From contig CANQCL010000006.1 of the NCBI GenBank assembly GCA_947589215.1, positions 1 to 64,000 of the forward strand: a stretch of DNA of 64,000 nt, written 5' to 3'. Shown here one piece after another: positions 1 through 64,000 of the stretch (position 1 is the first letter of the stretch; every line of letters begins with the position of its first letter). The DNA is from an uncultured Clostridia bacterium. GTDB lineage: Bacteria; Bacillota; Clostridia; Oscillospirales; Ruminococcaceae. Made by a program: the position numbers and the translations under genes. The notes beneath the pieces were generated by a model. The model was not told the DNA's origin and did no database searches. It saw only the letters and a program-made list of their open reading frames with translations.

Positions 1-936
1 TCCTTTGATTATTGTGAAAATCTAAAAAAAGTTGAAATACCTGAAGGAGTTTCTTTGACATCTAATTATTCATGGTGCACAGGCTGCAGCTCATTAACAG
101 ATTTATATATACACGGAAAAGATTATAGTTATTTCCCGGTAAGTAATAATATGTCAAGAGTACATTGTTATTCTGGTACAGAAACATACAATTCTCTTAT
201 GAAAAATGGAGTTGGAGGTCCCAGACTAGTAGATATTGAAGAAGAAATAGAAAATACACGTGAAGAATTGAACAAAGCGGTAACAGAAGCAGAAAAATAC
301 GCAGAGGCAGATTATACTGCGGAGAGTTATGGTGTATTAAAGGCATTGCTTGAAAAGGCAGGTAAATACGGAGAAGATCCAAGCGTAATGTCAATGAAGG
401 ACACGACAGAGGGAATATATGCAGCCATTGATGGGCTTGTAGAAAAGTCAAGCGAGCCTCCTTCATCAGACCCTTCATCATCAGACCCATCAGATTCATC
501 AAATCCGACAGACAACACATCAGACCCATCAAACTCATCAGACAATAACAACCAGTCACAATCACCAAACACTCCGGCTACACCATCTACATCAGCACCG
601 ACAACAGCAACGCCTAAACCTACAACACCGCCTACTGTTACAACAGCAGCAAAGCCTGCAAAGGTTAAAGCGGTTAAGCTAAAGGCAAAGAAAAAGAAAT
701 TAAATGTAAGCTGGAAAAAGGTTAGCGGAGCAACAGGGTATGAGGTTCTGTCAGCAACGAATAATAAGTTTACAAAGAATAATAAGAAGACAGTCACGGT
801 AAAGAAAAACAAAGTCACACTTAAAAATCTCAAACCAAAGAAGAAATACTTTGTGAAGGTAAGGGCGTACAAGCTTGCAAACGGTAGGAAGTATCTTGGA
901 AAGTGGAGCAAGGTTGTTAAGAAAAAGACTAAATAA
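1..936 (+). CDS. BspA-type leucine-rich-repeat surface protein, C-terminal part (5' end outside window)
   Basis: The reading frame is open from base 1, so the gene starts upstream of the window. The translation begins inside an LRR_5-type repeat, passes through a WCTGCSSLTDLYIHGKDY stretch, a helical Glu/Lys-rich segment (roughly residues 75-140 of the visible part), a Ser/Pro/Thr-rich linker, and a Lys-rich fibronectin-III-like domain with SWKKVSGATGYEVL. It is near-identical over this whole length to the C-terminal half of the protein at 23816-25852, including linker and 3' terminator. In the family such proteins are secreted and bind host or substrate surfaces. No sortase motif is seen; the basic C-terminal domain may hold it to the wall. 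Ligand unknown. Confidence 0.85.
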   Translation, partial: SFDYCENLKKVEIPEGVSLTSNYSWCTGCSSLTDLYIHGKDYSYFPVSNNMSRVHCYSGTETYNSLMKNGVGGPRLVDIEEEIENTREELNKAVTEAEKYAEADYTAESYGVLKALLEKAGKYGEDPSVMSMKDTTEGIYAAIDGLVEKSSEPPSSDPSSSDPSDSSNPTDNTSDPSNSSDNNNQSQSPNTPATPSTSAPTTATPKPTTPPTVTTAAKPAKVKAVKLKAKKKKLNVSWKKVSGATGYEVLSATNNKFTKNNKKTVTVKKNKVTLKNLKPKKKYFVKVRAYKLANGRKYLGKWSKVVKKKTK

Positions 937-965
937 ATGCCTTTCTATAAATATTCTATATAATC

Positions 966-1003
966 AAAACCGCTCGGCAGTATTAAAACTGTCGGGCGGT
1001 TTT
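966..1003 (+). terminator. Intrinsic terminator of the LRR gene
   Basis: Hairpin AAAACCGCTCGGCAG ... CTGTCGGGCGGTTTT with an 8-base loop and G-U pairs, 30 bases after the stop codon. The same sequence recurs at 25881-25918 behind the paralogous gene. Confidence 0.85.
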
Positions 1004-1046
1004 GATTGCTGTATATTGTCAATTAACTATTGTAAATTAATTTTAC

Positions 1047-1076
1047 TTGACTTTGCCGCTGTATTATGTTTATATA
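1047..1076 (+). promoter_or_regulatory. Candidate sigma-A promoter for the GH2 gene
   Basis: TTGACT, 18 bases, TATATA, ending 38 bases before the start codon at 1115. Confidence 0.45.
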
Positions 1077-1114
1077 AATATAGTAAATTAAAATGTTAAA
1101 TTGAGGTCTGTAAT

Positions 1115-3880
1115 ATGATTAAAAAGAGAGTTGTTAAGTCCCTGGATAAGGGCTGGTCATTTCACTTAGGCGATATAAAATCTGAAATTGGCGTTGATCA
1201 CGGAAGTATTTATAATACATCAAAGGCAGGTTCTGCAAAAGGAGTGCCTCAAAACGATTTTGATGCAAGAGACTGGGAGGTTGTCGACCTTCCTCATGAC
1301 TGGTCAATAAAGCGAGAGTTTGATAAGTCTGGTTCACCTTCGTGGGGATATAAGCCAAAGGGAAAGGCTTGGTACAGAAAGGTGTTTGCCCTTGATTCTG
1401 ATTATGAGGGTAGGCAGATCACCATTGATTTTGACGGTATTGAAAAGAACGCTGTGATATATTTTAACGGCTCAATTTTAAAAAGAAGCTTCACAGGATA
1501 TGTTCCGTTCAGCGTCGATGTAACAGACAGGGCTATTTTTGGCGGTGCGCCTAATATTCTTGCTGTTTTTGTAGACGCAGATGAGTGGGAAGGCTGGTGG
1601 TATGAGGGCGCAGGAATTTACCGCCATGCTTGGCTTAATGTAAAGAACAAGGTGAATATTGATAAATACGGCGTGTTTGTAAATCCTAAAAAGCTGTCTG
1701 ATACAAATTGGAATATTGAAATAGAAACTGTTATAAATAACGGCTATTACAATAATGAGATTGTTTCGCTGGAGACTAAGATTTACGAGCTTGACAGCGA
1801 GCTTAAAGTAGTTGGCGGCGCTGTTGCGTCAGGAACAACAGATATGACAGTGTATGAGTATTCCAAGAGAGAATTTTTGCAAAATATATCTGTCAAAGAA
1901 CCAAAGCTTTGGGATGTTGATTCTCCGAATTTATATAAGGCAGTGTCAATTGTTTACATAAACGGCGAACAGGTCGATGAATGTGAAACTGTGTTCGGAT
2001 TTAGAACGATAAAGTTTGACGCCGATAAAGGATTTTTTCTAAATGATAAGCCCTTAAAGCTATTTGGAACCTGCAATCATCAGGATCACGGGGGGATAGG
2101 TGTTGCAGTACCCGACAGCATAAACGAGTATCGAATCAAGAGACTGAAGGAAATGGGCTCTAACGCTTATAGATGCGCACACGGTATGCCGTCTAGTGAG
2201 CTTCTTGACGCTTGCGACAAACTGGGAATGTTAGTTATGGATGAAAACCGAGTTTTTGAGACAAGTGACGAAAACCTTGAGAATTTAAGAACAATGGTTC
2301 GCCGAGACAGAAATCATCCGTCTGTGATAATGTATTCGGTTTGTAATGAGGAGTTTTTGCAGTCTGCGCTTGAGGGCAGAAAAATGACTGAGCGTATGAA
2401 AATGGAGATAAGAAAGCTAGACGACACAAGATATGTTACAGGAGCTATGCACGGAGGAATTTTAGAAAACAACGGCGCGGGAAGTGTTTTTGACGTCTGC
2501 GGAGTGAACTATCAGCCTCAAAGCTATGATGCCTTTCACGAGAAATATCCTCGTGTTCCCATTGTGGGAAGTGAAACGACTTCTGCATTTTCAGTAAGAG
2601 GCTGCTACAAAACCGATGACGAGGCTCATATGATTTCAAGCTATGACGAGGAGGCGTCAGATTGGGGAAACACTATTCGTGAAACGTGGGATTATGTGCT
2701 TAACCGTGAATTTTTAAGCGGTGCGTTTATGTGGACGGGGTTTGACTATTTAGGAGAGCCTACACCGTATGAGTGGCCGTCTGTTTCAAGCTTTTTCGGT
2801 ATGATGGATACCTGCGGTTTTCCTAAGGACGCTTATTATCTTGCTAAAGCGATATTCTCAGATAAGCCTGTATGCCACGTCGCTCCGCACTGGAACTGGC
2901 AGGGTAAAGAGGGCAGTGTTATCAAGGTTATGTCAATGACTAACTGTGAAGAGGCAGAGCTTTTTGTAAACGGAAAGTCTAAAGGCAAAAAGTCGATTGA
3001 TAAGATAAAACAGGCTATTTGGAATGTTCCGTTTGAAAGCGGCGAACTAAAGCTTGTAGGTTATAACGGCAATAAGGTCGCGGCTGTTGATGTTAAGAAC
3101 ACATCGGGAGAAGTAAGCGACTTGCTCATAAAGCCTTACCGTGATTATATGTATAACGATGGCAGCGATGCAATACCGGTAGATATATTTGCAGTTGATA
3201 AAAACGGTGAATTTGTTCCCGACGCTAATTTTGAAATAGAATTTTCAGCAGAGGGTGGAACAATTCTCGGAATGGCAAACGGAAACCCAAATTGTCATGA
3301 GGAATTTACGTCGAATAAACGGTCTTTGTTCAATGGATGCTGCCAGGCAATTGTAAGGCTAAATGAGGGTGAAAAATCCTTGACATTGAAAGCGTCTGCT
3401 GATATAATGAATGTTGTTTGCGACAACATAACTGTTTTGGAACGTGAGGGTATTCCTTATGTTGAAAATATTAAGGAGCTTTATGTGAGCGGTTGGAAAA
3501 TGTCGGCTGAGCTTTTGGATGAAAAGCCCGACCCCGAAGTCGTTTTTTCAATTTCAGATATGAACTCGCTTGAGCCTGTAAGTGTTGTCAACGGCGCTCA
3601 GGAGAAGTTTTCAAACAATGAGGGAAAATATGCTCTTTACAGAGCTAGGGTGAATATACCTTATGAGATAAACGGAAAGAAACCTGTTTTGCATTTTAAC
3701 AGCATATGGGGAATATGCGAGGTTTATATAAATGGTATAAAGCTTGCGGAGTGTGATAACGAATGGCCTTATCATCTTGACGCTGATTTAAGGGGTTTCA
3801 GCGGCGAAAGAGAGATAACCGTAATTATAAAGAGCAGGAATTTCGGAGCAGGAATATGCTCGTCTGTTGTAATACGTTAA
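1115..3880 (+). CDS. Glycoside hydrolase family 2 (beta-galactosidase-like)
   Basis: A 921-residue GH2 enzyme with the usual order: N-terminal jelly-roll sugar-binding domain (WGYKPKGKAWYRKVF, WWYEGAGIYRHAWL), immunoglobulin-like domain, TIM barrel from about residue 305, then extra beta domains including a DUF4982-like segment (ELFVNGKSKG). The acid/base is E412 in SVCNEE and the nucleophile is E487 in IVGSETT. NEE follows Cys here rather than the common Gly. There is no signal peptide, so it should act in the cytoplasm on an imported oligosaccharide. A beta-galactosidase is the best guess from family resemblance; beta-glucuronidase or another GH2 specificity is not excluded. It is followed on the same strand by a serine hydrolase lipoprotein and a GH26-like enzyme. 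Ribosome binding is weak (TTGAGG). Confidence 0.88.
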   Translation: MIKKRVVKSLDKGWSFHLGDIKSEIGVDHGSIYNTSKAGSAKGVPQNDFDARDWEVVDLPHDWSIKREFDKSGSPSWGYKPKGKAWYRKVFALDSDYEGRQITIDFDGIEKNAVIYFNGSILKRSFTGYVPFSVDVTDRAIFGGAPNILAVFVDADEWEGWWYEGAGIYRHAWLNVKNKVNIDKYGVFVNPKKLSDTNWNIEIETVINNGYYNNEIVSLETKIYELDSELKVVGGAVASGTTDMTVYEYSKREFLQNISVKEPKLWDVDSPNLYKAVSIVYINGEQVDECETVFGFRTIKFDADKGFFLNDKPLKLFGTCNHQDHGGIGVAVPDSINEYRIKRLKEMGSNAYRCAHGMPSSELLDACDKLGMLVMDENRVFETSDENLENLRTMVRRDRNHPSVIMYSVCNEEFLQSALEGRKMTERMKMEIRKLDDTRYVTGAMHGGILENNGAGSVFDVCGVNYQPQSYDAFHEKYPRVPIVGSETTSAFSVRGCYKTDDEAHMISSYDEEASDWGNTIRETWDYVLNREFLSGAFMWTGFDYLGEPTPYEWPSVSSFFGMMDTCGFPKDAYYLAKAIFSDKPVCHVAPHWNWQGKEGSVIKVMSMTNCEEAELFVNGKSKGKKSIDKIKQAIWNVPFESGELKLVGYNGNKVAAVDVKNTSGEVSDLLIKPYRDYMYNDGSDAIPVDIFAVDKNGEFVPDANFEIEFSAEGGTILGMANGNPNCHEEFTSNKRSLFNGCCQAIVRLNEGEKSLTLKASADIMNVVCDNITVLEREGIPYVENIKELYVSGWKMSAELLDEKPDPEVVFSISDMNSLEPVSVVNGAQEKFSNNEGKYALYRARVNIPYEINGKKPVLHFNSIWGICEVYINGIKLAECDNEWPYHLDADLRGFSGEREITVIIKSRNFGAGICSSVVIR

Positions 3881-3928
3881 GGGATTTTTAAGGGATATAT
3901 ATATTTATATAAGTGAGGATAAGATTTG

Positions 3929-4984
3929 ATGAAATTCCGATTTATGTGTTTTTTTCTTGTGTTTTTAATGAGTATTACATTATTTGGGTGTGATAAAAAG
4001 CAAGATGATAATAAATCACAAAATACTTCTGTTTCTTCAGAAACGGAGACGGCTGCTCGTAATAATAAGAAAACAAGCGCTGCTAAAAAAAATAAAAAGA
4101 CTAAAACAACTACAAGTACAACAACAACTACTACAACAGGAACAAGGGAATTTAATCCGACAAGTGTTGATTTGAACAATTTAAGCGGTTACAGCTTTAA
4201 AATGCAGGGCTTTGAAAAGGTAACGAGTATTCAAGATTTTTACGATTATTTAGACGAGCTGCAAAATGTTATTTCTAATGCTGATTTTAATATGTCGTTC
4301 AGCTATGAGAATATGGATACAGGAGCGTCAATAAGCTATAACGATACAAGCAGATTTGCAACCTGCAGTACAATAAAAACGCCTTTTGTTGCGTCTTTGC
4401 TGAAATCAAGTATAGACCTTAATGAAAAGGTTACTAAAACAGTCAACTGGTCAGGCGACAACGGTTTTGCTGCACAGGCAAAAATGGGTACGGAATTTAC
4501 CGCAAGACAACTTATAAAATACACTATTCAGCGAAGTGACAATACTGCTTATTACAATCTTGTAAAGCACTTCGGATATAAACAGTTTAACAGCGATTTG
4601 TATTCTATGGGAGCGAATTATTCGCTTGGCGATTCGTGGATCTTTACATACTGTACAAGCGCAGATATGCTCAAATGCTACAAGGAAATCTATAAATACG
4701 GTGAGCAGACCGACAGGGGCGAGTGGCTTACCACGCTTATGACTGACACTGATGTAAACAGGCAGATTGGCAAGGCGCTTGACCATAAATATAAAGTATC
4801 TCAGAAATACGGTTCTGACTGGACAGAAAAGCAGTATCACGACTGCGCTATAGTTTATGCTGATTCGCCGTTTGTGCTTTGTATTTTTACAAATCAGTAT
4901 CCAGAAACGGATCAGAGCGACAAGGTATTTAAAGAAATTGCTAACATTATTGACAGAATTAATAATGTTATATATATTAAATAA
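3929..4984 (+). CDS. Beta-lactamase-fold serine hydrolase lipoprotein
   Basis: The protein opens with a lipoprotein signal peptide ending in a lipobox (TLFGC), then a Lys/Thr-rich linker that should span the cell wall, then a class A beta-lactamase-like domain. The SxxK motif is S147-T-I-K150 and the SDN motif is S203-D-N205. I do not see a clear KTG triad; the late segment reads VYADSPFVLCIF. Family members may be penicillin-binding or carboxypeptidase-type enzymes rather than true beta-lactamases, so resistance should not be assumed. An in-frame TTG lies just upstream (3926); ATG 3929 is preferred, with GAGG at 3915-3918. It follows the GH2 gene by about 50 bases and may be in one operon with it. 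Confidence 0.8.
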   Translation: MKFRFMCFFLVFLMSITLFGCDKKQDDNKSQNTSVSSETETAARNNKKTSAAKKNKKTKTTTSTTTTTTTGTREFNPTSVDLNNLSGYSFKMQGFEKVTSIQDFYDYLDELQNVISNADFNMSFSYENMDTGASISYNDTSRFATCSTIKTPFVASLLKSSIDLNEKVTKTVNWSGDNGFAAQAKMGTEFTARQLIKYTIQRSDNTAYYNLVKHFGYKQFNSDLYSMGANYSLGDSWIFTYCTSADMLKCYKEIYKYGEQTDRGEWLTTLMTDTDVNRQIGKALDHKYKVSQKYGSDWTEKQYHDCAIVYADSPFVLCIFTNQYPETDQSDKVFKEIANIIDRINNVIYIK

Positions 4985-4999
4985 TTCGGAGGTAATCTA

Positions 5000-6442
5000 A
5001 TGGACGAAATCAAAATTTATTCAATCCATATGGGAAAGGCAAAATGCGCTGTCGATTTGGGAGACGGCTCTGAGAGGGGAGAGTATGTAAATCAAGATTA
5101 TATTCTCAACAGGCTCGGCAGACCGCACAGAAGCATCAGCTTGATGTACTGCTATTATCCGCTAGATAAGGAGTGGCCTGGCAGGATTTCAGAGGTTATG
5201 AAGGACGCTGATGTTTCATTCCAATGGGACTACCCGTATGACGATTATTTTACATACAAGGGCGGTTTGGGCGGAACAACCGACGGTGAGCCTTTCACTT
5301 GTATGAGAGATGTTCGCCGTCACGGACAGGATGTAACATTGACTCTTACAATAGACCCTAATGTTACAGACGAGCATCTGATTGCAATAGCTGAGGATTT
5401 AAAGCCGTTTGGAAGAATGTTTTTAAGAATCAATCACGAGGCTACTGGAAACTGGTTCAGCTTTAACAAGAGATGCACATATCAGGAGGTTGCTGATTTT
5501 TATTGCAGGTTTAACAAGATTCTTAAAGAGCACGCTCCGAATGTTCAGACTATTCTCTGCATAGGCGGAGTTGAAGACCCGAACAAGGAGGAAATGGAAA
5601 AAGAGGCTGAATTCAAGCAGGCTGTTAAGGAAACCGATGTATGGTCGGTGGACAAGTATATGGCGCTTCACTGGGGCTGGCCTTATGATGTTGCCGAAAA
5701 GGGCGGAAACACTCATAAGAGAGACACGGTTGACGCTACATATGACCTTACTAAAATGTCATTTGAGAGGTTCAAATATTTAAACGGCGGTGTTGAAAAG
5801 CCAATGGTTATGAGCGAATTCAATGCTGACGGAGACGTTACCGGACCTTACGACCAGGCAAAAATGGTCAAAGAGTTCTGCGACAGATTAAAAAGAGAAA
5901 ACGCAACTTGGTTCAGCGGATTTACTTTCTATCAATTCCGTGATAGAGGACGTTTAGGATTGGAGATCGAAGACCCTAACAATGTAGATGTAGGTATTGA
6001 ACAGCCTTGTATGCAGACTTACAAGGAAATAATACACGATGATTATTTTTATCCTGAAATGGTTCAGAGCAACGAGCTTTCGCTGCCTTGTACACTTCGC
6101 TGGGGAGGCTCTGAGGACGCAGACGGAATTGCAATACCTCTTCATTTTGAAAAGAATCCGCATTTCTGCGAGCTTGTATTTGACGACGATGATAATTCCA
6201 ATTTGATGTTTGAGATAAACGGAAAGTGGTTTTACAAATCTCCAGAGGCTAAGACTATAGATATGATGAGCGCTTTCTTTGAAAAGCCATTAGATAAGCC
6301 GTGCGATTTGACGCTTAAAATTTTTGCTCCTCCTGCAAGCGGTGAAAATGATTTATCTATTGAGGACGGTCTTATTAATTCTTACACGACAATAGAAAAG
6401 CTCCCTAAAATAAGAATCAGGTTTGAACCGATAATGCCGTAA
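5000..6442 (+). CDS. TIM-barrel glycoside hydrolase, GH26-like
   Basis: This 480-residue protein has the signature MFLRINHEATGNWF, which matches the acid/base region of GH26 (R-x-x-HE-x-x-G-x-WF), giving E147 as candidate acid/base. The candidate nucleophile is E273 in VMSEFNADG near the end of a barrel strand. A smaller beta-rich region follows from about residue 365. GH26 enzymes are mostly endo-mannanases, but the match here is to motifs only and the substrate cannot be named. No signal peptide is present, which is unusual for an endo-acting enzyme and suggests action on imported oligosaccharides. AATTCGGAGG lies 9 bases ahead of the ATG, and the gene starts 15 bases after the lipoprotein gene. 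Confidence 0.65.
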   Translation: MDEIKIYSIHMGKAKCAVDLGDGSERGEYVNQDYILNRLGRPHRSISLMYCYYPLDKEWPGRISEVMKDADVSFQWDYPYDDYFTYKGGLGGTTDGEPFTCMRDVRRHGQDVTLTLTIDPNVTDEHLIAIAEDLKPFGRMFLRINHEATGNWFSFNKRCTYQEVADFYCRFNKILKEHAPNVQTILCIGGVEDPNKEEMEKEAEFKQAVKETDVWSVDKYMALHWGWPYDVAEKGGNTHKRDTVDATYDLTKMSFERFKYLNGGVEKPMVMSEFNADGDVTGPYDQAKMVKEFCDRLKRENATWFSGFTFYQFRDRGRLGLEIEDPNNVDVGIEQPCMQTYKEIIHDDYFYPEMVQSNELSLPCTLRWGGSEDADGIAIPLHFEKNPHFCELVFDDDDNSNLMFEINGKWFYKSPEAKTIDMMSAFFEKPLDKPCDLTLKIFAPPASGENDLSIEDGLINSYTTIEKLPKIRIRFEPIMP

Positions 6443-6527
6443 CTGTGACGTTGCATCCAGTCGCCTTTGGGAAATTATAATATGAAACATAACTGGCAAA
6501 ACAGCAGGTGTAAATGGTTATTAAACA

Positions 6528-6615
6528 CAAAGCGTTCGGAATTTTTCCGAACGCTTTTAACTTGCTTTTGACAATTATCCATTGTCAATTATCAATTAAT
6601 AAAGCCTGCCGTTTA
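6528..6615. repeat. Shared terminator hairpin plus ATCCATTGTCAATT-type repeat block (copy 1)
   Basis: AAGCGTTCGGA and TCCGAACGCTT form a strong inverted repeat with A and T runs on the two sides, so it can terminate both converging genes. It is followed by short degenerate units (CAATTATCCATTGTCAATT) and AAGCCTGCCGTT. The same order of elements recurs at 39977-40090, also between converging genes. Confidence 0.75.
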
Positions 6616-6665
6616 TCAAACTTTCACATTAAACAAACTATCCAAAGGCAGCAATGGCAGCAACG

Positions 6666-8195
6666 TCACCGTTGCTGCCAATACTTCCTGTCCAGACTTC
6701 TGTACTGAACAGCCTGCGCAATATGCGCTTTGTCTATAACCTCACTTCTATCCATATCAGCGATTGTCCTTGCGACCTTGACTATTTTATCATATGCACG
6801 AGCGGATAAGCCCAATCTTTCAAATACACTTTTAAGCATAGTGTTGGCATTGTCTGTCATAGGGCAAACTTCATGAAGAATATCTGATGTAATGTTTGCA
6901 TTGCATGTGATTTTCGTGTTTTTAAACCTTCTGTTTTGAATTTCTCTAGCCTCGAAAACACGTTCTCTTATCTGAGCCGAAGTCTCAGACTTAACATTTG
7001 ATGATATACTGTCATACTCAACAGGAGCAACATCTAAATGAATATCGAACCTGTCCATCAACGGTCCTGAAATTTTGGATAGATACCTAGCTACCTGACT
7101 TGGCGAGCATATGCACTTTCTGGTAGGATGTCCGTAATATCCGCACGGGCAAGGATTCATAGCGGCAACAAGCATAACCGAACAAGGATATGTAATGTTC
7201 CCCCACGCTCTTGAAATGGTCACTACACCGTCCTCTAACGGCTGGCGAAGAGCCTCTAAGGTTTTTCTGTCAAATTCGGCAAGCTCATCTAAAAACAAGA
7301 GTCCGTTGTGAGAAAGAGATATTTCTCCCGGCTTAGGTATTGTCCCTCCGCCGGTAAGCCCCGCTTTTGAAATCGTGTGATGCGGACTTCTAAACGGACG
7401 CTTTGTGATCAGCGGAGTATCAGGGTTTAAAATACCTGCTACTGAATACAGATTAGTCGCTTCTATCGACTCCTCAAAGGTCATCTTTGGCAGAATGGTC
7501 GGCAGCCTTTTGGCAAGCATACTCTTTCCGCTTCCCGGCGAGCCTATCATAATTACATTATGTCCTCCGCACGCAGCTATCTCAAGAGCCTTTTTAGCCC
7601 CTTCCTGACCTTTTACATCAGAAAAATCAAGTGCGTCGAAATAGTCAATATCATTAGGTACATATTTTTCCGCAGGTGTGATAGGTACTGATAAAAAGTG
7701 AGATAAAAGCTCTTTAAGCGTGCTTACTCCGTATACAGTTATACCCTCAACAACTGATGCCTCATACGCATTTTTCTTTGGAACAAATATCTCTTTTATT
7801 CCCTGCTTTTTTGCGTACAAAACCATAGGGAGAATGCCGTTTATATCTCTTATTTCCCCACCTAGTGATACCTCGCCTATGAAAGCCTTGCCCCGTGTTT
7901 TTAACTCTTCAATAACTCCTGATACAACCAGAACCGCAACTGAAATCGCCATATCAAACGACGACTGCGTTTTTCTAATATCAGCAGGAGCAAGATTAAC
8001 AGTAACAGAACGCTCAGGAAAAGGAATATTGCTAGAGCGGAACGCACTTTTTATTCTGTCACGGCTTTCTCTGACCACAGTGTCAGCTTGTCCGACAATA
8101 TCAAACTTAGGCAATCCGTTTGAAGCCTCAATTTCAACCGTAACGCCGAATGAGTTCATACCCAAAAGACCTATGCTGTCTATTTTTGCAAACAT
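6666..8195 (-). CDS. YifB/ComM-family Mg-chelatase-like AAA+ ATPase
   Basis: A 509-residue member of the YifB/ComM family. The N-terminal LonP-type S5 fold (SFDMAISVAVL, GEVSLGG) is followed by a Mg-chelatase AAA+ core with Walker A GSPGSGKS at 218-225, Walker B LLFLDELAEF, and a Cys-bearing insertion (MNPCPCGYYGH), then the Mg_chelatase_C domain (GLSARAYDKIVKVARTIAD). ComM proteins are hexameric helicases that aid branch migration during natural transformation. Length is normal. AAGGAGA at 8203-8209 supports this start. It is the last gene of a leftward run, but about 285 bases of DNA without a clear gene or terminator separate it from cdaR. Confidence 0.93.
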   Translation of the reverse strand: MFAKIDSIGLLGMNSFGVTVEIEASNGLPKFDIVGQADTVVRESRDRIKSAFRSSNIPFPERSVTVNLAPADIRKTQSSFDMAISVAVLVVSGVIEELKTRGKAFIGEVSLGGEIRDINGILPMVLYAKKQGIKEIFVPKKNAYEASVVEGITVYGVSTLKELLSHFLSVPITPAEKYVPNDIDYFDALDFSDVKGQEGAKKALEIAACGGHNVIMIGSPGSGKSMLAKRLPTILPKMTFEESIEATNLYSVAGILNPDTPLITKRPFRSPHHTISKAGLTGGGTIPKPGEISLSHNGLLFLDELAEFDRKTLEALRQPLEDGVVTISRAWGNITYPCSVMLVAAMNPCPCGYYGHPTRKCICSPSQVARYLSKISGPLMDRFDIHLDVAPVEYDSISSNVKSETSAQIRERVFEAREIQNRRFKNTKITCNANITSDILHEVCPMTDNANTMLKSVFERLGLSARAYDKIVKVARTIADMDRSEVIDKAHIAQAVQYRSLDRKYWQQR

Positions 8196-8480
8196 TATGT
8201 CAATCTCCTTTATCAGTATGATATTCTATTGTCAACTTTTTTCTTACATAAAGCGTAGTTTTTAATTTTTATGCAATTAAAGGCACTGACTTTAATTCTA
8301 TATTTTGTTAAACCTCGCTGTTTTCTTACAAAAAAGGGCGACATTATAACTGCCACCCAAAAATTCAGTAAGGACAAACCCTGTGCTTATTTTAAGTCTG
8401 AAATCAGCTTTTCCTCGTTTCTTACAAACGTGGAGAATACAATTCAGCCTGTGATTTACAGCTTTAAAAGGTATTTTTAA

Positions 8481-9755
8481 CTATCTTTCACTAACCTCAA
8501 TAGTTATATCATACAAACCATAAGCCCAAACCTTGCCATTATCAGGTGCATATATCATTACAGTTTTCGTATATGATCCCTCACTAAGATGTTCCTCATT
8601 TAAGTCCAGCACAGCAATAAAGTCAGAAGCTTTGACGGATGATATAGCATTACTTGGTCCGTAAATCGTTATATCTGTTATTCGATTGGTTCTATTTGTA
8701 ATTTTGTTATTATCGGATCTGTTTATTATTTTAATTTGTGATTCATTGAGCGATATAACCTTTTTTCTGAGATTATTCTTTTTAACTTTTACAGTAACAG
8801 TGCTGAGTCCCGAAGCGTTTATCTGACCGCTTTCAGTTTTAACATCCATGTCAAATTTCGCACCCGGACGAATATCCCTTAGCTGCAGATATCCCAAATT
8901 ATTTGATGAAACATCTTCAATATCGTTCGGAGAAAGTATGTCAATACTCTCGTCTGACAATGAATACTCAATAACAGACTCGTCGAAATTATCCGGAGCA
9001 CCCTGTATTCCTACAGAAAACGGAAGCGTCTTTCTCATATATACCGAAAAGTCTATTGAAAACTCATCAGTACCTAAGGTTATATCAGATTGGTCAATAA
9101 CCTTATCATTTTGATACAATACGACCTCTGAAGATGTTGTGGAATATGATTCTGACAAGGAAAGCTTACCGCCAAAAATAACTTTAGCATCGGTTATCAG
9201 ATCTATCTTGTCCTTAGGACCTTTTATTTCAACCTTTTCAGGGTATACGGAGGCTTCTGTCAATGTGTAACCCTCCGACGCGCTTACTCCCGGAGCCTCA
9301 ACAGTAAGCTCCTTTTCAACCGAATCTATATAATCAAGGTTTACAGTAACTTTATTAGGAGTTATGTTTTCTACCGAAAACTCATCGTCGTTTTTAGACT
9401 GAATTCTAACATCTAGCTCATACTCTCCTGATTGACTGACCTTTGATGCGTCAACTGTTGCATAAAGATCATCGCTTGAATAGTTACCTATTTCGTATCT
9501 CATTCCGTTTATTGTTGCGCTTACACGGTTTACATTGTAATTCACAACCGAAAGTCCCTCACGCTCTGCTCTTGTACCTGTTAAATCTACAGAAAGAGGT
9601 ATGTTCGACACTGTTTTGTATATTGAAGGGTAAAGGGTAAGCGATAACGCTATCCAGATTATCACTGCTACAGCGACTGAAAAAATCCTTAAAAACATCT
9701 TGTTTTCAAACAGATGCTCTATGTCTATTTTTGCTCTTTTTGTACGCTTTTCCAT
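8481..9755 (-). CDS. cdaR: CdaR, YbbR-domain regulator of diadenylate cyclase
   Basis: A 424-residue protein with one N-terminal membrane segment (FLRIFSVAVAVIIWIALSLT) after a basic cytoplasmic tail, then a long extracellular part made of several YbbR repeats (for example SEGYTLTEASVYPEKVEIKGP). YbbR proteins bind and modulate CdaA, the c-di-AMP synthase. The start overlaps the end of cdaA by 31 bases, the usual cdaA-cdaR coupling. In many Firmicutes glmM follows directly; here glmM is elsewhere (27968). Function is clear from family and context; the direction of regulation is not visible. Confidence 0.92.
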   Translation of the reverse strand: MEKRTKRAKIDIEHLFENKMFLRIFSVAVAVIIWIALSLTLYPSIYKTVSNIPLSVDLTGTRAEREGLSVVNYNVNRVSATINGMRYEIGNYSSDDLYATVDASKVSQSGEYELDVRIQSKNDDEFSVENITPNKVTVNLDYIDSVEKELTVEAPGVSASEGYTLTEASVYPEKVEIKGPKDKIDLITDAKVIFGGKLSLSESYSTTSSEVVLYQNDKVIDQSDITLGTDEFSIDFSVYMRKTLPFSVGIQGAPDNFDESVIEYSLSDESIDILSPNDIEDVSSNNLGYLQLRDIRPGAKFDMDVKTESGQINASGLSTVTVKVKKNNLRKKVISLNESQIKIINRSDNNKITNRTNRITDITIYGPSNAISSVKASDFIAVLDLNEEHLSEGSYTKTVMIYAPDNGKVWAYGLYDITIEVSER

Positions 9756-10612
9756 TTTTTCTTCACCCTCTTTGCAAATCCACCTTTATCCTTTTCAGAC
9801 ACATCAGGTGTGAAGCGTTTCTTTAAAAGTCTTTTTAAGCTTTCTTTCGAGAATCCTCTTGTCAGCTCTCCTTCCTCAGCAACTGATATGTTTCCGGTTT
9901 CCTCAGATACAACTATTACAATAGCATCGGATACCTCGCTTATTCCTATTGCGGCACGGTGTCTTGAACCAAGCTGTTTATTGATAAGCTCTTCCTTTTG
10001 CGGAGTAGGCAGAAAACAGCCTGCCGCTAAAATTTTAGCTTCTCTTATAATTACCGCACCGTCGTGCAGAGGAGAGTTCGGAAAAAATATGTTTCCGAAT
10101 ATCGAATCGCTGGGCTTGCAATCAAGTATAATTCCGTTTGCTACCTGTTCTCCTAGCTTTGTCTTTCTTTCGCATACTATCAAAGCACCCGTTTTAGTTT
10201 TTGAAAGATTTGAAACGGCACTGCAAATTGCTTCAATACATTCGGTCCATTCCCAGCGTACCTCTTCACTGTCAGAACTTATAAAAGAGAGGTTTGCAAC
10301 TGTGGTTCGTCCCATCTTTTCAAGAATTCTTCTAAGTTCAGGCTGAAACACTATAATCAGTGCAACAAATCCCCACTTGAAGAAGTTCTCAAGCAAAAAG
10401 GTCATTGTCTTTAAACCGAGAAGTGAAGATATTAAATAGCATATCAGAATAATGATTATTCCCTTAACAAGCTGTCCTGCTCTTGTCTCTCTGACAATCT
10501 GTGTGCCTTTGAAAATCAGATAAGACAAAATAGCCATATCAATTAAATCAACTATGGTAATTGATTTAAAAACGCTTACAAAAGCCTGCAAAACTTCAGA
10601 TACCGCTGACAA
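9725..10612 (-). CDS. cdaA: Diadenylate cyclase CdaA
   Basis: Converts two ATP to cyclic di-AMP at the membrane. Three hydrophobic segments fill the first ~100 residues, followed by the DAC (DisA_N) domain with the DGA motif near residues 184-186 and RHR near 217-219. The longest frame begins with GTG at 10621, but that codon lies inside the sequence AAGGAAGTGA, which is itself a good ribosome binding site placed 5 bases before a TTG at 10612. I therefore choose TTG. A good promoter lies at 10676-10704, so cdaA-cdaR can be transcribed apart from the cysteine-desulfurase gene upstream. Confidence 0.92.
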   Translation of the reverse strand: MSAVSEVLQAFVSVFKSITIVDLIDMAILSYLIFKGTQIVRETRAGQLVKGIIIILICYLISSLLGLKTMTFLLENFFKWGFVALIIVFQPELRRILEKMGRTTVANLSFISSDSEEVRWEWTECIEAICSAVSNLSKTKTGALIVCERKTKLGEQVANGIILDCKPSDSIFGNIFFPNSPLHDGAVIIREAKILAAGCFLPTPQKEELINKQLGSRHRAAIGISEVSDAIVIVVSEETGNISVAEEGELTRGFSKESLKRLLKKRFTPDVSEKDKGGFAKRVKKKWKSVQKEQK

Positions 10613-10617
10613 TAAAT

Positions 10618-10627
10618 TCACTTCCTT
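10618..10627 (-). promoter_or_regulatory. Ribosome binding site that decides the cdaA start
   Basis: AAGGAAGTGA differs by one base from the ideal AAGGAGGTGA and is 5 bases from TTG 10612. It overlaps the alternative GTG start at 10621. Confidence 0.6.
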
Positions 10628-10675
10628 TATAATTTTATTAGATAAATATTTACTATTTTTACTTTTCTATAAATT

Positions 10676-10704
10676 ATTATAACACACCTATAAAATTTTA
10701 ACAA
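10676..10704 (-). promoter_or_regulatory. Sigma-A promoter for cdaA-cdaR
   Basis: TTGTTA at 10704-10699, 17 bases, TATAAT at 10681-10676, with TGTGT just before the -10 box. It directly abuts the stop codon of the upstream gene. Confidence 0.7.
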
Positions 10705-10707
10705 GAG

Positions 10708-11847
10708 TTAAATCCCAATATTATTTACTTTTTTAAGCTCTGTCACTAATTTTTTAACCTCTATCTCACTGTTAAATACAGCCGGTGAAAATCTTGTCAG
10801 CCCGTCTTCCTCTGTTCCGAGTGTTTTATGTGCAAGCGCAGAGCAATGGAACCCACCTCTAAGTGCAAAACCTCGATTGCTCAGATACTCTGTGACCTCG
10901 AATGAGTTTGCATTCTTATAACTGAACGAAACAAGAGGTGCATATTTTTTGTTATACTCTCTTATAACAGTGAAATTATTTAAATCTCCTACCTGTGTTG
11001 CGAACATATCGCACAGTCTGTCCTCTTTTCTTCTTATGTTATTTATTCCGGTTTTTTTAACGAAATCCACTCCTGCTCCCAGCGAAATTATTCCCGGAAC
11101 ATTTATCGTTCCGCTTTCCAACTGCTCCGGGAGAAAATCTGTCTGTTTAAGCTCAAGAGAAGTTGCTCCTGTACCGCCCTCTATTATCGTACTAAGAGGA
11201 TATTTTCCGTCCGATATAAGAACACCTGTACCAGAAAGTCCGTAAAGACCTTTGTGACCCGCACAGCAGATAAAGTTTATTCCTTCTCCCAGCTTTATGT
11301 CCATAACGCCCGCACCTTGTGCAGCGTCAAGAATAAAGCATATTCCTTTCTTTTTGCAGACAGCCGCTATCTCATTAAATGGAAGTATCTCTCCTGTTAC
11401 ATTAGAAGCCGCCATCATACAAATGCACTTTGTATTTTTTCTTATAAGCGATTTGAAATTTGATACTGTCTTTTCATTGCGATCCGCTACCTTTGCAACC
11501 GAAAGGCTTACATTCCTATTCGTCTGAGCAAGTGCAAAGGCAGGACGGGATACGGCATTGTGTTCAAGGGAAGATATTATAATATGTCCTCCTTCTTGCA
11601 TTACCCCCTTCATTGCAAAGTTTATCGCATGGGTACAATTAAGCGTGAAAACAACATTCTCAGGCTTTGCATTAAAAAAATCAGCTACCTTTTCCCTGAC
11701 CTTATAAACCTCGTCCGCCACCCTAACAGACATCTTGTGTCCGCTTCTTCCGGGATTTCCTCCTAAATATCTTGAAGCATATTCGGCTCTGTTAAGTACG
11801 GCGCTGGGCTTTGGATAGGTTGTAGCAGAATTATCAAAATATATCAT
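10708..11847 (-). CDS. Cysteine desulfurase-like class V aminotransferase
   Basis: A 379-residue PLP enzyme of the class V aminotransferase / SufS-like group. It opens with IYFDNSATTYPKP, has the PLP lysine K199 in CAGHKGLYG, and the candidate persulfide cysteine C335 in RGGFHCSALAHK. Such proteins release sulfur or selenium from cysteine or selenocysteine; the exact role of this subgroup is not settled. AAAGGAG lies upstream of ATG 11847. It sits 117 bases downstream of a DUF3343 gene, a partner seen with this enzyme type and annotated in Pfam as Se/S-carrier-like, so the two may pass sulfur between them. No iron-sulfur scaffold gene is adjacent. Confidence 0.85.
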   Translation of the reverse strand: MIYFDNSATTYPKPSAVLNRAEYASRYLGGNPGRSGHKMSVRVADEVYKVREKVADFFNAKPENVVFTLNCTHAINFAMKGVMQEGGHIIISSLEHNAVSRPAFALAQTNRNVSLSVAKVADRNEKTVSNFKSLIRKNTKCICMMAASNVTGEILPFNEIAAVCKKKGICFILDAAQGAGVMDIKLGEGINFICCAGHKGLYGLSGTGVLISDGKYPLSTIIEGGTGATSLELKQTDFLPEQLESGTINVPGIISLGAGVDFVKKTGINNIRRKEDRLCDMFATQVGDLNNFTVIREYNKKYAPLVSFSYKNANSFEVTEYLSNRGFALRGGFHCSALAHKTLGTEEDGLTRFSPAVFNSEIEVKKLVTELKKVNNIGI

Positions 11848-11964
11848 CTTTATATTTGCTCCTTTTAGAAGCTGTACCTCCTTTTCGTATATTTTACCAT
11901 GCAGTTTTTGTGAGCAATATTTCGGATAATGACCTTAAAGAACTAAACTTCCCCATCATAAAAG

Positions 11965-12186
11965 CTACTCAGGGATCTTCTGATATGCCTTGTGAGCAAT
12001 ATTCTCCGAATCAAGTATTGAAAATATATATCTTAAATCATCTCGTACTCTTATGGAATAACCGCATCCAGAACCTAGATTTTTCGGTGTTTTTTGTATC
12101 TCGCAGTAAAGTCCCATATTGTTGAGAAGCTTCTTTGCTTTCATGGCATAAGTTATTGATGAAACTGCTATCAGGCTTTTTTGCAT
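11965..12186 (-). CDS. DUF3343 putative Se/S carrier-like protein
   Basis: A 73-residue protein reading MQKSLIAVSSITYAMKAKKL, with the conserved GSGCGYSIRV segment containing a Cys that could carry sulfur or selenium. The ATG at 12186 is preferred because AGGAGG lies just upstream; a longer TTG-initiated frame would read through that ribosome binding site. The DUF3343 family is small, cytoplasmic and often beside cysteine-desulfurase-like genes, as here. The carrier function is the family annotation and an inference, not shown. Confidence 0.75.
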   Translation of the reverse strand: MQKSLIAVSSITYAMKAKKLLNNMGLYCEIQKTPKNLGSGCGYSIRVRDDLRYIFSILDSENIAHKAYQKIPE

Positions 12187-12288
12187 TGTATAATTAGTCC
12201 TCCTTTTGTCGATTGACAATAAATATTAGGGGCATTAATATAATATGACTTTTTCATTTAACCGTGAACAAAATATGATATATTTTTA

Positions 12289-12318
12289 CAAAAAAACGGA
12301 CGGCTGCAAAAGCCGTCC
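12289..12318 (-). terminator. Intrinsic terminator of the esterase gene
   Basis: GGACGGCT/AGCCGTCC stem with a 5-base loop, followed on the minus strand by a run of T. It lies 22 bases past the stop codon at 12341. Confidence 0.85.
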
Positions 12319-12340
12319 AAAAATAATGTATATGTATATT

Positions 12341-13186
12341 TTATTGTCTGTAAATCCAGTCTATCGCCAGCTCAACCCACTTCTCATTTACGGGAACTAT
12401 ATGGTGTTCTCCTGTAGAAGTCTGATAATTACAAAGCGAAAGCCCGTGATTTCCCCACTCGTATATGTGTGACTCAAAAGGTATCTTATATTTTGACAGC
12501 GACGTCATATAGCGCAGTGAGTTTTCAACAGGAACTGCCGAATCATCAGCCGTGTGCCATAGAAATGTAGGAGGAGTAGATGCTGACACCCTATTTTCAA
12601 GCGAAACAAGCTCCCGTATTTTCAAAGCCTCGTCGTTTGATTTGTCATCACCCAGTAAATTAAGCACACTCGTTTCGTGAGTAAACTCACTGTCGCTTGT
12701 CAAAACAGGATAGCACAATACGCAACCGTTTGGTTTTATATCAGCAGGCTTAGCCCCCAACGGTTCTGTAAGAATTTCCTTGTCGTAGAAAACAGACAAC
12801 GACGCTGCCAGATGACCTCCTGCCGAAAAGCCAAGAACAAATATCTTATCCCTATCTACCTGATATTTATCTGCGTTGCCTCTTACATACTTAACTGCGC
12901 TTGCAAGCTCCAGAGCAGCCGTTGGGAACTTCTTATTGACGCATGAATATTTTAATACAAATGACGCTATTCCATGTCCTGCAAACCTCAAAGCAACCGG
13001 CTCGTTTTCTCTGTCCGAATTATAGTCGTATCCTCCGCCCGGACAGATTATAACCGCAGGAAACTTTTTTTCGCCTATCTCCTCCGACTTTGAAGTACAA
13101 TAGCTTGTCAGCGTTGGATCACAACCGTCTTTGCTCAGTCCTGCTTTTTCATAATCTACCTTGATATTTATCGTTTCAAAAATCAT
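12341..13186 (-). CDS. Alpha/beta-hydrolase esterase (acetylxylan-esterase / BD-FAE-like)
   Basis: A 281-residue alpha/beta hydrolase. The oxyanion-hole region is PAVIICPGGGYDYNSDREN, the nucleophile Ser is in GFSAGGHLAAS, the acid is in HTADDSAVP and the His is in WGNHGLSL. This pattern fits small intracellular carbohydrate esterases that remove acetyl or feruloyl groups from plant oligosaccharides. No signal peptide. GGAG precedes ATG 13186. It is a single-gene unit with its own terminator; nearby glycoside hydrolases make a role in glycan use plausible, but the substrate is unknown. Confidence 0.8.
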   Translation of the reverse strand: MIFETINIKVDYEKAGLSKDGCDPTLTSYCTSKSEEIGEKKFPAVIICPGGGYDYNSDRENEPVALRFAGHGIASFVLKYSCVNKKFPTAALELASAVKYVRGNADKYQVDRDKIFVLGFSAGGHLAASLSVFYDKEILTEPLGAKPADIKPNGCVLCYPVLTSDSEFTHETSVLNLLGDDKSNDEALKIRELVSLENRVSASTPPTFLWHTADDSAVPVENSLRYMTSLSKYKIPFESHIYEWGNHGLSLCNYQTSTGEHHIVPVNEKWVELAIDWIYRQ

Positions 13187-13261
13187 AATAATCTCCGTTC
13201 TATGTATAGTTTTCTATACCTATACTATCACAAACTGCTTTGTTTTTCAATAATAACTATG

Positions 13262-13290
13262 TTGAAATATTTTTAATGTTGTGATATACT
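13262..13290 (+). promoter_or_regulatory. Sigma-A promoter of pheA
   Basis: TTGAAA, 17 bases, TATACT, about 50 bases before the pheA start. Confidence 0.7.
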
Positions 13291-13342
13291 AACTTTAATA
13301 CAAAATTTGTGATAAATACGGAATATATTTTCGGAGGAATTT

Positions 13343-14455
13343 ATGAATTTAGACGAGCTGAGAAAAAATATTGACGAGATAGACGACGAATTGCTGAGGC
13401 TCTTTGAAAAAAGAATGGAAATAACCCATCAGGTAGCGCAGTATAAAATTGAAAACGGGATAAAGGTCTTTCAGTCGGAACGAGAAAACGCAATAATCGA
13501 CAAGGTGAGAAGCAAGGCGCCCGACGGACTTCAAAATTCAGTTGAGACGCTTTTTACAACTATTATGGACATCGGAAAGTCAAAGCAGTTCAGCGAATTT
13601 TTCGCAGGCAATTGCGAAATTGATTACACTGAGTTTGAGCGGTCTGACAATATGCAAATCGCCTGTCCCGGAATAGTGGGAAGCTACAGTGAACAGGCAG
13701 CTTATCAGATTTCAAAAAACGCCGAGATAAAATATTACCATGACTTCGACGACGTTTTTGAAGCAGTAGAAAAGGGCGAAATGCCGTATGGTATAGTGCC
13801 TATTCAGAATTCTACAGCAGGTTCGGTATCAGCTACATATGAGCTTTTATCAAGGTCTAATCTCTACATAGCATGCTCAACAAGAGTGAAAATCAATCAT
13901 TGTCTCGCCTGCCGTCAGGACACGGACGAATCTGACATAAGAAAGGTTTTTTCTCACGAACAGGGTCTTATGCAGTGCTCTGATTTTATCAAGGAAAATA
14001 AATTTTTTAAGCGTGAATGTGCCAACACATCTATTGCCGCACATCTGGTCAGCGAAAGCGGCGAACCTTTAGCCTGCATCTGTTCAGAGGAGTGCGCAAA
14101 GGAGCACGGTCTAAAAATTTTAAAGACAAATATCGCTAATGCTGACAAAAACTACACTCGTTTTATTCTTGTTTCAAATAAGCTGTGTTCTTCAAAGAGA
14201 GCCGATATTGTTTCTGTAACTTTGACTATTTCTCATAGACGTTCTGCACTATACAGACTTCTGACAAAGTTTTCAGTATGCGGTCTTAACCTTGTAAGAC
14301 TGGAAAACAAACCCCTTGCTTCAAAGGATTTTGACGTGCAGTTTTATCTTGACTTTGAAGGTTCAATTTTAAATCCTGAGGTTCCAAAGCTTATAGCCGA
14401 GCTCAAGTCTGACTTGAGGTATTTTAAATTTCTCGGCAATTTTGAAGAAGTTTAA
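13343..14455 (+). CDS. pheA: Bifunctional chorismate mutase / prephenate dehydratase (P-protein)
   Basis: Carries chorismate to phenylpyruvate for phenylalanine synthesis. Residues 1-85 are an AroQ-type chorismate mutase (LDELRKNIDEIDDELLRLFEKR). The prephenate dehydratase domain runs from about residue 105 (CPGIVGSYSEQAAYQI) and includes the catalytic TRF motif in KNYTRFILVSN. A C-terminal ACT domain follows. The phenylalanine-binding motif, usually ESRP, reads LENKP here, so feedback inhibition may differ. CGGAGG is placed 8 bases before ATG 13343. The gene is monocistronic, between its own promoter and terminator. Confidence 0.93.
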   Translation: MNLDELRKNIDEIDDELLRLFEKRMEITHQVAQYKIENGIKVFQSERENAIIDKVRSKAPDGLQNSVETLFTTIMDIGKSKQFSEFFAGNCEIDYTEFERSDNMQIACPGIVGSYSEQAAYQISKNAEIKYYHDFDDVFEAVEKGEMPYGIVPIQNSTAGSVSATYELLSRSNLYIACSTRVKINHCLACRQDTDESDIRKVFSHEQGLMQCSDFIKENKFFKRECANTSIAAHLVSESGEPLACICSEECAKEHGLKILKTNIANADKNYTRFILVSNKLCSSKRADIVSVTLTISHRRSALYRLLTKFSVCGLNLVRLENKPLASKDFDVQFYLDFEGSILNPEVPKLIAELKSDLRYFKFLGNFEEV

Positions 14456-14474
14456 CTTATTTATTATATAACTC

Positions 14475-14510
14475 AAAAAAAGGTATTGAGAAAAGCTCTC
14501 AATACCTTTT
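14475..14510. terminator. Bidirectional terminator between pheA and the holin pair
   Basis: AAGGTATTGAG/CTCAATACCTT stem with an A run on the left and a T run on the right, 20-50 bases past pheA and just past the convergent holin gene. Confidence 0.85.
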
Positions 14511-14519
14511 AACTATTCT

Positions 14520-14792
14520 TTAACCATTTTTAGAATTTTTAATCTCGATTAAATGCTGGTCTGCTTTGTGGGCGGCTTCTGAAAAACTGTTGTTTTTCCA
14601 CCAAGCCATAATAGACGTTATACCTGTAAAGGCTGCTGAAACAACCTGTGTAATTTCTTCATCGTCGAACGGCAAAACGCTGTGCCCGCAAAGCGTAAGA
14701 CAGTTATTAATAAGCGCTGCAATTAATAGAACCGTTCTTATAACAGTTGACTTTGTACATTTAATATTTATCATTTTACCCTTATCTTTCAT
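14520..14792 (-). CDS. SPP1/XhlB-type phage holin
   Basis: A 90-residue protein closely following the XhlB/SPP1 holin pattern: TVIRTVLLIAALINNCLTL as the first membrane segment, then a second hydrophobic stretch ending in AWWKNNSFSEAAHKADQHL. Holins of this kind form membrane pores that release a lysin or other protein. GGGGAA lies ahead of ATG 14792; a second ATG at 14774 is also possible. No endolysin, capsid or tail gene is nearby, so this is an orphan lysis cassette or a domesticated export pore. It ends against a shared terminator. Confidence 0.75.
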   Translation of the reverse strand: MKDKGKMINIKCTKSTVIRTVLLIAALINNCLTLCGHSVLPFDDEEITQVVSAAFTGITSIMAWWKNNSFSEAAHKADQHLIEIKNSKNG

Positions 14793-14907
14793 ATCAATTC
14801 CCCATTCTTTTTACTTGTTTTAAATTAATACTGCAAGAAATGTAAAAAACACTTCTGCATTACTATTAAATGTAAAAATTAAAGGCTTTGTGACTGCTGA
14901 GCCTATT

Positions 14908-15138
14908 TCAAGACCTCTTTACATTTATCTTTTCTAAATCGAGAATTCTATGATTCAATACTGCCTGCTCCTTTTCAATAAGAGAAGTTCTTAGGTGAAC
15001 CTCGCTTAACTTTTCAACGCTTTTTTCCAGTTTATCAATTCTGTAAGACAGCAATCTGTTAGCAGTAAATATTCCTGTCAAAGAGCCGAAAGCTGTTCCT
15101 ATAAGAGACAAAACAGCGATTAAAATTTCATTAGACAT
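14908..15138 (-). CDS. XhlA-like small membrane protein with coiled coil
   Basis: A 76-residue protein with an N-terminal membrane segment (MSNEILIAVLSLIGTAFGSL) and then an amphipathic coiled-coil helix (YRIDKLEKSVEKL ... LNHRILDLEKI). The size, layout and place just upstream of an XhlB-type holin suit a holin partner of the XhlA kind, although in classic XhlA the coiled coil comes first and the membrane segment last. The start has no strong ribosome binding site: upstream bases are GCCAAATAAAAT. A good AAAGGAG lies about 45 bases further up without a usable start. Confidence 0.55.
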   Translation of the reverse strand: MSNEILIAVLSLIGTAFGSLTGIFTANRLLSYRIDKLEKSVEKLSEVHLRTSLIEKEQAVLNHRILDLEKINVKRS

Positions 15139-15218
15139 ATTTTATTTGGCTCAGACCCAAAACGCAGTCAGGTCACAAAGCCTTCTCCTTTCTTAAAAAT
15201 CTCCCTCATATATACATA

Positions 15219-15252
15219 AAAAAATAAAAAAAGTTGCACAGATTCGTGCAAC
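15219..15252 (-). terminator. Leader terminator upstream of the holin pair
   Basis: GTTGCAC/GTGCAAC, a perfect 7-base stem with a 6-base loop, followed on the minus strand by a long T-rich run. No minus-strand gene lies upstream, so it would act on a short leader transcript or small RNA in front of the holin genes. Confidence 0.6.
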
Positions 15253-15317
15253 AAAAGAAAAAAATTTTAAATTATAATTTAACCGCAATTCTTTGACTTA
15301 AAATTTACAGCTTTTAA

Positions 15318-15345
15318 TTGACAGCAAAGGTAAAATAACTATAAT
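15318..15345 (+). promoter_or_regulatory. Sigma-A promoter of the GH27 gene
   Basis: Exact TTGACA and exact TATAAT separated by 16 bases, 45 bases before ATG 15390. Confidence 0.85.
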
Positions 15346-15389
15346 AGAATTATAAATTTGCTTTTACAGCATATTTGAAAGGAGAAATT

Positions 15390-16658
15390 ATGTTTACAAA
15401 AACAGCACCTATGGGCTGGAACAGTTGGGACTGTTACGGCACTTCAGTTACAGAGGAAATAGTAAAACAAAATGCCGACTTTATGGCAAAGCATTTGAAA
15501 AAATACGGTTGGGAATACATTGTCGTAGACGCTCAATGGTTTGAACCAAAGGCTAAAACACACAGCTATAATAATTTTACCGAGCTTTGTATGGACGAGT
15601 ATTCAAGACTAATTCCCACAGAAAACCGTTTCCCGTCTTCTAAAGGAGGAAAGGGTTTTGCACCATTAGCAGATTATATTCATTCTCTTGGTCTTAAATT
15701 CGGAATACATATTATGAGAGGAATACCACGTCAGGCTGTTCACAGAAACACAAAAATAAAAGGCTCAGACAAAACTGCACGTCAGATTGCCAAAACATCA
15801 AGCATATGTGTGTGGAACACAGATATGTACGGAGTTGACCCGTCTAAAGACGGCGCAAAGGAATATTACGAAAGCATTTTTGAACTATATGCTTCATGGG
15901 GCGTAGACTTTATCAAATGCGACGATATTGCACGTGAGCTTCCGCATGAAGAGGAAGAGCTTTTAATGCTTAGTGATTGTCTTCGCAGCTGCGGACGGGA
16001 TATGATACTTAGTCTCTCGCCGGGACCGGCACTTCTTGAAAAGTCCGAGCTTTACAAGCAGGTATCAAATATGTGGAGAATTACTGATGATTTCTGGGAC
16101 GACTGGGGGCTTCTTTACGATATGTTCTCTCGTGCGGAAAAATGGTGTACACACGCAGGAGCAGACCACTGGCCGGATGCGGATATGCTGCCTATAGGTC
16201 CTATCAAGCAAGATTATGATAAGTCGATCCGCACAAACTTTACCCGCAACGAACAGATTACAATGATAACGCTTTGGAGTATACTCCGCTCTCCTCTTAT
16301 TATCGGCGGTGAGATGACCCGTTTTGATGATTTTACAATGAGTCTTGTTACCAATGAAAAGATCCTTGAAATGCACAGAAACGCTCGGCACTCACATCAA
16401 GTTTGGCGAAAGGAAATTGACGGTACTGAGCATATTCTGTGGACGGCAGCAAGCTCACAGGGCGGAATATACATAGCCGTATTTAATACCGGCAGTGCTG
16501 ACAGCGAGATTGAAATACCGCTTACCGACCTTGAGATTTATGATGAAATATACGGAACAGAACTTTGGAGCGGAAACGCAATTTCTGCAAAAAACAGCTT
16601 GAATGTCAAGCTTGAAAGCCATGAGGCAAAAGCATTTTTAATAAGAACACATAACTAA
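15390..16658 (+). CDS. Glycoside hydrolase family 27 (alpha-galactosidase-like)
   Basis: A 422-residue GH27 enzyme. It begins with the family signature APMGWNSWDCYG, has the nucleophile D178 in VDFIKCDDI and the candidate acid/base D234 in WRITDDFW. A C-terminal beta-sandwich follows. GH27 enzymes remove terminal alpha-galactose or beta-arabinopyranose; the insertion SKGGKGFAPLADYIHSLGLKF is long compared with plain alpha-galactosidases, so specificity is open. No signal peptide, so cytoplasmic. An in-frame TTG at 15375 overlaps the AAAGGAG ribosome binding site; ATG 15390 is the real start. Confidence 0.87.
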   Translation: MFTKTAPMGWNSWDCYGTSVTEEIVKQNADFMAKHLKKYGWEYIVVDAQWFEPKAKTHSYNNFTELCMDEYSRLIPTENRFPSSKGGKGFAPLADYIHSLGLKFGIHIMRGIPRQAVHRNTKIKGSDKTARQIAKTSSICVWNTDMYGVDPSKDGAKEYYESIFELYASWGVDFIKCDDIARELPHEEEELLMLSDCLRSCGRDMILSLSPGPALLEKSELYKQVSNMWRITDDFWDDWGLLYDMFSRAEKWCTHAGADHWPDADMLPIGPIKQDYDKSIRTNFTRNEQITMITLWSILRSPLIIGGEMTRFDDFTMSLVTNEKILEMHRNARHSHQVWRKEIDGTEHILWTAASSQGGIYIAVFNTGSADSEIEIPLTDLEIYDEIYGTELWSGNAISAKNSLNVKLESHEAKAFLIRTHN

Positions 16659-16708
16659 TAAATGATTATATATTTTGCAAACTAATATATCTTAAATAAC
16701 AAATCAGA

Positions 16709-16735
16709 GTGCGGAGTTAAAACCGCACCATTTTT
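16709..16735 (+). terminator. Intrinsic terminator of the GH27 gene
   Basis: GTGCGG/CCGCAC stem, 8-base loop, then CCATTTTTATT, about 50 bases past the stop. Confidence 0.65.
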
Positions 16736-16766
16736 ATTAGATATATTGTATTTAGTTTATAACTTT

Positions 16767-18335
16767 TTAACTTTCTTGCACTTTCATCAATTTGTATTCA
16801 ATACTGTCGACCAAAGCCTTGACAGAAGCATTGATAATATCAGTTGAGGCTCCGACTGTAGTCCATACATTCTGACCGTCGGTTGACTCTATTAAAACCC
16901 TAACCGCCGCAGCCGTTGCGGAGGCTGTGTCAACGACTCTTACCTTGTAGTCGATAAGATTAATATGCGAAAGCACATCGGGGTAGTATTCTGCAAGTGC
17001 GTTTCTTATTGCCTTGTCGAGAGCATTGACAGGACCGTTTCCCTCGTCTGCTGCCATTTTGCATTTATCTGATACCTTTACCTTTACCATAGCGCACGCA
17101 GGCGATTCTCTGTCACCCTCCGGCTCTGTGATTACTTTGAAAAATTCAATATGAAAAAACGGATTTAAAAGACCTAAAAATCTCTTTACTAAAAGCTCGA
17201 AAGATGCGTCAGCCGCCTCGTATTGAAAACCTTTTTGCTCTTGAAGTTTAAGCATTTCAAGAACGTCTGCGAGAACAGGAGAGCCTTTCTCAATATCGGG
17301 AAGAAAGGTCTTTATCTTAGAAAGTATTGCAGTTCTGCCTGAGACTTCGCTTAGCAGAAACTGGCGTTCGTTTCCGACCTCTGAGGGGTCGATATGCTCA
17401 AATGATTTAGATAGCTTTGATACGCCGTCTATGTGCATTCCGCCCTTGTGCGCAAACGCCGATTTGCCTACATATGAAAGTCCGTCTGACAGAGTTATAT
17501 TTGAAAGCTCGGCTATGTATCTCGCATAAGATGTAAGCTTTTTCATAGAGGATTCCGGTATAACCTCATAACCTAGCTTTAGCTGGAGGTTTGGAATAAC
17601 TGTCGAAAGACAGGTGTTTCCGCATCTTTCTCCAATGCCGATGAATGTTCCCTGAACGCTTGTTGCTCCTCCTATCACGGCAGAGACGGTGTTTGCAACA
17701 GCGCATCCAGAATCGTTATGGCAGTGAATCCCTACCTCGCAGGATACAACCTTGCAAACCTCTTTAACTATATCCTCAATTTCGTGAGGAAAACAACCTC
17801 CGTTTGTATCGCAAAGAGCAATAGACTTCGCACCTGCTTTTTCTGCAGTCTTTATTGTCTCGATTGCATACTCGGGGTTATTTTTATATCCGTCAAAGAA
17901 ATGTTCTGCGTCAAAGAAAACATACTTTCCCTTGTCGGTGAGATATTTTACAGTGTCGTAAATCATATCTAGGTTTTCCTCAAGGGTAGTATTTAAAATC
18001 TTAGTTGCGTGAAGATCCCAGCTTTTTCCGAAAATTGCAACATAGTCACATGGCACTTCTGCCATAACATTTACCGATTTATCCTCTTTGACATCTGTGT
18101 TTGCCCGTCTTGTCGAGCCGAAAGCAACGATTTTTGAATGACTAAGCTTTAGGCTTTTGCTCGCTTCAAAAAACTCTTTGTCCTTCGGGTTTGAAAAGGG
18201 GTTTCCGGCTTCGATAAAATCTATGCCGATTTCGTCAAGCGCCTTTGTGATTGCAATTTTATCCTGAACCGAGAAGTTCATATTTTCACCCTGAGCGCCG
18301 TCACGCAGGGTAGAATCATACATTGATACTCTCAT
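16767..18335 (-). CDS. cimA: (R)-citramalate synthase CimA
   Basis: Condenses pyruvate and acetyl-CoA to citramalate, the threonine-independent entry to isoleucine synthesis. A 522-residue LeuA-like protein: catalytic barrel with MYDSTLRDGAQGENMNFS, the metal-binding HCHNDSGCAVAN, and a C-terminal LeuA-type allosteric domain ending in VWTTVGASTDIINAS. The length and the FSVQDKI segment fit CimA (TIGR00977) rather than 2-isopropylmalate or homocitrate synthase. It follows ilvB by 30 bases on the same strand, so it should be under the ilvB T-box. GGAGAG precedes ATG 18335. Confidence 0.9.
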   Translation of the reverse strand: MRVSMYDSTLRDGAQGENMNFSVQDKIAITKALDEIGIDFIEAGNPFSNPKDKEFFEASKSLKLSHSKIVAFGSTRRANTDVKEDKSVNVMAEVPCDYVAIFGKSWDLHATKILNTTLEENLDMIYDTVKYLTDKGKYVFFDAEHFFDGYKNNPEYAIETIKTAEKAGAKSIALCDTNGGCFPHEIEDIVKEVCKVVSCEVGIHCHNDSGCAVANTVSAVIGGATSVQGTFIGIGERCGNTCLSTVIPNLQLKLGYEVIPESSMKKLTSYARYIAELSNITLSDGLSYVGKSAFAHKGGMHIDGVSKLSKSFEHIDPSEVGNERQFLLSEVSGRTAILSKIKTFLPDIEKGSPVLADVLEMLKLQEQKGFQYEAADASFELLVKRFLGLLNPFFHIEFFKVITEPEGDRESPACAMVKVKVSDKCKMAADEGNGPVNALDKAIRNALAEYYPDVLSHINLIDYKVRVVDTASATAAAVRVLIESTDGQNVWTTVGASTDIINASVKALVDSIEYKLMKVQES

Positions 18336-18365
18336 ATCTATCTCTCCATTCTTAGCAACCGCTTA

Positions 18366-20054
18366 TTAGTCGTCAATCTCAATTTCCATAATCTGATCGT
18401 TTATGTCAGCTCCGGCAGGAACCATAGGAAGTACATTTATATCCTTATGCATCCTGCAATCAATAAGACACGGTCTGCCCGATTTAAGAGCCTTTTCAAG
18501 GACGCTCTTAATATCAGATTTCTTTTGTATAACATATCCGTCGATTCCAAACGCTTCGGCAAGTTTCATATAGTCAGTGTTTCTGTCAATATCGGTTTCG
18601 GAAAAATGCTTTTTGTAAAATAGTCTCTGCCACTGGCGAACCATTCCAAGAACATTGTTATTAAACACAAGCTCTATTACGGGTATGTTGTGTTTTTTAA
18701 GAGTTGAAAGCTCGTTTAAGTTCATAAAGAAGCTTCCGTCACCTGCGATATTTATAACAGGCTTGTTAGGGTTGCCTATTTTAGAGCCTATAGACGCTCC
18801 TAAACCGTAACCCATTGTTCCTAAACCTCCGCTTGATGCAAACTGCCTTGCGGTTTTGAAATTGTAAAACTGAGCCACCCACATCTGATGCTGACCGACT
18901 TCTGTTGTGATGATCGCCTTGCCGTTTGTTAATTCATCAAGTGTTGTAATAACATCGCTGGGCAAGACCTCGCTGTCATTTTTAAAAGGCTTCATATGCA
19001 GAGGATATTCCTTTTTCCACTCTGAAATTTCATTTATCCAAGCACTGTGGTCCTGCGCTGTCAGCAGACTGTTCAGTTTGCTTATTATGTACTTAACATC
19101 ACCGTTTACTGATAAGTATGCGTTTACATTCTTTCCTATCTCTGCCGGGTCAATGTCTATGTGTATAATTTTTTTACCTTTTGCAAATGTGTCTGCATTG
19201 CACAAAACCCTGTCTGAAAATCTTGAGCCGAATACAATAAACAAATCGCAGTTTTGCAAAGCCAGAGCACTGGTTTTTGTTCCGTGCATACCCAGCATAC
19301 CCGTATAAAGCTTGTTTGTATTGTCAAAGGCGCACTGACCCATTAATGATAGGGAAACAGGGGCGTTTATTTTCTCGACTAAAGCTTCAAATTCTTCCTT
19401 AGCATCGGCTGAAACGACTCCGCCGCCTGCATATATAAAGGGCTTTTTGCTTTCATTAATAAGTTCGGCAACCTTTTCGCATTGCTCGTTTATGTTATCC
19501 GGATTGTGATAAACAGGCTTAACAGGGGACTTCTTTTTGTATTCGCAAACAGCGGCTGTGATATCCTTTGGGATATCGATCAGAACCGGTCCTTTTCTGC
19601 CTTCGTTAGCAATGTAAAATGCCTCTCTGATCGTGTCTGCCAGCTTGTTTATATCTTTTACTATATAGTTATGCTTTGTAACAGGCATTGTTATACCGCA
19701 TATGTCAACCTCCTGGAAAGAGTCAAGTCCCAGCAGGGAAGTGCCGACATTGCCTGTTATCGCAACGAGCGGTATTGAATCCATATGTGCTGTTGCAATT
19801 CCTGTTACGAGATTAGTTGCACCCGGACCCGACGTGGCAATTACAACGCCTGTTTTGCCTGTCGTTCTTGAATATCCGTCTGCCGCATGGCAAGCGCCCT
19901 GTTCGTGCGCAGTAATAACGTGTCTGATTTTTTTCTTGTACTTGTATAGCGCATCATAAATGTTTAGAACTGCGCCGCCGGGATATCCGAATACAGTGTC
20001 TACCCCTTGTTCTAATAGACATTCGATAATAATATCAGAACCGTTTAATTTCAT
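18366..20054 (-). CDS. ilvB: Acetolactate synthase large subunit
   Basis: TPP-dependent synthesis of acetolactate for valine, leucine and isoleucine. The protein starts MKLNGSDIIIECLLEQGVD, has the catalytic Glu in TAHEQGACHAADGYSR, and the TPP/Mg motif GDGSFFMNLNEL. ATG 20054 is chosen because it matches family starts and has GGGGATC upstream; the frame is open 25 codons further but that part lies in the leader. No ilvN small subunit follows; cimA is next. The 5' leader is a T-box with its terminator. Confidence 0.93.
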   Translation of the reverse strand: MKLNGSDIIIECLLEQGVDTVFGYPGGAVLNIYDALYKYKKKIRHVITAHEQGACHAADGYSRTTGKTGVVIATSGPGATNLVTGIATAHMDSIPLVAITGNVGTSLLGLDSFQEVDICGITMPVTKHNYIVKDINKLADTIREAFYIANEGRKGPVLIDIPKDITAAVCEYKKKSPVKPVYHNPDNINEQCEKVAELINESKKPFIYAGGGVVSADAKEEFEALVEKINAPVSLSLMGQCAFDNTNKLYTGMLGMHGTKTSALALQNCDLFIVFGSRFSDRVLCNADTFAKGKKIIHIDIDPAEIGKNVNAYLSVNGDVKYIISKLNSLLTAQDHSAWINEISEWKKEYPLHMKPFKNDSEVLPSDVITTLDELTNGKAIITTEVGQHQMWVAQFYNFKTARQFASSGGLGTMGYGLGASIGSKIGNPNKPVINIAGDGSFFMNLNELSTLKKHNIPVIELVFNNNVLGMVRQWQRLFYKKHFSETDIDRNTDYMKLAEAFGIDGYVIQKKSDIKSVLEKALKSGRPCLIDCRMHKDINVLPMVPAGADINDQIMEIEIDD

Positions 20055-20115
20055 ATTGATCCCCATTCCTGCATTAAAATTATGTTTTTTAACCGCTTGT
20101 TTTTTAATCTGCAAC

Positions 20116-20393
20116 AAAAAACGCCTCACTCAAAAGCATAAGCTTTAAGAGACGAAGCGAAAAACGTTCGTGTTACCACTCTTATTCGGCAATGGTTTTA
20201 TGTATATCCATTACCCTCGTAAGCATCAGACAATGCTTTACTCGATAACGGGAGTTCCCGAACAAGCTTACTGAAAATTTCAGCCGTCAGCTCAGAGGTG
20301 ATAAAATACTGGTCAAGTCTTGCTGACTTGCATCGACCGTCAGCTTTCTGTAAAGACTAAAACCGATTCGTCCTCGTCACAGCTTTTATACTA
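20116..20393 (-). promoter_or_regulatory. T-box riboswitch leader of ilvB-cimA
   Basis: On the minus strand the leader has a stem-I-like region, the T-box core AAGAGTGGTAACACG (at 20183-20169) with the tRNA-pairing UGGU, and a terminator CGCTTCGTCTC ... GAGTGAGGCG followed by six T (20159-20116). UGGU pairs with an ACCA tRNA end, as in Ile, Leu and Val tRNAs. The likely specifier is ATC (Ile) at 20302-20300, before ACCTCTGAGC; this is inferred from position. The core differs from the common GGTACC form. Confidence 0.87.
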
Positions 20394-20399
20394 AATTAC

Positions 20400-20428
20400 A
20401 TTATATACAAACAAAAATTATTTGTCAA
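20400..20428 (-). promoter_or_regulatory. Consensus sigma-A promoter of the ilvB T-box transcript
   Basis: TTGACA at 20428-20423, 17 bases, TATAAT at 20405-20400, both exact. Confidence 0.9.
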
Positions 20429-20458
20429 GTGTTTTCACAAATTTCATTTAAACAAATT

Positions 20459-20488
20459 AAAGACCTGATTAAATTCAGTCAGGTCTTT
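20459..20488 (-). terminator. Terminator of RNase P RNA
   Basis: AAAGACCTGA/TCAGGTCTTT stem with a 10-base loop and T-rich tail, just past the 3' end of rnpB on the minus strand. Confidence 0.75.
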
Positions 20489-20502
20489 GTGTATTTCTAA
20501 TG

Positions 20503-20843
20503 CGACTAAGCCGATAAGCCGAGTTTTGTCGTGTACGGTAATCTATCTAGGCCTTATGTCGCCATAAGGCTCAAGCCCCCTATAAGCCAAAGCCTGACGA
20601 GCAGCCATTGACTTTGTACTTACCATTGGAGTTGCATCGGATAGGGTTTACATGGCAATACGGTCTCCCGCATTCCGGTGAGCTCTTACCTCGCCATTCC
20701 AACCTTACCTTGTAAAAGGCGGTATATTTCTGTTGCACTTGCCCTAAGGTCGCCCTCGACTGCTGTTAGCAGTTATCCTGCTCTGTGATGCTCGGACTTT
20801 CCTCTGAACGTAACGCCGTCCAGCTACCGCATAGCTTACTCGC
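20503..20843 (-). ncRNA. rnpB: RNase P RNA
   Basis: The minus strand carries the universal signature GAGGAAAGTCCGAGCATC near the 5' end, GGGCAAGTGCAACAGAAATA in the middle, and a 3' portion beginning GATTACCGTACACGAC. Total length about 340 bases matches bacterial RNase P RNA. It processes the 5' ends of tRNA precursors. Ends are set from the promoter (-10 at 20855-20850) and the terminator; exact termini are approximate. Confidence 0.95.
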
Positions 20844-20849
20844 AAAGGA

Positions 20850-20878
20850 AGTATAGCATACTTTTTAAACATTGTCAA
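20850..20878 (-). promoter_or_regulatory. Sigma-A promoter of rnpB
   Basis: TTGACA at 20878-20873, 17 bases, TATACT at 20855-20850. Confidence 0.9.
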
Positions 20879-20891
20879 ACAAGATTTATTT

Positions 20892-20935
20892 TGAAAAATT
20901 GATAATTGAAAATTGACAATGGACAATGGAAAATT
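20892..20935. repeat. TTGACAATGGA-type degenerate repeat
   Basis: Units such as GATAATTGAAAATTGACAATG and GACAATGGAAAAT follow each other. Related tracts lie at 6568, 23441 and 40018. Confidence 0.6.
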
Positions 20936-20947
20936 TTTGTTAGCATA

Positions 20948-20974
20948 GAAAAAGGACCTCTTTCGAGATCCTTT
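20948..20974 (-). terminator. Intrinsic terminator of the surface-protein gene
   Basis: AAAGGATCTC/GAGGTCCTTT stem followed by T-rich sequence on the minus strand, about 25 bases past the stop at 21000. Confidence 0.75.
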
Positions 20975-20999
20975 TATTTATAATTCAATTTTAATTTTA

Positions 21000-21824
21000 T
21001 TACTTTCTCTTCTTTGTGAGAACGATTGCACCGCCTGCAAGAGCAAGACCTATAAGAGCAAGACCTGTCTCTGCACCGGTATTTGTATTTGATGTTGTAT
21101 TAGTATCTGCTCCGCCGCCTACTGCAGCTGTAGTAGCTTGTGTATCATTTGAACCGGAATCAGCTTTTGCTGTTTTTTCCTCACCGCTGCTAAGACCTGA
21201 GATTTCAAAAGTAGCTGAGATGCTTTCTGACCACTCAATTTTAGCCTTATCAATTGGAGGATCATCCTTTGTCTTACCATAATCGTTGTAGATTTCAATT
21301 CTGTAGCAAGTGTTTTGATCTTCAATATTTCCGTAAAGAACCTTTTTTGCGTCAAATGCAAAATCCTTACCGTCAAGCTTAATGCTCTTTAATTTGCAAT
21401 TGATGTCATCTTCTGAGTATGTACCGTTTTCCTTAACGCCGTTTTTCAACTCAGCTTTAGCGTCAAATTTTTTACACTTTAAAATACCTGTGATATCAAT
21501 GCAGAAAACTGCTGCTCCAGTAGCTGAAGGTGTCATTGGTCCTTGAGGGTTATCTCCTTCAGAATTCTTAGTAACAGAATCTTTAGTAATAGAAACAGTG
21601 TATTCGCCGTCTTTTGTAATATATGCGTCAACACCGTAAGGAGATCTGTCAGCAACTCCTGTTCCAATACCATTTTGAGCGCTCATACTTTGCCACAGCC
21701 AGTCGTGATCAGCATACATCAAGAATGCATCGTAGCCATCAGTTGCTGAAGCCGAAAAGCTTGCGCAAGTTGAAACTGCTAATGCTGTTGCAGCAACACC
21801 TGCAAAAATTCTTTTAAGTTTCAT
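21000..21824 (-). CDS. Secreted, membrane-anchored surface protein of unknown function
   Basis: A 274-residue protein with a clear signal peptide (FAGVAATALAVSTCASFSAS, cleavage near ASA-TDG), a beta-rich body without a family I recognise (ADHDWLWQSMSAQNGIG near the start), a Ser/Thr/Asn-rich linker, and a C-terminal membrane anchor: TNTGAETGLALIGLALAGG followed by TKKRK. The NTGAETG motif plus helix plus basic tail is sortase-signal-like but not LPXTG, so anchoring could be by a sortase variant or by the membrane helix alone. It has its own promoter (TTGAAT-17-TAAAAT), AAAGGAG ribosome binding site and terminator. Function unknown. Confidence 0.75.
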   Translation of the reverse strand: MKLKRIFAGVAATALAVSTCASFSASATDGYDAFLMYADHDWLWQSMSAQNGIGTGVADRSPYGVDAYITKDGEYTVSITKDSVTKNSEGDNPQGPMTPSATGAAVFCIDITGILKCKKFDAKAELKNGVKENGTYSEDDINCKLKSIKLDGKDFAFDAKKVLYGNIEDQNTCYRIEIYNDYGKTKDDPPIDKAKIEWSESISATFEISGLSSGEEKTAKADSGSNDTQATTAAVGGGADTNTTSNTNTGAETGLALIGLALAGGAIVLTKKRK

Positions 21825-21861
21825 ATTCGAAAACTCCTTTTCATATTATTTTACACTATAC

Positions 21862-21890
21862 ATTTTACTACAATCACATTGTTTATTCAA
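21862..21890 (-). promoter_or_regulatory. Sigma-A promoter of the surface-protein gene
   Basis: TTGAAT at 21890-21885, 17 bases, TAAAAT at 21867-21862. Confidence 0.65.
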
Positions 21891-21952
21891 TGTGCTAAAT
21901 AGCCAAAAAAAGTAATAGAATATTATCTATTTTTCACAATTATGTGCTGATT

Positions 21953-22711
21953 TTATTGCTTTCTTTTTTGAATTCGCTTCGTTATTTCAAGAAGCGGACG
22001 TGTTGGCACAAATTTAGAAGCGCATACAGAAAGCTTCATACCCGCTGACGGAACAATTATCATCTTTCGGTTTTCAAACATATTGTAAAGAGCATACTTA
22101 GCACAGTATTTTTTGTCGATTCCTTTCATCTCAAATTTAACGTCGGCAACTTCGCTGAACTCAGTGTCAACAGGTCCGGGACAGAGTGCGCCGATATATA
22201 CGTTGCTTCCCATATCGGAAAGCTCGGTATTGATAGCACAGGTCAGATCAACTACATAAGCCTTTGTCGCATAGTAGGTTGCCATAAGAGGACCTCCTGC
22301 CATTAGTCCGGCTGATGAAGCGACATTTAAAATATAACCGTCGTCTTTCTTGACAAAATCTTTTAAAAACAGCTTTGTTAGAATATGAACTGCCTTTATA
22401 TTTACGTTTATCATTGAAAGCTCTTTATCTAAGTCTGTTTCTGTAAAGTTGCCGCAAAGACCAAATCCAGCATTATTGATAAGCACAGAAATATCCTTTT
22501 CTTTAACCTTTTTATACAGTTCCTTACACTCTTCTTCTTTTGACAGATCGCATACAACGATTTCAGAGCGTGTTTCTAGCAGCTTTTGAAGCTCCAAAAG
22601 TCTGCCTTCACGGCGTGCGACTAAAATAAGCTCGTATCCCAAGTGGCTTAAAACTCGTGCCATTTCATATCCTATTCCCGAACTGGCTCCTGTTACAAGC
22701 GCTGTTTTCAT
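21953..22711 (-). CDS. Short-chain dehydrogenase/reductase
   Basis: A 252-residue classical SDR enzyme. The NAD(P)-binding motif TGASSGIG is at residues 6-13, NNAG follows at mid-protein, the catalytic Ser is in NVASSAGL and the Tyr/Lys pair in YYATKAY. The Arg pair VARREGR after the second strand suggests NADPH. Family resemblance is to the YqjQ/DltE-type subgroup, whose substrates are poorly known. It is a single-gene unit with a promoter at 22771-22743 and sits divergently from the Cys-rich protein at 22881. Confidence 0.85.
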   Translation of the reverse strand: MKTALVTGASSGIGYEMARVLSHLGYELILVARREGRLLELQKLLETRSEIVVCDLSKEEECKELYKKVKEKDISVLINNAGFGLCGNFTETDLDKELSMINVNIKAVHILTKLFLKDFVKKDDGYILNVASSAGLMAGGPLMATYYATKAYVVDLTCAINTELSDMGSNVYIGALCPGPVDTEFSEVADVKFEMKGIDKKYCAKYALYNMFENRKMIIVPSAGMKLSVCASKFVPTRPLLEITKRIQKRKQ

Positions 22712-22742
22712 AATAATCCTTCTTTCAAAATTGATTATAAGT

Positions 22743-22771
22743 ATTATAACCCAAAATGCTCGATTTTACAA
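22743..22771 (-). promoter_or_regulatory. Sigma-A promoter of the SDR gene
   Basis: TTGTAA at 22771-22766, 17 bases, TATAAT at 22748-22743. Confidence 0.75.
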
Positions 22772-22801
22772 GGAATAGATTATTTATATTATCAACTGCC
22801 G

Positions 22802-22830
22802 TTTACAAATTAAATAATGCAGTATATAAT
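22802..22830 (+). promoter_or_regulatory. Sigma-A promoter of the C_GCAxxG_C_C gene
   Basis: TTTACA, 17 bases, TATAAT, 50 bases before ATG 22881. Confidence 0.75.
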
Positions 22831-22880
22831 GTATTACGGTACATAAAGTTAAAAAATTACTACTTGGAAGGAGATTTTTT

Positions 22881-23330
22881 ATGGATCATTCAAAAAAAGC
22901 CGTAGAGCTTTTTAAAAGCGGATATAATTGTTCTCAGGCAGTTTTCGGTGCCTATGCCGACGAGCTTGGCATCGACTTTGATACCGCTGTTAAAATCTCG
23001 TCGTCATTTGGCGGGGGAATGGGAAGAATGAGAGAGGTATGCGGTGCGTTGACGGGTTCGTTTATGGTGCTGGGAATGTTAGAGGGTGGTTATGACGCAA
23101 AGGATAACAAAGCTAAAGCTGAACACTACAAAAATATTCAGGATTTAGCTGATAAGTTCAGACAGCAAAACGGCTCAATAATATGTCGGGAACTTTTAGG
23201 TCTGTCTCAAAAGGATGCGGATGATCCAATTCCAGAATTGAGAACGGAGGGTTATTATAAAAAAAGACCGTGCGTTGAGTTGGTAGAACTTGCCGCAAAG
23301 AATTTAGATGAAATGTATTTTAACAATTAG
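22881..23330 (+). CDS. C_GCAxxG_C_C family protein
   Basis: A 149-residue protein with the four cysteines that name the family: C17 (GYNCSQAVF), C54 in EVCGALTG, C102 and C131. The family (TIGR01909, split-Soret-like) is presumed redox-active or metal-binding, but no reaction is established. AAGGAG precedes the ATG. It is a single gene whose 3' side passes straight into a repeat-rich region with no clear terminator. Confidence 0.85.
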   Translation: MDHSKKAVELFKSGYNCSQAVFGAYADELGIDFDTAVKISSSFGGGMGRMREVCGALTGSFMVLGMLEGGYDAKDNKAKAEHYKNIQDLADKFRQQNGSIICRELLGLSQKDADDPIPELRTEGYYKKRPCVELVELAAKNLDEMYFNN

Positions 23331-23478
23331 AGGAAAGCGGCGAGCCGGCAGGGGTGACCCCAGCTGGCAGAAGCAAGAAATTTAGAGGCAAGAAGCAAGA
23401 CCGCCGAGCCGGCGGTGGCTCTGCCAAACGGCGGGCTTAATAATTGACAATTGACAATGGAAAATGGATAATTAATTT
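23331..23478. repeat. Composite repeat region: GC-rich palindromes, GCAAGAA heptads, TTGACAATGGA units
   Basis: The GC-rich part has GGCAGGGGTGACCCCAGCTGG and CCGCCGAGCCGGCGG; the heptad part has GCAGAAGCAAG and GAGGCAAGAAGCAAGA; then AACGGCGGGCTTAATAATTG and TTGACAATGGAAAATGG. All three families recur elsewhere in the window. I see no gene in it. Confidence 0.7.
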
Positions 23479-23494
23479 TTTTTATCAAAACCCC

Positions 23495-23523
23495 TTGACA
23501 CCCCTGTCGAAATTTGTTATAAT
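23495..23523 (+). promoter_or_regulatory. Consensus sigma-A promoter upstream of the LRR gene
   Basis: Exact TTGACA at 23495-23500, 17 bases, exact TATAAT at 23518-23523. It lies about 290 bases ahead of the LRR start codon, giving a long leader. Confidence 0.9.
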
Positions 23524-23537
23524 GTAGATACTTTAAC

Positions 23538-23636
23538 AAAGGAGTGATATTTATGTGCATAAACAAACTCCCAATTTTTAACAGGGGGGGGGGCGTTAAG
23601 CCTAACCTTTATTAGTTATGCACAAAATAATTCACT
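23538..23636 (+). other. Structured leader with a G10 tract and a 20-codon reading frame
   Basis: AAAGGAG at 23538-23544 is followed 8 bases later by ATG 23553 and a 20-codon frame ending at 23615. The frame contains ten consecutive G (23584-23593). TGTGCATAA (23554-23562) pairs perfectly with TTATGCACA (23616-23624), AGTGA with TCACT forms an outer stem, and CTCCC can pair with the G run. Each change in G number shifts the small frame. Whether the frame is translated is unknown. Confidence 0.5.
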
Positions 23637-23669
23637 AATTATTTTTTTGAAATCTAGTATCGGATTTAC

Positions 23670-23705
23670 GACGTAGTTATGGCATTAGGATAACTGCGTC
23701 TTTTT
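23670..23705 (+). terminator. Terminator-like hairpin in the leader of the LRR gene
   Basis: GACGTAGTTAT/ATAACTGCGTC stem with a 9-base loop followed by TTTTTG. It lies between the promoter and the LRR start, so it could attenuate the gene. Confidence 0.7.
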
Positions 23706-23815
23706 GTATATTTGGAGGTGATTGGAAATTTTTAATATAGCAAAGAATGGCAGACGCTTTGCTGTTTGTAACGTCCTCAGTCTGCGAAAAATAATATTTT
23801 TTGGAGGAATATTTA

Positions 23816-25852
23816 ATGAAGTTTAAAAAATTAATTTCATTGCTAGCAGCTACAGCAATGACACTAACAGCAATCACTGGTGCAATGACAGCCTCAGCAA
23901 GTGAAGTTGCTAACGGTACTTGCGGAGATTTAACATGGACATTGGATTCAGACGGCAAACTGACGATTTCGGGCGAGGGTGAAATGGCTTCGCCTGAAGT
24001 TACTGATATTTCGCAAGAAAATGGTTTTGATACTACAAATGTAGCTGGACTAAAAGAATCATTAAAGACTCAATTAAAAGACTATTCTGAAATCTATACA
24101 TATAAAGAACATATGGAAAAAATAAAAGAGGTAGTAATTGAAAAAGGAGTAACATCAATAGGTTTTGCTGCGTTTTATAAAATGCCAAACCTTGAAAGTG
24201 TTATATTACCTTCTACTATTTCGGAGTTTAAAGGTATAGGGTATAGTACTCAAATTAATGATGTTGATTCACATGGTCATGGACCTATACAAGCTTATGC
24301 AAGTTTGGCATTTGCAGAGTGTACAAAACTTAAAAAGCTTACTTTAACTGAGGGTATGACAGCAATAGGAAGTATTGCATTTTATGGCTGTACAGCATTA
24401 GAGAGTGTAAGAATACCATCAACAATTAAATATGAAAAACAACCTGAAGGCGTTAATGATTTAGAATCTAATTATGGTTGGGGTCCATATTCATTTGTTG
24501 GATGTACCTTATTAAAAGATATAATACTTTCTGAGGGTTTAACTGTTATTGGTGGCTGTGCATTTGAGGATACCGCAGTAGAGAGTGTTGTTATACCTTC
24601 AACTATTGAAAATTGGGATGTTGCAGATACAAATGTAACTGTTGTACCTCCTGGATCAGTTGCGGACGGTCTTGAATCTATATCGGATATTTACAGTAGT
24701 GCATTTGCCAATTGTAAAAATCTATCATCAGTAATATTTACAGATGGAATAAAAACAATAGGAAAAGTACCATTTTGGGGTTGTACATCATTAAAGAAAG
24801 TAGCTATACCTAAATCGATAACTAATATGTATAAGTCTTTTGAATATTGTCCCGGACTACAAGAGGCATATATAGAAGATGGTGCTCAGATATCGTCATA
24901 TAACTCTGGCAATAACAGTTATTTTGATTACTCCTTTGATTATTGTGTAAAACTAAAAAAATTAGAAATACCTTCAGGCGTTGAAGTTGATCATCATAAT
25001 GCACAATGGTGCACAGGCTGCAGCTCATTAACAGATTTATATATACACGGAAAAGATTATGGTTATTTCCCGGTAGGTAATAATACGTCAAAAGTTCACT
25101 GTTATTCTGGAACTAAAACACTAGATTCATTGCTTGTTGGTGGAGTTCCAAGCGTTAGAATTGTAGATATAGAAGAAGAAATAGAAAGCGCTCAAGCAGA
25201 ACTAAACAAAGCGGTAACAGAAGCAGAAAAATATGCCGAAGAAGATTATACACCAGAAAGTTATGGTGTATTAAAGGCATTAGTTGAGAAGGCAGGTGAA
25301 TACGGAGAAGATCCAAGCATAATGTCAATGGAGGACACGACAGAGGGAATATATGCGGCAATTGATGGGCTTGTAGATAAGTCAAGCGAGCCATCTTCAT
25401 CAGAGCCATCAGATTCATCAAATCCTACAGACAACTCGTCAGATCCGTCAAACTCATCAGGCAATAACAACCAGTCACAATCACCAAACACTCCAGCTAC
25501 ACCATCTACATCTGCACCGACAACGGCAACGCCTAAACCTACAACACCGCCTAATGTTACAACAGTAGCTAAACCTGCAAAGGTAAAAGCGGTTAAGTTA
25601 AAGGCAAAGAAAAAGAAGCTTAACGTCTCATGGAAAAAGGTTAGCGGAGCAACGGGGTATGAGGTTCTGTCAGCAACGAATAATAAGTTTACTAAGGGCA
25701 AGAAGACAGTTACAGTCAAAAAGAACAAGGTGACACTTAAAAATCTTAAACCAAAGAAGAAATACTTTGTAAAGGTGAGAGCGTACAAGCTTGCAAACGG
25801 TAGGAAGTATTTTGGAAAGTGGAGCAAGGTTGTTAAGAAAAAGGTAAAATAA
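23816..25852 (+). CDS. BspA-type leucine-rich-repeat surface protein
   Basis: A 678-residue secreted protein: signal peptide (KLISLLAATAMTLTAIT, cleavage near ASA-SE), an N-terminal NGTCGDLTWTLDSDGKLTI motif typical of these proteins, LRR_5 repeats from about residue 100 to 400 (for example LTEGMTAIGSIAFYGCTALE), a helical FIVAR-like region, a Ser/Pro/Thr linker rich in DPSNSS, and a basic fibronectin-III-like C-terminus. ATG 23816 has GGAGG upstream; an in-frame TTG at 23801 overlaps that site. It is a close paralogue of the fragment at 1-936. Likely role is adhesion or substrate binding at the cell surface; the ligand is unknown. Confidence 0.88.
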   Translation: MKFKKLISLLAATAMTLTAITGAMTASASEVANGTCGDLTWTLDSDGKLTISGEGEMASPEVTDISQENGFDTTNVAGLKESLKTQLKDYSEIYTYKEHMEKIKEVVIEKGVTSIGFAAFYKMPNLESVILPSTISEFKGIGYSTQINDVDSHGHGPIQAYASLAFAECTKLKKLTLTEGMTAIGSIAFYGCTALESVRIPSTIKYEKQPEGVNDLESNYGWGPYSFVGCTLLKDIILSEGLTVIGGCAFEDTAVESVVIPSTIENWDVADTNVTVVPPGSVADGLESISDIYSSAFANCKNLSSVIFTDGIKTIGKVPFWGCTSLKKVAIPKSITNMYKSFEYCPGLQEAYIEDGAQISSYNSGNNSYFDYSFDYCVKLKKLEIPSGVEVDHHNAQWCTGCSSLTDLYIHGKDYGYFPVGNNTSKVHCYSGTKTLDSLLVGGVPSVRIVDIEEEIESAQAELNKAVTEAEKYAEEDYTPESYGVLKALVEKAGEYGEDPSIMSMEDTTEGIYAAIDGLVDKSSEPSSSEPSDSSNPTDNSSDPSNSSGNNNQSQSPNTPATPSTSAPTTATPKPTTPPNVTTVAKPAKVKAVKLKAKKKKLNVSWKKVSGATGYEVLSATNNKFTKGKKTVTVKKNKVTLKNLKPKKKYFVKVRAYKLANGRKYFGKWSKVVKKKVK

Positions 25853-25880
25853 ATGCCTTTCTATAAATATTCTATAAATC

Positions 25881-25918
25881 AAAACCGCTCGGCAGTATTA
25901 AAACTGTCGGGCGGTTTT
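25881..25918 (+). terminator. Intrinsic terminator of the LRR gene (same as at 966)
   Basis: Identical AAAACCGCTCGGCAG/CTGTCGGGCGGTTTT hairpin. A short TTCTTGTTTCTTGCTTGC heptad tract follows to about 25950. Confidence 0.85.
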
Positions 25919-26084
25919 GTCTTGATTCTGGTTTCTTGTTTCTTGCTTGCATTTTTTATAGATTAATGATATAATTAATTGTTAATAAACTGAGAAAGTG
26001 TGGCTTGTTTTAGATACTTTAATTAAGAATCAAGGTTTATAGTGTGAGGAATGCTTATCATATATCAAAGGCACGGTGATAAAT

Positions 26085-26582
26085 ATGAGGATAATCGGTA
26101 TTGATCCCGGATATGCGATAATAGGCTTTGGGGTGCTCGATTATGCAGGTAATGATTTTAAGGTAGTAAACTTTGGAGCGATTACCACTGAGGCGCATAC
26201 TCCGTTTGATTTGCGGATAAAAACTATTTATGACGATATGTGCGAGGTTTTAGATAAATATAAGCCGGATGAGATGGGTATTGAAAAGCTGTTTTTTAAC
26301 ACTAATCAAAAGACGGTAATAGATGTTGCTCAGGCTAGAGGAGTTATACTTCTTTCAGCTATTGAACGGGGAATTAAAGTTTGTGAATACACACCGCTTC
26401 AGGTAAAGCAGGCGGTGGTGGGGTATGGCAGAGCCGAGAAAAAGCAGGTTCAGGAGCTGACACGATCTATGCTAAGGCTAAAGGAGGTTCCCAAGCCTGA
26501 CGACACAGCTGACGCGTTGGCTTTGGCTATAACTCACGGACACTCGTCAAATTATAATTTGAAATACGGAGATATATTATGA
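26085..26582 (+). CDS. ruvC: Holliday junction resolvase RuvC
   Basis: Cuts Holliday junctions after RuvAB branch migration. A 165-residue protein with MRIIGIDPG at the start (catalytic D7), MGIEKLFFNTN and the C-terminal acidic PDDTADALALA. ATG 26085 is preferred over GTG 26076 because GGTGAT sits 4 bases before it and the family begins MRIIGIDPG. Its stop overlaps the ruvA start as ATGA. Confidence 0.95.
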   Translation: MRIIGIDPGYAIIGFGVLDYAGNDFKVVNFGAITTEAHTPFDLRIKTIYDDMCEVLDKYKPDEMGIEKLFFNTNQKTVIDVAQARGVILLSAIERGIKVCEYTPLQVKQAVVGYGRAEKKQVQELTRSMLRLKEVPKPDDTADALALAITHGHSSNYNLKYGDIL

Positions 26583-27181
26583 TTTACAGCGTAAAAGGAA
26601 AGCTAATTTACTGCGGACAGGACATTGCAGTCATAGAATGCGGAGGAGTTGGATATGCTTGTAATACGACACTGTCAACGATAAGTCAGATTCAAGGAGC
26701 GCAGGGTGATGTAACACTCTACACGTCAATGGTAGTGCGTGAGGATGATGTATCGCTGTACGGCTTTGCAACTCTTGATGAGCTAAACGCTTTCAAGCTT
26801 TTAACGTCAGTATCTGGGGTAGGACCTAAAGCGGGGCTGGCTATATTGTCTGTGTGCGATCCTCAGTCGTTTGCGCTTGCCGTTGCTTCTGGAGACTCTA
26901 AAATGTTTACAAAAGCAAAGGGTGTTGGCACAAAGGTGGCTCAGAGAATTGTTCTGGAGCTTAAAGACAAGGTTTCAAAGGAAGCTGCGCTGATGGGCGA
27001 GAATGCTAGTGTTGATTTTTCTGCTGTGGGCAAAGGCAACGCCGCCGCAGAAGCAATATCGGCTCTTGTAGTTTTGGGATATTCTCAGTCAGAGGCAGCG
27101 AGGGTCGTTTCTGCGATTGACCCTGACACTTCAGTTGAGGAGATGATAAAGCAGGCTTTGAGGGGTCTTGCGGCAATGTAG
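26579..27181 (+). CDS. ruvA: Holliday junction DNA helicase subunit RuvA
   Basis: The 200-residue junction-binding subunit. It has the N-terminal OB fold (MIYSVKGKLIY), the helix-hairpin-helix motif VSGVGPKAGLAILS and GVGTKVAQRIVLELKDK, and a C-terminal RuvB-contact domain (ALVVLGYSQSEAARVV). It overlaps ruvC by four bases. ruvB is not next but lies 5.5 kb downstream at 32733. Confidence 0.95.
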   Translation: MIYSVKGKLIYCGQDIAVIECGGVGYACNTTLSTISQIQGAQGDVTLYTSMVVREDDVSLYGFATLDELNAFKLLTSVSGVGPKAGLAILSVCDPQSFALAVASGDSKMFTKAKGVGTKVAQRIVLELKDKVSKEAALMGENASVDFSAVGKGNAAAEAISALVVLGYSQSEAARVVSAIDPDTSVEEMIKQALRGLAAM

Positions 27182-27209
27182 AGAAATATTTTTAAAGGGG
27201 AGAATAATT

Positions 27210-27911
27210 ATGTCTGGAGCTATTACACATATAGCAATAGCGGATAAAATTATAGAGCTTATAGGAGATGAGAAGTTTGATAATATTTCGTTGTTTTATT
27301 GCGGAAGCATAGGACCTGACGCTATTCATGCAAGACCGGGTTTTGTAAGAAAGGATAAGAAAAAGACTCATCTTAGAGAGGGTATAAGAGACGCTGAGTT
27401 TTTAATAAAAGAAAATCAGGAGCTTTTTCATAAAAGGGTAAGTGATTTTATAGATAAAAGGATTTACAAGGGTAATAAATACAACGACTTTTTAAAGGGA
27501 TATGTAGTTCATCTACTTAGCGATGAGCTTTTTATGAAAACTATTAGACAGGAATACATAAAAGCTATGAACGGCGAGGAAACAACAGAGCACGGCAAGG
27601 AGTTTTTTGACGGCTTTATGTTTGATATGGACGATATTGATTATCGTCTTGCGAGGGAATATCCTTTTTCAAGAAATGTTCGCGAGGAGCTTTATACCGA
27701 ATGGGGATATTCAGTTGATGGGCTTCTTACACACGAGGAGCTTTCGGGAAGCAAGTGGTTTGTGTGCAATAAGTTTTTTGATAACGAAAACAAGGATTAC
27801 AAAACTCCTAAATATATTACATATCAGAGAATGCTTGAATTTATTGAGGAAAGCGCAATGAACATTGTTGTACAGCTTTCTGATGACAGAATGTACAAAA
27901 GCTTGTTTTAG
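27210..27911 (+). CDS. Zinc-dependent phospholipase C family protein
   Basis: A 233-residue protein starting MSGAITHIAIADKIIELIG, with GSIGPDAIHARPG, KKKTHLREG and GYVVHLLSDELF; the spaced His and Asp residues match the zinc-dependent phospholipase C / S1-P1-like family (PF00882). There is no signal peptide, so it is intracellular and probably not a toxin; the reaction is unknown. ATG 27210 has AAGGGGAGA upstream. It sits between ruvA and glmM. Confidence 0.7.
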   Translation: MSGAITHIAIADKIIELIGDEKFDNISLFYCGSIGPDAIHARPGFVRKDKKKTHLREGIRDAEFLIKENQELFHKRVSDFIDKRIYKGNKYNDFLKGYVVHLLSDELFMKTIRQEYIKAMNGEETTEHGKEFFDGFMFDMDDIDYRLAREYPFSRNVREELYTEWGYSVDGLLTHEELSGSKWFVCNKFFDNENKDYKTPKYITYQRMLEFIEESAMNIVVQLSDDRMYKSLF

Positions 27912-27967
27912 AACAGAAAGTATTAAATTGGTTTATAATAATAAATTAATAACGAAGGAGAAGAAAT

Positions 27968-29323
27968 ATGGGAAGATTGTTTGGAACAGACGGAGCAAGA
28001 GGAATAGCAATTACAGAGCTGACCTGTGAAATGGCAATGCAGATAGGCAGAGCAGCAGCTATTGTTCTGACTAAGGAAAAGAGACATAAGGCTAAAATAC
28101 TTATAGGAAAGGATACAAGGATATCAAGCGATGTTCTGGAATCTGCTCTTATAGCGGGAATATGCTCTGTAGGGGCTGACGCTCATAAGCTAGGAGTTGT
28201 TCCTACACCTGCAGTTGCAATGCTTGTAAACAAATATAACGCAGATGCAGGAGTTATGATTTCAGCATCGCATAATTCTGTTGAGTTTAACGGAATAAAG
28301 CTTTTTGCAGGTACCGGCTTTAAGCTTGACGATAAAATTCAGGACGAAATTGAATCGCTTATTCTTGACACTCCTGAAAAGGCAGAGATTTTAAACGGTA
28401 CTAAAATCGGCAGAGTGTTTGTAGAAAAGAACGCCGAATGGGATTATGTCAGATATATTATGAAAAATGTCGGCTGCGATTTTAACGGTATCAAAGTTGC
28501 TATCGACTGTGCAAACGGCTCGGCGTCATCATGTGCGGTTAAGCTGTTTCAGGGCTTGGGGGCAAGCTGCTATTTTATAAACAATAAGCCTGATGGTACA
28601 AATATCAATGATAACTGCGGTTCAACTCATATGGAGAGACTTTGTAAGCACGTTGTGGAAAACAGATGCCATGTTGGTTTGGCTTTTGACGGAGACGCTG
28701 ACAGGTGTTTGGCTTGTGATGAAAAGGGAAATATCATAAACGGAGATAAGCTTTTGGCTGTGTTCTCTAAGTATATGAAAACTAAAGGAACTCTCAATCA
28801 CAACACTTGCGTTGTAACGGTTATGACAAATCTGGGATTTTTTAAATATGCAAAGAGCGATAATATAATTGCGGCTACTACAAACGTAGGTGACAGATAT
28901 GTTCTTGAGGAAATGCAAAAGGGCGGTTATAACTTAGGCGGAGAACAGTCGGGGCATATAATCTTTTTAGATGATGCTAATACAGGCGACGGTGAGCTTA
29001 CGGGAGTCAAGTTCTTAGAGGTTATGGTAAACACAGGGGCAAAAGCGTCTGAGCTTGCGTCTCTTATGGAGGAATATCCTCAGGTACTAGAGAATGTTAC
29101 TATTGATACGAAGTATAAGGGCGTGTGGTCACAGGAGCCTGAAGTGAACAGATTTATTGAGGACTACAAGGAGAAACTCGGTGACGACGGCAGAATACTG
29201 GTTCGTGAATCGGGCACAGAGCCTTTAATTCGTGTAATGATCGAGGGTAAACATCTTGGTCTTATCACAGACTATGCAAAGACAATTGCTCACGCTTTGG
29301 AATTTAAGTTTGGAGTAAAATAA
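27968..29323 (+). CDS. glmM: Phosphoglucosamine mutase
   Basis: Converts glucosamine-6-phosphate to glucosamine-1-phosphate for peptidoglycan. The 451-residue protein starts GRLFGTDGARGIAITELT, has the phosphoserine S101 in MISASHNS, the Mg loop FDGDADRCL and the sugar loop GGEQSGHII, and the phosphate-binding RESGTEPLIRVM. The usual SASHNP reads SASHNS. AAGGAGAAG precedes ATG. In many Firmicutes it follows cdaAR; here it is unlinked. Confidence 0.95.
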   Translation: MGRLFGTDGARGIAITELTCEMAMQIGRAAAIVLTKEKRHKAKILIGKDTRISSDVLESALIAGICSVGADAHKLGVVPTPAVAMLVNKYNADAGVMISASHNSVEFNGIKLFAGTGFKLDDKIQDEIESLILDTPEKAEILNGTKIGRVFVEKNAEWDYVRYIMKNVGCDFNGIKVAIDCANGSASSCAVKLFQGLGASCYFINNKPDGTNINDNCGSTHMERLCKHVVENRCHVGLAFDGDADRCLACDEKGNIINGDKLLAVFSKYMKTKGTLNHNTCVVTVMTNLGFFKYAKSDNIIAATTNVGDRYVLEEMQKGGYNLGGEQSGHIIFLDDANTGDGELTGVKFLEVMVNTGAKASELASLMEEYPQVLENVTIDTKYKGVWSQEPEVNRFIEDYKEKLGDDGRILVRESGTEPLIRVMIEGKHLGLITDYAKTIAHALEFKFGVK

Positions 29324-29347
29324 CCTTTTATTTTAAGGATTTTATAA

Positions 29348-30226
29348 ATGAGAGTAGCAGATAAGTGGAAAGACTATAAAATAATAGATACATCAACAGG
29401 TGAAAAGCTAGAGAACTGGGGCGGTAAGATACTTGTCCGCCCCGACCCGCAAATTATATGGAAGTCAAAACGCAGATCAAGTATGTGGAAAAAGGCAGAC
29501 GCAGTTTATCACCGCTCAAACAAGGGCGGCGGCGAATGGGAATACAGAGCAAAGCTCCCCGATTCGTGGAGTATTTCTTACGGCAAGCTGACTTTCAACA
29601 TACGTCCGACAGGCTTTAAACACACGGGACTTTTCCCCGAACAAGCGGTAAACTGGGACTTTATGTCCGATAAGATAAGAAACGCAGGCAGAGAAATAAA
29701 GGTTCTCAATCTTTTTGCGTACACAGGCGGAGCAACTCTTGCCTGTGCTGAGGCAGGTGCTTTAGTTTCTCACGTTGACGCTTCAAAGGGAATGGTACAA
29801 TGGGCAAGAGAGAACGCTGCGGCATCTAACCTCTCAAATAAGCCTATACGCTGGCTTGTAGACGATTGCGAAAAGTTTGTGCGCAGAGAAATCAGACGTG
29901 GAAACCTTTATGACGCAGTTGTAATGGATCCTCCAAGTTACGGCAGAGGTCCGAACGGCGAGGTTTGGAAACTGGAGGACTCGATTTACGACCTTGTAAA
30001 GGTATGCTCGGAGGTTTTATCAGATAATCCTTTGTTTTTCTTATTGAACAGTTACACGACGGGGCTTTCGCCGTCGGTTATGGCATACATCTTAAACGAT
30101 ATACTTGTAGAAAAGCTCGGCGGTAAAGTAATTGCCGATGAGATTGGCTTGCCGGTTGAGGCGACTGGCGGTATTCTGCCATGCGGTTCAACCGCAATCT
30201 GGCAGGGGCAAGCCCCTGCACGGTGA
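29348..30226 (+). CDS. Class I SAM-dependent methyltransferase (RlmI/RlmK-like)
   Basis: A 292-residue methyltransferase with SAM motif NLFAYTGGATLACAEAG and the catalytic-loop motif VMDPPSYGRG. This fits the Methyltrans_SAM group that modifies 23S rRNA, but the N-terminal PUA domain of RlmI is missing. The C-terminus is odd: the last codons (IWQGQAPAR) are encoded by a palindrome, GCAGGGGCAAGCCCCTGC, that belongs to a dispersed repeat, so the original stop appears to have been replaced by repeat sequence. The start is 25 bases after glmM. Confidence 0.8.
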   Translation: MRVADKWKDYKIIDTSTGEKLENWGGKILVRPDPQIIWKSKRRSSMWKKADAVYHRSNKGGGEWEYRAKLPDSWSISYGKLTFNIRPTGFKHTGLFPEQAVNWDFMSDKIRNAGREIKVLNLFAYTGGATLACAEAGALVSHVDASKGMVQWARENAAASNLSNKPIRWLVDDCEKFVRREIRRGNLYDAVVMDPPSYGRGPNGEVWKLEDSIYDLVKVCSEVLSDNPLFFLLNSYTTGLSPSVMAYILNDILVEKLGGKVIADEIGLPVEATGGILPCGSTAIWQGQAPAR

Positions 30227-30420
30227 ACCGCCTATTAATGGTTTGTAAAATGTTAAACAATGTACAACGGCGGGATTTTACTTTTTAAAGTTTTATTTGC
30301 ATCCAGTGCCGCCTTTGGGGAGTTTGCATAATGTACCACTTTGTACAACGGCGGGCTTTACTTTGAAGTAAAGGATAATGATAAGCCCCTGCATGAGAAG
30401 CCGCCTTTGGGGAGTTATAA
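30190..30420. repeat. GC-rich dispersed repeat block
   Basis: Two copies of GCCGCCTTTGGGGAGTT, two of TGTACAACGGCGGG, and two of AAGCCCCTGCA are interleaved. The block begins inside the end of the methyltransferase gene and fills the space to the next gene. Related pieces lie at 6450, 23331, 40128 and 47501. Confidence 0.7.
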
Positions 30421-30474
30421 GATATAGGATAGTATTATAAACGGTATGTTAGACTTTGATAGGAGATAAAAGAA

Positions 30475-30888
30475 ATGAAAAAGACTAAAAAAATAGTTTT
30501 AATTATTCTGGCTTGTATTTTGATTATCGGAATTGCGTGTGTTGCATTAACAAGGATATACTTGAAAACATGGGAAGTTTCTTACGGCTTTAAATTAGTC
30601 AAAAACATTGTTCTGGACGACCCTGATTATTACCATTTGAAAAAAGGCCGTTATTGCGGTGAGGGAGGCTCAAGCTGTAACCATTGGATCGGATATATTT
30701 ATTACAATGATGATTTTACAGCCGAACAAGCAATGGAGAAAGCAGGTTTCAAGGAAACAGGATATACATGGTATGACGGAAAAACACATACAAAATATAG
30801 TTTTGATTATGAAGATGCTATTATTGAAAATGTATCAGATTTTTCCGGCGGACATTTGCTTGAGTACCATATTATAGGTGCTGGTTAA
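30475..30888 (+). CDS. Small membrane-anchored protein of unknown function
   Basis: A 137-residue protein with a basic N-terminus, one membrane segment ([20 protein letters not shown]) and an extracellular domain of about 105 residues containing two nearby Cys ([13 protein letters not shown]) that could form a disulfide. I do not recognise the family. AGGAGAT precedes ATG. It lies between the repeat block and ecfA1. Confidence 0.65.
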
Positions 30889-30923
30889 TTGCTTACTTAA
30901 TTTATGTTTTTTTGGAGACAAAT

Positions 30924-31784
30924 ATGAGTTTTTTATATGCTAAAAATATAACCTTTTCATATATAAATGATTTTGATGAAAATGAGAGCGCTAAAAAGAC
31001 TACGGTGTTCCGCAACTTGAACTTTGCCGTTGAAAGAGGCGAGTTTGTTGCGGTGCTTGGTCATAACGGAAGCGGAAAATCTACGCTTGTAAAGTGCTTT
31101 AACGGCATAAACATTCCTGAGGAGGGAGACGTAATCGTCAACGGTTATAACACCAAAGATGAAGAGCATTTGCTTGATATTCGACAGTCGGTGGGAATGG
31201 TTTTCCAGAACCCGGATAATCAGATAGTCGCTACGATCGTTGAGGAAGACGTTGCCTTTGCACTTGAAAATATGGGAGTAGAGCCAAAGGAGATCCGCAG
31301 ACGTGTTGATGACGCATTAAAGACAGTCGGTATGTATGAGTACCGTGAACACGCACCTCACAAGCTGTCGGGAGGGCAAAAACAGAGGGTTGCAATAGCG
31401 GGGATACTCGCTATGCGTCCTGACTGCATTTTACTGGACGAGCCTACCGCAATGCTTGACCCGAACGGACGGAAAGAGGTTTTAAAGACGATTAAAATGC
31501 TCAATAATGAGTTCGGAGTTACAATAGTGCTTATAACGCATTATATGGACGAAGCGGCACAGGCTGAACGGGTTGTTGTTATGGACAGCGGAGAAATAGT
31601 TATGAATGACACTCCGAAAAAAGTGTTTTCAAGAGTCGAAGAGCTTAAGAATATAGGTCTTGATGTTCCTCAGGTAACCGAGCTTACCCATATGCTTATT
31701 GACGAGGGCATAAGTCTTGATTCGGAGATAATTACAGAGGACGAGTGTGTGCAAGCGCTATCAGATTTATTGAGTAAATGTTGA
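30924..31784 (+). CDS. ecfA1: Energy-coupling factor transporter ATPase EcfA1
   Basis: One of two ATPases that power ECF vitamin and metal uptake. A 286-residue ABC protein with Walker [10 protein letters not shown] at 46-54, Q-loop [19 protein letters not shown], signature KLSGGQKQR and Walker [13 protein letters not shown]. The NPDNQ pattern is typical of EcfA1. An upstream in-frame TTG at 30912 overlaps the GGAG ribosome binding site, so ATG 30924 is the start. ecfA2 follows, and ecfT is two genes further on. Confidence 0.92.
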
Positions 31785-31787
31785 CCT

Positions 31788-31818
31788 ATTTCTTGCTTCT
31801 TGCATCTTGCTTCTAAAA
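31788..31818. repeat. GCAAGAA-type heptad repeat between ecfA1 and ecfA2
   Basis: TTTCTTGCTTCTTGCATCTTG is a run of degenerate heptads (reverse complement GCAAGAA), inserted inside an operon. Confidence 0.6.
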
Positions 31819-31835
31819 TTTCTATTAGGGGATCG

Positions 31836-32705
31836 GTGATTAAAATATCAATTATTAAAACAGAGAATTTAACATACGTTTACGGCGAGAAAACTCCGTT
31901 TGAGCATACTGCCGTAGACAATGTAAGTATAGATATAGACGAGGGCGAGTTTGTCGGAGTTATTGGGCATACGGGAAGCGGAAAATCGACTTTGATACAG
32001 CACTTCAACGGTCTGCTCAAGGCGACTAGCGGAAAGATTTTCATAGATAACGAAGAACTGCTTTGGGACGATAAGAAAAAGCTTAGAGAGATGAGATTCA
32101 AGGTAGGTTTGGTTTTTCAGTACCCCGAATACCAGCTTTTTGAGGAAACTGTTTATAAGGACATATCTTTCGGACCTAAGAATATGGGTCTTGATGAAAA
32201 TGAAATCGACAGACGAATAAAAGAAACCGCAAGGCTTGTAGGGTTAGATGAGAGTATTTTAGAAAAGTCTCCGTTTGAGCTTTCGGGAGGACAAAAGCGC
32301 AGAGCCGCTATTGCAGGAGTTATGGCTATGGAGCCTAAGGTACTTATTCTTGACGAGCCTACGGCAGGGCTTGACCCAAAGGGCAGAGACAGGATATTAG
32401 GTCAGATAAAGGAGTATCACGAAGAAAAGAAAAATACTGTAATGCTTGTATCTCACTCAATGGAGGACGTTGCAAAAAATGCTACAAAGATACTTGTTAT
32501 GAACAATTCAAGGCTGTTTTGTTATGACACTCCTGTTAATGTTTTCAAAAGAGCGGACGAGCTTGAAGGTATGGGGCTTTCTGTTCCTCAGGTGACTAAG
32601 GTTTTCAATCGCTTAAAGGCTATGGGAGTACCCATTAATGATGATGTTTATACGGTTGAGTATGGCAAAAAGCTGATTATGAAGATGCTAGGCAAGCAAG
32701 CGTAA
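31836..32705 (+). CDS. ecfA2: Energy-coupling factor transporter ATPase EcfA2
   Basis: The partner ATPase of EcfA1. Walker A is GHTGSGKST at about 44-52, with VFQYPEYQLFEETVYKDISF (typical EcfA2), ELSGGQKRR and LILDEPTAGLD. The start is uncertain: a GTG at 31836 gives the usual length, with AGGGGAT close before it (only 3 bases of spacing). A longer frame from TTG 31801 would translate part of the heptad repeat and is unlikely. Confidence 0.9.
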   Translation: MIKISIIKTENLTYVYGEKTPFEHTAVDNVSIDIDEGEFVGVIGHTGSGKSTLIQHFNGLLKATSGKIFIDNEELLWDDKKKLREMRFKVGLVFQYPEYQLFEETVYKDISFGPKNMGLDENEIDRRIKETARLVGLDESILEKSPFELSGGQKRRAAIAGVMAMEPKVLILDEPTAGLDPKGRDRILGQIKEYHEEKKNTVMLVSHSMEDVAKNATKILVMNNSRLFCYDTPVNVFKRADELEGMGLSVPQVTKVFNRLKAMGVPINDDVYTVEYGKKLIMKMLGKQA

Positions 32706-32732
32706 AGTTTTTTGTAAAAGAAAGGAATTGCT

Positions 32733-33773
32733 ATGATAGAAACAAACGACTTTGACCTTGAAAACAGAATAGTTGCGCCGGAGGTCATAAAGGCAGATAC
32801 GACTGATGATGTAGATTTAAATTTAAGACCTAAAACGCTTGACGAATACATCGGGCAGGAAAAGGTTAAAGAGAATTTAAAGATATACATTGAGGCGGCA
32901 AAAAAACGAGGAGACACTCTCGATCATGTGCTTTTATACGGTCCTCCGGGACTGGGAAAGACGACTCTTTCTGGTATAATTGCACACGAAATGGGAGTTA
33001 ATTTCAGAGTTACGTCAGGGCCTGCTATTGAAAAGCCGGGTGATTTGGCGGCTCTTTTAACTAATCTCCAAGAAGGGGATGTTCTGTTTATAGATGAGAT
33101 ACACCGTCTTTCAAGAGCCATTGAGGAGGTTTTATATCCTGCACTTGAGGATTTTGCCCTTGATATAATTATAGGTAAGGGACCTAGTGCGAGAAGTATC
33201 AGGCTTGATTTAAACAAATTTACACTTGTCGGGGCAACAACAAGGGCAGGACAGTTGACGTCGCCTCTGCGTGACAGGTTTGGAGTTATGCAGAGACTTG
33301 AATTGTACTCTAAAGAGGAGCTTTGCGATATTATAATGCGTTCGTCTGTTATTTTGGGAGTCGCTTGCGATAAGGACGGAGCTTATGAGCTTGCTAGCCG
33401 TTCAAGGGGAACGCCTAGAATTGCAAACAGGTTTTTAAAACGTGTTCGTGATTATGCCGACGTTATGGGCAACGGTAAAGTGACAAAGGAAATAGTTAAG
33501 ATAGCTCTTGACAGAATGGAAGTTGACGATTTAGGATTGGACGGGCTTGACCGCCGTTTGCTGACTATGATGATAAAGGGATATAACGGAGGACCTGTAG
33601 GGCTTGAAACTTTAGCGTCAGCTATCGGCGAAGAAGCGGTCACTATTGAGGACGTCTGCGAGCCTTATTTGATGCAGTTAGGTTTTATTGCAAGAACTCC
33701 GAGAGGAAGATGTGCAACAGACCTTGCGTATAAGCATCTGGGATTGCTTAAAGACGGTCAGACAACATTGTAG
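32733..33773 (+). CDS. ruvB: Holliday junction branch-migration helicase RuvB
   Basis: The 346-residue AAA+ motor of RuvAB. It has [12 protein letters not shown], Walker [10 protein letters not shown] at 70-78, Walker [10 protein letters not shown], sensor TTRAG and the winged-helix C-terminus ([29 protein letters not shown]). It is separated from ruvCA by five genes and set between ecfA2 and ecfT, an unusual place. AAAGGAA precedes ATG. Confidence 0.96.
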
Positions 33774-33828
33774 TATTGCGAGGAAATTTATTTGAAATAT
33801 AAAGAAGATTTACAAGAGGTGAGACGAT

Positions 33829-34632
33829 TTGCTTAAGGATATTACAATAGGACAGTTTTTTCCGGGCAATTCAGTAGTTCACCGATTAGACCCCAGAATG
33901 AAAATAATACTGACGGGAATATTTATTGTTCTTTTGTTTATGGCAAAATCAATAATTGCTCTGTCGGTTGGAATTGTTTTTATGCTAGGTGCGTTTTTGG
34001 TATCAACAATTCCGTTTAGACTAATGATAAAAAGCATTAAGCCTATTATTCCGATTATAATTTTCACAGCCGTTTTGAATTTGTTTTTTATAACAACAGG
34101 TGATACGCTTGTACACTTTTGGATAATTAAAATAACAACAGGCGGAATTAAGACGTCAATTTTTATGGTTGTAAGAATAGTATGTCTTATAATCGGAACT
34201 TCGCTTTTGACATATACGACGTCTCCTATTGCACTTACTGACGCTATAGAGCGTCTTTTATCGCCTCTTAAAAAGATAAAGGTTCCGGTGCACGAGCTCT
34301 CTATGATGATGACGATAGCTCTGAGGTTTATCCCTACTCTTATCGAGGAAACGGACAAGATAATGTCGGCACAGAAGGCAAGGGGAGCGGATATGGAAAC
34401 AGGCTCGATAATTCAAAGGGCGAAGGCTCTGGTACCTATATTGATTCCGCTTTTTGTATCGGCATTCCGCCGTGCGGAGGAGCTTGCAATGGCAATGGAG
34501 TGCCGTTGTTATCACGGCGGCGAGGGAAGAACAAGGCTTAAACAGCTTCACATTGCGTCAAGGGATTTTGTTGCATTGCTTGTGACTGCTGTGTTTTTGG
34601 CTGGAGTAATTCTAATTAACAGGGTAGTTTGA
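33829..34632 (+). CDS. ecfT: Energy-coupling factor transporter transmembrane protein EcfT
   Basis: The membrane scaffold that joins EcfA1A2 to substrate-binding S components. A 267-residue protein with HRLDPRMKI at the N-terminus, about five membrane segments, and the coupling helices with the Ala-Arg-Gly motif QKARGADMETG. It starts with TTG, supported by AGAGGTGA 5-6 bases upstream. It is parted from ecfA2 by ruvB. No S-component gene is in the window. Confidence 0.9.
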   Translation: MLKDITIGQFFPGNSVVHRLDPRMKIILTGIFIVLLFMAKSIIALSVGIVFMLGAFLVSTIPFRLMIKSIKPIIPIIIFTAVLNLFFITTGDTLVHFWIIKITTGGIKTSIFMVVRIVCLIIGTSLLTYTTSPIALTDAIERLLSPLKKIKVPVHELSMMMTIALRFIPTLIEETDKIMSAQKARGADMETGSIIQRAKALVPILIPLFVSAFRRAEELAMAMECRCYHGGEGRTRLKQLHIASRDFVALLVTAVFLAGVILINRVV

Positions 34633-34636
34633 TAAA

Positions 34637-35374
34637 ATGATAAATTACAAGGTTAAAATGGCATATGACGGCAGCGCTTATCACGGTTTTCAAAGGCAGG
34701 AGAACGCACTTACCGTTCAGGAAGTCGTTGAAGAGGCTTTAAAAAAGCTTTTTTTGCAGGATATTACTATATTTGGCTGTTCGAGAACAGATACTGGCGT
34801 TCACGCTAATGAATATTATTTCTCGTTTCAGTGCGATGAAATAAATATAGATAACAGAGGGATAATATTTGGTCTTAATTCAAAGCTGCCCGATGATATA
34901 GCTATACTAAGCTGTGAAGAGGCTGATAAAGGCTTTCATGCGAGATATGATTGCACAGGAAAAGAATATAAGTATTTGATTCACAACAGTGAGATAAAAG
35001 ATCCCTTTTTGCGGACTAGAATATACAAGTATTGGTATCCGATTGACGAGGGGCTTCTTGATAAGGCAGCAAAGCATTTTGTGGGCACGCACGATTTCAG
35101 GAGCTTTTGTTCAAACGCAGACGAAAAGGAAAACACCGTAAGAACAATACATCGATTTGACGTTGAGCGTAACGGCGACAAAATAATAATGACAGTCTCG
35201 GGAGACGGATTTCTATACAATATGGTGAGGATAATGGTAGGAACGCTGTTATTTGTCAACGAGGGAAAAATAAAGGAGTCAAGCATACCTGAAATTATAG
35301 AAAAAAGAGACAGACGATTTGCCGGCAGAACTGCCAGTGCAAGCGGATTGTATTTGAATAAAGTATACTATTAA
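34637..35374 (+). CDS. truA: tRNA pseudouridine(38-40) synthase TruA
   Basis: A 245-residue enzyme that makes pseudouridine in the tRNA anticodon arm. The catalytic Asp is D52 in GCSRTDTGVHA. Other family segments are YDGSAYHGFQRQ, KEYKYLIHN and FLYNMVRIMVGTL. It starts five bases after ecfT with no strong ribosome binding site, so translational coupling is likely. ecfA-ecfT-truA is a conserved Firmicute order. Confidence 0.95.
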   Translation: MINYKVKMAYDGSAYHGFQRQENALTVQEVVEEALKKLFLQDITIFGCSRTDTGVHANEYYFSFQCDEINIDNRGIIFGLNSKLPDDIAILSCEEADKGFHARYDCTGKEYKYLIHNSEIKDPFLRTRIYKYWYPIDEGLLDKAAKHFVGTHDFRSFCSNADEKENTVRTIHRFDVERNGDKIIMTVSGDGFLYNMVRIMVGTLLFVNEGKIKESSIPEIIEKRDRRFAGRTASASGLYLNKVYY

Positions 35375-35413
35375 AAAATTGTACTATACCCCGAGAGAGG
35401 AAGTGAAAGTTTT

Positions 35414-36601
35414 ATGGATTATGAGCCGCAAAAGCCGTTTCAGACGGATATAAGAAAAGAAAGAAGAAAGAGAAAGCTTATTCAGAATATAAAGAAAATA
35501 GTGCTAGTCGGCGTGGTTATGGTTTTGGCAGGTGTTATTTTCTTTACAAGGGGAATATGGTCGCCGTATGTTTATGATATACTGGAAAAGACTCAGGAGA
35601 CTATTGTAAACGACGGAGAGCTTGCTAAGGGAAACTTTCCTATTGATCTCGGAGAAGGCTCGACCTCGTCAACTTTTACCGAATGTGATGAGGATTTGGT
35701 TGTTGCGACTGATACCTATATAACCTTTTACAATAAAAGCGCCGATCAGATAAATTCAATTCAGCATACGCTGTCAGAGCCCGTGCTGTCTGCATCTTCA
35801 AATATGGTTCTGGCATATGATTTAAACGGATATTCTTTTTCTGTAATGACGAAAAAGGGCGAGGTTTTCCAAAAAACACTTGACAATGTGATTATAAGTG
35901 CTAAAATAAGCGAAAGCAATTATGTTGCGGTTGTAACTGAAACCGACAAATACCCTTCATATTTGACAGTTTACAACAGCGAGGGCAAGGAATGTTATAA
36001 ATGGGCAAACGGTCAGCGGATTTTGAGCGTTGATTTTATATCATCAGGCGACGGAGCTATAGTTTCAACATTTAATGCAGAGAATGGTCTGCCAACAACA
36101 ACCTTGAACGGAATAAGCTTTAGTAATTCTAATAAGCTGTTTACCAGCGATAAAATAAATTCGCTTGTTTACGGTGTTCAGAAGATGAGTGATAACAGTA
36201 TTTGGGCTGTTTGTCAGGACAGATATGTAAAGCTTACATCAGAAGGGAAAATAGATAAAGAGTATTTATATAAATCCGAGCTTATATCTTTTTCATCAAA
36301 TGAAGATAATTTATCTATTGCATTAGAAAGCGTAAGCGAGGACGGAACATCAGATCTTATTTTGATTGAATCTGATGAGGAGCCTGTGGAGATATCTGTT
36401 GATGAGAGAATTAAAACTATAAAAACATATTTTTCTCACACATTCGTTTTATCTGATAAGACTATTTCTGCATATAATGCAAGAGGAAAGTCAATTTCTA
36501 TGGCGAATGTAAAAAACGATTATGTTGATTTTGTTTATATAGACGGAAATATATTCTTTATGGGATACAGAGATATCAATAAGATAGAATTCAAGTATTG
36601 A
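35414..36601 (+). CDS. DUF5711 family membrane-anchored beta-propeller protein
   Basis: A 395-residue protein with a very basic N-terminus (RKERRKRKLIQNIKK), one membrane segment (IVLVGVVMVLAGVIFFT) and a long extracellular region of repeated beta strands (for example ATDTYITFYNK, MVLAYDLNGYSFSVMTKKGE), which reads as a beta-propeller. Such proteins are common in Ruminococcaceae with unknown role, perhaps in the cell envelope. It precedes a CvpA gene by 40 bases. GAGAGGAAGTG lies upstream of ATG. Confidence 0.7.
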   Translation: MDYEPQKPFQTDIRKERRKRKLIQNIKKIVLVGVVMVLAGVIFFTRGIWSPYVYDILEKTQETIVNDGELAKGNFPIDLGEGSTSSTFTECDEDLVVATDTYITFYNKSADQINSIQHTLSEPVLSASSNMVLAYDLNGYSFSVMTKKGEVFQKTLDNVIISAKISESNYVAVVTETDKYPSYLTVYNSEGKECYKWANGQRILSVDFISSGDGAIVSTFNAENGLPTTTLNGISFSNSNKLFTSDKINSLVYGVQKMSDNSIWAVCQDRYVKLTSEGKIDKEYLYKSELISFSSNEDNLSIALESVSEDGTSDLILIESDEEPVEISVDERIKTIKTYFSHTFVLSDKTISAYNARGKSISMANVKNDYVDFVYIDGNIFFMGYRDINKIEFKY

Positions 36602-36641
36602 TAGACTGTTCTGCAAAAGTATAGCTGAAAGGAATTTTACA

Positions 36642-37526
36642 TTGGCACTTTTATATGACCTTATAATGATTATAATAGTAATATTGTTCTGCATATCCGG
36701 TGCACGCAGAGGTATCATAAGAAGCATTGTTTTATTTGTTATGCTTATATTATCTCTTATTGTTAGCTATGTGGCTTCCGGCTTTTTAGCAGAGCCTGTT
36801 TATGACTCTTATGTAAAGGAACGGGTTGTGAACAGTATAAAAGGACCTGTAGAAAGCTTTGATACTGCTGAATTTGTTAATAAACATTTTTTTGATAACA
36901 AACTTGGTATTGAAATAAGCGATAAAGAAATAGAAAAGGCTTTAGGAGAAAGCGGAGATATTTCGGAAAGTATATCAAGCTATGCTAAAACAAAGGGTAT
37001 ACTTGTTTCAAGCGATACTATTTCAGATAAAATAGATTCTCTGTTTAAAGACGAAGAAGTTAAAAGTGAAGTCGAGAAGTCGCTGCCCTCTTATCTTGTT
37101 CCTGCTTTTGATTCCGCAGCGTCAAATGATTCAACGATGTTTGGGGATATGCTCCGTTCTCTTGCGAAAACAGATAAGAACGAGGCGGCTGAGGATTTGA
37201 CAGAGATTGCATTAAAGCCTATAATTTTAATTGCATTAAAAGCGATTTTATTTATATTATGCTTTATCGTTGTATGGATAATACTTAGAATAATAGTTGC
37301 TGTTACAAGGCTCGGCAAGAACAAAGAGTCAGGCGGAATTAATACCGTTCTCGGAGGATTATTGGGAGCTGTTAAGGGTTTGATAATAGTTTTTCTGTTA
37401 ACTGCGATTATCAGCATAGTATCTCCTGTGTTTTCACTTGCAAACTCGGGAAGTTCGTTTACTTTGAGCGAGACGGCAATTAACAATTCTGTATTTTTGA
37501 GGATAATGAATGATATACTTAACTAG
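36642..37526 (+). CDS. CvpA family membrane protein
   Basis: A 294-residue protein. Two N-terminal membrane helices (YDLIMIIIVILFCISGARRG, SIVLFVMLILSLIVSYV), a hydrophilic extracellular loop of about 140 residues, then two further helices (FILCFIVVWIILRIIVAV, GLIIVFLLTAIISIVS). This is the CvpA pattern, with a long loop. Family role is not settled; some affect envelope homeostasis. The start is TTG 36642 with GAAAGGAA upstream. Confidence 0.8.
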   Translation: MALLYDLIMIIIVILFCISGARRGIIRSIVLFVMLILSLIVSYVASGFLAEPVYDSYVKERVVNSIKGPVESFDTAEFVNKHFFDNKLGIEISDKEIEKALGESGDISESISSYAKTKGILVSSDTISDKIDSLFKDEEVKSEVEKSLPSYLVPAFDSAASNDSTMFGDMLRSLAKTDKNEAAEDLTEIALKPIILIALKAILFILCFIVVWIILRIIVAVTRLGKNKESGGINTVLGGLLGAVKGLIIVFLLTAIISIVSPVFSLANSGSSFTLSETAINNSVFLRIMNDILN

Positions 37527-37619
37527 ATTTTAACTTTGAAGCTGCTAAAGACTGAAAACGACCTTTAGTAAGTTCTTCAAAAATAATAAAATAACGTAAA
37601 GAAAGGATGGCAAAAACCA

Positions 37620-39941
37620 ATGCTGATATGTACCAGATGCAAAAAAAGACCGGCAGTTGTTTTTATTACTGCAATGCAAGGTAGTGAAAAAAAGAATGAA
37701 GGACTGTGTCTTATTTGTGCTAAAGAAATAGGTATAACCCAGGTAGATGATTATATAAGGTCAATGGGTATTTCAGAAGAGGATTTAGAAAACTTCTCTG
37801 ATCAGCTTATGGATATAACTGACGGCGAGGATTTTCAGCTAGGAGGAAGCGATATGCTCCCGAATTTTATAAACAACATCTTGGGGAACATTAATGCAAA
37901 CAGCACGAAAAATCCTGATGATGACAGCTATACTGTTGATGATATAAAAAAGAAAAATAGGATGAATAAAGCTAAGGAAAAGGAAAAGGAAAAAGAAGAT
38001 AAGAAAAATAAGTTTAAATATCTAAATAATTATTGCACAAACCTTACTGAACGTGCAAGAAATAACGAGCTTGACAATATAATCGGACGAGATAAGGAGA
38101 TTGCCAGGGTGGTTCAAATTTTGTCAAGACGACAAAAAAACAACCCGTGTCTTATCGGAGAACCGGGTGTGGGAAAGACCGCTATTGCAGAGGGAATAGC
38201 GCAGAAAATTGTTTCTGGTGATGTGCCTTTTCATATTCGTGACAAAGAAGTATACCTGCTTGATCTGACTGCTCTTGTTGCAGGAACTCAATTCAGAGGA
38301 CAGTTTGAGTCTCGGTGCAAGGGTTTGGTGGGAGAAGTAAAGGCTAAGGGAAATATACTTTTGTTTATTGATGAGATTCACAATCTTGTGGGAACAGGCG
38401 ATAGCGAGGGTACTATGAATGCGGCAAACATTCTTAAGCCTGCACTTTCAAGGGGTGAGATCCAGGTTATCGGAGCAACGACCTTTAAGGAGTACAGGAA
38501 GTATATCGAAAAGGACGCAGCACTAGAAAGACGTTTTCAGCCTGTAATAGTAAACGAGCCTACACTTGCTGATTCGATAGAACTTTTAAGCGGTATAAGA
38601 AAATACTATGAAGAACATCACAAGGTTAAAATTGACGACGGGATCTTGAGGATGTGTGCAGTTTTATCTGAGCGATATATAAACGACAGATTTTTGCCAG
38701 ATAAGGCTATAGACCTTCTTGACGAGGCTTGTGCTTGCTGCAGTATAAAAAGTCCGGAAATTGAAGAATACCAAACTGTAATGGCTGAACTGAAAAAGCA
38801 AAAAGAGCGTGAGGAAGAGGCAGAAAAGGAAGAAAATCCTAACTATGAAGCAATAGCAAAGATAAAGGCTGATATAATAAGGCTTGAGGAAAAGGAAAAG
38901 GAATTATCTAAGAATGTTGGCAAGGTAAGGGTGACAGAGGAAGATTTGTCTAAGGTCATCGAGCTTTGGACAGGTATTCCTGCTAACAAGGTAGTTGAGT
39001 CTGAATATACAAAGATAAGAAACCTAAAAGATGAGTTGAAAAGAAGAATTATCGGTCAGGACGAGGCTTGCGACGCTGTTGCAAGGGCTATAAAAAGAAC
39101 CAGAGTACAGCTTTCAAAGCGCCGCAGACCGGCTTCGTTTATATTTGTAGGTCCTACCGGAGTTGGTAAAACTGAACTTGTAAAGGTTCTGGGAGAGACT
39201 CTGTTTGACGCAACCGAGCCGATCATCAGAGTTGATATGTCGGAGTATATGGAAAAGCACAGTGTGGCAAAGCTTATCGGTTCTCCTCCGGGATATGTAG
39301 GCTACGATGAGGCAGGACAGCTTACTGAAAAGGTGAGACGCCGTCCTTACTCGGTAGTGTTGTTTGACGAAATAGAAAAGGCTCACCCTGACGTTATGAA
39401 CATTATGCTTCAGCTTTTAGACGAGGGTAAACTTACCGACGCGCAGGGAAGAACAGTTTCGTTTGAGAACACTGTTATAGTAATGACATCTAACGCAGGT
39501 TCGACATTAAAGGACACAGGAGTTGGATTTAACAAGTCTGACTATCAAATCTCAAAAGAAAAGGCTATGAAAGGTCTGAGAGACTTTCTAAGACCTGAAT
39601 TTTTGGGAAGAGTTGATGAAATCGTAGTATTCAATCCTCTTACTGAGGAGAATTATGCCGATATTGCGGCACTTATGCTTGATGAGATGAAAGAGCCTCT
39701 TGCAGAAAAGGGAATAGAATTCAGCTATGACAGGCAGGCTTGCGAGTATATAGCTCATAAGTCTTATAATCAGAAGCTTGGTGCAAGAGATATCAGGAGA
39801 GTAATAAGAAGCGAGGTAGAGGATAAGATAGCTGAGCTTATCATTGACGGGCTGAAGATTGAAACTACACAAATCAAGCTGACAACAAAGACGCTCAAGT
39901 CAAATGACGGAAAGACTGAGCTTGCCTTAAAGACAAAATAA
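37620..39941 (+). CDS. ClpE-like ATP-dependent protease ATPase subunit
   Basis: A 773-residue Hsp100 unfoldase. The N-terminus has a zinc-finger-like CTRC (C4, C7) and CLIC (C30, C33), as in ClpE. After a charged low-complexity linker come two AAA+ domains: Walker A GEPGVGKT at 180-187 and GPTGVGKT at 511-518. The middle coiled coil (about 385-440) is Glu/Lys-rich. The Clp_N double repeat of ClpC is absent. It would pass substrates to ClpP, which is not in the window. AAAGGATGG precedes ATG. I see no CtsR-type tandem operator upstream. It ends at a shared-type terminator. Confidence 0.85.
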
Positions 39942-39976
39942 GAGTTACACTGATTGTTTTGCTTTCGTTAGATAAC

Positions 39977-40090
39977 AAAAGCGTTCGGAATTTTTCCGAA
40001 CGCTTTTAGCTTTCTTATGACAATTATCCATTTATCCATTATCCATTATCCATTGTCCATTATAAATTATCAATTAATAAGCCTGCCGTT
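39977..40090. repeat. Shared terminator hairpin plus ATCC-type repeat block (copy 2)
   Basis: AAAAGCGTTCGGA/TCCGAACGCTTTT hairpin (39977-40007), identical in core to 6528-6558. It is followed by tandem TTATCCATTATCCATTATCCA units and AAGCCTGCCGTT. It sits between the ends of the ClpE-like gene and purD. Confidence 0.8.
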
Positions 40091-40142
40091 GCTCAAATAA
40101 ACAAATTTTACAAATTTTTCAAAAGCAGAGTGCCACCGCCGG

Positions 40143-41498
40143 CTATTGGCGGAGATATACACCGTTTTCTTCAATATAATCCTCCATATCGTCCTTGTAG
40201 TGAAGCGCAAGAGGATCGCTGTCGAGTGCCTCTAAAGCACGTTTACCAATATCGCTTCTGACATGAGCATTTTCCCACTTGATTTTTGAAACTGCGCTGT
40301 ATGACTTGTCAAGGGCGCCCTGAAGTGTAAGAGCATTGCAGGTAACGCCGAGAACTCTGCCTCCGTTTGTTTTGAAAACGCCGTCATCAATCTTTGTTCC
40401 TGCGTGGTAAACAAAAGCGTTGTCGACCTGTCCGTTTTCGTCAAGACCAGAGATCTCAATGCCCTTGGGGTAGGATTTGGGATACCCTCCGCTTGCCATA
40501 ACAACACAGGTGCAAAAGCCTTGTTTCCAGTCGATAGAGACCTTGTCAAGTTCGTGCTTGTAAACAGCTTCAAAAATTTCGCATAAGTCGCCTTCAAGCA
40601 TTGGAAGTACGACCTGAGTTTCAGGATCACCGAAACGGCAGTTGTACTCAATAACCTTAGGACCGTTTTTAGTGAGCATTATTCCGAAATATAAACAGCC
40701 TTCAAATGTTCTGCCTTCGGCGTTCATAGCCTTTATTGTAGGCAAAAAGATTTTCTCCATGCACTCTTTAGCAACATCCTCTGTGTAGTAAGGATTAGGA
40801 GCGACAGTACCCATACCGCCAGTGTTGAGTCCCTTATCGCCGTCTAATGCACGTTTGTGATCCATTGACGAAATCATAGGAACTATAGTTTTTCCGTCGG
40901 TAAATGACAGAACTGATACCTCAGGACCTGTAAGAAATTCCTCAACTACAAGCTTAGAACCGCTTTCGCCGAAAATTTTATCGTTCATAATGGAGTTTAC
41001 AGCGTCAACAGCCTGAGCCTCGTTCTCAGCAATGATAACTCCCTTTCCCAAAGCAAGACCATCCGCCTTGACAACAGCTGGGTAGGTGTTTTTTTCTTTT
41101 ATATAGTCAATTGCTTTCTGACTGTCTGTAAACACCTCGTATTCAGCAGTCGGGATTTTGTATTTTTTCATAAGCTCTTTTGAAAACACCTTTGAGCCTT
41201 CAATAATAGCGGCGTTTTTCTTAGGTCCGAAAGTCATAAATCCCTCTGCTTGAAGTGCGTCCACCATACCGAGAACCAGAGGATCATCGGGGGCAACAAC
41301 TACCATATCAACAGAGAGTTTTTTTGCAAGGGCAACAACTCCTTCAATATCACAGGCACCAACGTCAAAGCACTCAGCATACTTTGAGATACCTCCGTTA
41401 CCTGGTGTGCAGTAGAGCTTTTCAACCTTAGGCGATTCTGCAAGCTTCATAATTATAGCGTGTTCTCGTCCGCCGCCGCCGACTACTAAAATTTTCAT
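40143..41498 (-). CDS. purD: Phosphoribosylamine-glycine ligase
   Basis: Makes GAR from phosphoribosylamine and glycine. The 451-residue ATP-grasp protein starts MKILVVGGGGREHAI, has AVVKADGLALGKGVIIA and RFGDPETQVVLP near the active site. It is longer than the common ~420 residues. It is the last gene of the pur cluster. The stop codon lies in a GCCGGCTATTGGCGG palindrome related to the GC-rich repeats. Confidence 0.95.
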   Translation of the reverse strand: MKILVVGGGGREHAIIMKLAESPKVEKLYCTPGNGGISKYAECFDVGACDIEGVVALAKKLSVDMVVVAPDDPLVLGMVDALQAEGFMTFGPKKNAAIIEGSKVFSKELMKKYKIPTAEYEVFTDSQKAIDYIKEKNTYPAVVKADGLALGKGVIIAENEAQAVDAVNSIMNDKIFGESGSKLVVEEFLTGPEVSVLSFTDGKTIVPMISSMDHKRALDGDKGLNTGGMGTVAPNPYYTEDVAKECMEKIFLPTIKAMNAEGRTFEGCLYFGIMLTKNGPKVIEYNCRFGDPETQVVLPMLEGDLCEIFEAVYKHELDKVSIDWKQGFCTCVVMASGGYPKSYPKGIEISGLDENGQVDNAFVYHAGTKIDDGVFKTNGGRVLGVTCNALTLQGALDKSYSAVSKIKWENAHVRSDIGKRALEALDSDPLALHYKDDMEDYIEENGVYLRQ

Positions 41499-41559
41499 TG
41501 TATTTTCTCCTTTATAAGTGTATTGTCTTATTGTAGATGGTGAAGTTAAAACCTGCCTA

Positions 41560-42147
41560 TCAGATGAATTTAAGAGTGTCTATAATTTTCTCAGCCTCAG
41601 ACTTCATTGTTTTATATTCATCAACAGAAGTCAGGAAAGTACAAACATAAATGTCCTCATCTGATACGATATAGCACTGTATTAACTTCATTTTTGTATC
41701 TCCGGATTTCATATTGATATAGATCTTAAATGCTTTTTTTCCATCTATTTCAGCATCTTTAGTTTTGATTACCTCGTAGCCTTCAAGTGAATTAAACTGT
41801 TCAGCAGTGGTGTTTTTATACTGCTCAATATCTATTTCGTTTGCTTTTTCATGGCACTCGCGACGTATATTAAAGTTGCTGAATGAGTTGCTGCCATGAC
41901 TGAACATTGCAATATCAGACTCAGTTGTATCCTCAGTTTGATTCCAGCCTGAGCCTAAAACTATAGAATATTCGTCATTTGTAAAAACGCCGTCTTTAAA
42001 GGTACCCTTTGAATTGCTTGAGTGATGGTGACCGTAAGGGTCGGATATATTGTCGCTGCTGGAATCATCTACAGTACGACAACTCGCCATGCTTAAAATC
42101 ATTACAATACTAACAGATAATGCTGCCAGCTTCTTTAAATTTTTCAT
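41560..42147 (-). CDS. Lipoprotein of unknown function inside the purine cluster
   Basis: A 195-residue protein with a lipoprotein signal peptide ending SMASC, a short linker with HHH, and a domain of about 145 residues that includes YSIVLGSGWNQT and KKAFKIYINM. This recalls PsbP/DUF1795-like folds (surface, alpha-beta), but no firm family. AAGGAGAT precedes ATG. It sits between the AICAR formyltransferase gene and purD, on the same strand. No link to purine synthesis is evident. Confidence 0.7.
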   Translation of the reverse strand: MKNLKKLAALSVSIVMILSMASCRTVDDSSSDNISDPYGHHHSSNSKGTFKDGVFTNDEYSIVLGSGWNQTEDTTESDIAMFSHGSNSFSNFNIRRECHEKANEIDIEQYKNTTAEQFNSLEGYEVIKTKDAEIDGKKAFKIYINMKSGDTKMKLIQCYIVSDEDIYVCTFLTSVDEYKTMKSEAEKIIDTLKFI

Positions 42148-42263
42148 ATAAATCTCCTTTTCCTATTAATACAACAAAGCAAAATTTGCATTTTGTATTT
42201 TTAATTTATCAATCCCAAATCTTCTTGCATAGTTAATCTTTACAAGTTTTTAACGTTATTTTA

Positions 42264-43448
42264 TCAGTGGTGAAATAATCTTATTCCAGTAAAGCTCATT
42301 GCAATATTATACTTATTGCAGGTTTCAATAACATTGTCGTCACGGATTGAACCGCCCGGCTCAGCAATATAAGCTACTCCGCTTTTTCTTGCACGCTCAA
42401 TATTGTCGCCGAATGGGAAGAAAGCGTCAGAGCCAAGACAAACATCTGTGTTCTTTGCGATCCAAGCCTTTTTCTCTTCGCTTGTAAACACCGGAGGCTT
42501 TGTCTTGAAGGTGTTTTGCCAAACGCCTTCGGCTAAAATGTCCTCATACTCGTCAGAAATGTAAACGTCAATGGCATTATCTCTGTCAGCACGTTTTATG
42601 TCATCTTTAAACTCAAGGTTAAGAACCTGAGGTGCCTGACGCAGCCACCATACATCTGCTTTGTTTCCTGCAAGTCTTGTGCAGTGAATTCTAGACTGCT
42701 GACCTGCTCCGATGCCTATTGCCTGACCGTCTTTAACATAGCAAACGCTGTTGGACTGGGTGTATTTAAGCGTTATAAGAGAAATAAGCAGATCTATTTT
42801 CTTATCATCAGGAATGTTTTTATTATTTGTCGGAATATTCTGTTCAAGGAGGTCTGTGTTGATATCAAGCTCGTTTCTGCCTTGCTCAAAAGTAACTCCA
42901 TAAACCTGTTTTGTTTCAATAGAGTCGGGAGTGTAGTTTTCGTCTATCTGTATTATGTTATAGGTACCTTTTCTCTTGCTCTTTAAAATTTTCAGAGCCT
43001 CGTCTGTGTATGACGGAGCAATAATACCGTCAGAAACCTCTCTTTTAATCATCTTTGCAGTGCATACATCACACTCATCTGAAAGGGCGATAAAATCTCC
43101 GTATGAGGACATTCTGTCAGCGCCTCTTGATCTTGCATAAGCGCAAGCCATCGGTGAAAGCTCGCCTAAATCGTCGACCCAGTAGATTTTTTTAAGCGTA
43201 TCTGAAAGGGGCTTGCCTACAGCCGCTCCGGCAGGGGAAACGTGCTTGAATGACGTTGCTGCACACATACCTGTTGCCTTTTTAAGTTCTTTAACAAGCT
43301 GCCAACCGTTGAAGGCGTCAAGCAGATTGATGTATCCCGGTTTTCCGTTCAGTACGGTTATAGGAAGCTCACTTCCGTTTTCCATATAAACTTTCGACGG
43401 CTTTTGATTTGGGTTGCAGCCGTACTTTAATTGCATTTCAACACTCAT
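42264..43448 (-). CDS. Stand-alone AICAR formyltransferase (PurH C-domain type)
   Basis: A 394-residue protein that aligns by motif to the formyltransferase half of PurH: LKYGCNPNQKPSKVY, TSFKHVSPAGAAVG, YTQSNSVCYVKDGQAIGIG (with the formyl-transfer residues) and the C-terminal EPGGSIRDDNVIE. The MGS-like IMP cyclohydrolase domain of normal PurH is missing. The next upstream gene codes for a separate cyclohydrolase, so the two together replace PurH. The exact start is open: ATG 43448 or ATG 43436. Confidence 0.9.
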   Translation of the reverse strand: MSVEMQLKYGCNPNQKPSKVYMENGSELPITVLNGKPGYINLLDAFNGWQLVKELKKATGMCAATSFKHVSPAGAAVGKPLSDTLKKIYWVDDLGELSPMACAYARSRGADRMSSYGDFIALSDECDVCTAKMIKREVSDGIIAPSYTDEALKILKSKRKGTYNIIQIDENYTPDSIETKQVYGVTFEQGRNELDINTDLLEQNIPTNNKNIPDDKKIDLLISLITLKYTQSNSVCYVKDGQAIGIGAGQQSRIHCTRLAGNKADVWWLRQAPQVLNLEFKDDIKRADRDNAIDVYISDEYEDILAEGVWQNTFKTKPPVFTSEEKKAWIAKNTDVCLGSDAFFPFGDNIERARKSGVAYIAEPGGSIRDDNVIETCNKYNIAMSFTGIRLFHH

Positions 43449-43506
43449 TTTTTATTATGCTCCATTACAGAGCATTTCCTCCTCTCAATTTATGTATTGA
43501 TATTAC

Positions 43507-44223
43507 TTATTTTTTATTCTTATTTATAATAACTGTTTCATACTTTTTGGTTTCTAGGTCAATAAACCTTACAAAAAGAGAAACCTTATTATCCTCGTTT
43601 AGGCTGTTCCAAAGTGCATCTGAAAACTCTTTGATGTCATTGGGTATAGAAATTTTTTTAGGTTCGCCTTCAAAACTCGGAAGCGGATCGCCGTCACCTA
43701 TATATGTGTGGATAAACCTGCCTTCGCCGTTAAGCGGATTTGTGTATGAATAAGTAAATCTCTCACAGGATTCAGGATTTCCGCTTGCCGATTTTAAAAT
43801 AGACATTGCGTAATTGTATGTATCATCCTCAATGTGCATAATTCCCGAAATGCGAGGGGTATAATTCGGTGCGTCGTCCTCAAATTCACGGGTGCGCAGA
43901 GCCTGTTCAAACGTTTGCTGTTTATCCATAAGTTCGTAAATAGTGTCGGTCTGGTCGCCGTTTGTTACAATAGTCTTGTTTCCCAAAACTCTGACAGGCG
44001 AGTAAATGATAAGATGCGGATCTGTCAAAAGAGAGGGATCAAATGCCTCTGTCTTGATGCCGTCAGAAGTTTCTGTGAAAATTCTGTTTCTTGAGTTTAC
44101 GCTCCGCCCCATAATGAAGTAAGCGGTAACGGCTTTTTTTCCGTCGGCTGATTTACCGATAATGATTCCTCTTCCGGGATAAGGATTGCTTTTAAGCTCT
44201 TCATAAATGTCGATAGTCTTCAT
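43507..44223 (-). CDS. IMP cyclohydrolase, PurO-like (IMP_cyclohyd family)
   Basis: A 238-residue protein with NPYPGRGIIIGKSADGKKAV, AYFIMGRSVNSRNR and NGDQTDTIYE, the pattern of the archaeal-type IMP cyclohydrolase (PF07826). It would close FAICAR to IMP. GGAGG precedes ATG. It lies between purN and the AICAR formyltransferase, so the final two purine steps are made by separate proteins. Confidence 0.85.
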   Translation of the reverse strand: MKTIDIYEELKSNPYPGRGIIIGKSADGKKAVTAYFIMGRSVNSRNRIFTETSDGIKTEAFDPSLLTDPHLIIYSPVRVLGNKTIVTNGDQTDTIYELMDKQQTFEQALRTREFEDDAPNYTPRISGIMHIEDDTYNYAMSILKSASGNPESCERFTYSYTNPLNGEGRFIHTYIGDGDPLPSFEGEPKKISIPNDIKEFSDALWNSLNEDNKVSLFVRFIDLETKKYETVIINKNKK

Positions 44224-44246
44224 ATTATTTCCTCCTAAATTTATTA

Positions 44247-44870
44247 TTAATGAATGTACGCTTTATCATCTTTTACTTCTATCCTATCCTCACAAAACAG
44301 CGATACAGCTTGAGGAAGTATTACCCACTCGGCTTCCTCCATAACTCTTTTTTGCAATGTTTTAGGAGTATCGTCGTTTTTGACCTCAACTGCCTTTTGC
44401 AGAATTATAGGACCTCCGTCGCACTCTTCGGTTACAAAATGAACGGTAGCTCCTGTCAGTTTAACTCCCTTTTTGAGAACCTCTTCGTGAACGTGAAGTC
44501 CGTAAAAGCCTTTTCCGCAGAAAGATGGGATAAGCGACGGGTGAACATTCATCATTTTGTTGGGGAATGCCTTAACGATTTGCTCGTCAAGAATAGTCAT
44601 AAAGCCTGCGTAAACTACAAGGTCGGCTTTTTTTTCAATAAGAGCATCGGTTACAGCCCTTGTGTAATCGCTGACGCTGTCATATTCCTTTCTTGGAATA
44701 ACAAGCGTGGGAATATTATTTTGCTTAGCACGTTCAAGTGCATAAGCGTCAGGCTTTGACGCAATAACGCAGGTTATCTTTCCGTTTTTGATAATACCGT
44801 TTTTCTGAGCGTCAATAAGCGCTTGAAGATTAGTTCCGCCGCCGGATACTAAAACTGCGATGTTCTTCAT
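44247..44870 (-). CDS. purN: Phosphoribosylglycinamide formyltransferase
   Basis: Formylates GAR with 10-formyl-THF. The 207-residue protein starts KNIAVLVSGGGTNLQALID and has MNVHPSLIPSFCGKGFYG and HFVTEECDGGPII, which hold the Asn-His-Asp catalytic set. It overlaps no neighbour; a heptad-repeat tract fills the 110 bases upstream, inside the operon. Confidence 0.94.
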   Translation of the reverse strand: MKNIAVLVSGGGTNLQALIDAQKNGIIKNGKITCVIASKPDAYALERAKQNNIPTLVIPRKEYDSVSDYTRAVTDALIEKKADLVVYAGFMTILDEQIVKAFPNKMMNVHPSLIPSFCGKGFYGLHVHEEVLKKGVKLTGATVHFVTEECDGGPIILQKAVEVKNDDTPKTLQKRVMEEAEWVILPQAVSLFCEDRIEVKDDKAYIH

Positions 44871-44887
44871 TTTATATCACTGTCCTT

Positions 44888-44970
44888 TCAGAGGCAAGAG
44901 GCAAGAGGCAAGAAGCCAGAAGCCAGAAATTAGAAGCAAGAATCCAGAAACAAGGGGCAAGATTCAAGAA
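44888..44970. repeat. GCAAGAA-type heptad repeat between purM and purN
   Basis: About eleven degenerate heptads: GAGGCAAGAGGCAAGAAGC, CAGAAGCCAGAAATTAGAAG, CAAGAATCCAGAAACAAG. It is the longest such tract in the window. Confidence 0.75.
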
Positions 44971-44981
44971 GAAATTTTCTG

Positions 44982-46016
44982 TTAAGAGATAATTACTCCC
45001 TCGTCGCTCTTAACAAGCTCGCCGAGTACATATGCTTCTTCACCTGCGGCTTTGATAGCCTCTATTGCCTTGTCTGCGTCGTTTTTATCGACAACAACTG
45101 TCATACCCACGCCCATATTAAATGTGTTGAACATATCTCTCTCAGGTATTTTTCCTGTGCTTTTAATGACTTCAAATATTGGGAGAATCTCAACAGCAGA
45201 TTTCTCGATTTTCGCAGAAATGCCGTTTGGAAGCGAGCGTGGGATATTCTCATAAAATCCGCCGCCTGTAATATGAGAAATTGATTTTATAGTACACGCA
45301 TTTAAAGCGTTCATAATTGCCTTGACATAGATTTTAGTAGGTGTTAAAAGCGTGTCGCCGAGTGTAGCGCCAAGCTCGCTGACGTGCCTTGCAAGGTTTG
45401 ATTCGCTTACCGAAAATACCTTTCTGACTAGTGAAAATCCGTTTGAGTGAACTCCGCTTGACTTTATGCCTATCATTATGTCGCCCTCTTTTTGCGTATC
45501 GGGCTTTAGGATTTTATCCTTGTCAACAACTCCAACCGAAAAACCTGCAAGGTCGTATTCGTCCTCCGGATAGAATCCCGGCATTTCAGCGGTTTCACCG
45601 CCTATCAGAGCGCAGCCCGACTGAACACAGCCCTCTGCAACTCCCGAAACGATATCGGCAACTTTTTCAGGAATATTTTTACCGACTGCGATGTAGTCTA
45701 AAAAGAACTGAGGCTTAGCTCCGCAGCAGATAATATCATTTACGCACATTGCCACGCAGTCTATGCCGACTGTGTTATGTTTGTCCATCAAAAAGGCTAT
45801 TTTCAGCTTTGTGCCGACGCCGTCTGTTCCCGAAACCAAAACGGGCTTTTTTATACCAGTGAGGTCAAGCTCATAAAGACCTCCAAAGCCGCCCAGACCC
45901 GAAAGCACGTTAGAAGTCATTGTTTTTGCGACGTGCTGTTTCATAAGCTCAACAGCCTTGTATCCGGCGGTTACGTCAACTCCGGCATCTTTGTAACTGT
46001 TTGAAAAACTATTCAT
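44982..46016 (-). CDS. purM: Phosphoribosylformylglycinamidine cyclo-ligase
   Basis: Makes AIR from FGAM using ATP. The 344-residue protein has [33 protein letters not shown], the [11 protein letters not shown] segment and [13 protein letters not shown], all typical of PurM. GAGGAG precedes ATG. It is 20 bases downstream of purF. Confidence 0.95.
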
Positions 46017-46037
46017 ATTTTATGCTCCTCGTAAGTA

Positions 46038-47483
46038 TTATTCGATATTCAGCGTAAGCTGATTGTTATTTATCTTTGATTCAAACTTATCCTTAGGCAT
46101 TTCTTTCGGAACCTCTATAGGATACTTCTCGTTAAAGCAGCCAACGCAGAAATCACAGTGGGAAATCCCTGCAAGTTTTTTGACGTTTTCAACACTGAGA
46201 TAGCCCAAACTGTCTGCGCCAATGCTTTCACAAATTTCATCAATCGATTTTTTCTGACAGGCTATAAGATTTTCCTTGCTGTCTATATCTGTGCCGAAAT
46301 AGCAGGGAGCTATAAACGGAGGGCAGGAAACTCTCACATGAACCTCTTTAGCACCGGCGTCTCTGAGAAGGTTTACTATTCTTCTCATAGTAGTACCTCT
46401 TACAATGCTGTCATCGATCATAACAACACGCTTGTCTTTTACTGTGTTTGAGATGACGTTCAGCTTTATTTTAACAGAGTTTGTTCTCTCAAGCTGAGTA
46501 GGCTGAATAAATGTTCTGCCAATATATCTGTTTTTGATGAATCCCACGCCGTAGGGAATACCGCTTGCGTTTGCAAAGCCAAGAGCGGCGTCTATTCCCG
46601 AATCGGGGACTCCTATAACAACATCAGCATCGCAGGGATGCTCCTGCCAGAGGAATTTTCCCGCACGAAGTCTTGCCTTGTGAACGCTTGAACCTTCTAT
46701 AACCGAGTCAGGTCTTGCGAAGTAAACGTATTCAAACACACAGATAGTACCTTTGTTTCCGCAGTGTGTCTCAATGCTTCTCATACCGTTTTTGTCAATG
46801 ACAACTATTTCGCCGGGTTTTATGTCACGAATAAATTTAGCGCCCATACTTTCAAAAGCGCATGATTCAGATGAAACCACATAGCCGTTTGAAGTTTTGC
46901 CCAGACACAGCGGACGAAAGCCGTTAGGGTCACGAGCCGCAATCAGCTTAGTAGGGGACATAACTAAAATCGAGTACGCACCCTTTATTTTATTCATTGC
47001 TTTTTCAACTGATTCCTCAATAGAACCGCAGACAAGACGCTGTTCGGTTATCGCATATGATATGACTTCGGTATCATTAGTGTTGTGAAAGATCGCACCT
47101 TTTAATTCGTACTCCTGCCTTAGCTGAGAAGCGTTTACAAGGTTTCCGTTATGTGCTATAGACATTGGACCTTTAATATGTCGAACAACCAACGGCTGTG
47201 CATTTGAGCGGTTTGAATTTCCCGTTGTAGAATATCTTACATGCCCGATAGCTATCTGACCGTTTCCCAGTTTTGATAAAGTTTCCTGATTAAAAACCTC
47301 GTGAACAAGACCTAAGTCTCTGTGATAGTGGAATAGCCCGTCGTCGTTTACAACTATACCGCAGCTTTCCTGTCCTCTGTGCTGAAGGGCATACAGACCT
47401 ATATATACAGATGACGCTACGTCGGTTGTTTCGTTAGAGTAAATGCCGAAAACACCGCACTCCTCGTGCAAGCCTTTTTTCAA
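46038..47483 (-). CDS. purF: Amidophosphoribosyltransferase
   Basis: First committed step of purine synthesis. A 481-residue protein of the Bacillus type: a short propeptide ending before Cys9 in EECGVFGIYS, a glutaminase domain (GHVRYSTTG, AHNGNLVN), the PRPP-binding VVMIDDSIVRGTTMR, and cysteines for a 4Fe-4S cluster (CPPFIAPCYFG and CDFCVGCF). The start is TTG 47483 with GGAAGGA about 10 bases away. Confidence 0.95.
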   Translation of the reverse strand: MKKGLHEECGVFGIYSNETTDVASSVYIGLYALQHRGQESCGIVVNDDGLFHYHRDLGLVHEVFNQETLSKLGNGQIAIGHVRYSTTGNSNRSNAQPLVVRHIKGPMSIAHNGNLVNASQLRQEYELKGAIFHNTNDTEVISYAITEQRLVCGSIEESVEKAMNKIKGAYSILVMSPTKLIAARDPNGFRPLCLGKTSNGYVVSSESCAFESMGAKFIRDIKPGEIVVIDKNGMRSIETHCGNKGTICVFEYVYFARPDSVIEGSSVHKARLRAGKFLWQEHPCDADVVIGVPDSGIDAALGFANASGIPYGVGFIKNRYIGRTFIQPTQLERTNSVKIKLNVISNTVKDKRVVMIDDSIVRGTTMRRIVNLLRDAGAKEVHVRVSCPPFIAPCYFGTDIDSKENLIACQKKSIDEICESIGADSLGYLSVENVKKLAGISHCDFCVGCFNEKYPIEVPKEMPKDKFESKINNNQLTLNIE

Positions 47484-47500
47484 GTATTATCATTCCTTCC

Positions 47501-47645
47501 TCAGCTGGCGAGCCGCCAGTGGTTCTTCCGACTATTAGATGCAAGAATCAAAAAGCAAGATGCAAGATCTTAGTATTTTACTTGCTGTTAAAATTATAGT
47601 TTCTAACTTCTTACTTCTAATCTCTAGCCTCTAGCTTCTAGCCGT
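47501..47645. repeat. GC-rich palindrome and heptad repeats between purC and purF
   Basis: GGCGAGCCGCCAGTGGTTC is followed by GCAAGAATCAAAAAGCAAG and GATGCAAGATC, then the inverted-looking CTTACTTCTAATCTCTAGCC and TCTAGCTTCTAG. The last units are within the 3' end of purC. Confidence 0.7.
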
Positions 47646-48343
47646 CTCATAATTTCCTGATAAGCGTCCTCTACGCCGCCCATATCTCTGCGGAAGCGGT
47701 CTTTATCCAGCTTTTCGTGGGTTTTAGAGTCCCAAAAACGGCAGGTATCAGGTGAAATTTCGTCAGCGAGAATGATCTCGTTGTGAAATCTGCCGAATTC
47801 TATCTTAAAGTCAATAAGGTCGATATTAAGCTCTTTAAAGAACTTAAGCATAAAATCGTTTACCTTAAACGCATATTTTGTAATTGTTTCAATTTCCTCT
47901 TCGGTTGCCAGGTCAAGACCGAGAGCGTAGTATTTATTTATAAATGGATCGCCCAGATCGTCATTTTTATAGCTGAACTCCAATGTAGGTGTTTTAAGAG
48001 GAGTACCCTCTGCAATACCTAATTTCTTTGAAAAGCTGCCTGCCGCAACATTTCTTACAATAACTTCAAGCGGTACTATCTCAACTTTTTTTACGATGGT
48101 TTCACGGTCGTTTATCTCCTCAACCAAGTGAGTCGGAATACCTTCCTTTTCTAACAGCTTGAACATAAAGTTTGTCATTCTGTTGTTGATAGAGCCTTTG
48201 CCTGCGATAGTTCCTTTCTTTTCACCGTTGAATGCGGTAGCGTCGTCTTTATAGTCAACGATAACGAGGTCAGGATCATTTGTGGCATAGACCTTCTTTG
48301 CCTTTCCTTCATAAAGCTGTTCGCCTTTAATAATGTTTTCCAT
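47624..48343 (-). CDS. purC: SAICAR synthetase
   Basis: Adds aspartate to CAIR. A 239-residue protein with [50 protein letters not shown] and [13 protein letters not shown] 48343 has GGAGGA upstream; a TTG five codons earlier overlaps that site. The C-terminus MRRLEARG is coded by a repeat tract (CTAGAAGCTAGAGGCTAG), so the stop codon itself lies in repeat sequence. Confidence 0.93.
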
Positions 48344-48381
48344 AGTATCTTCCTCCAATAAATTAATCTGTCTTTTTTAAA

Positions 48382-48876
48382 TTAAAGCTTTGCAACTTCA
48401 TCCTGCAATGCTTCGTCCTTAGCCTTTACGCCATCGACCATTTCTGCCTTTGCTTTTTCCAGCTTGTCCGAAAGGCTGTCGTCTGAAAGAGAGAGCATCT
48501 GAATTGCTAGAAGCGCTGCGTTTTTAGCGCCGTTTACTGCAACGGTTGCAACGGGTATTCCGCTTGGCATCTGAACGGTTGCCAGCAGTGAGTCTAAGCC
48601 GTCGAATGTTGATTTGATAGGTATGCCGATAACGGGCAGAGTAGTGTTGCCTGCCAAAACTCCTGCTAGGTGAGCTGCCATACCGGCTGCCGCAATGATA
48701 ACGCCGAAGCCGTTTTTCTTAGCGTCTTTAGCAAATGAAGCCGCAATCTCGGGTGTTCTGTGAGCGGACATTATGTGCGCTTCGTAAGGTACTCCGTAGG
48801 CTTGAAGCTCTTTTATTGCCTTTGATACGATAGGGAAATCACTGTCGCTTCCCATAATAACTGCAACTTTTTTCAT
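48382..48876 (-). CDS. purE: N5-carboxyaminoimidazole ribonucleotide mutase
   Basis: Rearranges N5-CAIR to CAIR. A 164-residue class I PurE with VAVIMGSDSDFPI, the SAHRTPE motif and AGMAAHLAGVLAG. ATG 48876 has GGAGGT just upstream; the open frame 15 codons longer would reach into the leader. It is the first gene of the pur cluster, behind a terminator and a small Cys-rich frame. No purK is seen here. Confidence 0.95.
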   Translation of the reverse strand: MKKVAVIMGSDSDFPIVSKAIKELQAYGVPYEAHIMSAHRTPEIAASFAKDAKKNGFGVIIAAAGMAAHLAGVLAGNTTLPVIGIPIKSTFDGLDSLLATVQMPSGIPVATVAVNGAKNAALLAIQMLSLSDDSLSDKLEKAKAEMVDGVKAKDEALQDEVAKL

Positions 48877-48905
48877 ATAATACCTCCGTTCAAAAAATTG
48901 ACAGT

Positions 48906-48934
48906 AAAAAAACTGCAACATCTCTGTCGCAGTT
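48906..48934 (-). terminator. Terminator between the small Cys-rich frame and purE
   Basis: On the minus strand AACTGCGACA/TGTTGCAGTT with a 4-base loop is followed by a run of seven T. It starts at the stop codon of the small frame and lies about 30 bases before the purE start, so it may attenuate the pur operon. Confidence 0.8.
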
Positions 48935-49062
48935 TATATTATACTCTTATTTTGCTTTTTTGAGTGCAATGAAGCAAGGCAACATTCTGAGATGCAAGCA
49001 CAAGAACGGTTACCTGAAAAGCTGTATGAAGTATTGTAATGACCGTTTAAAAGAAATGTCAT
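48934..49062 (-). CDS. 42-residue Cys-rich peptide, possible leader peptide of the pur operon
   Basis: The frame has ATG 49062 with TGAGGT 7 bases upstream, and a good promoter (TTGAAA-17-TACAAT) about 40 bases before it. The peptide has a Ser-rich middle and a Cys cluster (SCACISECCLASLHSKK); it has no signal peptide or known domain. Its stop codon abuts a terminator, so translation could affect terminator folding. It may be a leader peptide for attenuation, a short protein with its own transcript, or a chance frame. The order promoter, ribosome binding site, frame, terminator argues against chance. Confidence 0.5.
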   Translation of the reverse strand: MTFLLNGHYNTSYSFSGNRSCACISECCLASLHSKKQNKSII

Positions 49063-49101
49063 ACGCTTTACCTCAATTCAACCAAAACTACTACAATTAG
49101 T

Positions 49102-49130
49102 ATTGTACTCCAATTTCAGATAAATTTCAA
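49102..49130 (-). promoter_or_regulatory. Sigma-A promoter of the pur leader
   Basis: TTGAAA at 49130-49125, 17 bases, TACAAT at 49107-49102. This is the only good promoter I see ahead of purE. Confidence 0.7.
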
Positions 49131-49225
49131 TCCTTTTGCTATAAATTTTATGCTGATATTATTTTAATTTATTGTTAAATCTGCATAGTGTTCTTACATT
49201 TATGCAAAATACTAAGTGAATCAGA

Positions 49226-49444
49226 TCAACTGAAATGATTGTTCATAAATCCCGTTTTTGATGACGGATTGTTTTTTGCAAAGTTTCCTGCGAAGGCTTG
49301 CATCTCGCTTTTTGAGTGTATTTTGTGCGTTTGTTCAAGTACACGTTGTTTCTGTTCCTCTGAAAGAGATACAAAGTAACTCAGCGCCTCCGGATTCTCA
49401 GCAAGTGCAAAAGTAAATCCGATAGGGATGTCCTGCATGTCCAT
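49226..49444 (-). CDS. Small protein of unknown function
   Basis: A 72-residue soluble protein, MDMQDIPIGFTFALAENPEA at the start, then a helical segment with SLSEEQKQRVLEQTHKI and a C-terminus ending FMNNHFS. AAAGGAG lies before ATG 49444. Codon use and ribosome binding site look real. I recognise no family. It lies just upstream of the pur leader on the same strand, with 160 bases between. Confidence 0.6.
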   Translation of the reverse strand: MDMQDIPIGFTFALAENPEALSYFVSLSEEQKQRVLEQTHKIHSKSEMQAFAGNFAKNNPSSKTGFMNNHFS

Positions 49445-49489
49445 ATTTTTTCTCCTTTATTTGTAATGAAGTGCTTACGCTATTAGTAT

Positions 49490-49518
49490 TTGAAAATATC
49501 CTTTGATTATGCTATAAT
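49490..49518 (+). promoter_or_regulatory. Sigma-A promoter of rsmA
   Basis: TTGAAA, 17 bases, TATAAT, about 85 bases before the rsmA start. Confidence 0.75.
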
Positions 49519-49602
49519 GTTATTTGTAAAATTTATAATTAAAATTTACATTTCAATAACGTATAGGAGGAAATCTCCATAACGGAGTTTTTATAAAGAC
49601 AA

Positions 49603-50469
49603 GTGGAAAATCTAACGGATGTAAGCGTAATAAAATCATTGATGAAAAAGCACGGCTTTGAGTTTTCAAAAAGTCTGGGGCAGAACTTTCTTATAAATCC
49701 GAGCGTATGCCCAAAGATTGCCGAGCAGGGAAACGCAAAGAAGGGCTTTGGAGTAATAGAAATCGGAACGGGAATAGGCGTTTTGACAGCCGAGCTTGCC
49801 AAGCGTGCGGAAAAGGTTGTCGCTATTGAGATAGATAAAAGACTTATTCCTATACTTGAAGATACGCTTTCGGAATTTGATAACGTTAAAATAATAAACG
49901 CCGATGTAATGGATACTGATTTATCGAAAATCATTGATAATGAATTTGAGGGCTTAGATGTTGCAGTGTGTGCAAATTTACCTTATTATATTACGTCGCC
50001 TGTAATAATGAAGCTGTTAGAGTCAAGACTGCGGATAAAGTCGGTTACGGTTATGGTTCAAAAAGAGGCTGGTAAACGTCTTTGCGCAGGAATGGGAACA
50101 AGAGATATGGGAGCAGTGACGGTTGCTGTAAACTATTTTTCCAATCCTAAAATTTTATTTGACGTTTCAAGGGGCAGTTTTATGCCGTCCCCGAATGTTG
50201 ACAGCTGTGTAGTTAGATTTGATATAAAAGAAGAAACCCCAAGTGGTGTTAAGGACGAAAAATTCTTTTTTAAGGTTGTAAGAGGAGCGTTCTCACAGCG
50301 CAGAAAGACGCTTGCAAATTCGGTTACTTCGGCTTTGGGTATAGATAAAAGTATTGTACTGCAATCTGTAAAGCAGTCAGGCTTAGCTGTTAATGTTAGA
50401 CCGGAACAGCTCTCAATGGAGGAGCTTATAAACTTTTCCAATATATTAAAAGATATCAGCAAATTGTAA
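49603..50469 (+). CDS. rsmA: 16S rRNA dimethyladenosine transferase RsmA/KsgA
   Basis: Methylates two adenosines at the 3' end of 16S rRNA. A 288-residue protein with FSKSLGQNFLINPSVCPKIA, SAM motif VIEIGTGIGVLTAELAKRA, and ANLPYYITSPVIMKLL. The start is GTG 49603. The nearest ribosome binding sites are far: AGGAGG is 32 bases and GGAG 15 bases upstream. The first can pair with CTCC between them, so access may be controlled by RNA folding. Confidence 0.93.
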   Translation: MENLTDVSVIKSLMKKHGFEFSKSLGQNFLINPSVCPKIAEQGNAKKGFGVIEIGTGIGVLTAELAKRAEKVVAIEIDKRLIPILEDTLSEFDNVKIINADVMDTDLSKIIDNEFEGLDVAVCANLPYYITSPVIMKLLESRLRIKSVTVMVQKEAGKRLCAGMGTRDMGAVTVAVNYFSNPKILFDVSRGSFMPSPNVDSCVVRFDIKEETPSGVKDEKFFFKVVRGAFSQRRKTLANSVTSALGIDKSIVLQSVKQSGLAVNVRPEQLSMEELINFSNILKDISKL

Positions 50470-50839
50470 GAAGTGTACGAAGAAACATTATTATCTGTTA
50501 AAAAATATAGTAAAAAGGCAGATTTTTTTACCTGCTTCTTGACAATAATATTTTTTGTAATAAAATAAATGTCATAGTAATTACTAGTAATTTAATAGGA
50601 TTTGGAGGGATTAATAAATTTTTATGTTAAGTTGGAAATAAAAACACAATTTATGCTGTTTTTATTGACATTCAACACAAATTATGGTATGCTGTTCTAG
50701 ATTAAATAAAAATTAACTTGTGAGAGATTCACAGTTCACAAATATTTCACAGCGATATTATAATAATGTGTATAATTAGACATATTTTTAGATGAATTAA
50801 AAGGTAAAAAAGAATTATAAATCTTAGGAGGTCAATATT
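50470..50839 (+). promoter_or_regulatory. Upstream region of the sulfur/sulfation cluster with a promoter at 50665-50693
   Basis: TTGACA at 50665-50670, 17 bases, TATGCT at 50688-50693, then a 5' leader of about 140 bases. A second weaker -10-like TATAAT is near 50773. There is a five-codon mini-frame with GGAGGG at about 50604-50642. I see no known riboswitch core and no gene in the region. Confidence 0.55.
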
Positions 50840-51844
50840 ATGAAACTAAAAAGAATTTTATCAGCAGCACTGGCTTTTACTTGCGTAATCACTGTCTTTT
50901 CGGGCTGTACTAAGGGTTCAAAAGACGACAAGACGGTCAATGTTGCATTTTTCCCGAACATAACTCACGCTCAGGCAATGGTAATGCAGTCTCAGAAAAC
51001 GTTTGAGAATGCTTTGGGCGAAGACTACAGCGTTAAGTGGACGTCTTTCAATGCAGGACCTGCTGAGGTAGAGGCGCTAAAATCAGAGGATATTGACATA
51101 GGTTATATCGGACCTGTTCCTGCGATAAGCGGTAATGTAAGCACAAACGGAGACGTTAATATAATTGCCGGTGCAACCAACGGCGGACAGGTTCTCATAG
51201 CAAGAGAAGACGCTAATATAAAGGAAGTCAAGGATCTGGCAAATAAAACAGTAGCCATTCCTCAGGCAGGAAACACTCAGCATCTGGCTCTTTTAAAGCT
51301 TCTTTCCGACAACGGTCTAAAGGCGCAGGACAAGGGCGGAAATGTAAATGTTACAGCCGTTAAAAATTCAGAGGTCGAGTCGCTTTTTGATCAGGGTGAG
51401 ATAGACGCAGCACTTGTTCCGGAGCCTTGGGGAACAGTTTTGGAAAACAGCCAAAATATTAAAGCTAAAGTAGTGCTCAATTACGACGAGATATGGCGTC
51501 AGGGGGATTATCCTGTTGCGGTTGTTGTTGTAAGAAAAGAGTTTCAGAAAGAGCACCCTGAGATAGTTGAAAAGTTTTTAAAGGCTCACAAGGACGCAAC
51601 ATTGTATATTCAGCAGAATATTTCAGAGAGCGCAAAGATAGTAAACGAAAAGATAGAGGAGCTTGCAGGTTCTAAAAATGACGATGAGCAGTTTGAAAGC
51701 GCATTCTCAAGAATAGTTTTCACAACCGATGTTTCTAAGGAAGCTGTTGACGAGTATGCAAAAATTAATCTCGACGAGGGATTTATCTCAAAGCTGCCTG
51801 ACGATAAAATCATAGACGACAGTATAATGAAGTCCATTTCATAA
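50840..51844 (+). CDS. ABC transporter substrate-binding lipoprotein (SsuA/TauA type)
   Basis: A 334-residue lipoprotein: signal peptide with lipobox VFSGC, then a type II periplasmic-binding fold. The opening VNVAFFPNITHAQAMV, DIDIGYIGPVPAI and AALVPEPWGT match the NMT1/SsuA/TauA group that binds sulfonates, sulfate esters or taurine. It would feed the ATPase and permease that follow. TTAGGAGG precedes ATG. The true ligand, sulfonate or sulfate, is not visible from sequence; the cysD-cysNC genes downstream suggest sulfate. Confidence 0.85.
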   Translation: MKLKRILSAALAFTCVITVFSGCTKGSKDDKTVNVAFFPNITHAQAMVMQSQKTFENALGEDYSVKWTSFNAGPAEVEALKSEDIDIGYIGPVPAISGNVSTNGDVNIIAGATNGGQVLIAREDANIKEVKDLANKTVAIPQAGNTQHLALLKLLSDNGLKAQDKGGNVNVTAVKNSEVESLFDQGEIDAALVPEPWGTVLENSQNIKAKVVLNYDEIWRQGDYPVAVVVVRKEFQKEHPEIVEKFLKAHKDATLYIQQNISESAKIVNEKIEELAGSKNDDEQFESAFSRIVFTTDVSKEAVDEYAKINLDEGFISKLPDDKIIDDSIMKSIS

Positions 51845-51938
51845 TGAAGTATTATTGCCGAAATATCGGCATCAGTATTAGCCATAAAGCCGACATAAAT
51901 TTATAAGGAGGATTGCTCTTAGGGGCAAAGTCAGAATT

Positions 51939-52712
51939 ATGAGTTTGCATATTGAGGGAATAACAAAGAAGTTTGATAAAAACAGCGATACCAATATACT
52001 TGAGGACATAAACCTAAACATAGAGTCGGGCGAATTTATATGCCTTTTAGGACCTTCGGGCTGCGGAAAGTCAACGCTTCTCAATATAATTGCGGGGCTT
52101 GTTGAACAGGACAGCGGAAAGATAACTCTTGACGGTGAGGAAATCACAAAACCGGGTTCTGACAGGATAATGATGTTTCAAGAGTCCGCCTTGTTCCCGT
52201 GGCTTACAGTTGAGAAGAACGTTCGCTTCGGAATGAAAATAGCAGGGCTTTCTAAAGAGGAGCAGGACAAGAGACTTGAAAAATATCTGAAAATGGTTCA
52301 GCTATATAAGTTCAAAGATTACAATATCCATGAGCTTTCGGGAGGAATGAAACAGCGTGTTGCGCTTGCAAGGGCTCTTTGCTTAGACTGCAAGATACTT
52401 CTTATGGACGAGCCTTTTGCGGCTCTTGACAAGCAGACAATCAATGTTCTGCGTGAGGAGCTTATAAACATATGGCAGCAGACTAAAAAGACCATTATCT
52501 TAGTTACTCACAGCGTTGAGGAGGCTCTCTTTTTCAGCGACAGGATAGTTATGATAGGCTCGCATCCGGGCAAGGTTAAGGATATAATAAAGATCGATAT
52601 ACCGCGTCCAAGACATATAGAATCGGTTGAGTTTATAAACATAAGAAAAAAGCTGCTTGAGGCTTTAAAAGAAGAGGTGGACAAGATTGAAAAAGAAGAG
52701 CACGACAGTTAA
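51939..52712 (+). CDS. ABC transporter ATPase (SsuB/TauB type)
   Basis: A 257-residue ABC ATPase with Walker A GPSGCGKST, Q-loop MFQESALFPWLTV, signature ELSGGMKQRVALARAL and Walker B LLMDEPFAALD. The LFPWLTV stretch is typical of nitrate/sulfonate/taurine importers. The C-terminus overlaps the permease start by 26 bases, so the two are co-translated. Confidence 0.9.
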   Translation: MSLHIEGITKKFDKNSDTNILEDINLNIESGEFICLLGPSGCGKSTLLNIIAGLVEQDSGKITLDGEEITKPGSDRIMMFQESALFPWLTVEKNVRFGMKIAGLSKEEQDKRLEKYLKMVQLYKFKDYNIHELSGGMKQRVALARALCLDCKILLMDEPFAALDKQTINVLREELINIWQQTKKTIILVTHSVEEALFFSDRIVMIGSHPGKVKDIIKIDIPRPRHIESVEFINIRKKLLEALKEEVDKIEKEEHDS

Positions 52713-53502
52713 AAAAATACTAAGCCGAATAGGCTTTATAGTCATTGTAATTGCTCTTTGGGAGCTTGTCTATTTGCTTGGAGTTGAAGTTTTTGGGCTG
52801 TGGAAATCATACACAATACCGTCTCCTCAGGGCGTTTGGGATAGATGTGTGAACTTATTCTCGTTTGACTACACCGGAATGAGCATTTATGCCGCAGTCG
52901 GGGCTAGTATGTTAAGAGCTTTTATTGGTTTTCTGATTTCAATGGTAATAGGAGCAGTGCTGGGCTTTTTAATTTCTAAGTTCAAATATCTTCAAGAGAA
53001 TTTAAAGCCGTTAATTTTAGGAATTCAAACGCTGCCTAGCGTTTGCTGGGTACCGTTTGCAATTCTTTGGTTCGGTCTTGACCAGAGCGCAGTAATATTT
53101 GTAATAGTAGTCGGCTCTGCATTTAGCATAGCGATGGCGGTCGACAATGGAATACAGAACGTAGACCCTCTTTATATAAGAGCGGCAAAGACAATGGGCG
53201 TCAGCCAGAGACAGCTTTACTTCAAGGTGATTATACCTGCAGCGCAGCCGATGCTTATAGCAGGACTTAAAAGCGGATGGTCTTTTGCGTGGAGAGCGCT
53301 TATGGCGGCTGAGATGATGATAAGTATGATAGGCTTAGGACAAATTCTTGATGCGGCAAGAAGTATTGAGAGCGATATTAATAAGGTCACGCTTATAATG
53401 CTTATAATTATCGTAATAGGTACGATAATAGACCGTGTTATATTTACAAACTGGGAAAACGCAGTACGCAGAAGATACGGTCTTGACAGAGATAAGAAAT
53501 AG
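52687..53502 (+). CDS. ABC transporter permease (SsuC/TauC type)
   Basis: A 271-residue membrane protein with about six helices and the BPD_transp_1 coupling loop AAKTMGVSQRQLYFKVIIPAA. It begins with TTG, supported by GAGGTGG about 6 bases upstream inside the ATPase gene. The membrane part of the importer. Confidence 0.88.
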   Translation: MKKKSTTVKKILSRIGFIVIVIALWELVYLLGVEVFGLWKSYTIPSPQGVWDRCVNLFSFDYTGMSIYAAVGASMLRAFIGFLISMVIGAVLGFLISKFKYLQENLKPLILGIQTLPSVCWVPFAILWFGLDQSAVIFVIVVGSAFSIAMAVDNGIQNVDPLYIRAAKTMGVSQRQLYFKVIIPAAQPMLIAGLKSGWSFAWRALMAAEMMISMIGLGQILDAARSIESDINKVTLIMLIIIVIGTIIDRVIFTNWENAVRRRYGLDRDKK

Positions 53503-53571
53503 CTGACTGTGACAATCTATAAGCAAAATGACAGCAGGAATATAAAAGTAAAAAGATAAGGAAATTTAATT

Positions 53572-54474
53572 ATGAGTGAATTTTTACATTTAGATGAGCT
53601 TGAGGCGGAAGCGATTTACATTATGAGAGAGGTTGCGGCAGAATGTGAAAAGCCTGTTATGCTGTATTCAATAGGCAAGGACTCTTCGGTTATGCTGCAT
53701 CTTGCATTAAAGGCTTTTTACCCTGAAAAGCCTCCGTTTCCGTTTTTGCACGTCAATACCACTTGGAAGTTCAAAGAGATGATAGAATTTCGTGACAAAA
53801 CGGCAAAGAAGTACGGTATTGAAATGCTTGAATATATCAACGAGGAGGGTGTTAAGCAGGGTATAAACCCGTTTGATCACGGTTCGTCGTATACTGATAT
53901 AATGAAAACTCAGGCTTTAAAGCAGGCTCTTGATAAGTATGGCTTTACGGCGGCTTTCGGCGGAGGCAGACGTGACGAGGAAAAGTCGAGAGCTAAGGAA
54001 AGATTGTTCTCATTCAGAAATTCCGACCACGCATGGGACCCTAAAAATCAGCGACCTGAGATGTGGAAGCTCTATAACACCGAGATAAACAAGGGCGAGG
54101 AAATTCGAGTGTTTCCGATATCCAACTGGACTGAGAAGGACATTTGGCAGTATATAAAGAGAGAAAATATTGATATAGTTCCTCTGTATTTTGCGGCTGA
54201 GAGAAAGTGCGTTGTAAGAGACGGCAATATAATTTTGGTAGATGACGACCGTATGCGCCTTAAAGAGGGCGAGGAGGTTCAGACTAAAAAGATTCGTTTC
54301 AGAACGCTTGGCTGTTATCCGCTTACAGGCGGTATGGAGAGTAATGCCGAGACACTTGACGAGATTATCGACGAGACTTTAGGAGCAGTTTCTTCCGAGA
54401 GAACCAGCCGTGTTATTGACAACGACGGCGGAGCTGCAAGTATGGAAAAGAGAAAAAGGGAGGGCTATTTCTAA
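53572..54474 (+). CDS. cysD: Sulfate adenylyltransferase subunit 2
   Basis: A 300-residue PP-loop ATP pyrophosphatase that makes APS from sulfate and ATP with CysN. The PP loop is [35 protein letters not shown] and [15 protein letters not shown] are typical. It is followed by cysNC after a one-base gap. GATAAGGA lies upstream of ATG. Confidence 0.95.
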
Positions 54475-54475
54475 A

Positions 54476-56302
54476 ATGAACGGACTTTTGAAATTCATTA
54501 CCTGCGGAAGCGTTGACGATGGAAAATCAACTCTTATCGGTCATATGCTGTATGACGCTAAGCTTTTGTTTGCGGATCAGGAGCGCTCTTTAGAGCTGGA
54601 CAGCAAGGTCGGCTCAAGAGAGGGCAATATAGATTATTCGCTGCTTTTAGACGGTCTTATGGCAGAGCGTGAGCAGGGAATCACAATAGACGTTGCTTAC
54701 CGTTACTTCACAACTGAACGGAGATCATTTATAGTAGCTGACACGCCCGGACATGAAGAGTACACTAGAAATATGGCGGTAGGTGCGTCATTCGCAGAGC
54801 TTGCCGTTATTTTGGTAGATGCGTCTCAAGGCGTTTTGGTTCAGACAAGAAGGCACGCAAGAATTTGCTCACTTATGGGTATTAAGCACTTTGTGTTTGC
54901 CGTTAATAAAATGGATCTTATACACTTTGACCGCAACAGATTCAAGAAGATAGAAAAAGAGATAAGAATGCTCCTTGCCGAGTTTGATTACGAATCGGTA
55001 AAGATAATCCCTGTTTCTGCGACTGAGGGAGATAATATTACAACTGAGTCAGAGCATATGACATGGTATAGAGGCGGAACTCTGCTTTCTTATTTAGAGG
55101 AAATTGACGTTCACGCAGACGACGTTGAAAAGGGCTTTACAATGCCTGTTCAGAGAGTTTGCAGACCTAACCATACCTACAGAGGCTTTTCTGGTCAGAT
55201 AGAAACGGGCAAGCTAAACGTAGGCGATGAGATAACCGCTTTGCCGTCTAAGGAAAAGGCTAATGTAAAGAGCATTATTTGTGCCGGCAAAGAGGTTGAG
55301 AGTGCGAAAAAGGGTCAGGCGGTTACAGTTCAGCTTGACAAAGAGGTCGATGTTTCAAGAGGCTGTGTTCTGGTGAGCGGAGCAAGACCGACTGTTGGAA
55401 ATCTGTTCACAGCAAAGCTTCTTTGGATGGACGACAGCGAACTTGTGGCAGGTAAGAACTATCTGCTAAAGCTGGGCACAAAGAAAATTCCTGCGGTTGT
55501 TATGAACATCAAGCACAAGATAGACGTAAATACAGGCAGTGAGGTTTCTGCCGACGCAATATATAAAAATGAGATTGCCGAGTGTGATATTTCGGTATCT
55601 GAGAAAATAGTTTTTGACGAGTTTGCGCAGAACCCAACGCTGGGCGCACTTATACTGATAGACCGAATTACGCATATGACATCTGCCTGCGGAGTTGTTA
55701 TGCACAAGCTGAACAGAGCTGACAACCTGACATATCACGAGATGGATATAACTAGAGAGCAGAGAGAAAATCAAAAGGGTCAAAAGGCTAGAACTATATG
55801 GCTTACCGGACTTTCCGGTTCGGGCAAGTCTACGCTTGCGAACGCTCTGGAGAAGCGTCTGTTTGCAATAGGTAAGCATACAATGACCTTAGACGGCGAT
55901 AATGTTCGTATGGGTCTTAATAAGAATCTTGGATTTAAAGAGCAGGACAGAATAGAGAATATCAGACGTATTGCTGAGGTATCAAAGCTGATGAATGATG
56001 CAGGAGTTATCGTCATAAATTCGTTTGTTTCTCCTTATAAGCGTGACAGGCGCAATGCTAAGGAGATAATCGGCGGGGACAACTTTATCGAGGTATATGT
56101 AAGTACACCGCTTGAGGAGTGCGAGAGACGTGACGTTAAGGGTCTTTATAAAAAGGCTAGAATGGGAGAGATTCAGAATTTTACGGGCATTTCATCGCCT
56201 TACGAACCGCCTGAAAATCCCGATATATCTATAAATACCGCAGAGCACGATATTGAAACGTGTGTAGATATTCTGCTGGAACAGCTTGAAGATAAAATAT
56301 AG
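54476..56302 (+). CDS. cysNC: Fused sulfate adenylyltransferase subunit 1 / adenylylsulfate kinase (CysNC)
   Basis: A 608-residue fusion. Residues 1-430 are the CysN GTPase that drives APS synthesis (GSVDDGKST at 11-19, DTPGHEEYTRNM, NKMDLIHFDR). The rest is an APS kinase with Walker A GLSGSGKS at 445-452 and LDGDNVRMGLNKNLGF, giving PAPS. ATG 54476 is used, with GGGAGGG ahead; a longer frame would overlap cysD. No reductase for APS or PAPS is in the window. Confidence 0.95.
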   Translation: MNGLLKFITCGSVDDGKSTLIGHMLYDAKLLFADQERSLELDSKVGSREGNIDYSLLLDGLMAEREQGITIDVAYRYFTTERRSFIVADTPGHEEYTRNMAVGASFAELAVILVDASQGVLVQTRRHARICSLMGIKHFVFAVNKMDLIHFDRNRFKKIEKEIRMLLAEFDYESVKIIPVSATEGDNITTESEHMTWYRGGTLLSYLEEIDVHADDVEKGFTMPVQRVCRPNHTYRGFSGQIETGKLNVGDEITALPSKEKANVKSIICAGKEVESAKKGQAVTVQLDKEVDVSRGCVLVSGARPTVGNLFTAKLLWMDDSELVAGKNYLLKLGTKKIPAVVMNIKHKIDVNTGSEVSADAIYKNEIAECDISVSEKIVFDEFAQNPTLGALILIDRITHMTSACGVVMHKLNRADNLTYHEMDITREQRENQKGQKARTIWLTGLSGSGKSTLANALEKRLFAIGKHTMTLDGDNVRMGLNKNLGFKEQDRIENIRRIAEVSKLMNDAGVIVINSFVSPYKRDRRNAKEIIGGDNFIEVYVSTPLEECERRDVKGLYKKARMGEIQNFTGISSPYEPPENPDISINTAEHDIETCVDILLEQLEDKI

Positions 56303-56436
56303 TATTGGGTAATATACTTAATTGCAATGTTTTCTTTTAAATTTAATAGCTAAGGCGTAAGAGAAAAGAAATAATATGCTGCATGAGAGTATAACTGGTT
56401 CTTGTTTATAAAAACAAAAGAAGGAGTAAATATTAA

Positions 56437-57852
56437 ATGTCAACACTGTATCTGCATATAGGAACTCCTAAGACAGCTACGACCTCCATACAGAAGTTTT
56501 GTATGGAAAATCAGGAGGTACTGAACAAAAAAGGATTCAGCTATCCTATTTTGGACTTCAAATATCCGAAGGTAGAAATACGTCGTAACGGGCATTTTTT
56601 GGTAGGCAGGCTTTTAAACTCTGACAGTCAAGAAGACCACGAAGGGGAGTTAGCTCTTTGGAACAAGGGCTTATCAATGCTTCATAACGACTTAGAGAAG
56701 TTCGGTAACGTAATTCTGTCTGACGAAAATATTTGGCATTCATCTGTGGGAAGTAAGTTTGATTTTTGGGAGAAGTTGCAGTCTGACGCAGAGAAGAATA
56801 ATTATAAGATAAAGGTTATAGTTTATTTAAGAAGACAGGATGATTTTGCTAACTCGTGGCTGAGCCAGCAGATAAAAGAGGGCTGGAATACTTATGCAGG
56901 TGTTAAATGGGATGCATTTATACATCGTCCTAAAGGTGTGGCGCTTGACTATTACGGACTTTTGGAGAAAATAGCAGAAATTATAGGTAAGGAGAATATA
57001 ATAGTCAGAATTTTTGAAAGGAAGCGTTTTTTGGAAAACGGCGGAACTATATACTCAGATTTTCTTGATGCAATCGGTCTTGAATACACTGATGAATTTC
57101 AAGTTGTAACAGAGGAGACAAATCCTTCTTTAACAGCGAACAGCCAGGAGATAAGGAGAGTAATCAATACAATACTTACAGATACAGATTCTACACGTTC
57201 ATTTCTAAGAAAGATCTCAGAGGAATGCGAAAGGTTAAAGAGCCCTGATAATGTTTTTGAGATGCTTACCGAAGATGAAGCCGACAGCTTTATGAAAAAG
57301 TACGCTGAGGGTAACGCTGCTATTGCAAGGGAGTATCTTGGTTTGGAAAGTGATGAGCTTTTTTCTCCAAAATCCAGAGCGGCAGCAAGATGGACGCCTC
57401 AAAATGATTTTATGCACGAGGACATAATTCGTTTTTTCGGAATGATAGCTGTAATCCAGAAAGAGGAAATTGATGATTTAAAAGATCAGCTTCAGCGTGA
57501 AAAGAAAAACAGAGAGAAATCTGCAAATGTGTTCTTGAAAAATTATAAAGGCGAAGAGCTTGTAGATTCAGAAGAAATAAAGAAAGGAATTGCTAATGTC
57601 GGTGAGCAGGTTCTTGAGTATAAAAAAGAGATGAAAGCTGTCTCGGCTGAGAGTGAAAAGTCTAAGATCCTTCGTGATAAAGTGAAGTCTATGGACGCTC
57701 AGATACTTAGCCTTAAGAATGATATTTTTACTCTTAGAAGAGTAAATGAAGAGCTTAGAAAGAATAATGAAGAACTTAAAAAGACTATTGAGAGAGTAGT
57801 TTATAAGCTTAAACACCCGCTGTCTATTATTAAAGATAAATTTAAAAAATAA
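56437..57852 (+). CDS. PAPS-dependent sulfotransferase with C-terminal coiled coil
   Basis: A 471-residue protein. The PAPS 5'-phosphosulfate loop is HIGTPKTATTSIQ (residues 7-19), and LRRQDDFANSW with R132-R133 and S140 fits the 3'-phosphate-binding motif. From about residue 345 the protein turns to a long, highly charged coiled coil, ending in a basic KLKHPLSIIKDKFKK that might touch membrane. There is no signal peptide. The acceptor is unknown: polysaccharide, lipid or small molecule are all possible. It lies 134 bases after cysNC on the same strand, with AGAAGGAG upstream; no separate strong promoter seen. Confidence 0.78.
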   Translation: MSTLYLHIGTPKTATTSIQKFCMENQEVLNKKGFSYPILDFKYPKVEIRRNGHFLVGRLLNSDSQEDHEGELALWNKGLSMLHNDLEKFGNVILSDENIWHSSVGSKFDFWEKLQSDAEKNNYKIKVIVYLRRQDDFANSWLSQQIKEGWNTYAGVKWDAFIHRPKGVALDYYGLLEKIAEIIGKENIIVRIFERKRFLENGGTIYSDFLDAIGLEYTDEFQVVTEETNPSLTANSQEIRRVINTILTDTDSTRSFLRKISEECERLKSPDNVFEMLTEDEADSFMKKYAEGNAAIAREYLGLESDELFSPKSRAAARWTPQNDFMHEDIIRFFGMIAVIQKEEIDDLKDQLQREKKNREKSANVFLKNYKGEELVDSEEIKKGIANVGEQVLEYKKEMKAVSAESEKSKILRDKVKSMDAQILSLKNDIFTLRRVNEELRKNNEELKKTIERVVYKLKHPLSIIKDKFKK

Positions 57853-57853
57853 G

Positions 57854-57894
57854 ATAAAGCGTTCGGATATGTAAAGTATTCCGAACGCTTTTCT
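57854..57894. terminator. Shared-type terminator after the sulfotransferase
   Basis: AAAGCGTTCGGA/TCCGAACGCTTTT with a longer loop. Its stem is that of the hairpins at 6528 and 39977, here without the ATCC repeat block. Confidence 0.8.
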
Positions 57895-57956
57895 AATATC
57901 TGCAAGAGCATTTTTTTATACATCATGTCACAAATTAAAACCTATTGTAATACGCT

Positions 57957-57968
57957 GTTTGCGACAAT
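57957..57968 (-). promoter_or_regulatory. Possible Spo0A box upstream of spoIIE
   Basis: The minus strand reads TTGTCGCA, one mismatch from the 0A box TTGTCGAA, about 50 bases before spoIIE, which Spo0A activates in Bacillus. Promoter elements are not clear enough to place. Confidence 0.4.
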
Positions 57969-58017
57969 TTTTCTTTCATACACATTGTAATATTTTATTA
58001 TCTACAGAGAGAAATAT

Positions 58018-60327
58018 ATGTGTAGAAATTTTGGAGACAATGGTGATAGGATGTTAAATTTTCAGGTTTTAGAAAAGAACGAAGAAAAGATAAAAAGCTT
58101 TTCTTTAATGGGACTTGCAATGGTGTTAGGATACATATCCAGCAAAGGAAATATACTGGGTTTTAATTCGCCGGTCAATATTGTGATAGTTTCAATATCC
58201 GGCTTCAGTTCAATACCTGCGTTTATATCGGCAGTGCTGTCATATGTAATTAACGGGAATATTGCAGAGGGAATACCAAGTATATGTGCGATGACTACAA
58301 TAGTTGTTTTAAAGACGTTTATTTTTCCCCATACATATAATAATTCACCTTTTTCGCTTGCAGTTATGTCAGGTGCGGTGACTTTGTTTTTCGGAGCGCT
58401 GTTCAGTCTAGTTATACCGACAAGAGCAGAAGCGACTATATATAGGTGTCTTTCAGCTATACTGTGTTTTTTTCTAGTATTTTTTTCAAAGTATTGCTAT
58501 GAAAATTATAAGAAAACTGGAACGATAAGTATAAAGGGTTTAAACGGAGTGGGTTTGAGCATACTATATGTAATGCTCGTAGCAACCCTGACTTCTGTGT
58601 CAATTTTGGGTATAAATTTAGGACGTGCTTTTGGTGTAGTGATAATGCTTTTTGGCGTAAACAGGTATAAGCACATTGGAGGCGCTGTGTGCGGTGCGCT
58701 TGCAACCTGCGGAATGATTTTGTGCGCCCCCGAGCTTGCAAAGAACACCCTGCTTCTTGCGACTTCAGGATTAATTTGCGGTGCTTTTGCATCTTTCGGG
58801 ATTGCGGCTATTATTATTGTGTTTATAGGTGTGTCGCTTGTGTCTTTAATAACTATAGGTATGAACCCCGATACATTTAAGCTGTTTGCCGACTTGATTG
58901 CAGGGGCTGTGATTTATCTTGCCCTACCTGAGGCAAAGGTAACAGGCGCACTAAAGCTTGTCAGCGGAACAAATAAGGCAACCGAAATTTCAAACAAGAC
59001 CGTTTCATCAAAGCTTTCATTTGCTTCAAACGCTTTATCAGATGTTAAAAACCAAATTTCCACTGTAACAGAGGCTATGGAAAAGAAGGTCACTCCGACG
59101 CAGTTGGGCAAGCTTGTAAAGAACAGCGTATGCAGAGAGTGTCCTATGAACGCTATCTGTTGGCAGAGAAAAGAGGGCGAAACTAAAAGTGTTTTTACAC
59201 AGCTACAAAGGAAGATAGCTTGCTTTGAAAAGCTAAGTGAGGAAGATATAGATAAGAAACACCCGGAATGCATAAGAAAAGAGCTTTTGGCAAATACATA
59301 TAATATGATGTATACAAATATGCTGTTTGAACAGAGTTCATCAAGAAAGTTAAAAGAGATGAGAGAGTTTCTTTCAACGCAGCTTGAAACTATGGGTAAT
59401 GTTCTCGATGATATTTCGCATGACGTTTCAAAGCTGTCTAATGTAGATGTTGGGCTGTCGTCGAGAGCAAGCGAGCTTGTAAGGCGTCTGGGCGGAGAAA
59501 ATCAGCGAGCGTGTATTTATGTTGATGAGCGAAAAATGCTTAGGTGCGAGATTTTTTACAGTTCACAGTCTCGAATAGACGCAGTAAGGCTGACAGTTGA
59601 GTTAAGTGATATAACAGGCTGCGAGCTTGAAATGCCCAGAAAGGTAACAATAGGCGACACAACAAGGCTTGAATACTCAGAGAAACCGATGTATTCACTG
59701 TCACAGGGATTTTATCAATCGGCAGGAGAGCCGGGACAGCATTCGGGTGATTACTATGAAAAGCTTACCATTAACAACACCGAAAGTTATATAATCCTCT
59801 CCGACGGTATGGGAAAAGGAAACAGAGCAAGACTTGATTCAATGTTTACGGTAAATCTAACAGCACGTCTTTTGACAGCAGGCGTATCTAACGAGACAAC
59901 CGTTAAGCTGTTAAATTCAGTATTGCAGGTTAAGTGCTGGGAGGAATCATTTGCGACGCTTGATTTGGTTCAGTTTGATTTGTGCGGAGGTTACTTGAAT
60001 ATTTTGAAAGCCGGAGCAGGTCCCAGCTATATTTACCGAGACGGAGAGCTTAAAAAAATAGAGGGTTATGCCTTCCCGCTCGGAATACTGTCGGAGACAA
60101 GCGTGAACCAGATAAGGAATAAGCTTTTCAAAAATGATATGGTGATAATATGCAGTGACGGCGTCAGCGAGAGCGCCGTGAGAGCAGTTTTCAGAAACAG
60201 AAAGGAAGCTTCAAAAATGAATCCCGAAGATGTTTCGAGGGCGATAGGCGAGATTGCTTACGAAAAAAGCACAGTTTCAAAGCCTGATGATATAACTGTG
60301 ATTTGCAGTAAAATAGGAAAAAAATAA
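58018..60327 (+). CDS. spoIIE: Stage II sporulation protein E (serine phosphatase)
   Basis: A PP2C-type phosphatase that dephosphorylates the anti-anti-sigma factor SpoIIAA to release sigma-F in the forespore. About ten membrane helices fill residues 20-310, then a central regulatory region with Cys-rich CRECPMNAICW, and the phosphatase domain with IILSDGMGKGNRARLD and IICSDGVSESAVRA. The start may be ATG 58018 or ATG 58051; neither has a perfect ribosome binding site. This gene marks an endospore lineage. Confidence 0.92.
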   Translation: MCRNFGDNGDRMLNFQVLEKNEEKIKSFSLMGLAMVLGYISSKGNILGFNSPVNIVIVSISGFSSIPAFISAVLSYVINGNIAEGIPSICAMTTIVVLKTFIFPHTYNNSPFSLAVMSGAVTLFFGALFSLVIPTRAEATIYRCLSAILCFFLVFFSKYCYENYKKTGTISIKGLNGVGLSILYVMLVATLTSVSILGINLGRAFGVVIMLFGVNRYKHIGGAVCGALATCGMILCAPELAKNTLLLATSGLICGAFASFGIAAIIIVFIGVSLVSLITIGMNPDTFKLFADLIAGAVIYLALPEAKVTGALKLVSGTNKATEISNKTVSSKLSFASNALSDVKNQISTVTEAMEKKVTPTQLGKLVKNSVCRECPMNAICWQRKEGETKSVFTQLQRKIACFEKLSEEDIDKKHPECIRKELLANTYNMMYTNMLFEQSSSRKLKEMREFLSTQLETMGNVLDDISHDVSKLSNVDVGLSSRASELVRRLGGENQRACIYVDERKMLRCEIFYSSQSRIDAVRLTVELSDITGCELEMPRKVTIGDTTRLEYSEKPMYSLSQGFYQSAGEPGQHSGDYYEKLTINNTESYIILSDGMGKGNRARLDSMFTVNLTARLLTAGVSNETTVKLLNSVLQVKCWEESFATLDLVQFDLCGGYLNILKAGAGPSYIYRDGELKKIEGYAFPLGILSETSVNQIRNKLFKNDMVIICSDGVSESAVRAVFRNRKEASKMNPEDVSRAIGEIAYEKSTVSKPDDITVICSKIGKK

Positions 60328-60655
60328 TCATTTAACGATTCATGAATATTATAGCTCAATTTTCTTTGGATATTTTGCACAAATAAAGATTATATTTTCT
60401 GTAAGATTTATAAAAATAATACAAAAAGTATTGTAAAAAAAGCCAAAAAGGTGTAGACTATAAGAAGAAAATCAGCGAATTACCAGCGACGATGCACTAT
60501 GTTATTAATTAATGTGGTACAATAGCAGCTAGTAATTAGAAGTTGGAAACCAAAAGAGTATGCTGGGAACAAGTATTGATTTTTCGTTTAGTTCTAATAT
60601 TTAGTTTCTTGTCTTTGGCAACTGGTCTCTTGCTTCTAAAACCGGAGGTAACGAT
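60328..60655. other. Intergenic region before glgB with heptad-type repeat traces
   Basis: No gene seen. From 60528 there are degenerate heptads: TAATTAGAAGTTGGAAACC and, on the other strand sense, TTAGTTTCTTGTC, TCTCTTGCTTCT. CCGGAGGTAACG at 60643-60654 is the glgB ribosome binding site. I do not see a strong promoter. Confidence 0.55.
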
Positions 60656-62659
60656 ATGGACATAATTCCTGAAAGCTATAAAGCGCCATTGCATCTTTTT
60701 CACGAGGGAAAGAATTTTGAAGCTTATAAATTTTTCGGCAGTATAAAGGGTGAAAAGGACGGTCAGACCGGATATTTTTTCAGGGTGTGGGCTCCTCATG
60801 CTCGGGCTGTTTCGGTCGTGGGAGACTTTAATTACTGGGACGAGACAAAAAACCCAATGGAGAAAATTGCTGCAACAGAGGTATGGGAGACTTTTATTTC
60901 AGGTATTGAAAAATACGATTCATATAAATACTGTGTTACGGCACGTTCGGGAAAAAGGATTATGAAATCCGATCCATACGGCACTCATATGGAGACAGCT
61001 CCTGCCACTGCGACAAAGCTTTATGAAATTGACAGCTTTGAGTGGACTGACAATGCGTGGCAGAAAAAAACAAATAAAATTGATATATTAAACTCACCTA
61101 TAAATATTTATGAGGTCAACTTAGGCTCGTGGCGAAAGTATGAGGACGGGAATTTCCTGTCATATACTAAGTTTGCTGAGGAGATCATACCATATGTTAC
61201 AGATATGGGTTATACTCATGTTGAATTTATGCCGCTGGCGGAGTTTCCTTTTGACGGCTCGTGGGGTTATCAGTGTATAGGTTATTACGCTCCTACGTCA
61301 CGTTTTGGAACGCCTGAGGATTTTATGAAGATGGTCGATATGTTCCACAATGCAGATATAGGTGTGATACTCGACTGGGTACCTGCTCATTTTCCTAAGG
61401 ACGAGGCAGGCTTGTTTGAATGGGACGGCGAACCTTGCTATGAGTACAGCGACCCACGAAAGGGCGAGCATTACTCGTGGGGAACAAAGGTGTTTGACTA
61501 CGGAAAGCCAGAGGTAAGGTCTTTTCTTATATCAAATGCGGTTTACTGGCTTGAGAAGTACCACATTGACGGTCTTAGAGTTGATGCAGTTGCGTCTATG
61601 CTTTATCTCGACTACGACAGGCGTGACGGCGAGTGGTTACCCAATAAAAACGGCGGTAACGAAAATCTGGAGGCAATAGAGTTTTTGCAGGAGCTTAATA
61701 CTGAGGTGTTTAGGAAGTTCCCGAAAGCTATGATGATAGCTGAAGAATCGACAGCGTGGCCTATGGTTTCAAAACCTGTCAGCGACGGAGGATTGGGCTT
61801 TAACTTCAAGTGGAATATGGGTTGGATGAACGATATGCTTATGTATATGTCGCAGGACCCTGTCAACAGGGCGTTTCACCATAATGCTCTTACGTTTTCT
61901 TTCTTCTATGCGTTCTCGGAGAATTTTATTCTGCCTATTTCTCACGACGAGGTCGTGCACGGCAAGGGCTCGCTTGTTAATAAGATGTTCGGTGATACCG
62001 ACCAAAAGTTTGCACAGGCGAGAGCGTTTTTGGCTTATATGACCGCTCACCCAGGAAAGAAGCTTCTGTTTATGGGGAGCGAGTTCGCCCAGTTTAGAGA
62101 GTGGGATTATGAAAACGGGCTTGAGTGGTTTATGATAGATAAGTTTGAAAACCACAGGAATTTTCAGAAATTTGTTAAAAATCTCAACCATTTTTATAAA
62201 GATAATAAGCCTATGTGGGAAATCGATTATTCGTGGGAGGGATTCTCGTGGATATCGAATGATGACTACAAGCAAAGCATAATAATATTCAGAAGAATAG
62301 ACAAAAGCGGTGATGAAATAATTACTGTATGTAACTTTGTCCCCGTTGGACGTGAGGTGTATTCGTTCGGTGTGCCGAGAGCGGGAGTATATGAGGAGGT
62401 GTTTAACTCAACATCTCATGACGGAAGCCCTGTTACAAATAAGCCGGTAAGAACGTCCGCTGTGGCAATGCATGGCTTCGACAGGTCGATAACTATAAAA
62501 ATACCGCCGTTTTCTGTTATGTATTTTAAACGCAGAAAAACACAGGGAAAACCGTCAAATAAGGCGGATGGCAATAAGGGTAATAAAAAACCGGCGGCAT
62601 CAAAAACGTCTGAAAAAACAGCAAAGAAAAAGTCTGCTGACAGTAAGCAGACAAAATAA
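60656..62659 (+). CDS. glgB: 1,4-alpha-glucan branching enzyme
   Basis: Adds alpha-1,6 branches to glycogen. A 667-residue GH13 protein with CBM48 (YFFRVWAPHARAVSVVGDFN), the region FDGSWGYQCIGYYAP, nucleophile Asp in IDGLRVDAVASMLY, acid/base Glu in MIAEEST and the Asp in SHDEVVHGKGS. The last 40 residues are a Lys/Ser/Ala-rich tail that is not part of the family. glgC follows by 55 bases. Confidence 0.95.
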   Translation: MDIIPESYKAPLHLFHEGKNFEAYKFFGSIKGEKDGQTGYFFRVWAPHARAVSVVGDFNYWDETKNPMEKIAATEVWETFISGIEKYDSYKYCVTARSGKRIMKSDPYGTHMETAPATATKLYEIDSFEWTDNAWQKKTNKIDILNSPINIYEVNLGSWRKYEDGNFLSYTKFAEEIIPYVTDMGYTHVEFMPLAEFPFDGSWGYQCIGYYAPTSRFGTPEDFMKMVDMFHNADIGVILDWVPAHFPKDEAGLFEWDGEPCYEYSDPRKGEHYSWGTKVFDYGKPEVRSFLISNAVYWLEKYHIDGLRVDAVASMLYLDYDRRDGEWLPNKNGGNENLEAIEFLQELNTEVFRKFPKAMMIAEESTAWPMVSKPVSDGGLGFNFKWNMGWMNDMLMYMSQDPVNRAFHHNALTFSFFYAFSENFILPISHDEVVHGKGSLVNKMFGDTDQKFAQARAFLAYMTAHPGKKLLFMGSEFAQFREWDYENGLEWFMIDKFENHRNFQKFVKNLNHFYKDNKPMWEIDYSWEGFSWISNDDYKQSIIIFRRIDKSGDEIITVCNFVPVGREVYSFGVPRAGVYEEVFNSTSHDGSPVTNKPVRTSAVAMHGFDRSITIKIPPFSVMYFKRRKTQGKPSNKADGNKGNKKPAASKTSEKTAKKKSADSKQTK

Positions 62660-62714
62660 AAGAAATTCTGATTTATATAAATTATTTTTAAAACAGTCAA
62701 GTAGGTGAATGTTT

Positions 62715-63923
62715 ATGTTTAACAAAAAAGAATGCGTCGCAATGCTTTTAGCAGGCGGTCAGGGAAGCAGACTTTACGCTCTTACACAGAAGGTCGCAAA
62801 GCCTGCAGTGCCGTTCGGCGGAAAGTACAGGATAATAGATTTTCCGCTGTCTAATTGCGTAAACTCGGGAATTGACACGGTCGGCGTTTTAACGCAGTAT
62901 CAGCCGCTGGTTATGAACGACTATATCGGAAACGGTCAGCCTTGGGATTTGGACAGACTGCACGGCGGCGTTCATATTCTTGCGCCGTATCAGTCACAGT
63001 CGGGGGCAAACTGGTATCAGGGTACTGCTAATGCAATTTATCAGAATCTTTCGTTTATAGAGAGGTACGACCCCGAATATGTTATAATTCTATCGGGCGA
63101 CCATATTTATAAGATGGATTACGACAAGATGCTCAGTTACCACAAGGAAAAGGGTGCGGCGGCTACCATTGCAGTGATCAATGTGCCTATCGATGAGGCT
63201 TCACGTTTTGGAATTATGTTTGCCCACGAGGACGGGCAGATTTATGACTTCGTAGAGAAACCCCCTGAGCCTAAGAGCACTCTTGCTTCAATGGGAATAT
63301 ACATTTTCAACTTTGACATTTTGAAAAAGTATCTCACTGAAAACGAGAACGACACATCAGATAATAACTCGAAAGACTTCGGCAAGGATATAATACCTGC
63401 GCTTTTGCGTGATAACCAGAAGCTTTTCGCTTACCGCTTTGACGGCTACTGGAAAGATGTTGGTACTATCGACAGTCTATGGGAGGCTAATATGGATTTG
63501 ATAAATCCGAATATCCCTATAGACTTGTACGATCCCGCTTGGAAGATATATTCGAGAAATCCGGGACTTCCTCCGCAGGTTATCGGAAAGGACGCTAAAA
63601 TTCAGAACTCGATGGTAACAGAGGGCTGCGTTATAGACGGAACAGTTGACTTTTCAATGCTTTCAGACGGGGTAACTATTGAAAAGGATGCAGTAGTTAC
63701 AGATTCAATAATTATGCCGGGAGCGATTATCCGTTCGGGAGCAAGAGTAGAATATGCTATAATCGGTGAAAATTCAGAGATCTGTGAGGGCGTTCATGTA
63801 GGCAGGCGCCCTGAGGATATGCCTAACAGAGACGAATGGGGAGTTGCGGTCGTTGGTCAGGATATAAAAATTTCTTCCGGCTCTGTGGTTGCGCCTAAAC
63901 AAATTATTTCGGAGAATATGTAG
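62715..63923 (+). CDS. glgC: Glucose-1-phosphate adenylyltransferase
   Basis: Makes ADP-glucose. A 402-residue protein with [45 protein letters not shown] and the left-handed helix at the C-terminus. ATG 62715 is preferred over ATG 62709 because AGGTGA (62703-62708) gives a proper 6-base spacing only to the former. glgD follows, and the two form a mixed enzyme in Firmicutes. Confidence 0.95.
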
Positions 63924-63938
63924 AGAGGATGAGCTTTT

Positions 63939-64000
63939 ATGGGAACTTATAATATGGGAAAGGTCTTGGGACTGGTTTTTGCAAATATGCACGACAGCAC
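63939..64000 (+). CDS. glgD: GlgD, glucose-1-phosphate adenylyltransferase-like subunit (3' end outside window)
   Basis: Only 20 codons are visible, MGTYNMGKVLGLVFANMHDS, which match the start of GlgD proteins (KVLGLIFANMHD). AGAGGATGAG is placed just before ATG, 15 bases after glgC. GlgD is the regulatory or non-catalytic partner of GlgC. Confidence 0.8.
   Translation, partial: MGTYNMGKVLGLVFANMHDS

Follow-up and report, generated by a model that had tools for sequence, protein, structure and literature searches.

What can a run of ten G be doing between a promoter and the gene of a surface protein? The question arises at positions 23584-23593 of the window, by which we mean the whole stretch of 64,000 nucleotides that was analyzed, where this G10 tract turned out to be the only run of more than six G when all runs were counted. 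A preliminary description had proposed that the tract is a slippage site and that the downstream gene, coding for a protein with leucine-rich repeats (LRR), is phase variable. That the LRR gene varies in phase through slippage is still the best reading, supported by anatomy and comparison, which together fall short of proof. In our judgment the tract is quite probably a slippage-driven phase-variation switch of a leader peptide, which in turn governs a transcription attenuator.

The G tract and its leader ahead of the LRR gene

Unless stated otherwise all features lie on the plus strand. A sigma-70 type promoter is found at 23495-23523 with an exact match to both boxes, TTGACA (23495-23500) and TATAAT (23518-23523), separated by a spacer of 17, and promoter-like sequence is retained in the other cassettes described below. 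The G tract is located approximately 60 bases downstream of the -10 box, inside a leader ORF with its own ribosome binding site (AAAGGAG, 23538-23544) and an ATG start codon at 23553. In the present frame, with ten G, this ORF (23553-23615) has 20 codons and stops 54 nt upstream of a terminator stem. With 9 or 12 G the frame runs instead from 23553 to 23676, giving a peptide of 40 amino acids in the case of 9 G and ending at a TAG codon 7 nt into the terminator stem, and a peptide homologous to this one is found in all cassettes. With 11 G translation stops immediately, 70 nt upstream of the terminator. Thus the window copy with its ten G is predicted to be OFF, and to be ON at 9 or 12 G.

The tract is followed by the element TTATGCACAAAATAATTCACT (23616-23636), which pairs with the Shine-Dalgarno and AUG region at 23543-23562, and then by an intrinsic terminator at 23670-23705, the proposed attenuator, with a stem at 23670-23700 of -13.2 kcal/mol and a subsequent T5. 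The putatively controlled gene (23816-25852) encodes a secreted BspA-type LRR protein of 678 amino acids, for which domain searches returned a signal peptide, LRR_5 (6e-42) and an fn3 domain. It carries an RBS and an ATG of its own, and the terminator together with stop codons in all frames divides it from the G tract.

The preliminary description had read the promoter, the 20-codon frame with its RBS, the outcomes with nine and eleven G (a 40-codon frame and an immediate stop) and the LRR surface protein in the same way. It had also regarded such a tract as very rare in AT-rich DNA, and a hand calculation from the base composition of the window gives approximately 0.4 expected runs of at least ten G or C in a genome of 1.98 Mb, against 11 found. 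Absent from that description were the terminator, the repeated cassette, the helix in the leader and transcription attenuation as the mechanism.

Between the terminator and the LRR gene, positions 23735-23795 hold a conserved 5'UTR segment with the pattern AGCAAAG..GGCAGAC..CTTTGCT..AGTCTGC, which could form an H-type pseudoknot and which is also present at L012, L015, L017, L053, L059, L065, L160-L162 and L166. No Rfam family matched this pseudoknot candidate, and when the Rfam covariance models were run against 23300-23900 no match beyond chance was obtained. Elsewhere in the window, both on the minus strand, are a T-box leader ahead of an acetolactate-synthase-like gene (20145-20389) and a class A RNase P RNA (20499-20842).

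Copies of the cassette in this genome and its relatives

A pattern search combined with inspection of stretches of the 1.98 Mb genome returned 11 runs of at least eight G, all of them 10 to 12 long, so that lengths of exactly eight and nine do not occur. All 11 sit in copies of one type of cassette, in which a promoter, an RBS, an ATG, 30-39 bases, the G tract and a conserved motif (ACCTTTATT.GTTATGCACAAAAT or similar) follow each other in this order, with a strong intrinsic terminator wherever the contig extends far enough. On contigs that are long enough the cassette is followed by a larger gene on the same strand, and in this genome these genes encode LRR proteins, proteins of 1,000-1,600 amino acids, a secreted protein of 270 amino acids and a zinc-ribbon protein. 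Two of the large proteins contain FctA pilin-like domains, one of them also Cna_B.

By pattern search, cassettes with at least seven G are present in 8 of the 15 genomes of the genus, the named records of the relatives being rabbit-gut MAGs of uncultured Clostridia, and a sequence model of the cassette (R1) finds matches in 12 of the 15, up to 21 in a single genome, some of them partial or decayed. The model also matches five diverged cassettes from other genera of the family (L195, L197, L198, L199 and L200), all with the complete architecture and G9, and these were measured along with 53 cassettes of the genus, drawn from 11 species. When the start helix described below was made the basis of a strict pattern, matches were found in 6 of 397 genomes of the family and in none of a 394-genome sample of the order outside it, with zero matches in the controls as well; since this pattern misses many true cassettes, the absence beyond the family is only suggestive.

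Chance or assembly error as the origin of the tract is ruled out by the 55 tracts that occupy the equivalent position, although any single G count may be off by one. Assemblies do break at such sites: contigs C9 and C27 of genome G000 begin at or near a G tract (L010 and L018), where 12 G are counted on one side and 11 on the other, and contigs C16 and C24 of G004 likewise start on such a tract or a few bases away from it, which could reflect either repeats or a true heterogeneity of tract length in the reads.

Nor are all long G tracts of the family one and the same thing, as other genera place them in promoter spacers or in coding genes. At L104-L109, L111 and L120, in other genera of the family, tracts of G10-G11 lie within the spacer between -35 and -10 (TTGACAaaatgcc-G10-TATAAT), mostly just upstream of the start of a short-leader gene resembling those of secreted proteins, an arrangement suggestive of promoter-spacer phase variation at several loci in each genome. 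Genome G191 (L095-L103) has about ten or more tracts of G9-G11, several of them apparently near the start of coding frames or inside them, possibly another set of phase-variable genes in the family.

Leader frames, terminator and the proposed switch

The stop codon that the leader would reach in each of its three frames was located with respect to the terminator stem, cassette by cassette. Every one of the 53 measurable cassettes of the genus has at least one frame that runs into the stem, 42 of them have exactly one, and the five cassettes from other genera have exactly one each. Frames that enter mostly stop 6-19 nt inside the stem or read through it, and those that do not enter stop 3-70 nt upstream. 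In dinucleotide-shuffled sequence an open frame appeared in 20-40% of cases for most groups, and the product of these probabilities over 14 diverged groups is approximately 2.5e-7, a figure that overstates the significance because the groups share ancestry. When the length of the tract is subtracted from the distance between ATG and motif all residues modulo 3 occur, and the frame is therefore set by the tract length alone and not by the flanks.

The tract itself ranges from 7 to 26 G in 55 cassettes, the longest (L165 in G010) standing far above the others. Close copies differ, as in the A2 type of this genome with 11 and 12 G, and so do orthologues, the ABC exporter locus having 10, 10, 9 and 9 G and one interrupted tract. 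From the counts, 5 of the 9 cassettes measured in this genome are predicted ON and 4 OFF, and in the genus as a whole 11 of 53 are predicted ON and 42 OFF. One species has 11 G in 10 of 12 measured copies, and all 12 are predicted OFF; the variation within genomes is therefore below the level that free slippage would produce, unless the OFF state is favoured or the copies are recent. Seven cassettes have lost the tract or carry an interrupted one, and the prediction that these should be locked ON had a mixed outcome, with two of the seven keeping an ON leader, four appearing to be locked OFF and one having lost both start and terminator.

At the level of RNA, a strong terminator with T4-T7 stands between leader and gene in every complete cassette that bears a tract, and 99.1% of its pairs are preserved over 30 cassettes, with substitutions in both arms. 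The region of the Shine-Dalgarno sequence and the AUG takes part in another helix, formed with the motif after the tract through pairings such as UGUGCA/UGCACA, UGUACA/UGUACA and AUGCGCA/UGCGCAU. This helix was not recovered by an unaided consensus fold and was assessed with a specified structure and with shuffled sequences; a majority of 21 representatives exceed the shuffles (mean z -2.3), and the signal is weak for types B and K and for L179. A partly covarying helix that buries the leader start is partly supported. Once the motif has been transcribed the helix would hide the leader start, and one may guess that in this way only the first ribosome on a nascent transcript gets to translate the leader.

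The switch that we propose would work as follows. RNA polymerase would initiate at the promoter at 23495-23523 and a ribosome would load on the leader ORF at 23553, with slipped-strand mispairing altering the number of G. In a cell with 9 or 12 G the ribosome would reach the stop codon in the 5' arm of the terminator and cover this arm, allowing readthrough into the LRR gene (ON), and with 10 or 11 G it would stop 54 or 70 nt upstream, letting the terminator fold and leaving the LRR gene off. Anatomy, conservation, frame geometry, covariation of the terminator and the repertoire of controlled genes are what is observed here, and from them we infer slippage in living cells, ribosome-driven readthrough and ON/OFF switching of the surface protein.

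Several other readings of the same cassettes have to be weighed. The tract could vary as proposed and translation of the leader could act through mRNA stability, or through delivery or coupling of ribosomes on a readthrough transcript, in place of attenuation. A leaky terminator and the short distance of only 100-280 nt between leader and gene would allow for this, but wherever a cassette is complete and bears a tract the terminator is strong and covaries, and the ON frame extends into the stem without exception, so we regard such a route as unlikely. The leader ORF might also be an independent small gene whose peptide is switched by frameshift, with the terminator merely marking its end. The core TFIxxAQN of the ON peptide does recur in most types of the genus, yet other genera keep the architecture with an almost wholly different peptide, and the core is expected to be conserved because it doubles as an arm of the start helix. 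Constraint at the codon level is not clear either, the signature in the ON peptide being weak (variable sites 18:13:10 at codon positions 3:2:1), and the cassette nearly always stands directly ahead of a larger gene on the same strand; we give the small gene a slightly lower chance still.

A recombination element, in which the tract would serve, along with the inverted repeat that surrounds it, to shuffle control regions among surface genes at the level of DNA, agrees with the many near-identical copies, with the contigs that break at cassettes, and with the chimeric cassette L179 (G002), which joins the 5' half of one type to the 3' half of another near the tract. The start helix of this chimera is weakened, and its junction suggests recombination at that place. 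Shuffling nevertheless leaves the frame geometry and the terminator unexplained, and it is invariably the coding strand that carries the G run, which makes this a very improbable account of the cassette. Long homopolymers can also slip during transcription, and at the G run the frames of the leader could thereby be mixed within each cell, in proportions graded by tract length and not as a heritable ON or OFF state. Slippage of this kind has been treated for runs of A or T (PMC1088944). It does not, however, require the lengths to differ between copies, and the known case of a leader switch acts through changes of the DNA repeat (PMC3894217), so that we see hardly any room for it. The phase-variable attenuator is the reading that we retain below.

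Known systems and the genes under the cassette

In Streptococcus gallolyticus it has been proven by experiment that repeat changes in the DNA lengthen the leader peptide of pil1 and that the ribosome then prevents formation of the terminator (PMC3894217), and in the open papers that we searched this mechanism appeared only at two pilus loci of a single Streptococcus species. The likeness of our cassettes to pil1 and pil3 is close: a leader ORF that has a promoter and an RBS contains a repeat tract (PMC3894217), the place of the leader stop, ahead of the terminator or within or beyond it, depends on the frame, and the terminator stands ahead of an operon for a surface structure, or here ahead of the controlled gene. 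The leader repeat and the intervening terminator are both present here, and at least one frame that stops before the terminator is accompanied by one that stops within or after it in 53 of 53 cassettes of the genus and in five of five from other genera. Unlike the streptococcal loci, with GCAGA pentamers, the cassettes use a G homopolymer, stand at many loci per genome before unrelated genes, have an extra helix over the leader start, belong to a different class, the Clostridia, and are known from sequence alone. As the repeat is a G homopolymer and not GCAGA, the claim is that the cassette works like pil1, and common descent is not claimed.

A G tract controlling a surface structure through the reading frame is also known from another gut commensal, Bifidobacterium breve, where replication slippage affects a tract inside a pilus gene (PMC9187656). 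Here the tract is in a separate leader upstream of a terminator, outside the reading frame of the surface gene, which sets it apart from phase variation of a coding frame. One locus in another genus (L201 in G163), with a G9 leader fused in frame to a secreted protein, resembles the coding type and has a similar start and tract. As in the amino-acid leader attenuators of the E. coli trp type, translation of a leader peptide would decide whether the terminator forms, but there it is stalling at regulatory codons that matters, and here a heritable tract length. Phase variation by homopolymers in promoter spacers occurs in several pathogens and shares with our locus a G tract near a promoter; in the window, however, the tract is not between the -35 and -10 boxes and lies about 60 bases past the latter.

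The genes that follow cassettes, almost always directly and at a leader-to-gene distance of 100-280 nt, mostly encode secreted or surface proteins, and only 3 of 30 genes next to a terminator are not obvious surface genes. The range is nevertheless wide, as judged for the following names by sequence resemblance by eye and not by family search. LytTR/GHKL two-component genes follow the cassette at L170, L172 and L181, and a GHKL gene also at L184 and L187, so that a two-component system of LytTR regulator and GHKL sensor is possibly phase variable. An ABC exporter pair is found at L158, L171 and L173-L175, and a VTC-DUF4956-CotH-like operon at L167, its first gene recurring at L176 and, with the tract lost, at L159 in the window's own genome. 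At these last three loci a c-di-GMP-I riboswitch lies between the cassette and the operon genes, which places a random switch, the G-tract attenuator, and a ligand switch in series. That the cassette stands ahead of such varied genes speaks for a portable module of control and against its belonging to any single gene family.

Taken together, we find it more likely than not that a reusable poly-G phase-variable attenuator, whose start codon is hidden by a helix, has been disseminated within a genus of gut Clostridia and runs a switchable set of genes there, with up to about 20 loci per genome that include LRR proteins, pilin-like adhesins, an ABC exporter, LytTR/GHKL systems and the c-di-GMP-riboswitch operon. 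If this is true, phase-variable attenuation would here be a genus-wide device built on a G homopolymer and plugged in before unrelated genes, and with two-component genes under the cassette the switch could flip a regulator. Annotation that ignores a leader of 20-40 codons would then miss the main control of these genes. The ON or OFF state of many surface proteins and of some regulators would be readable from the G counts in metagenomes, and the same counts would make switching testable in natural populations.
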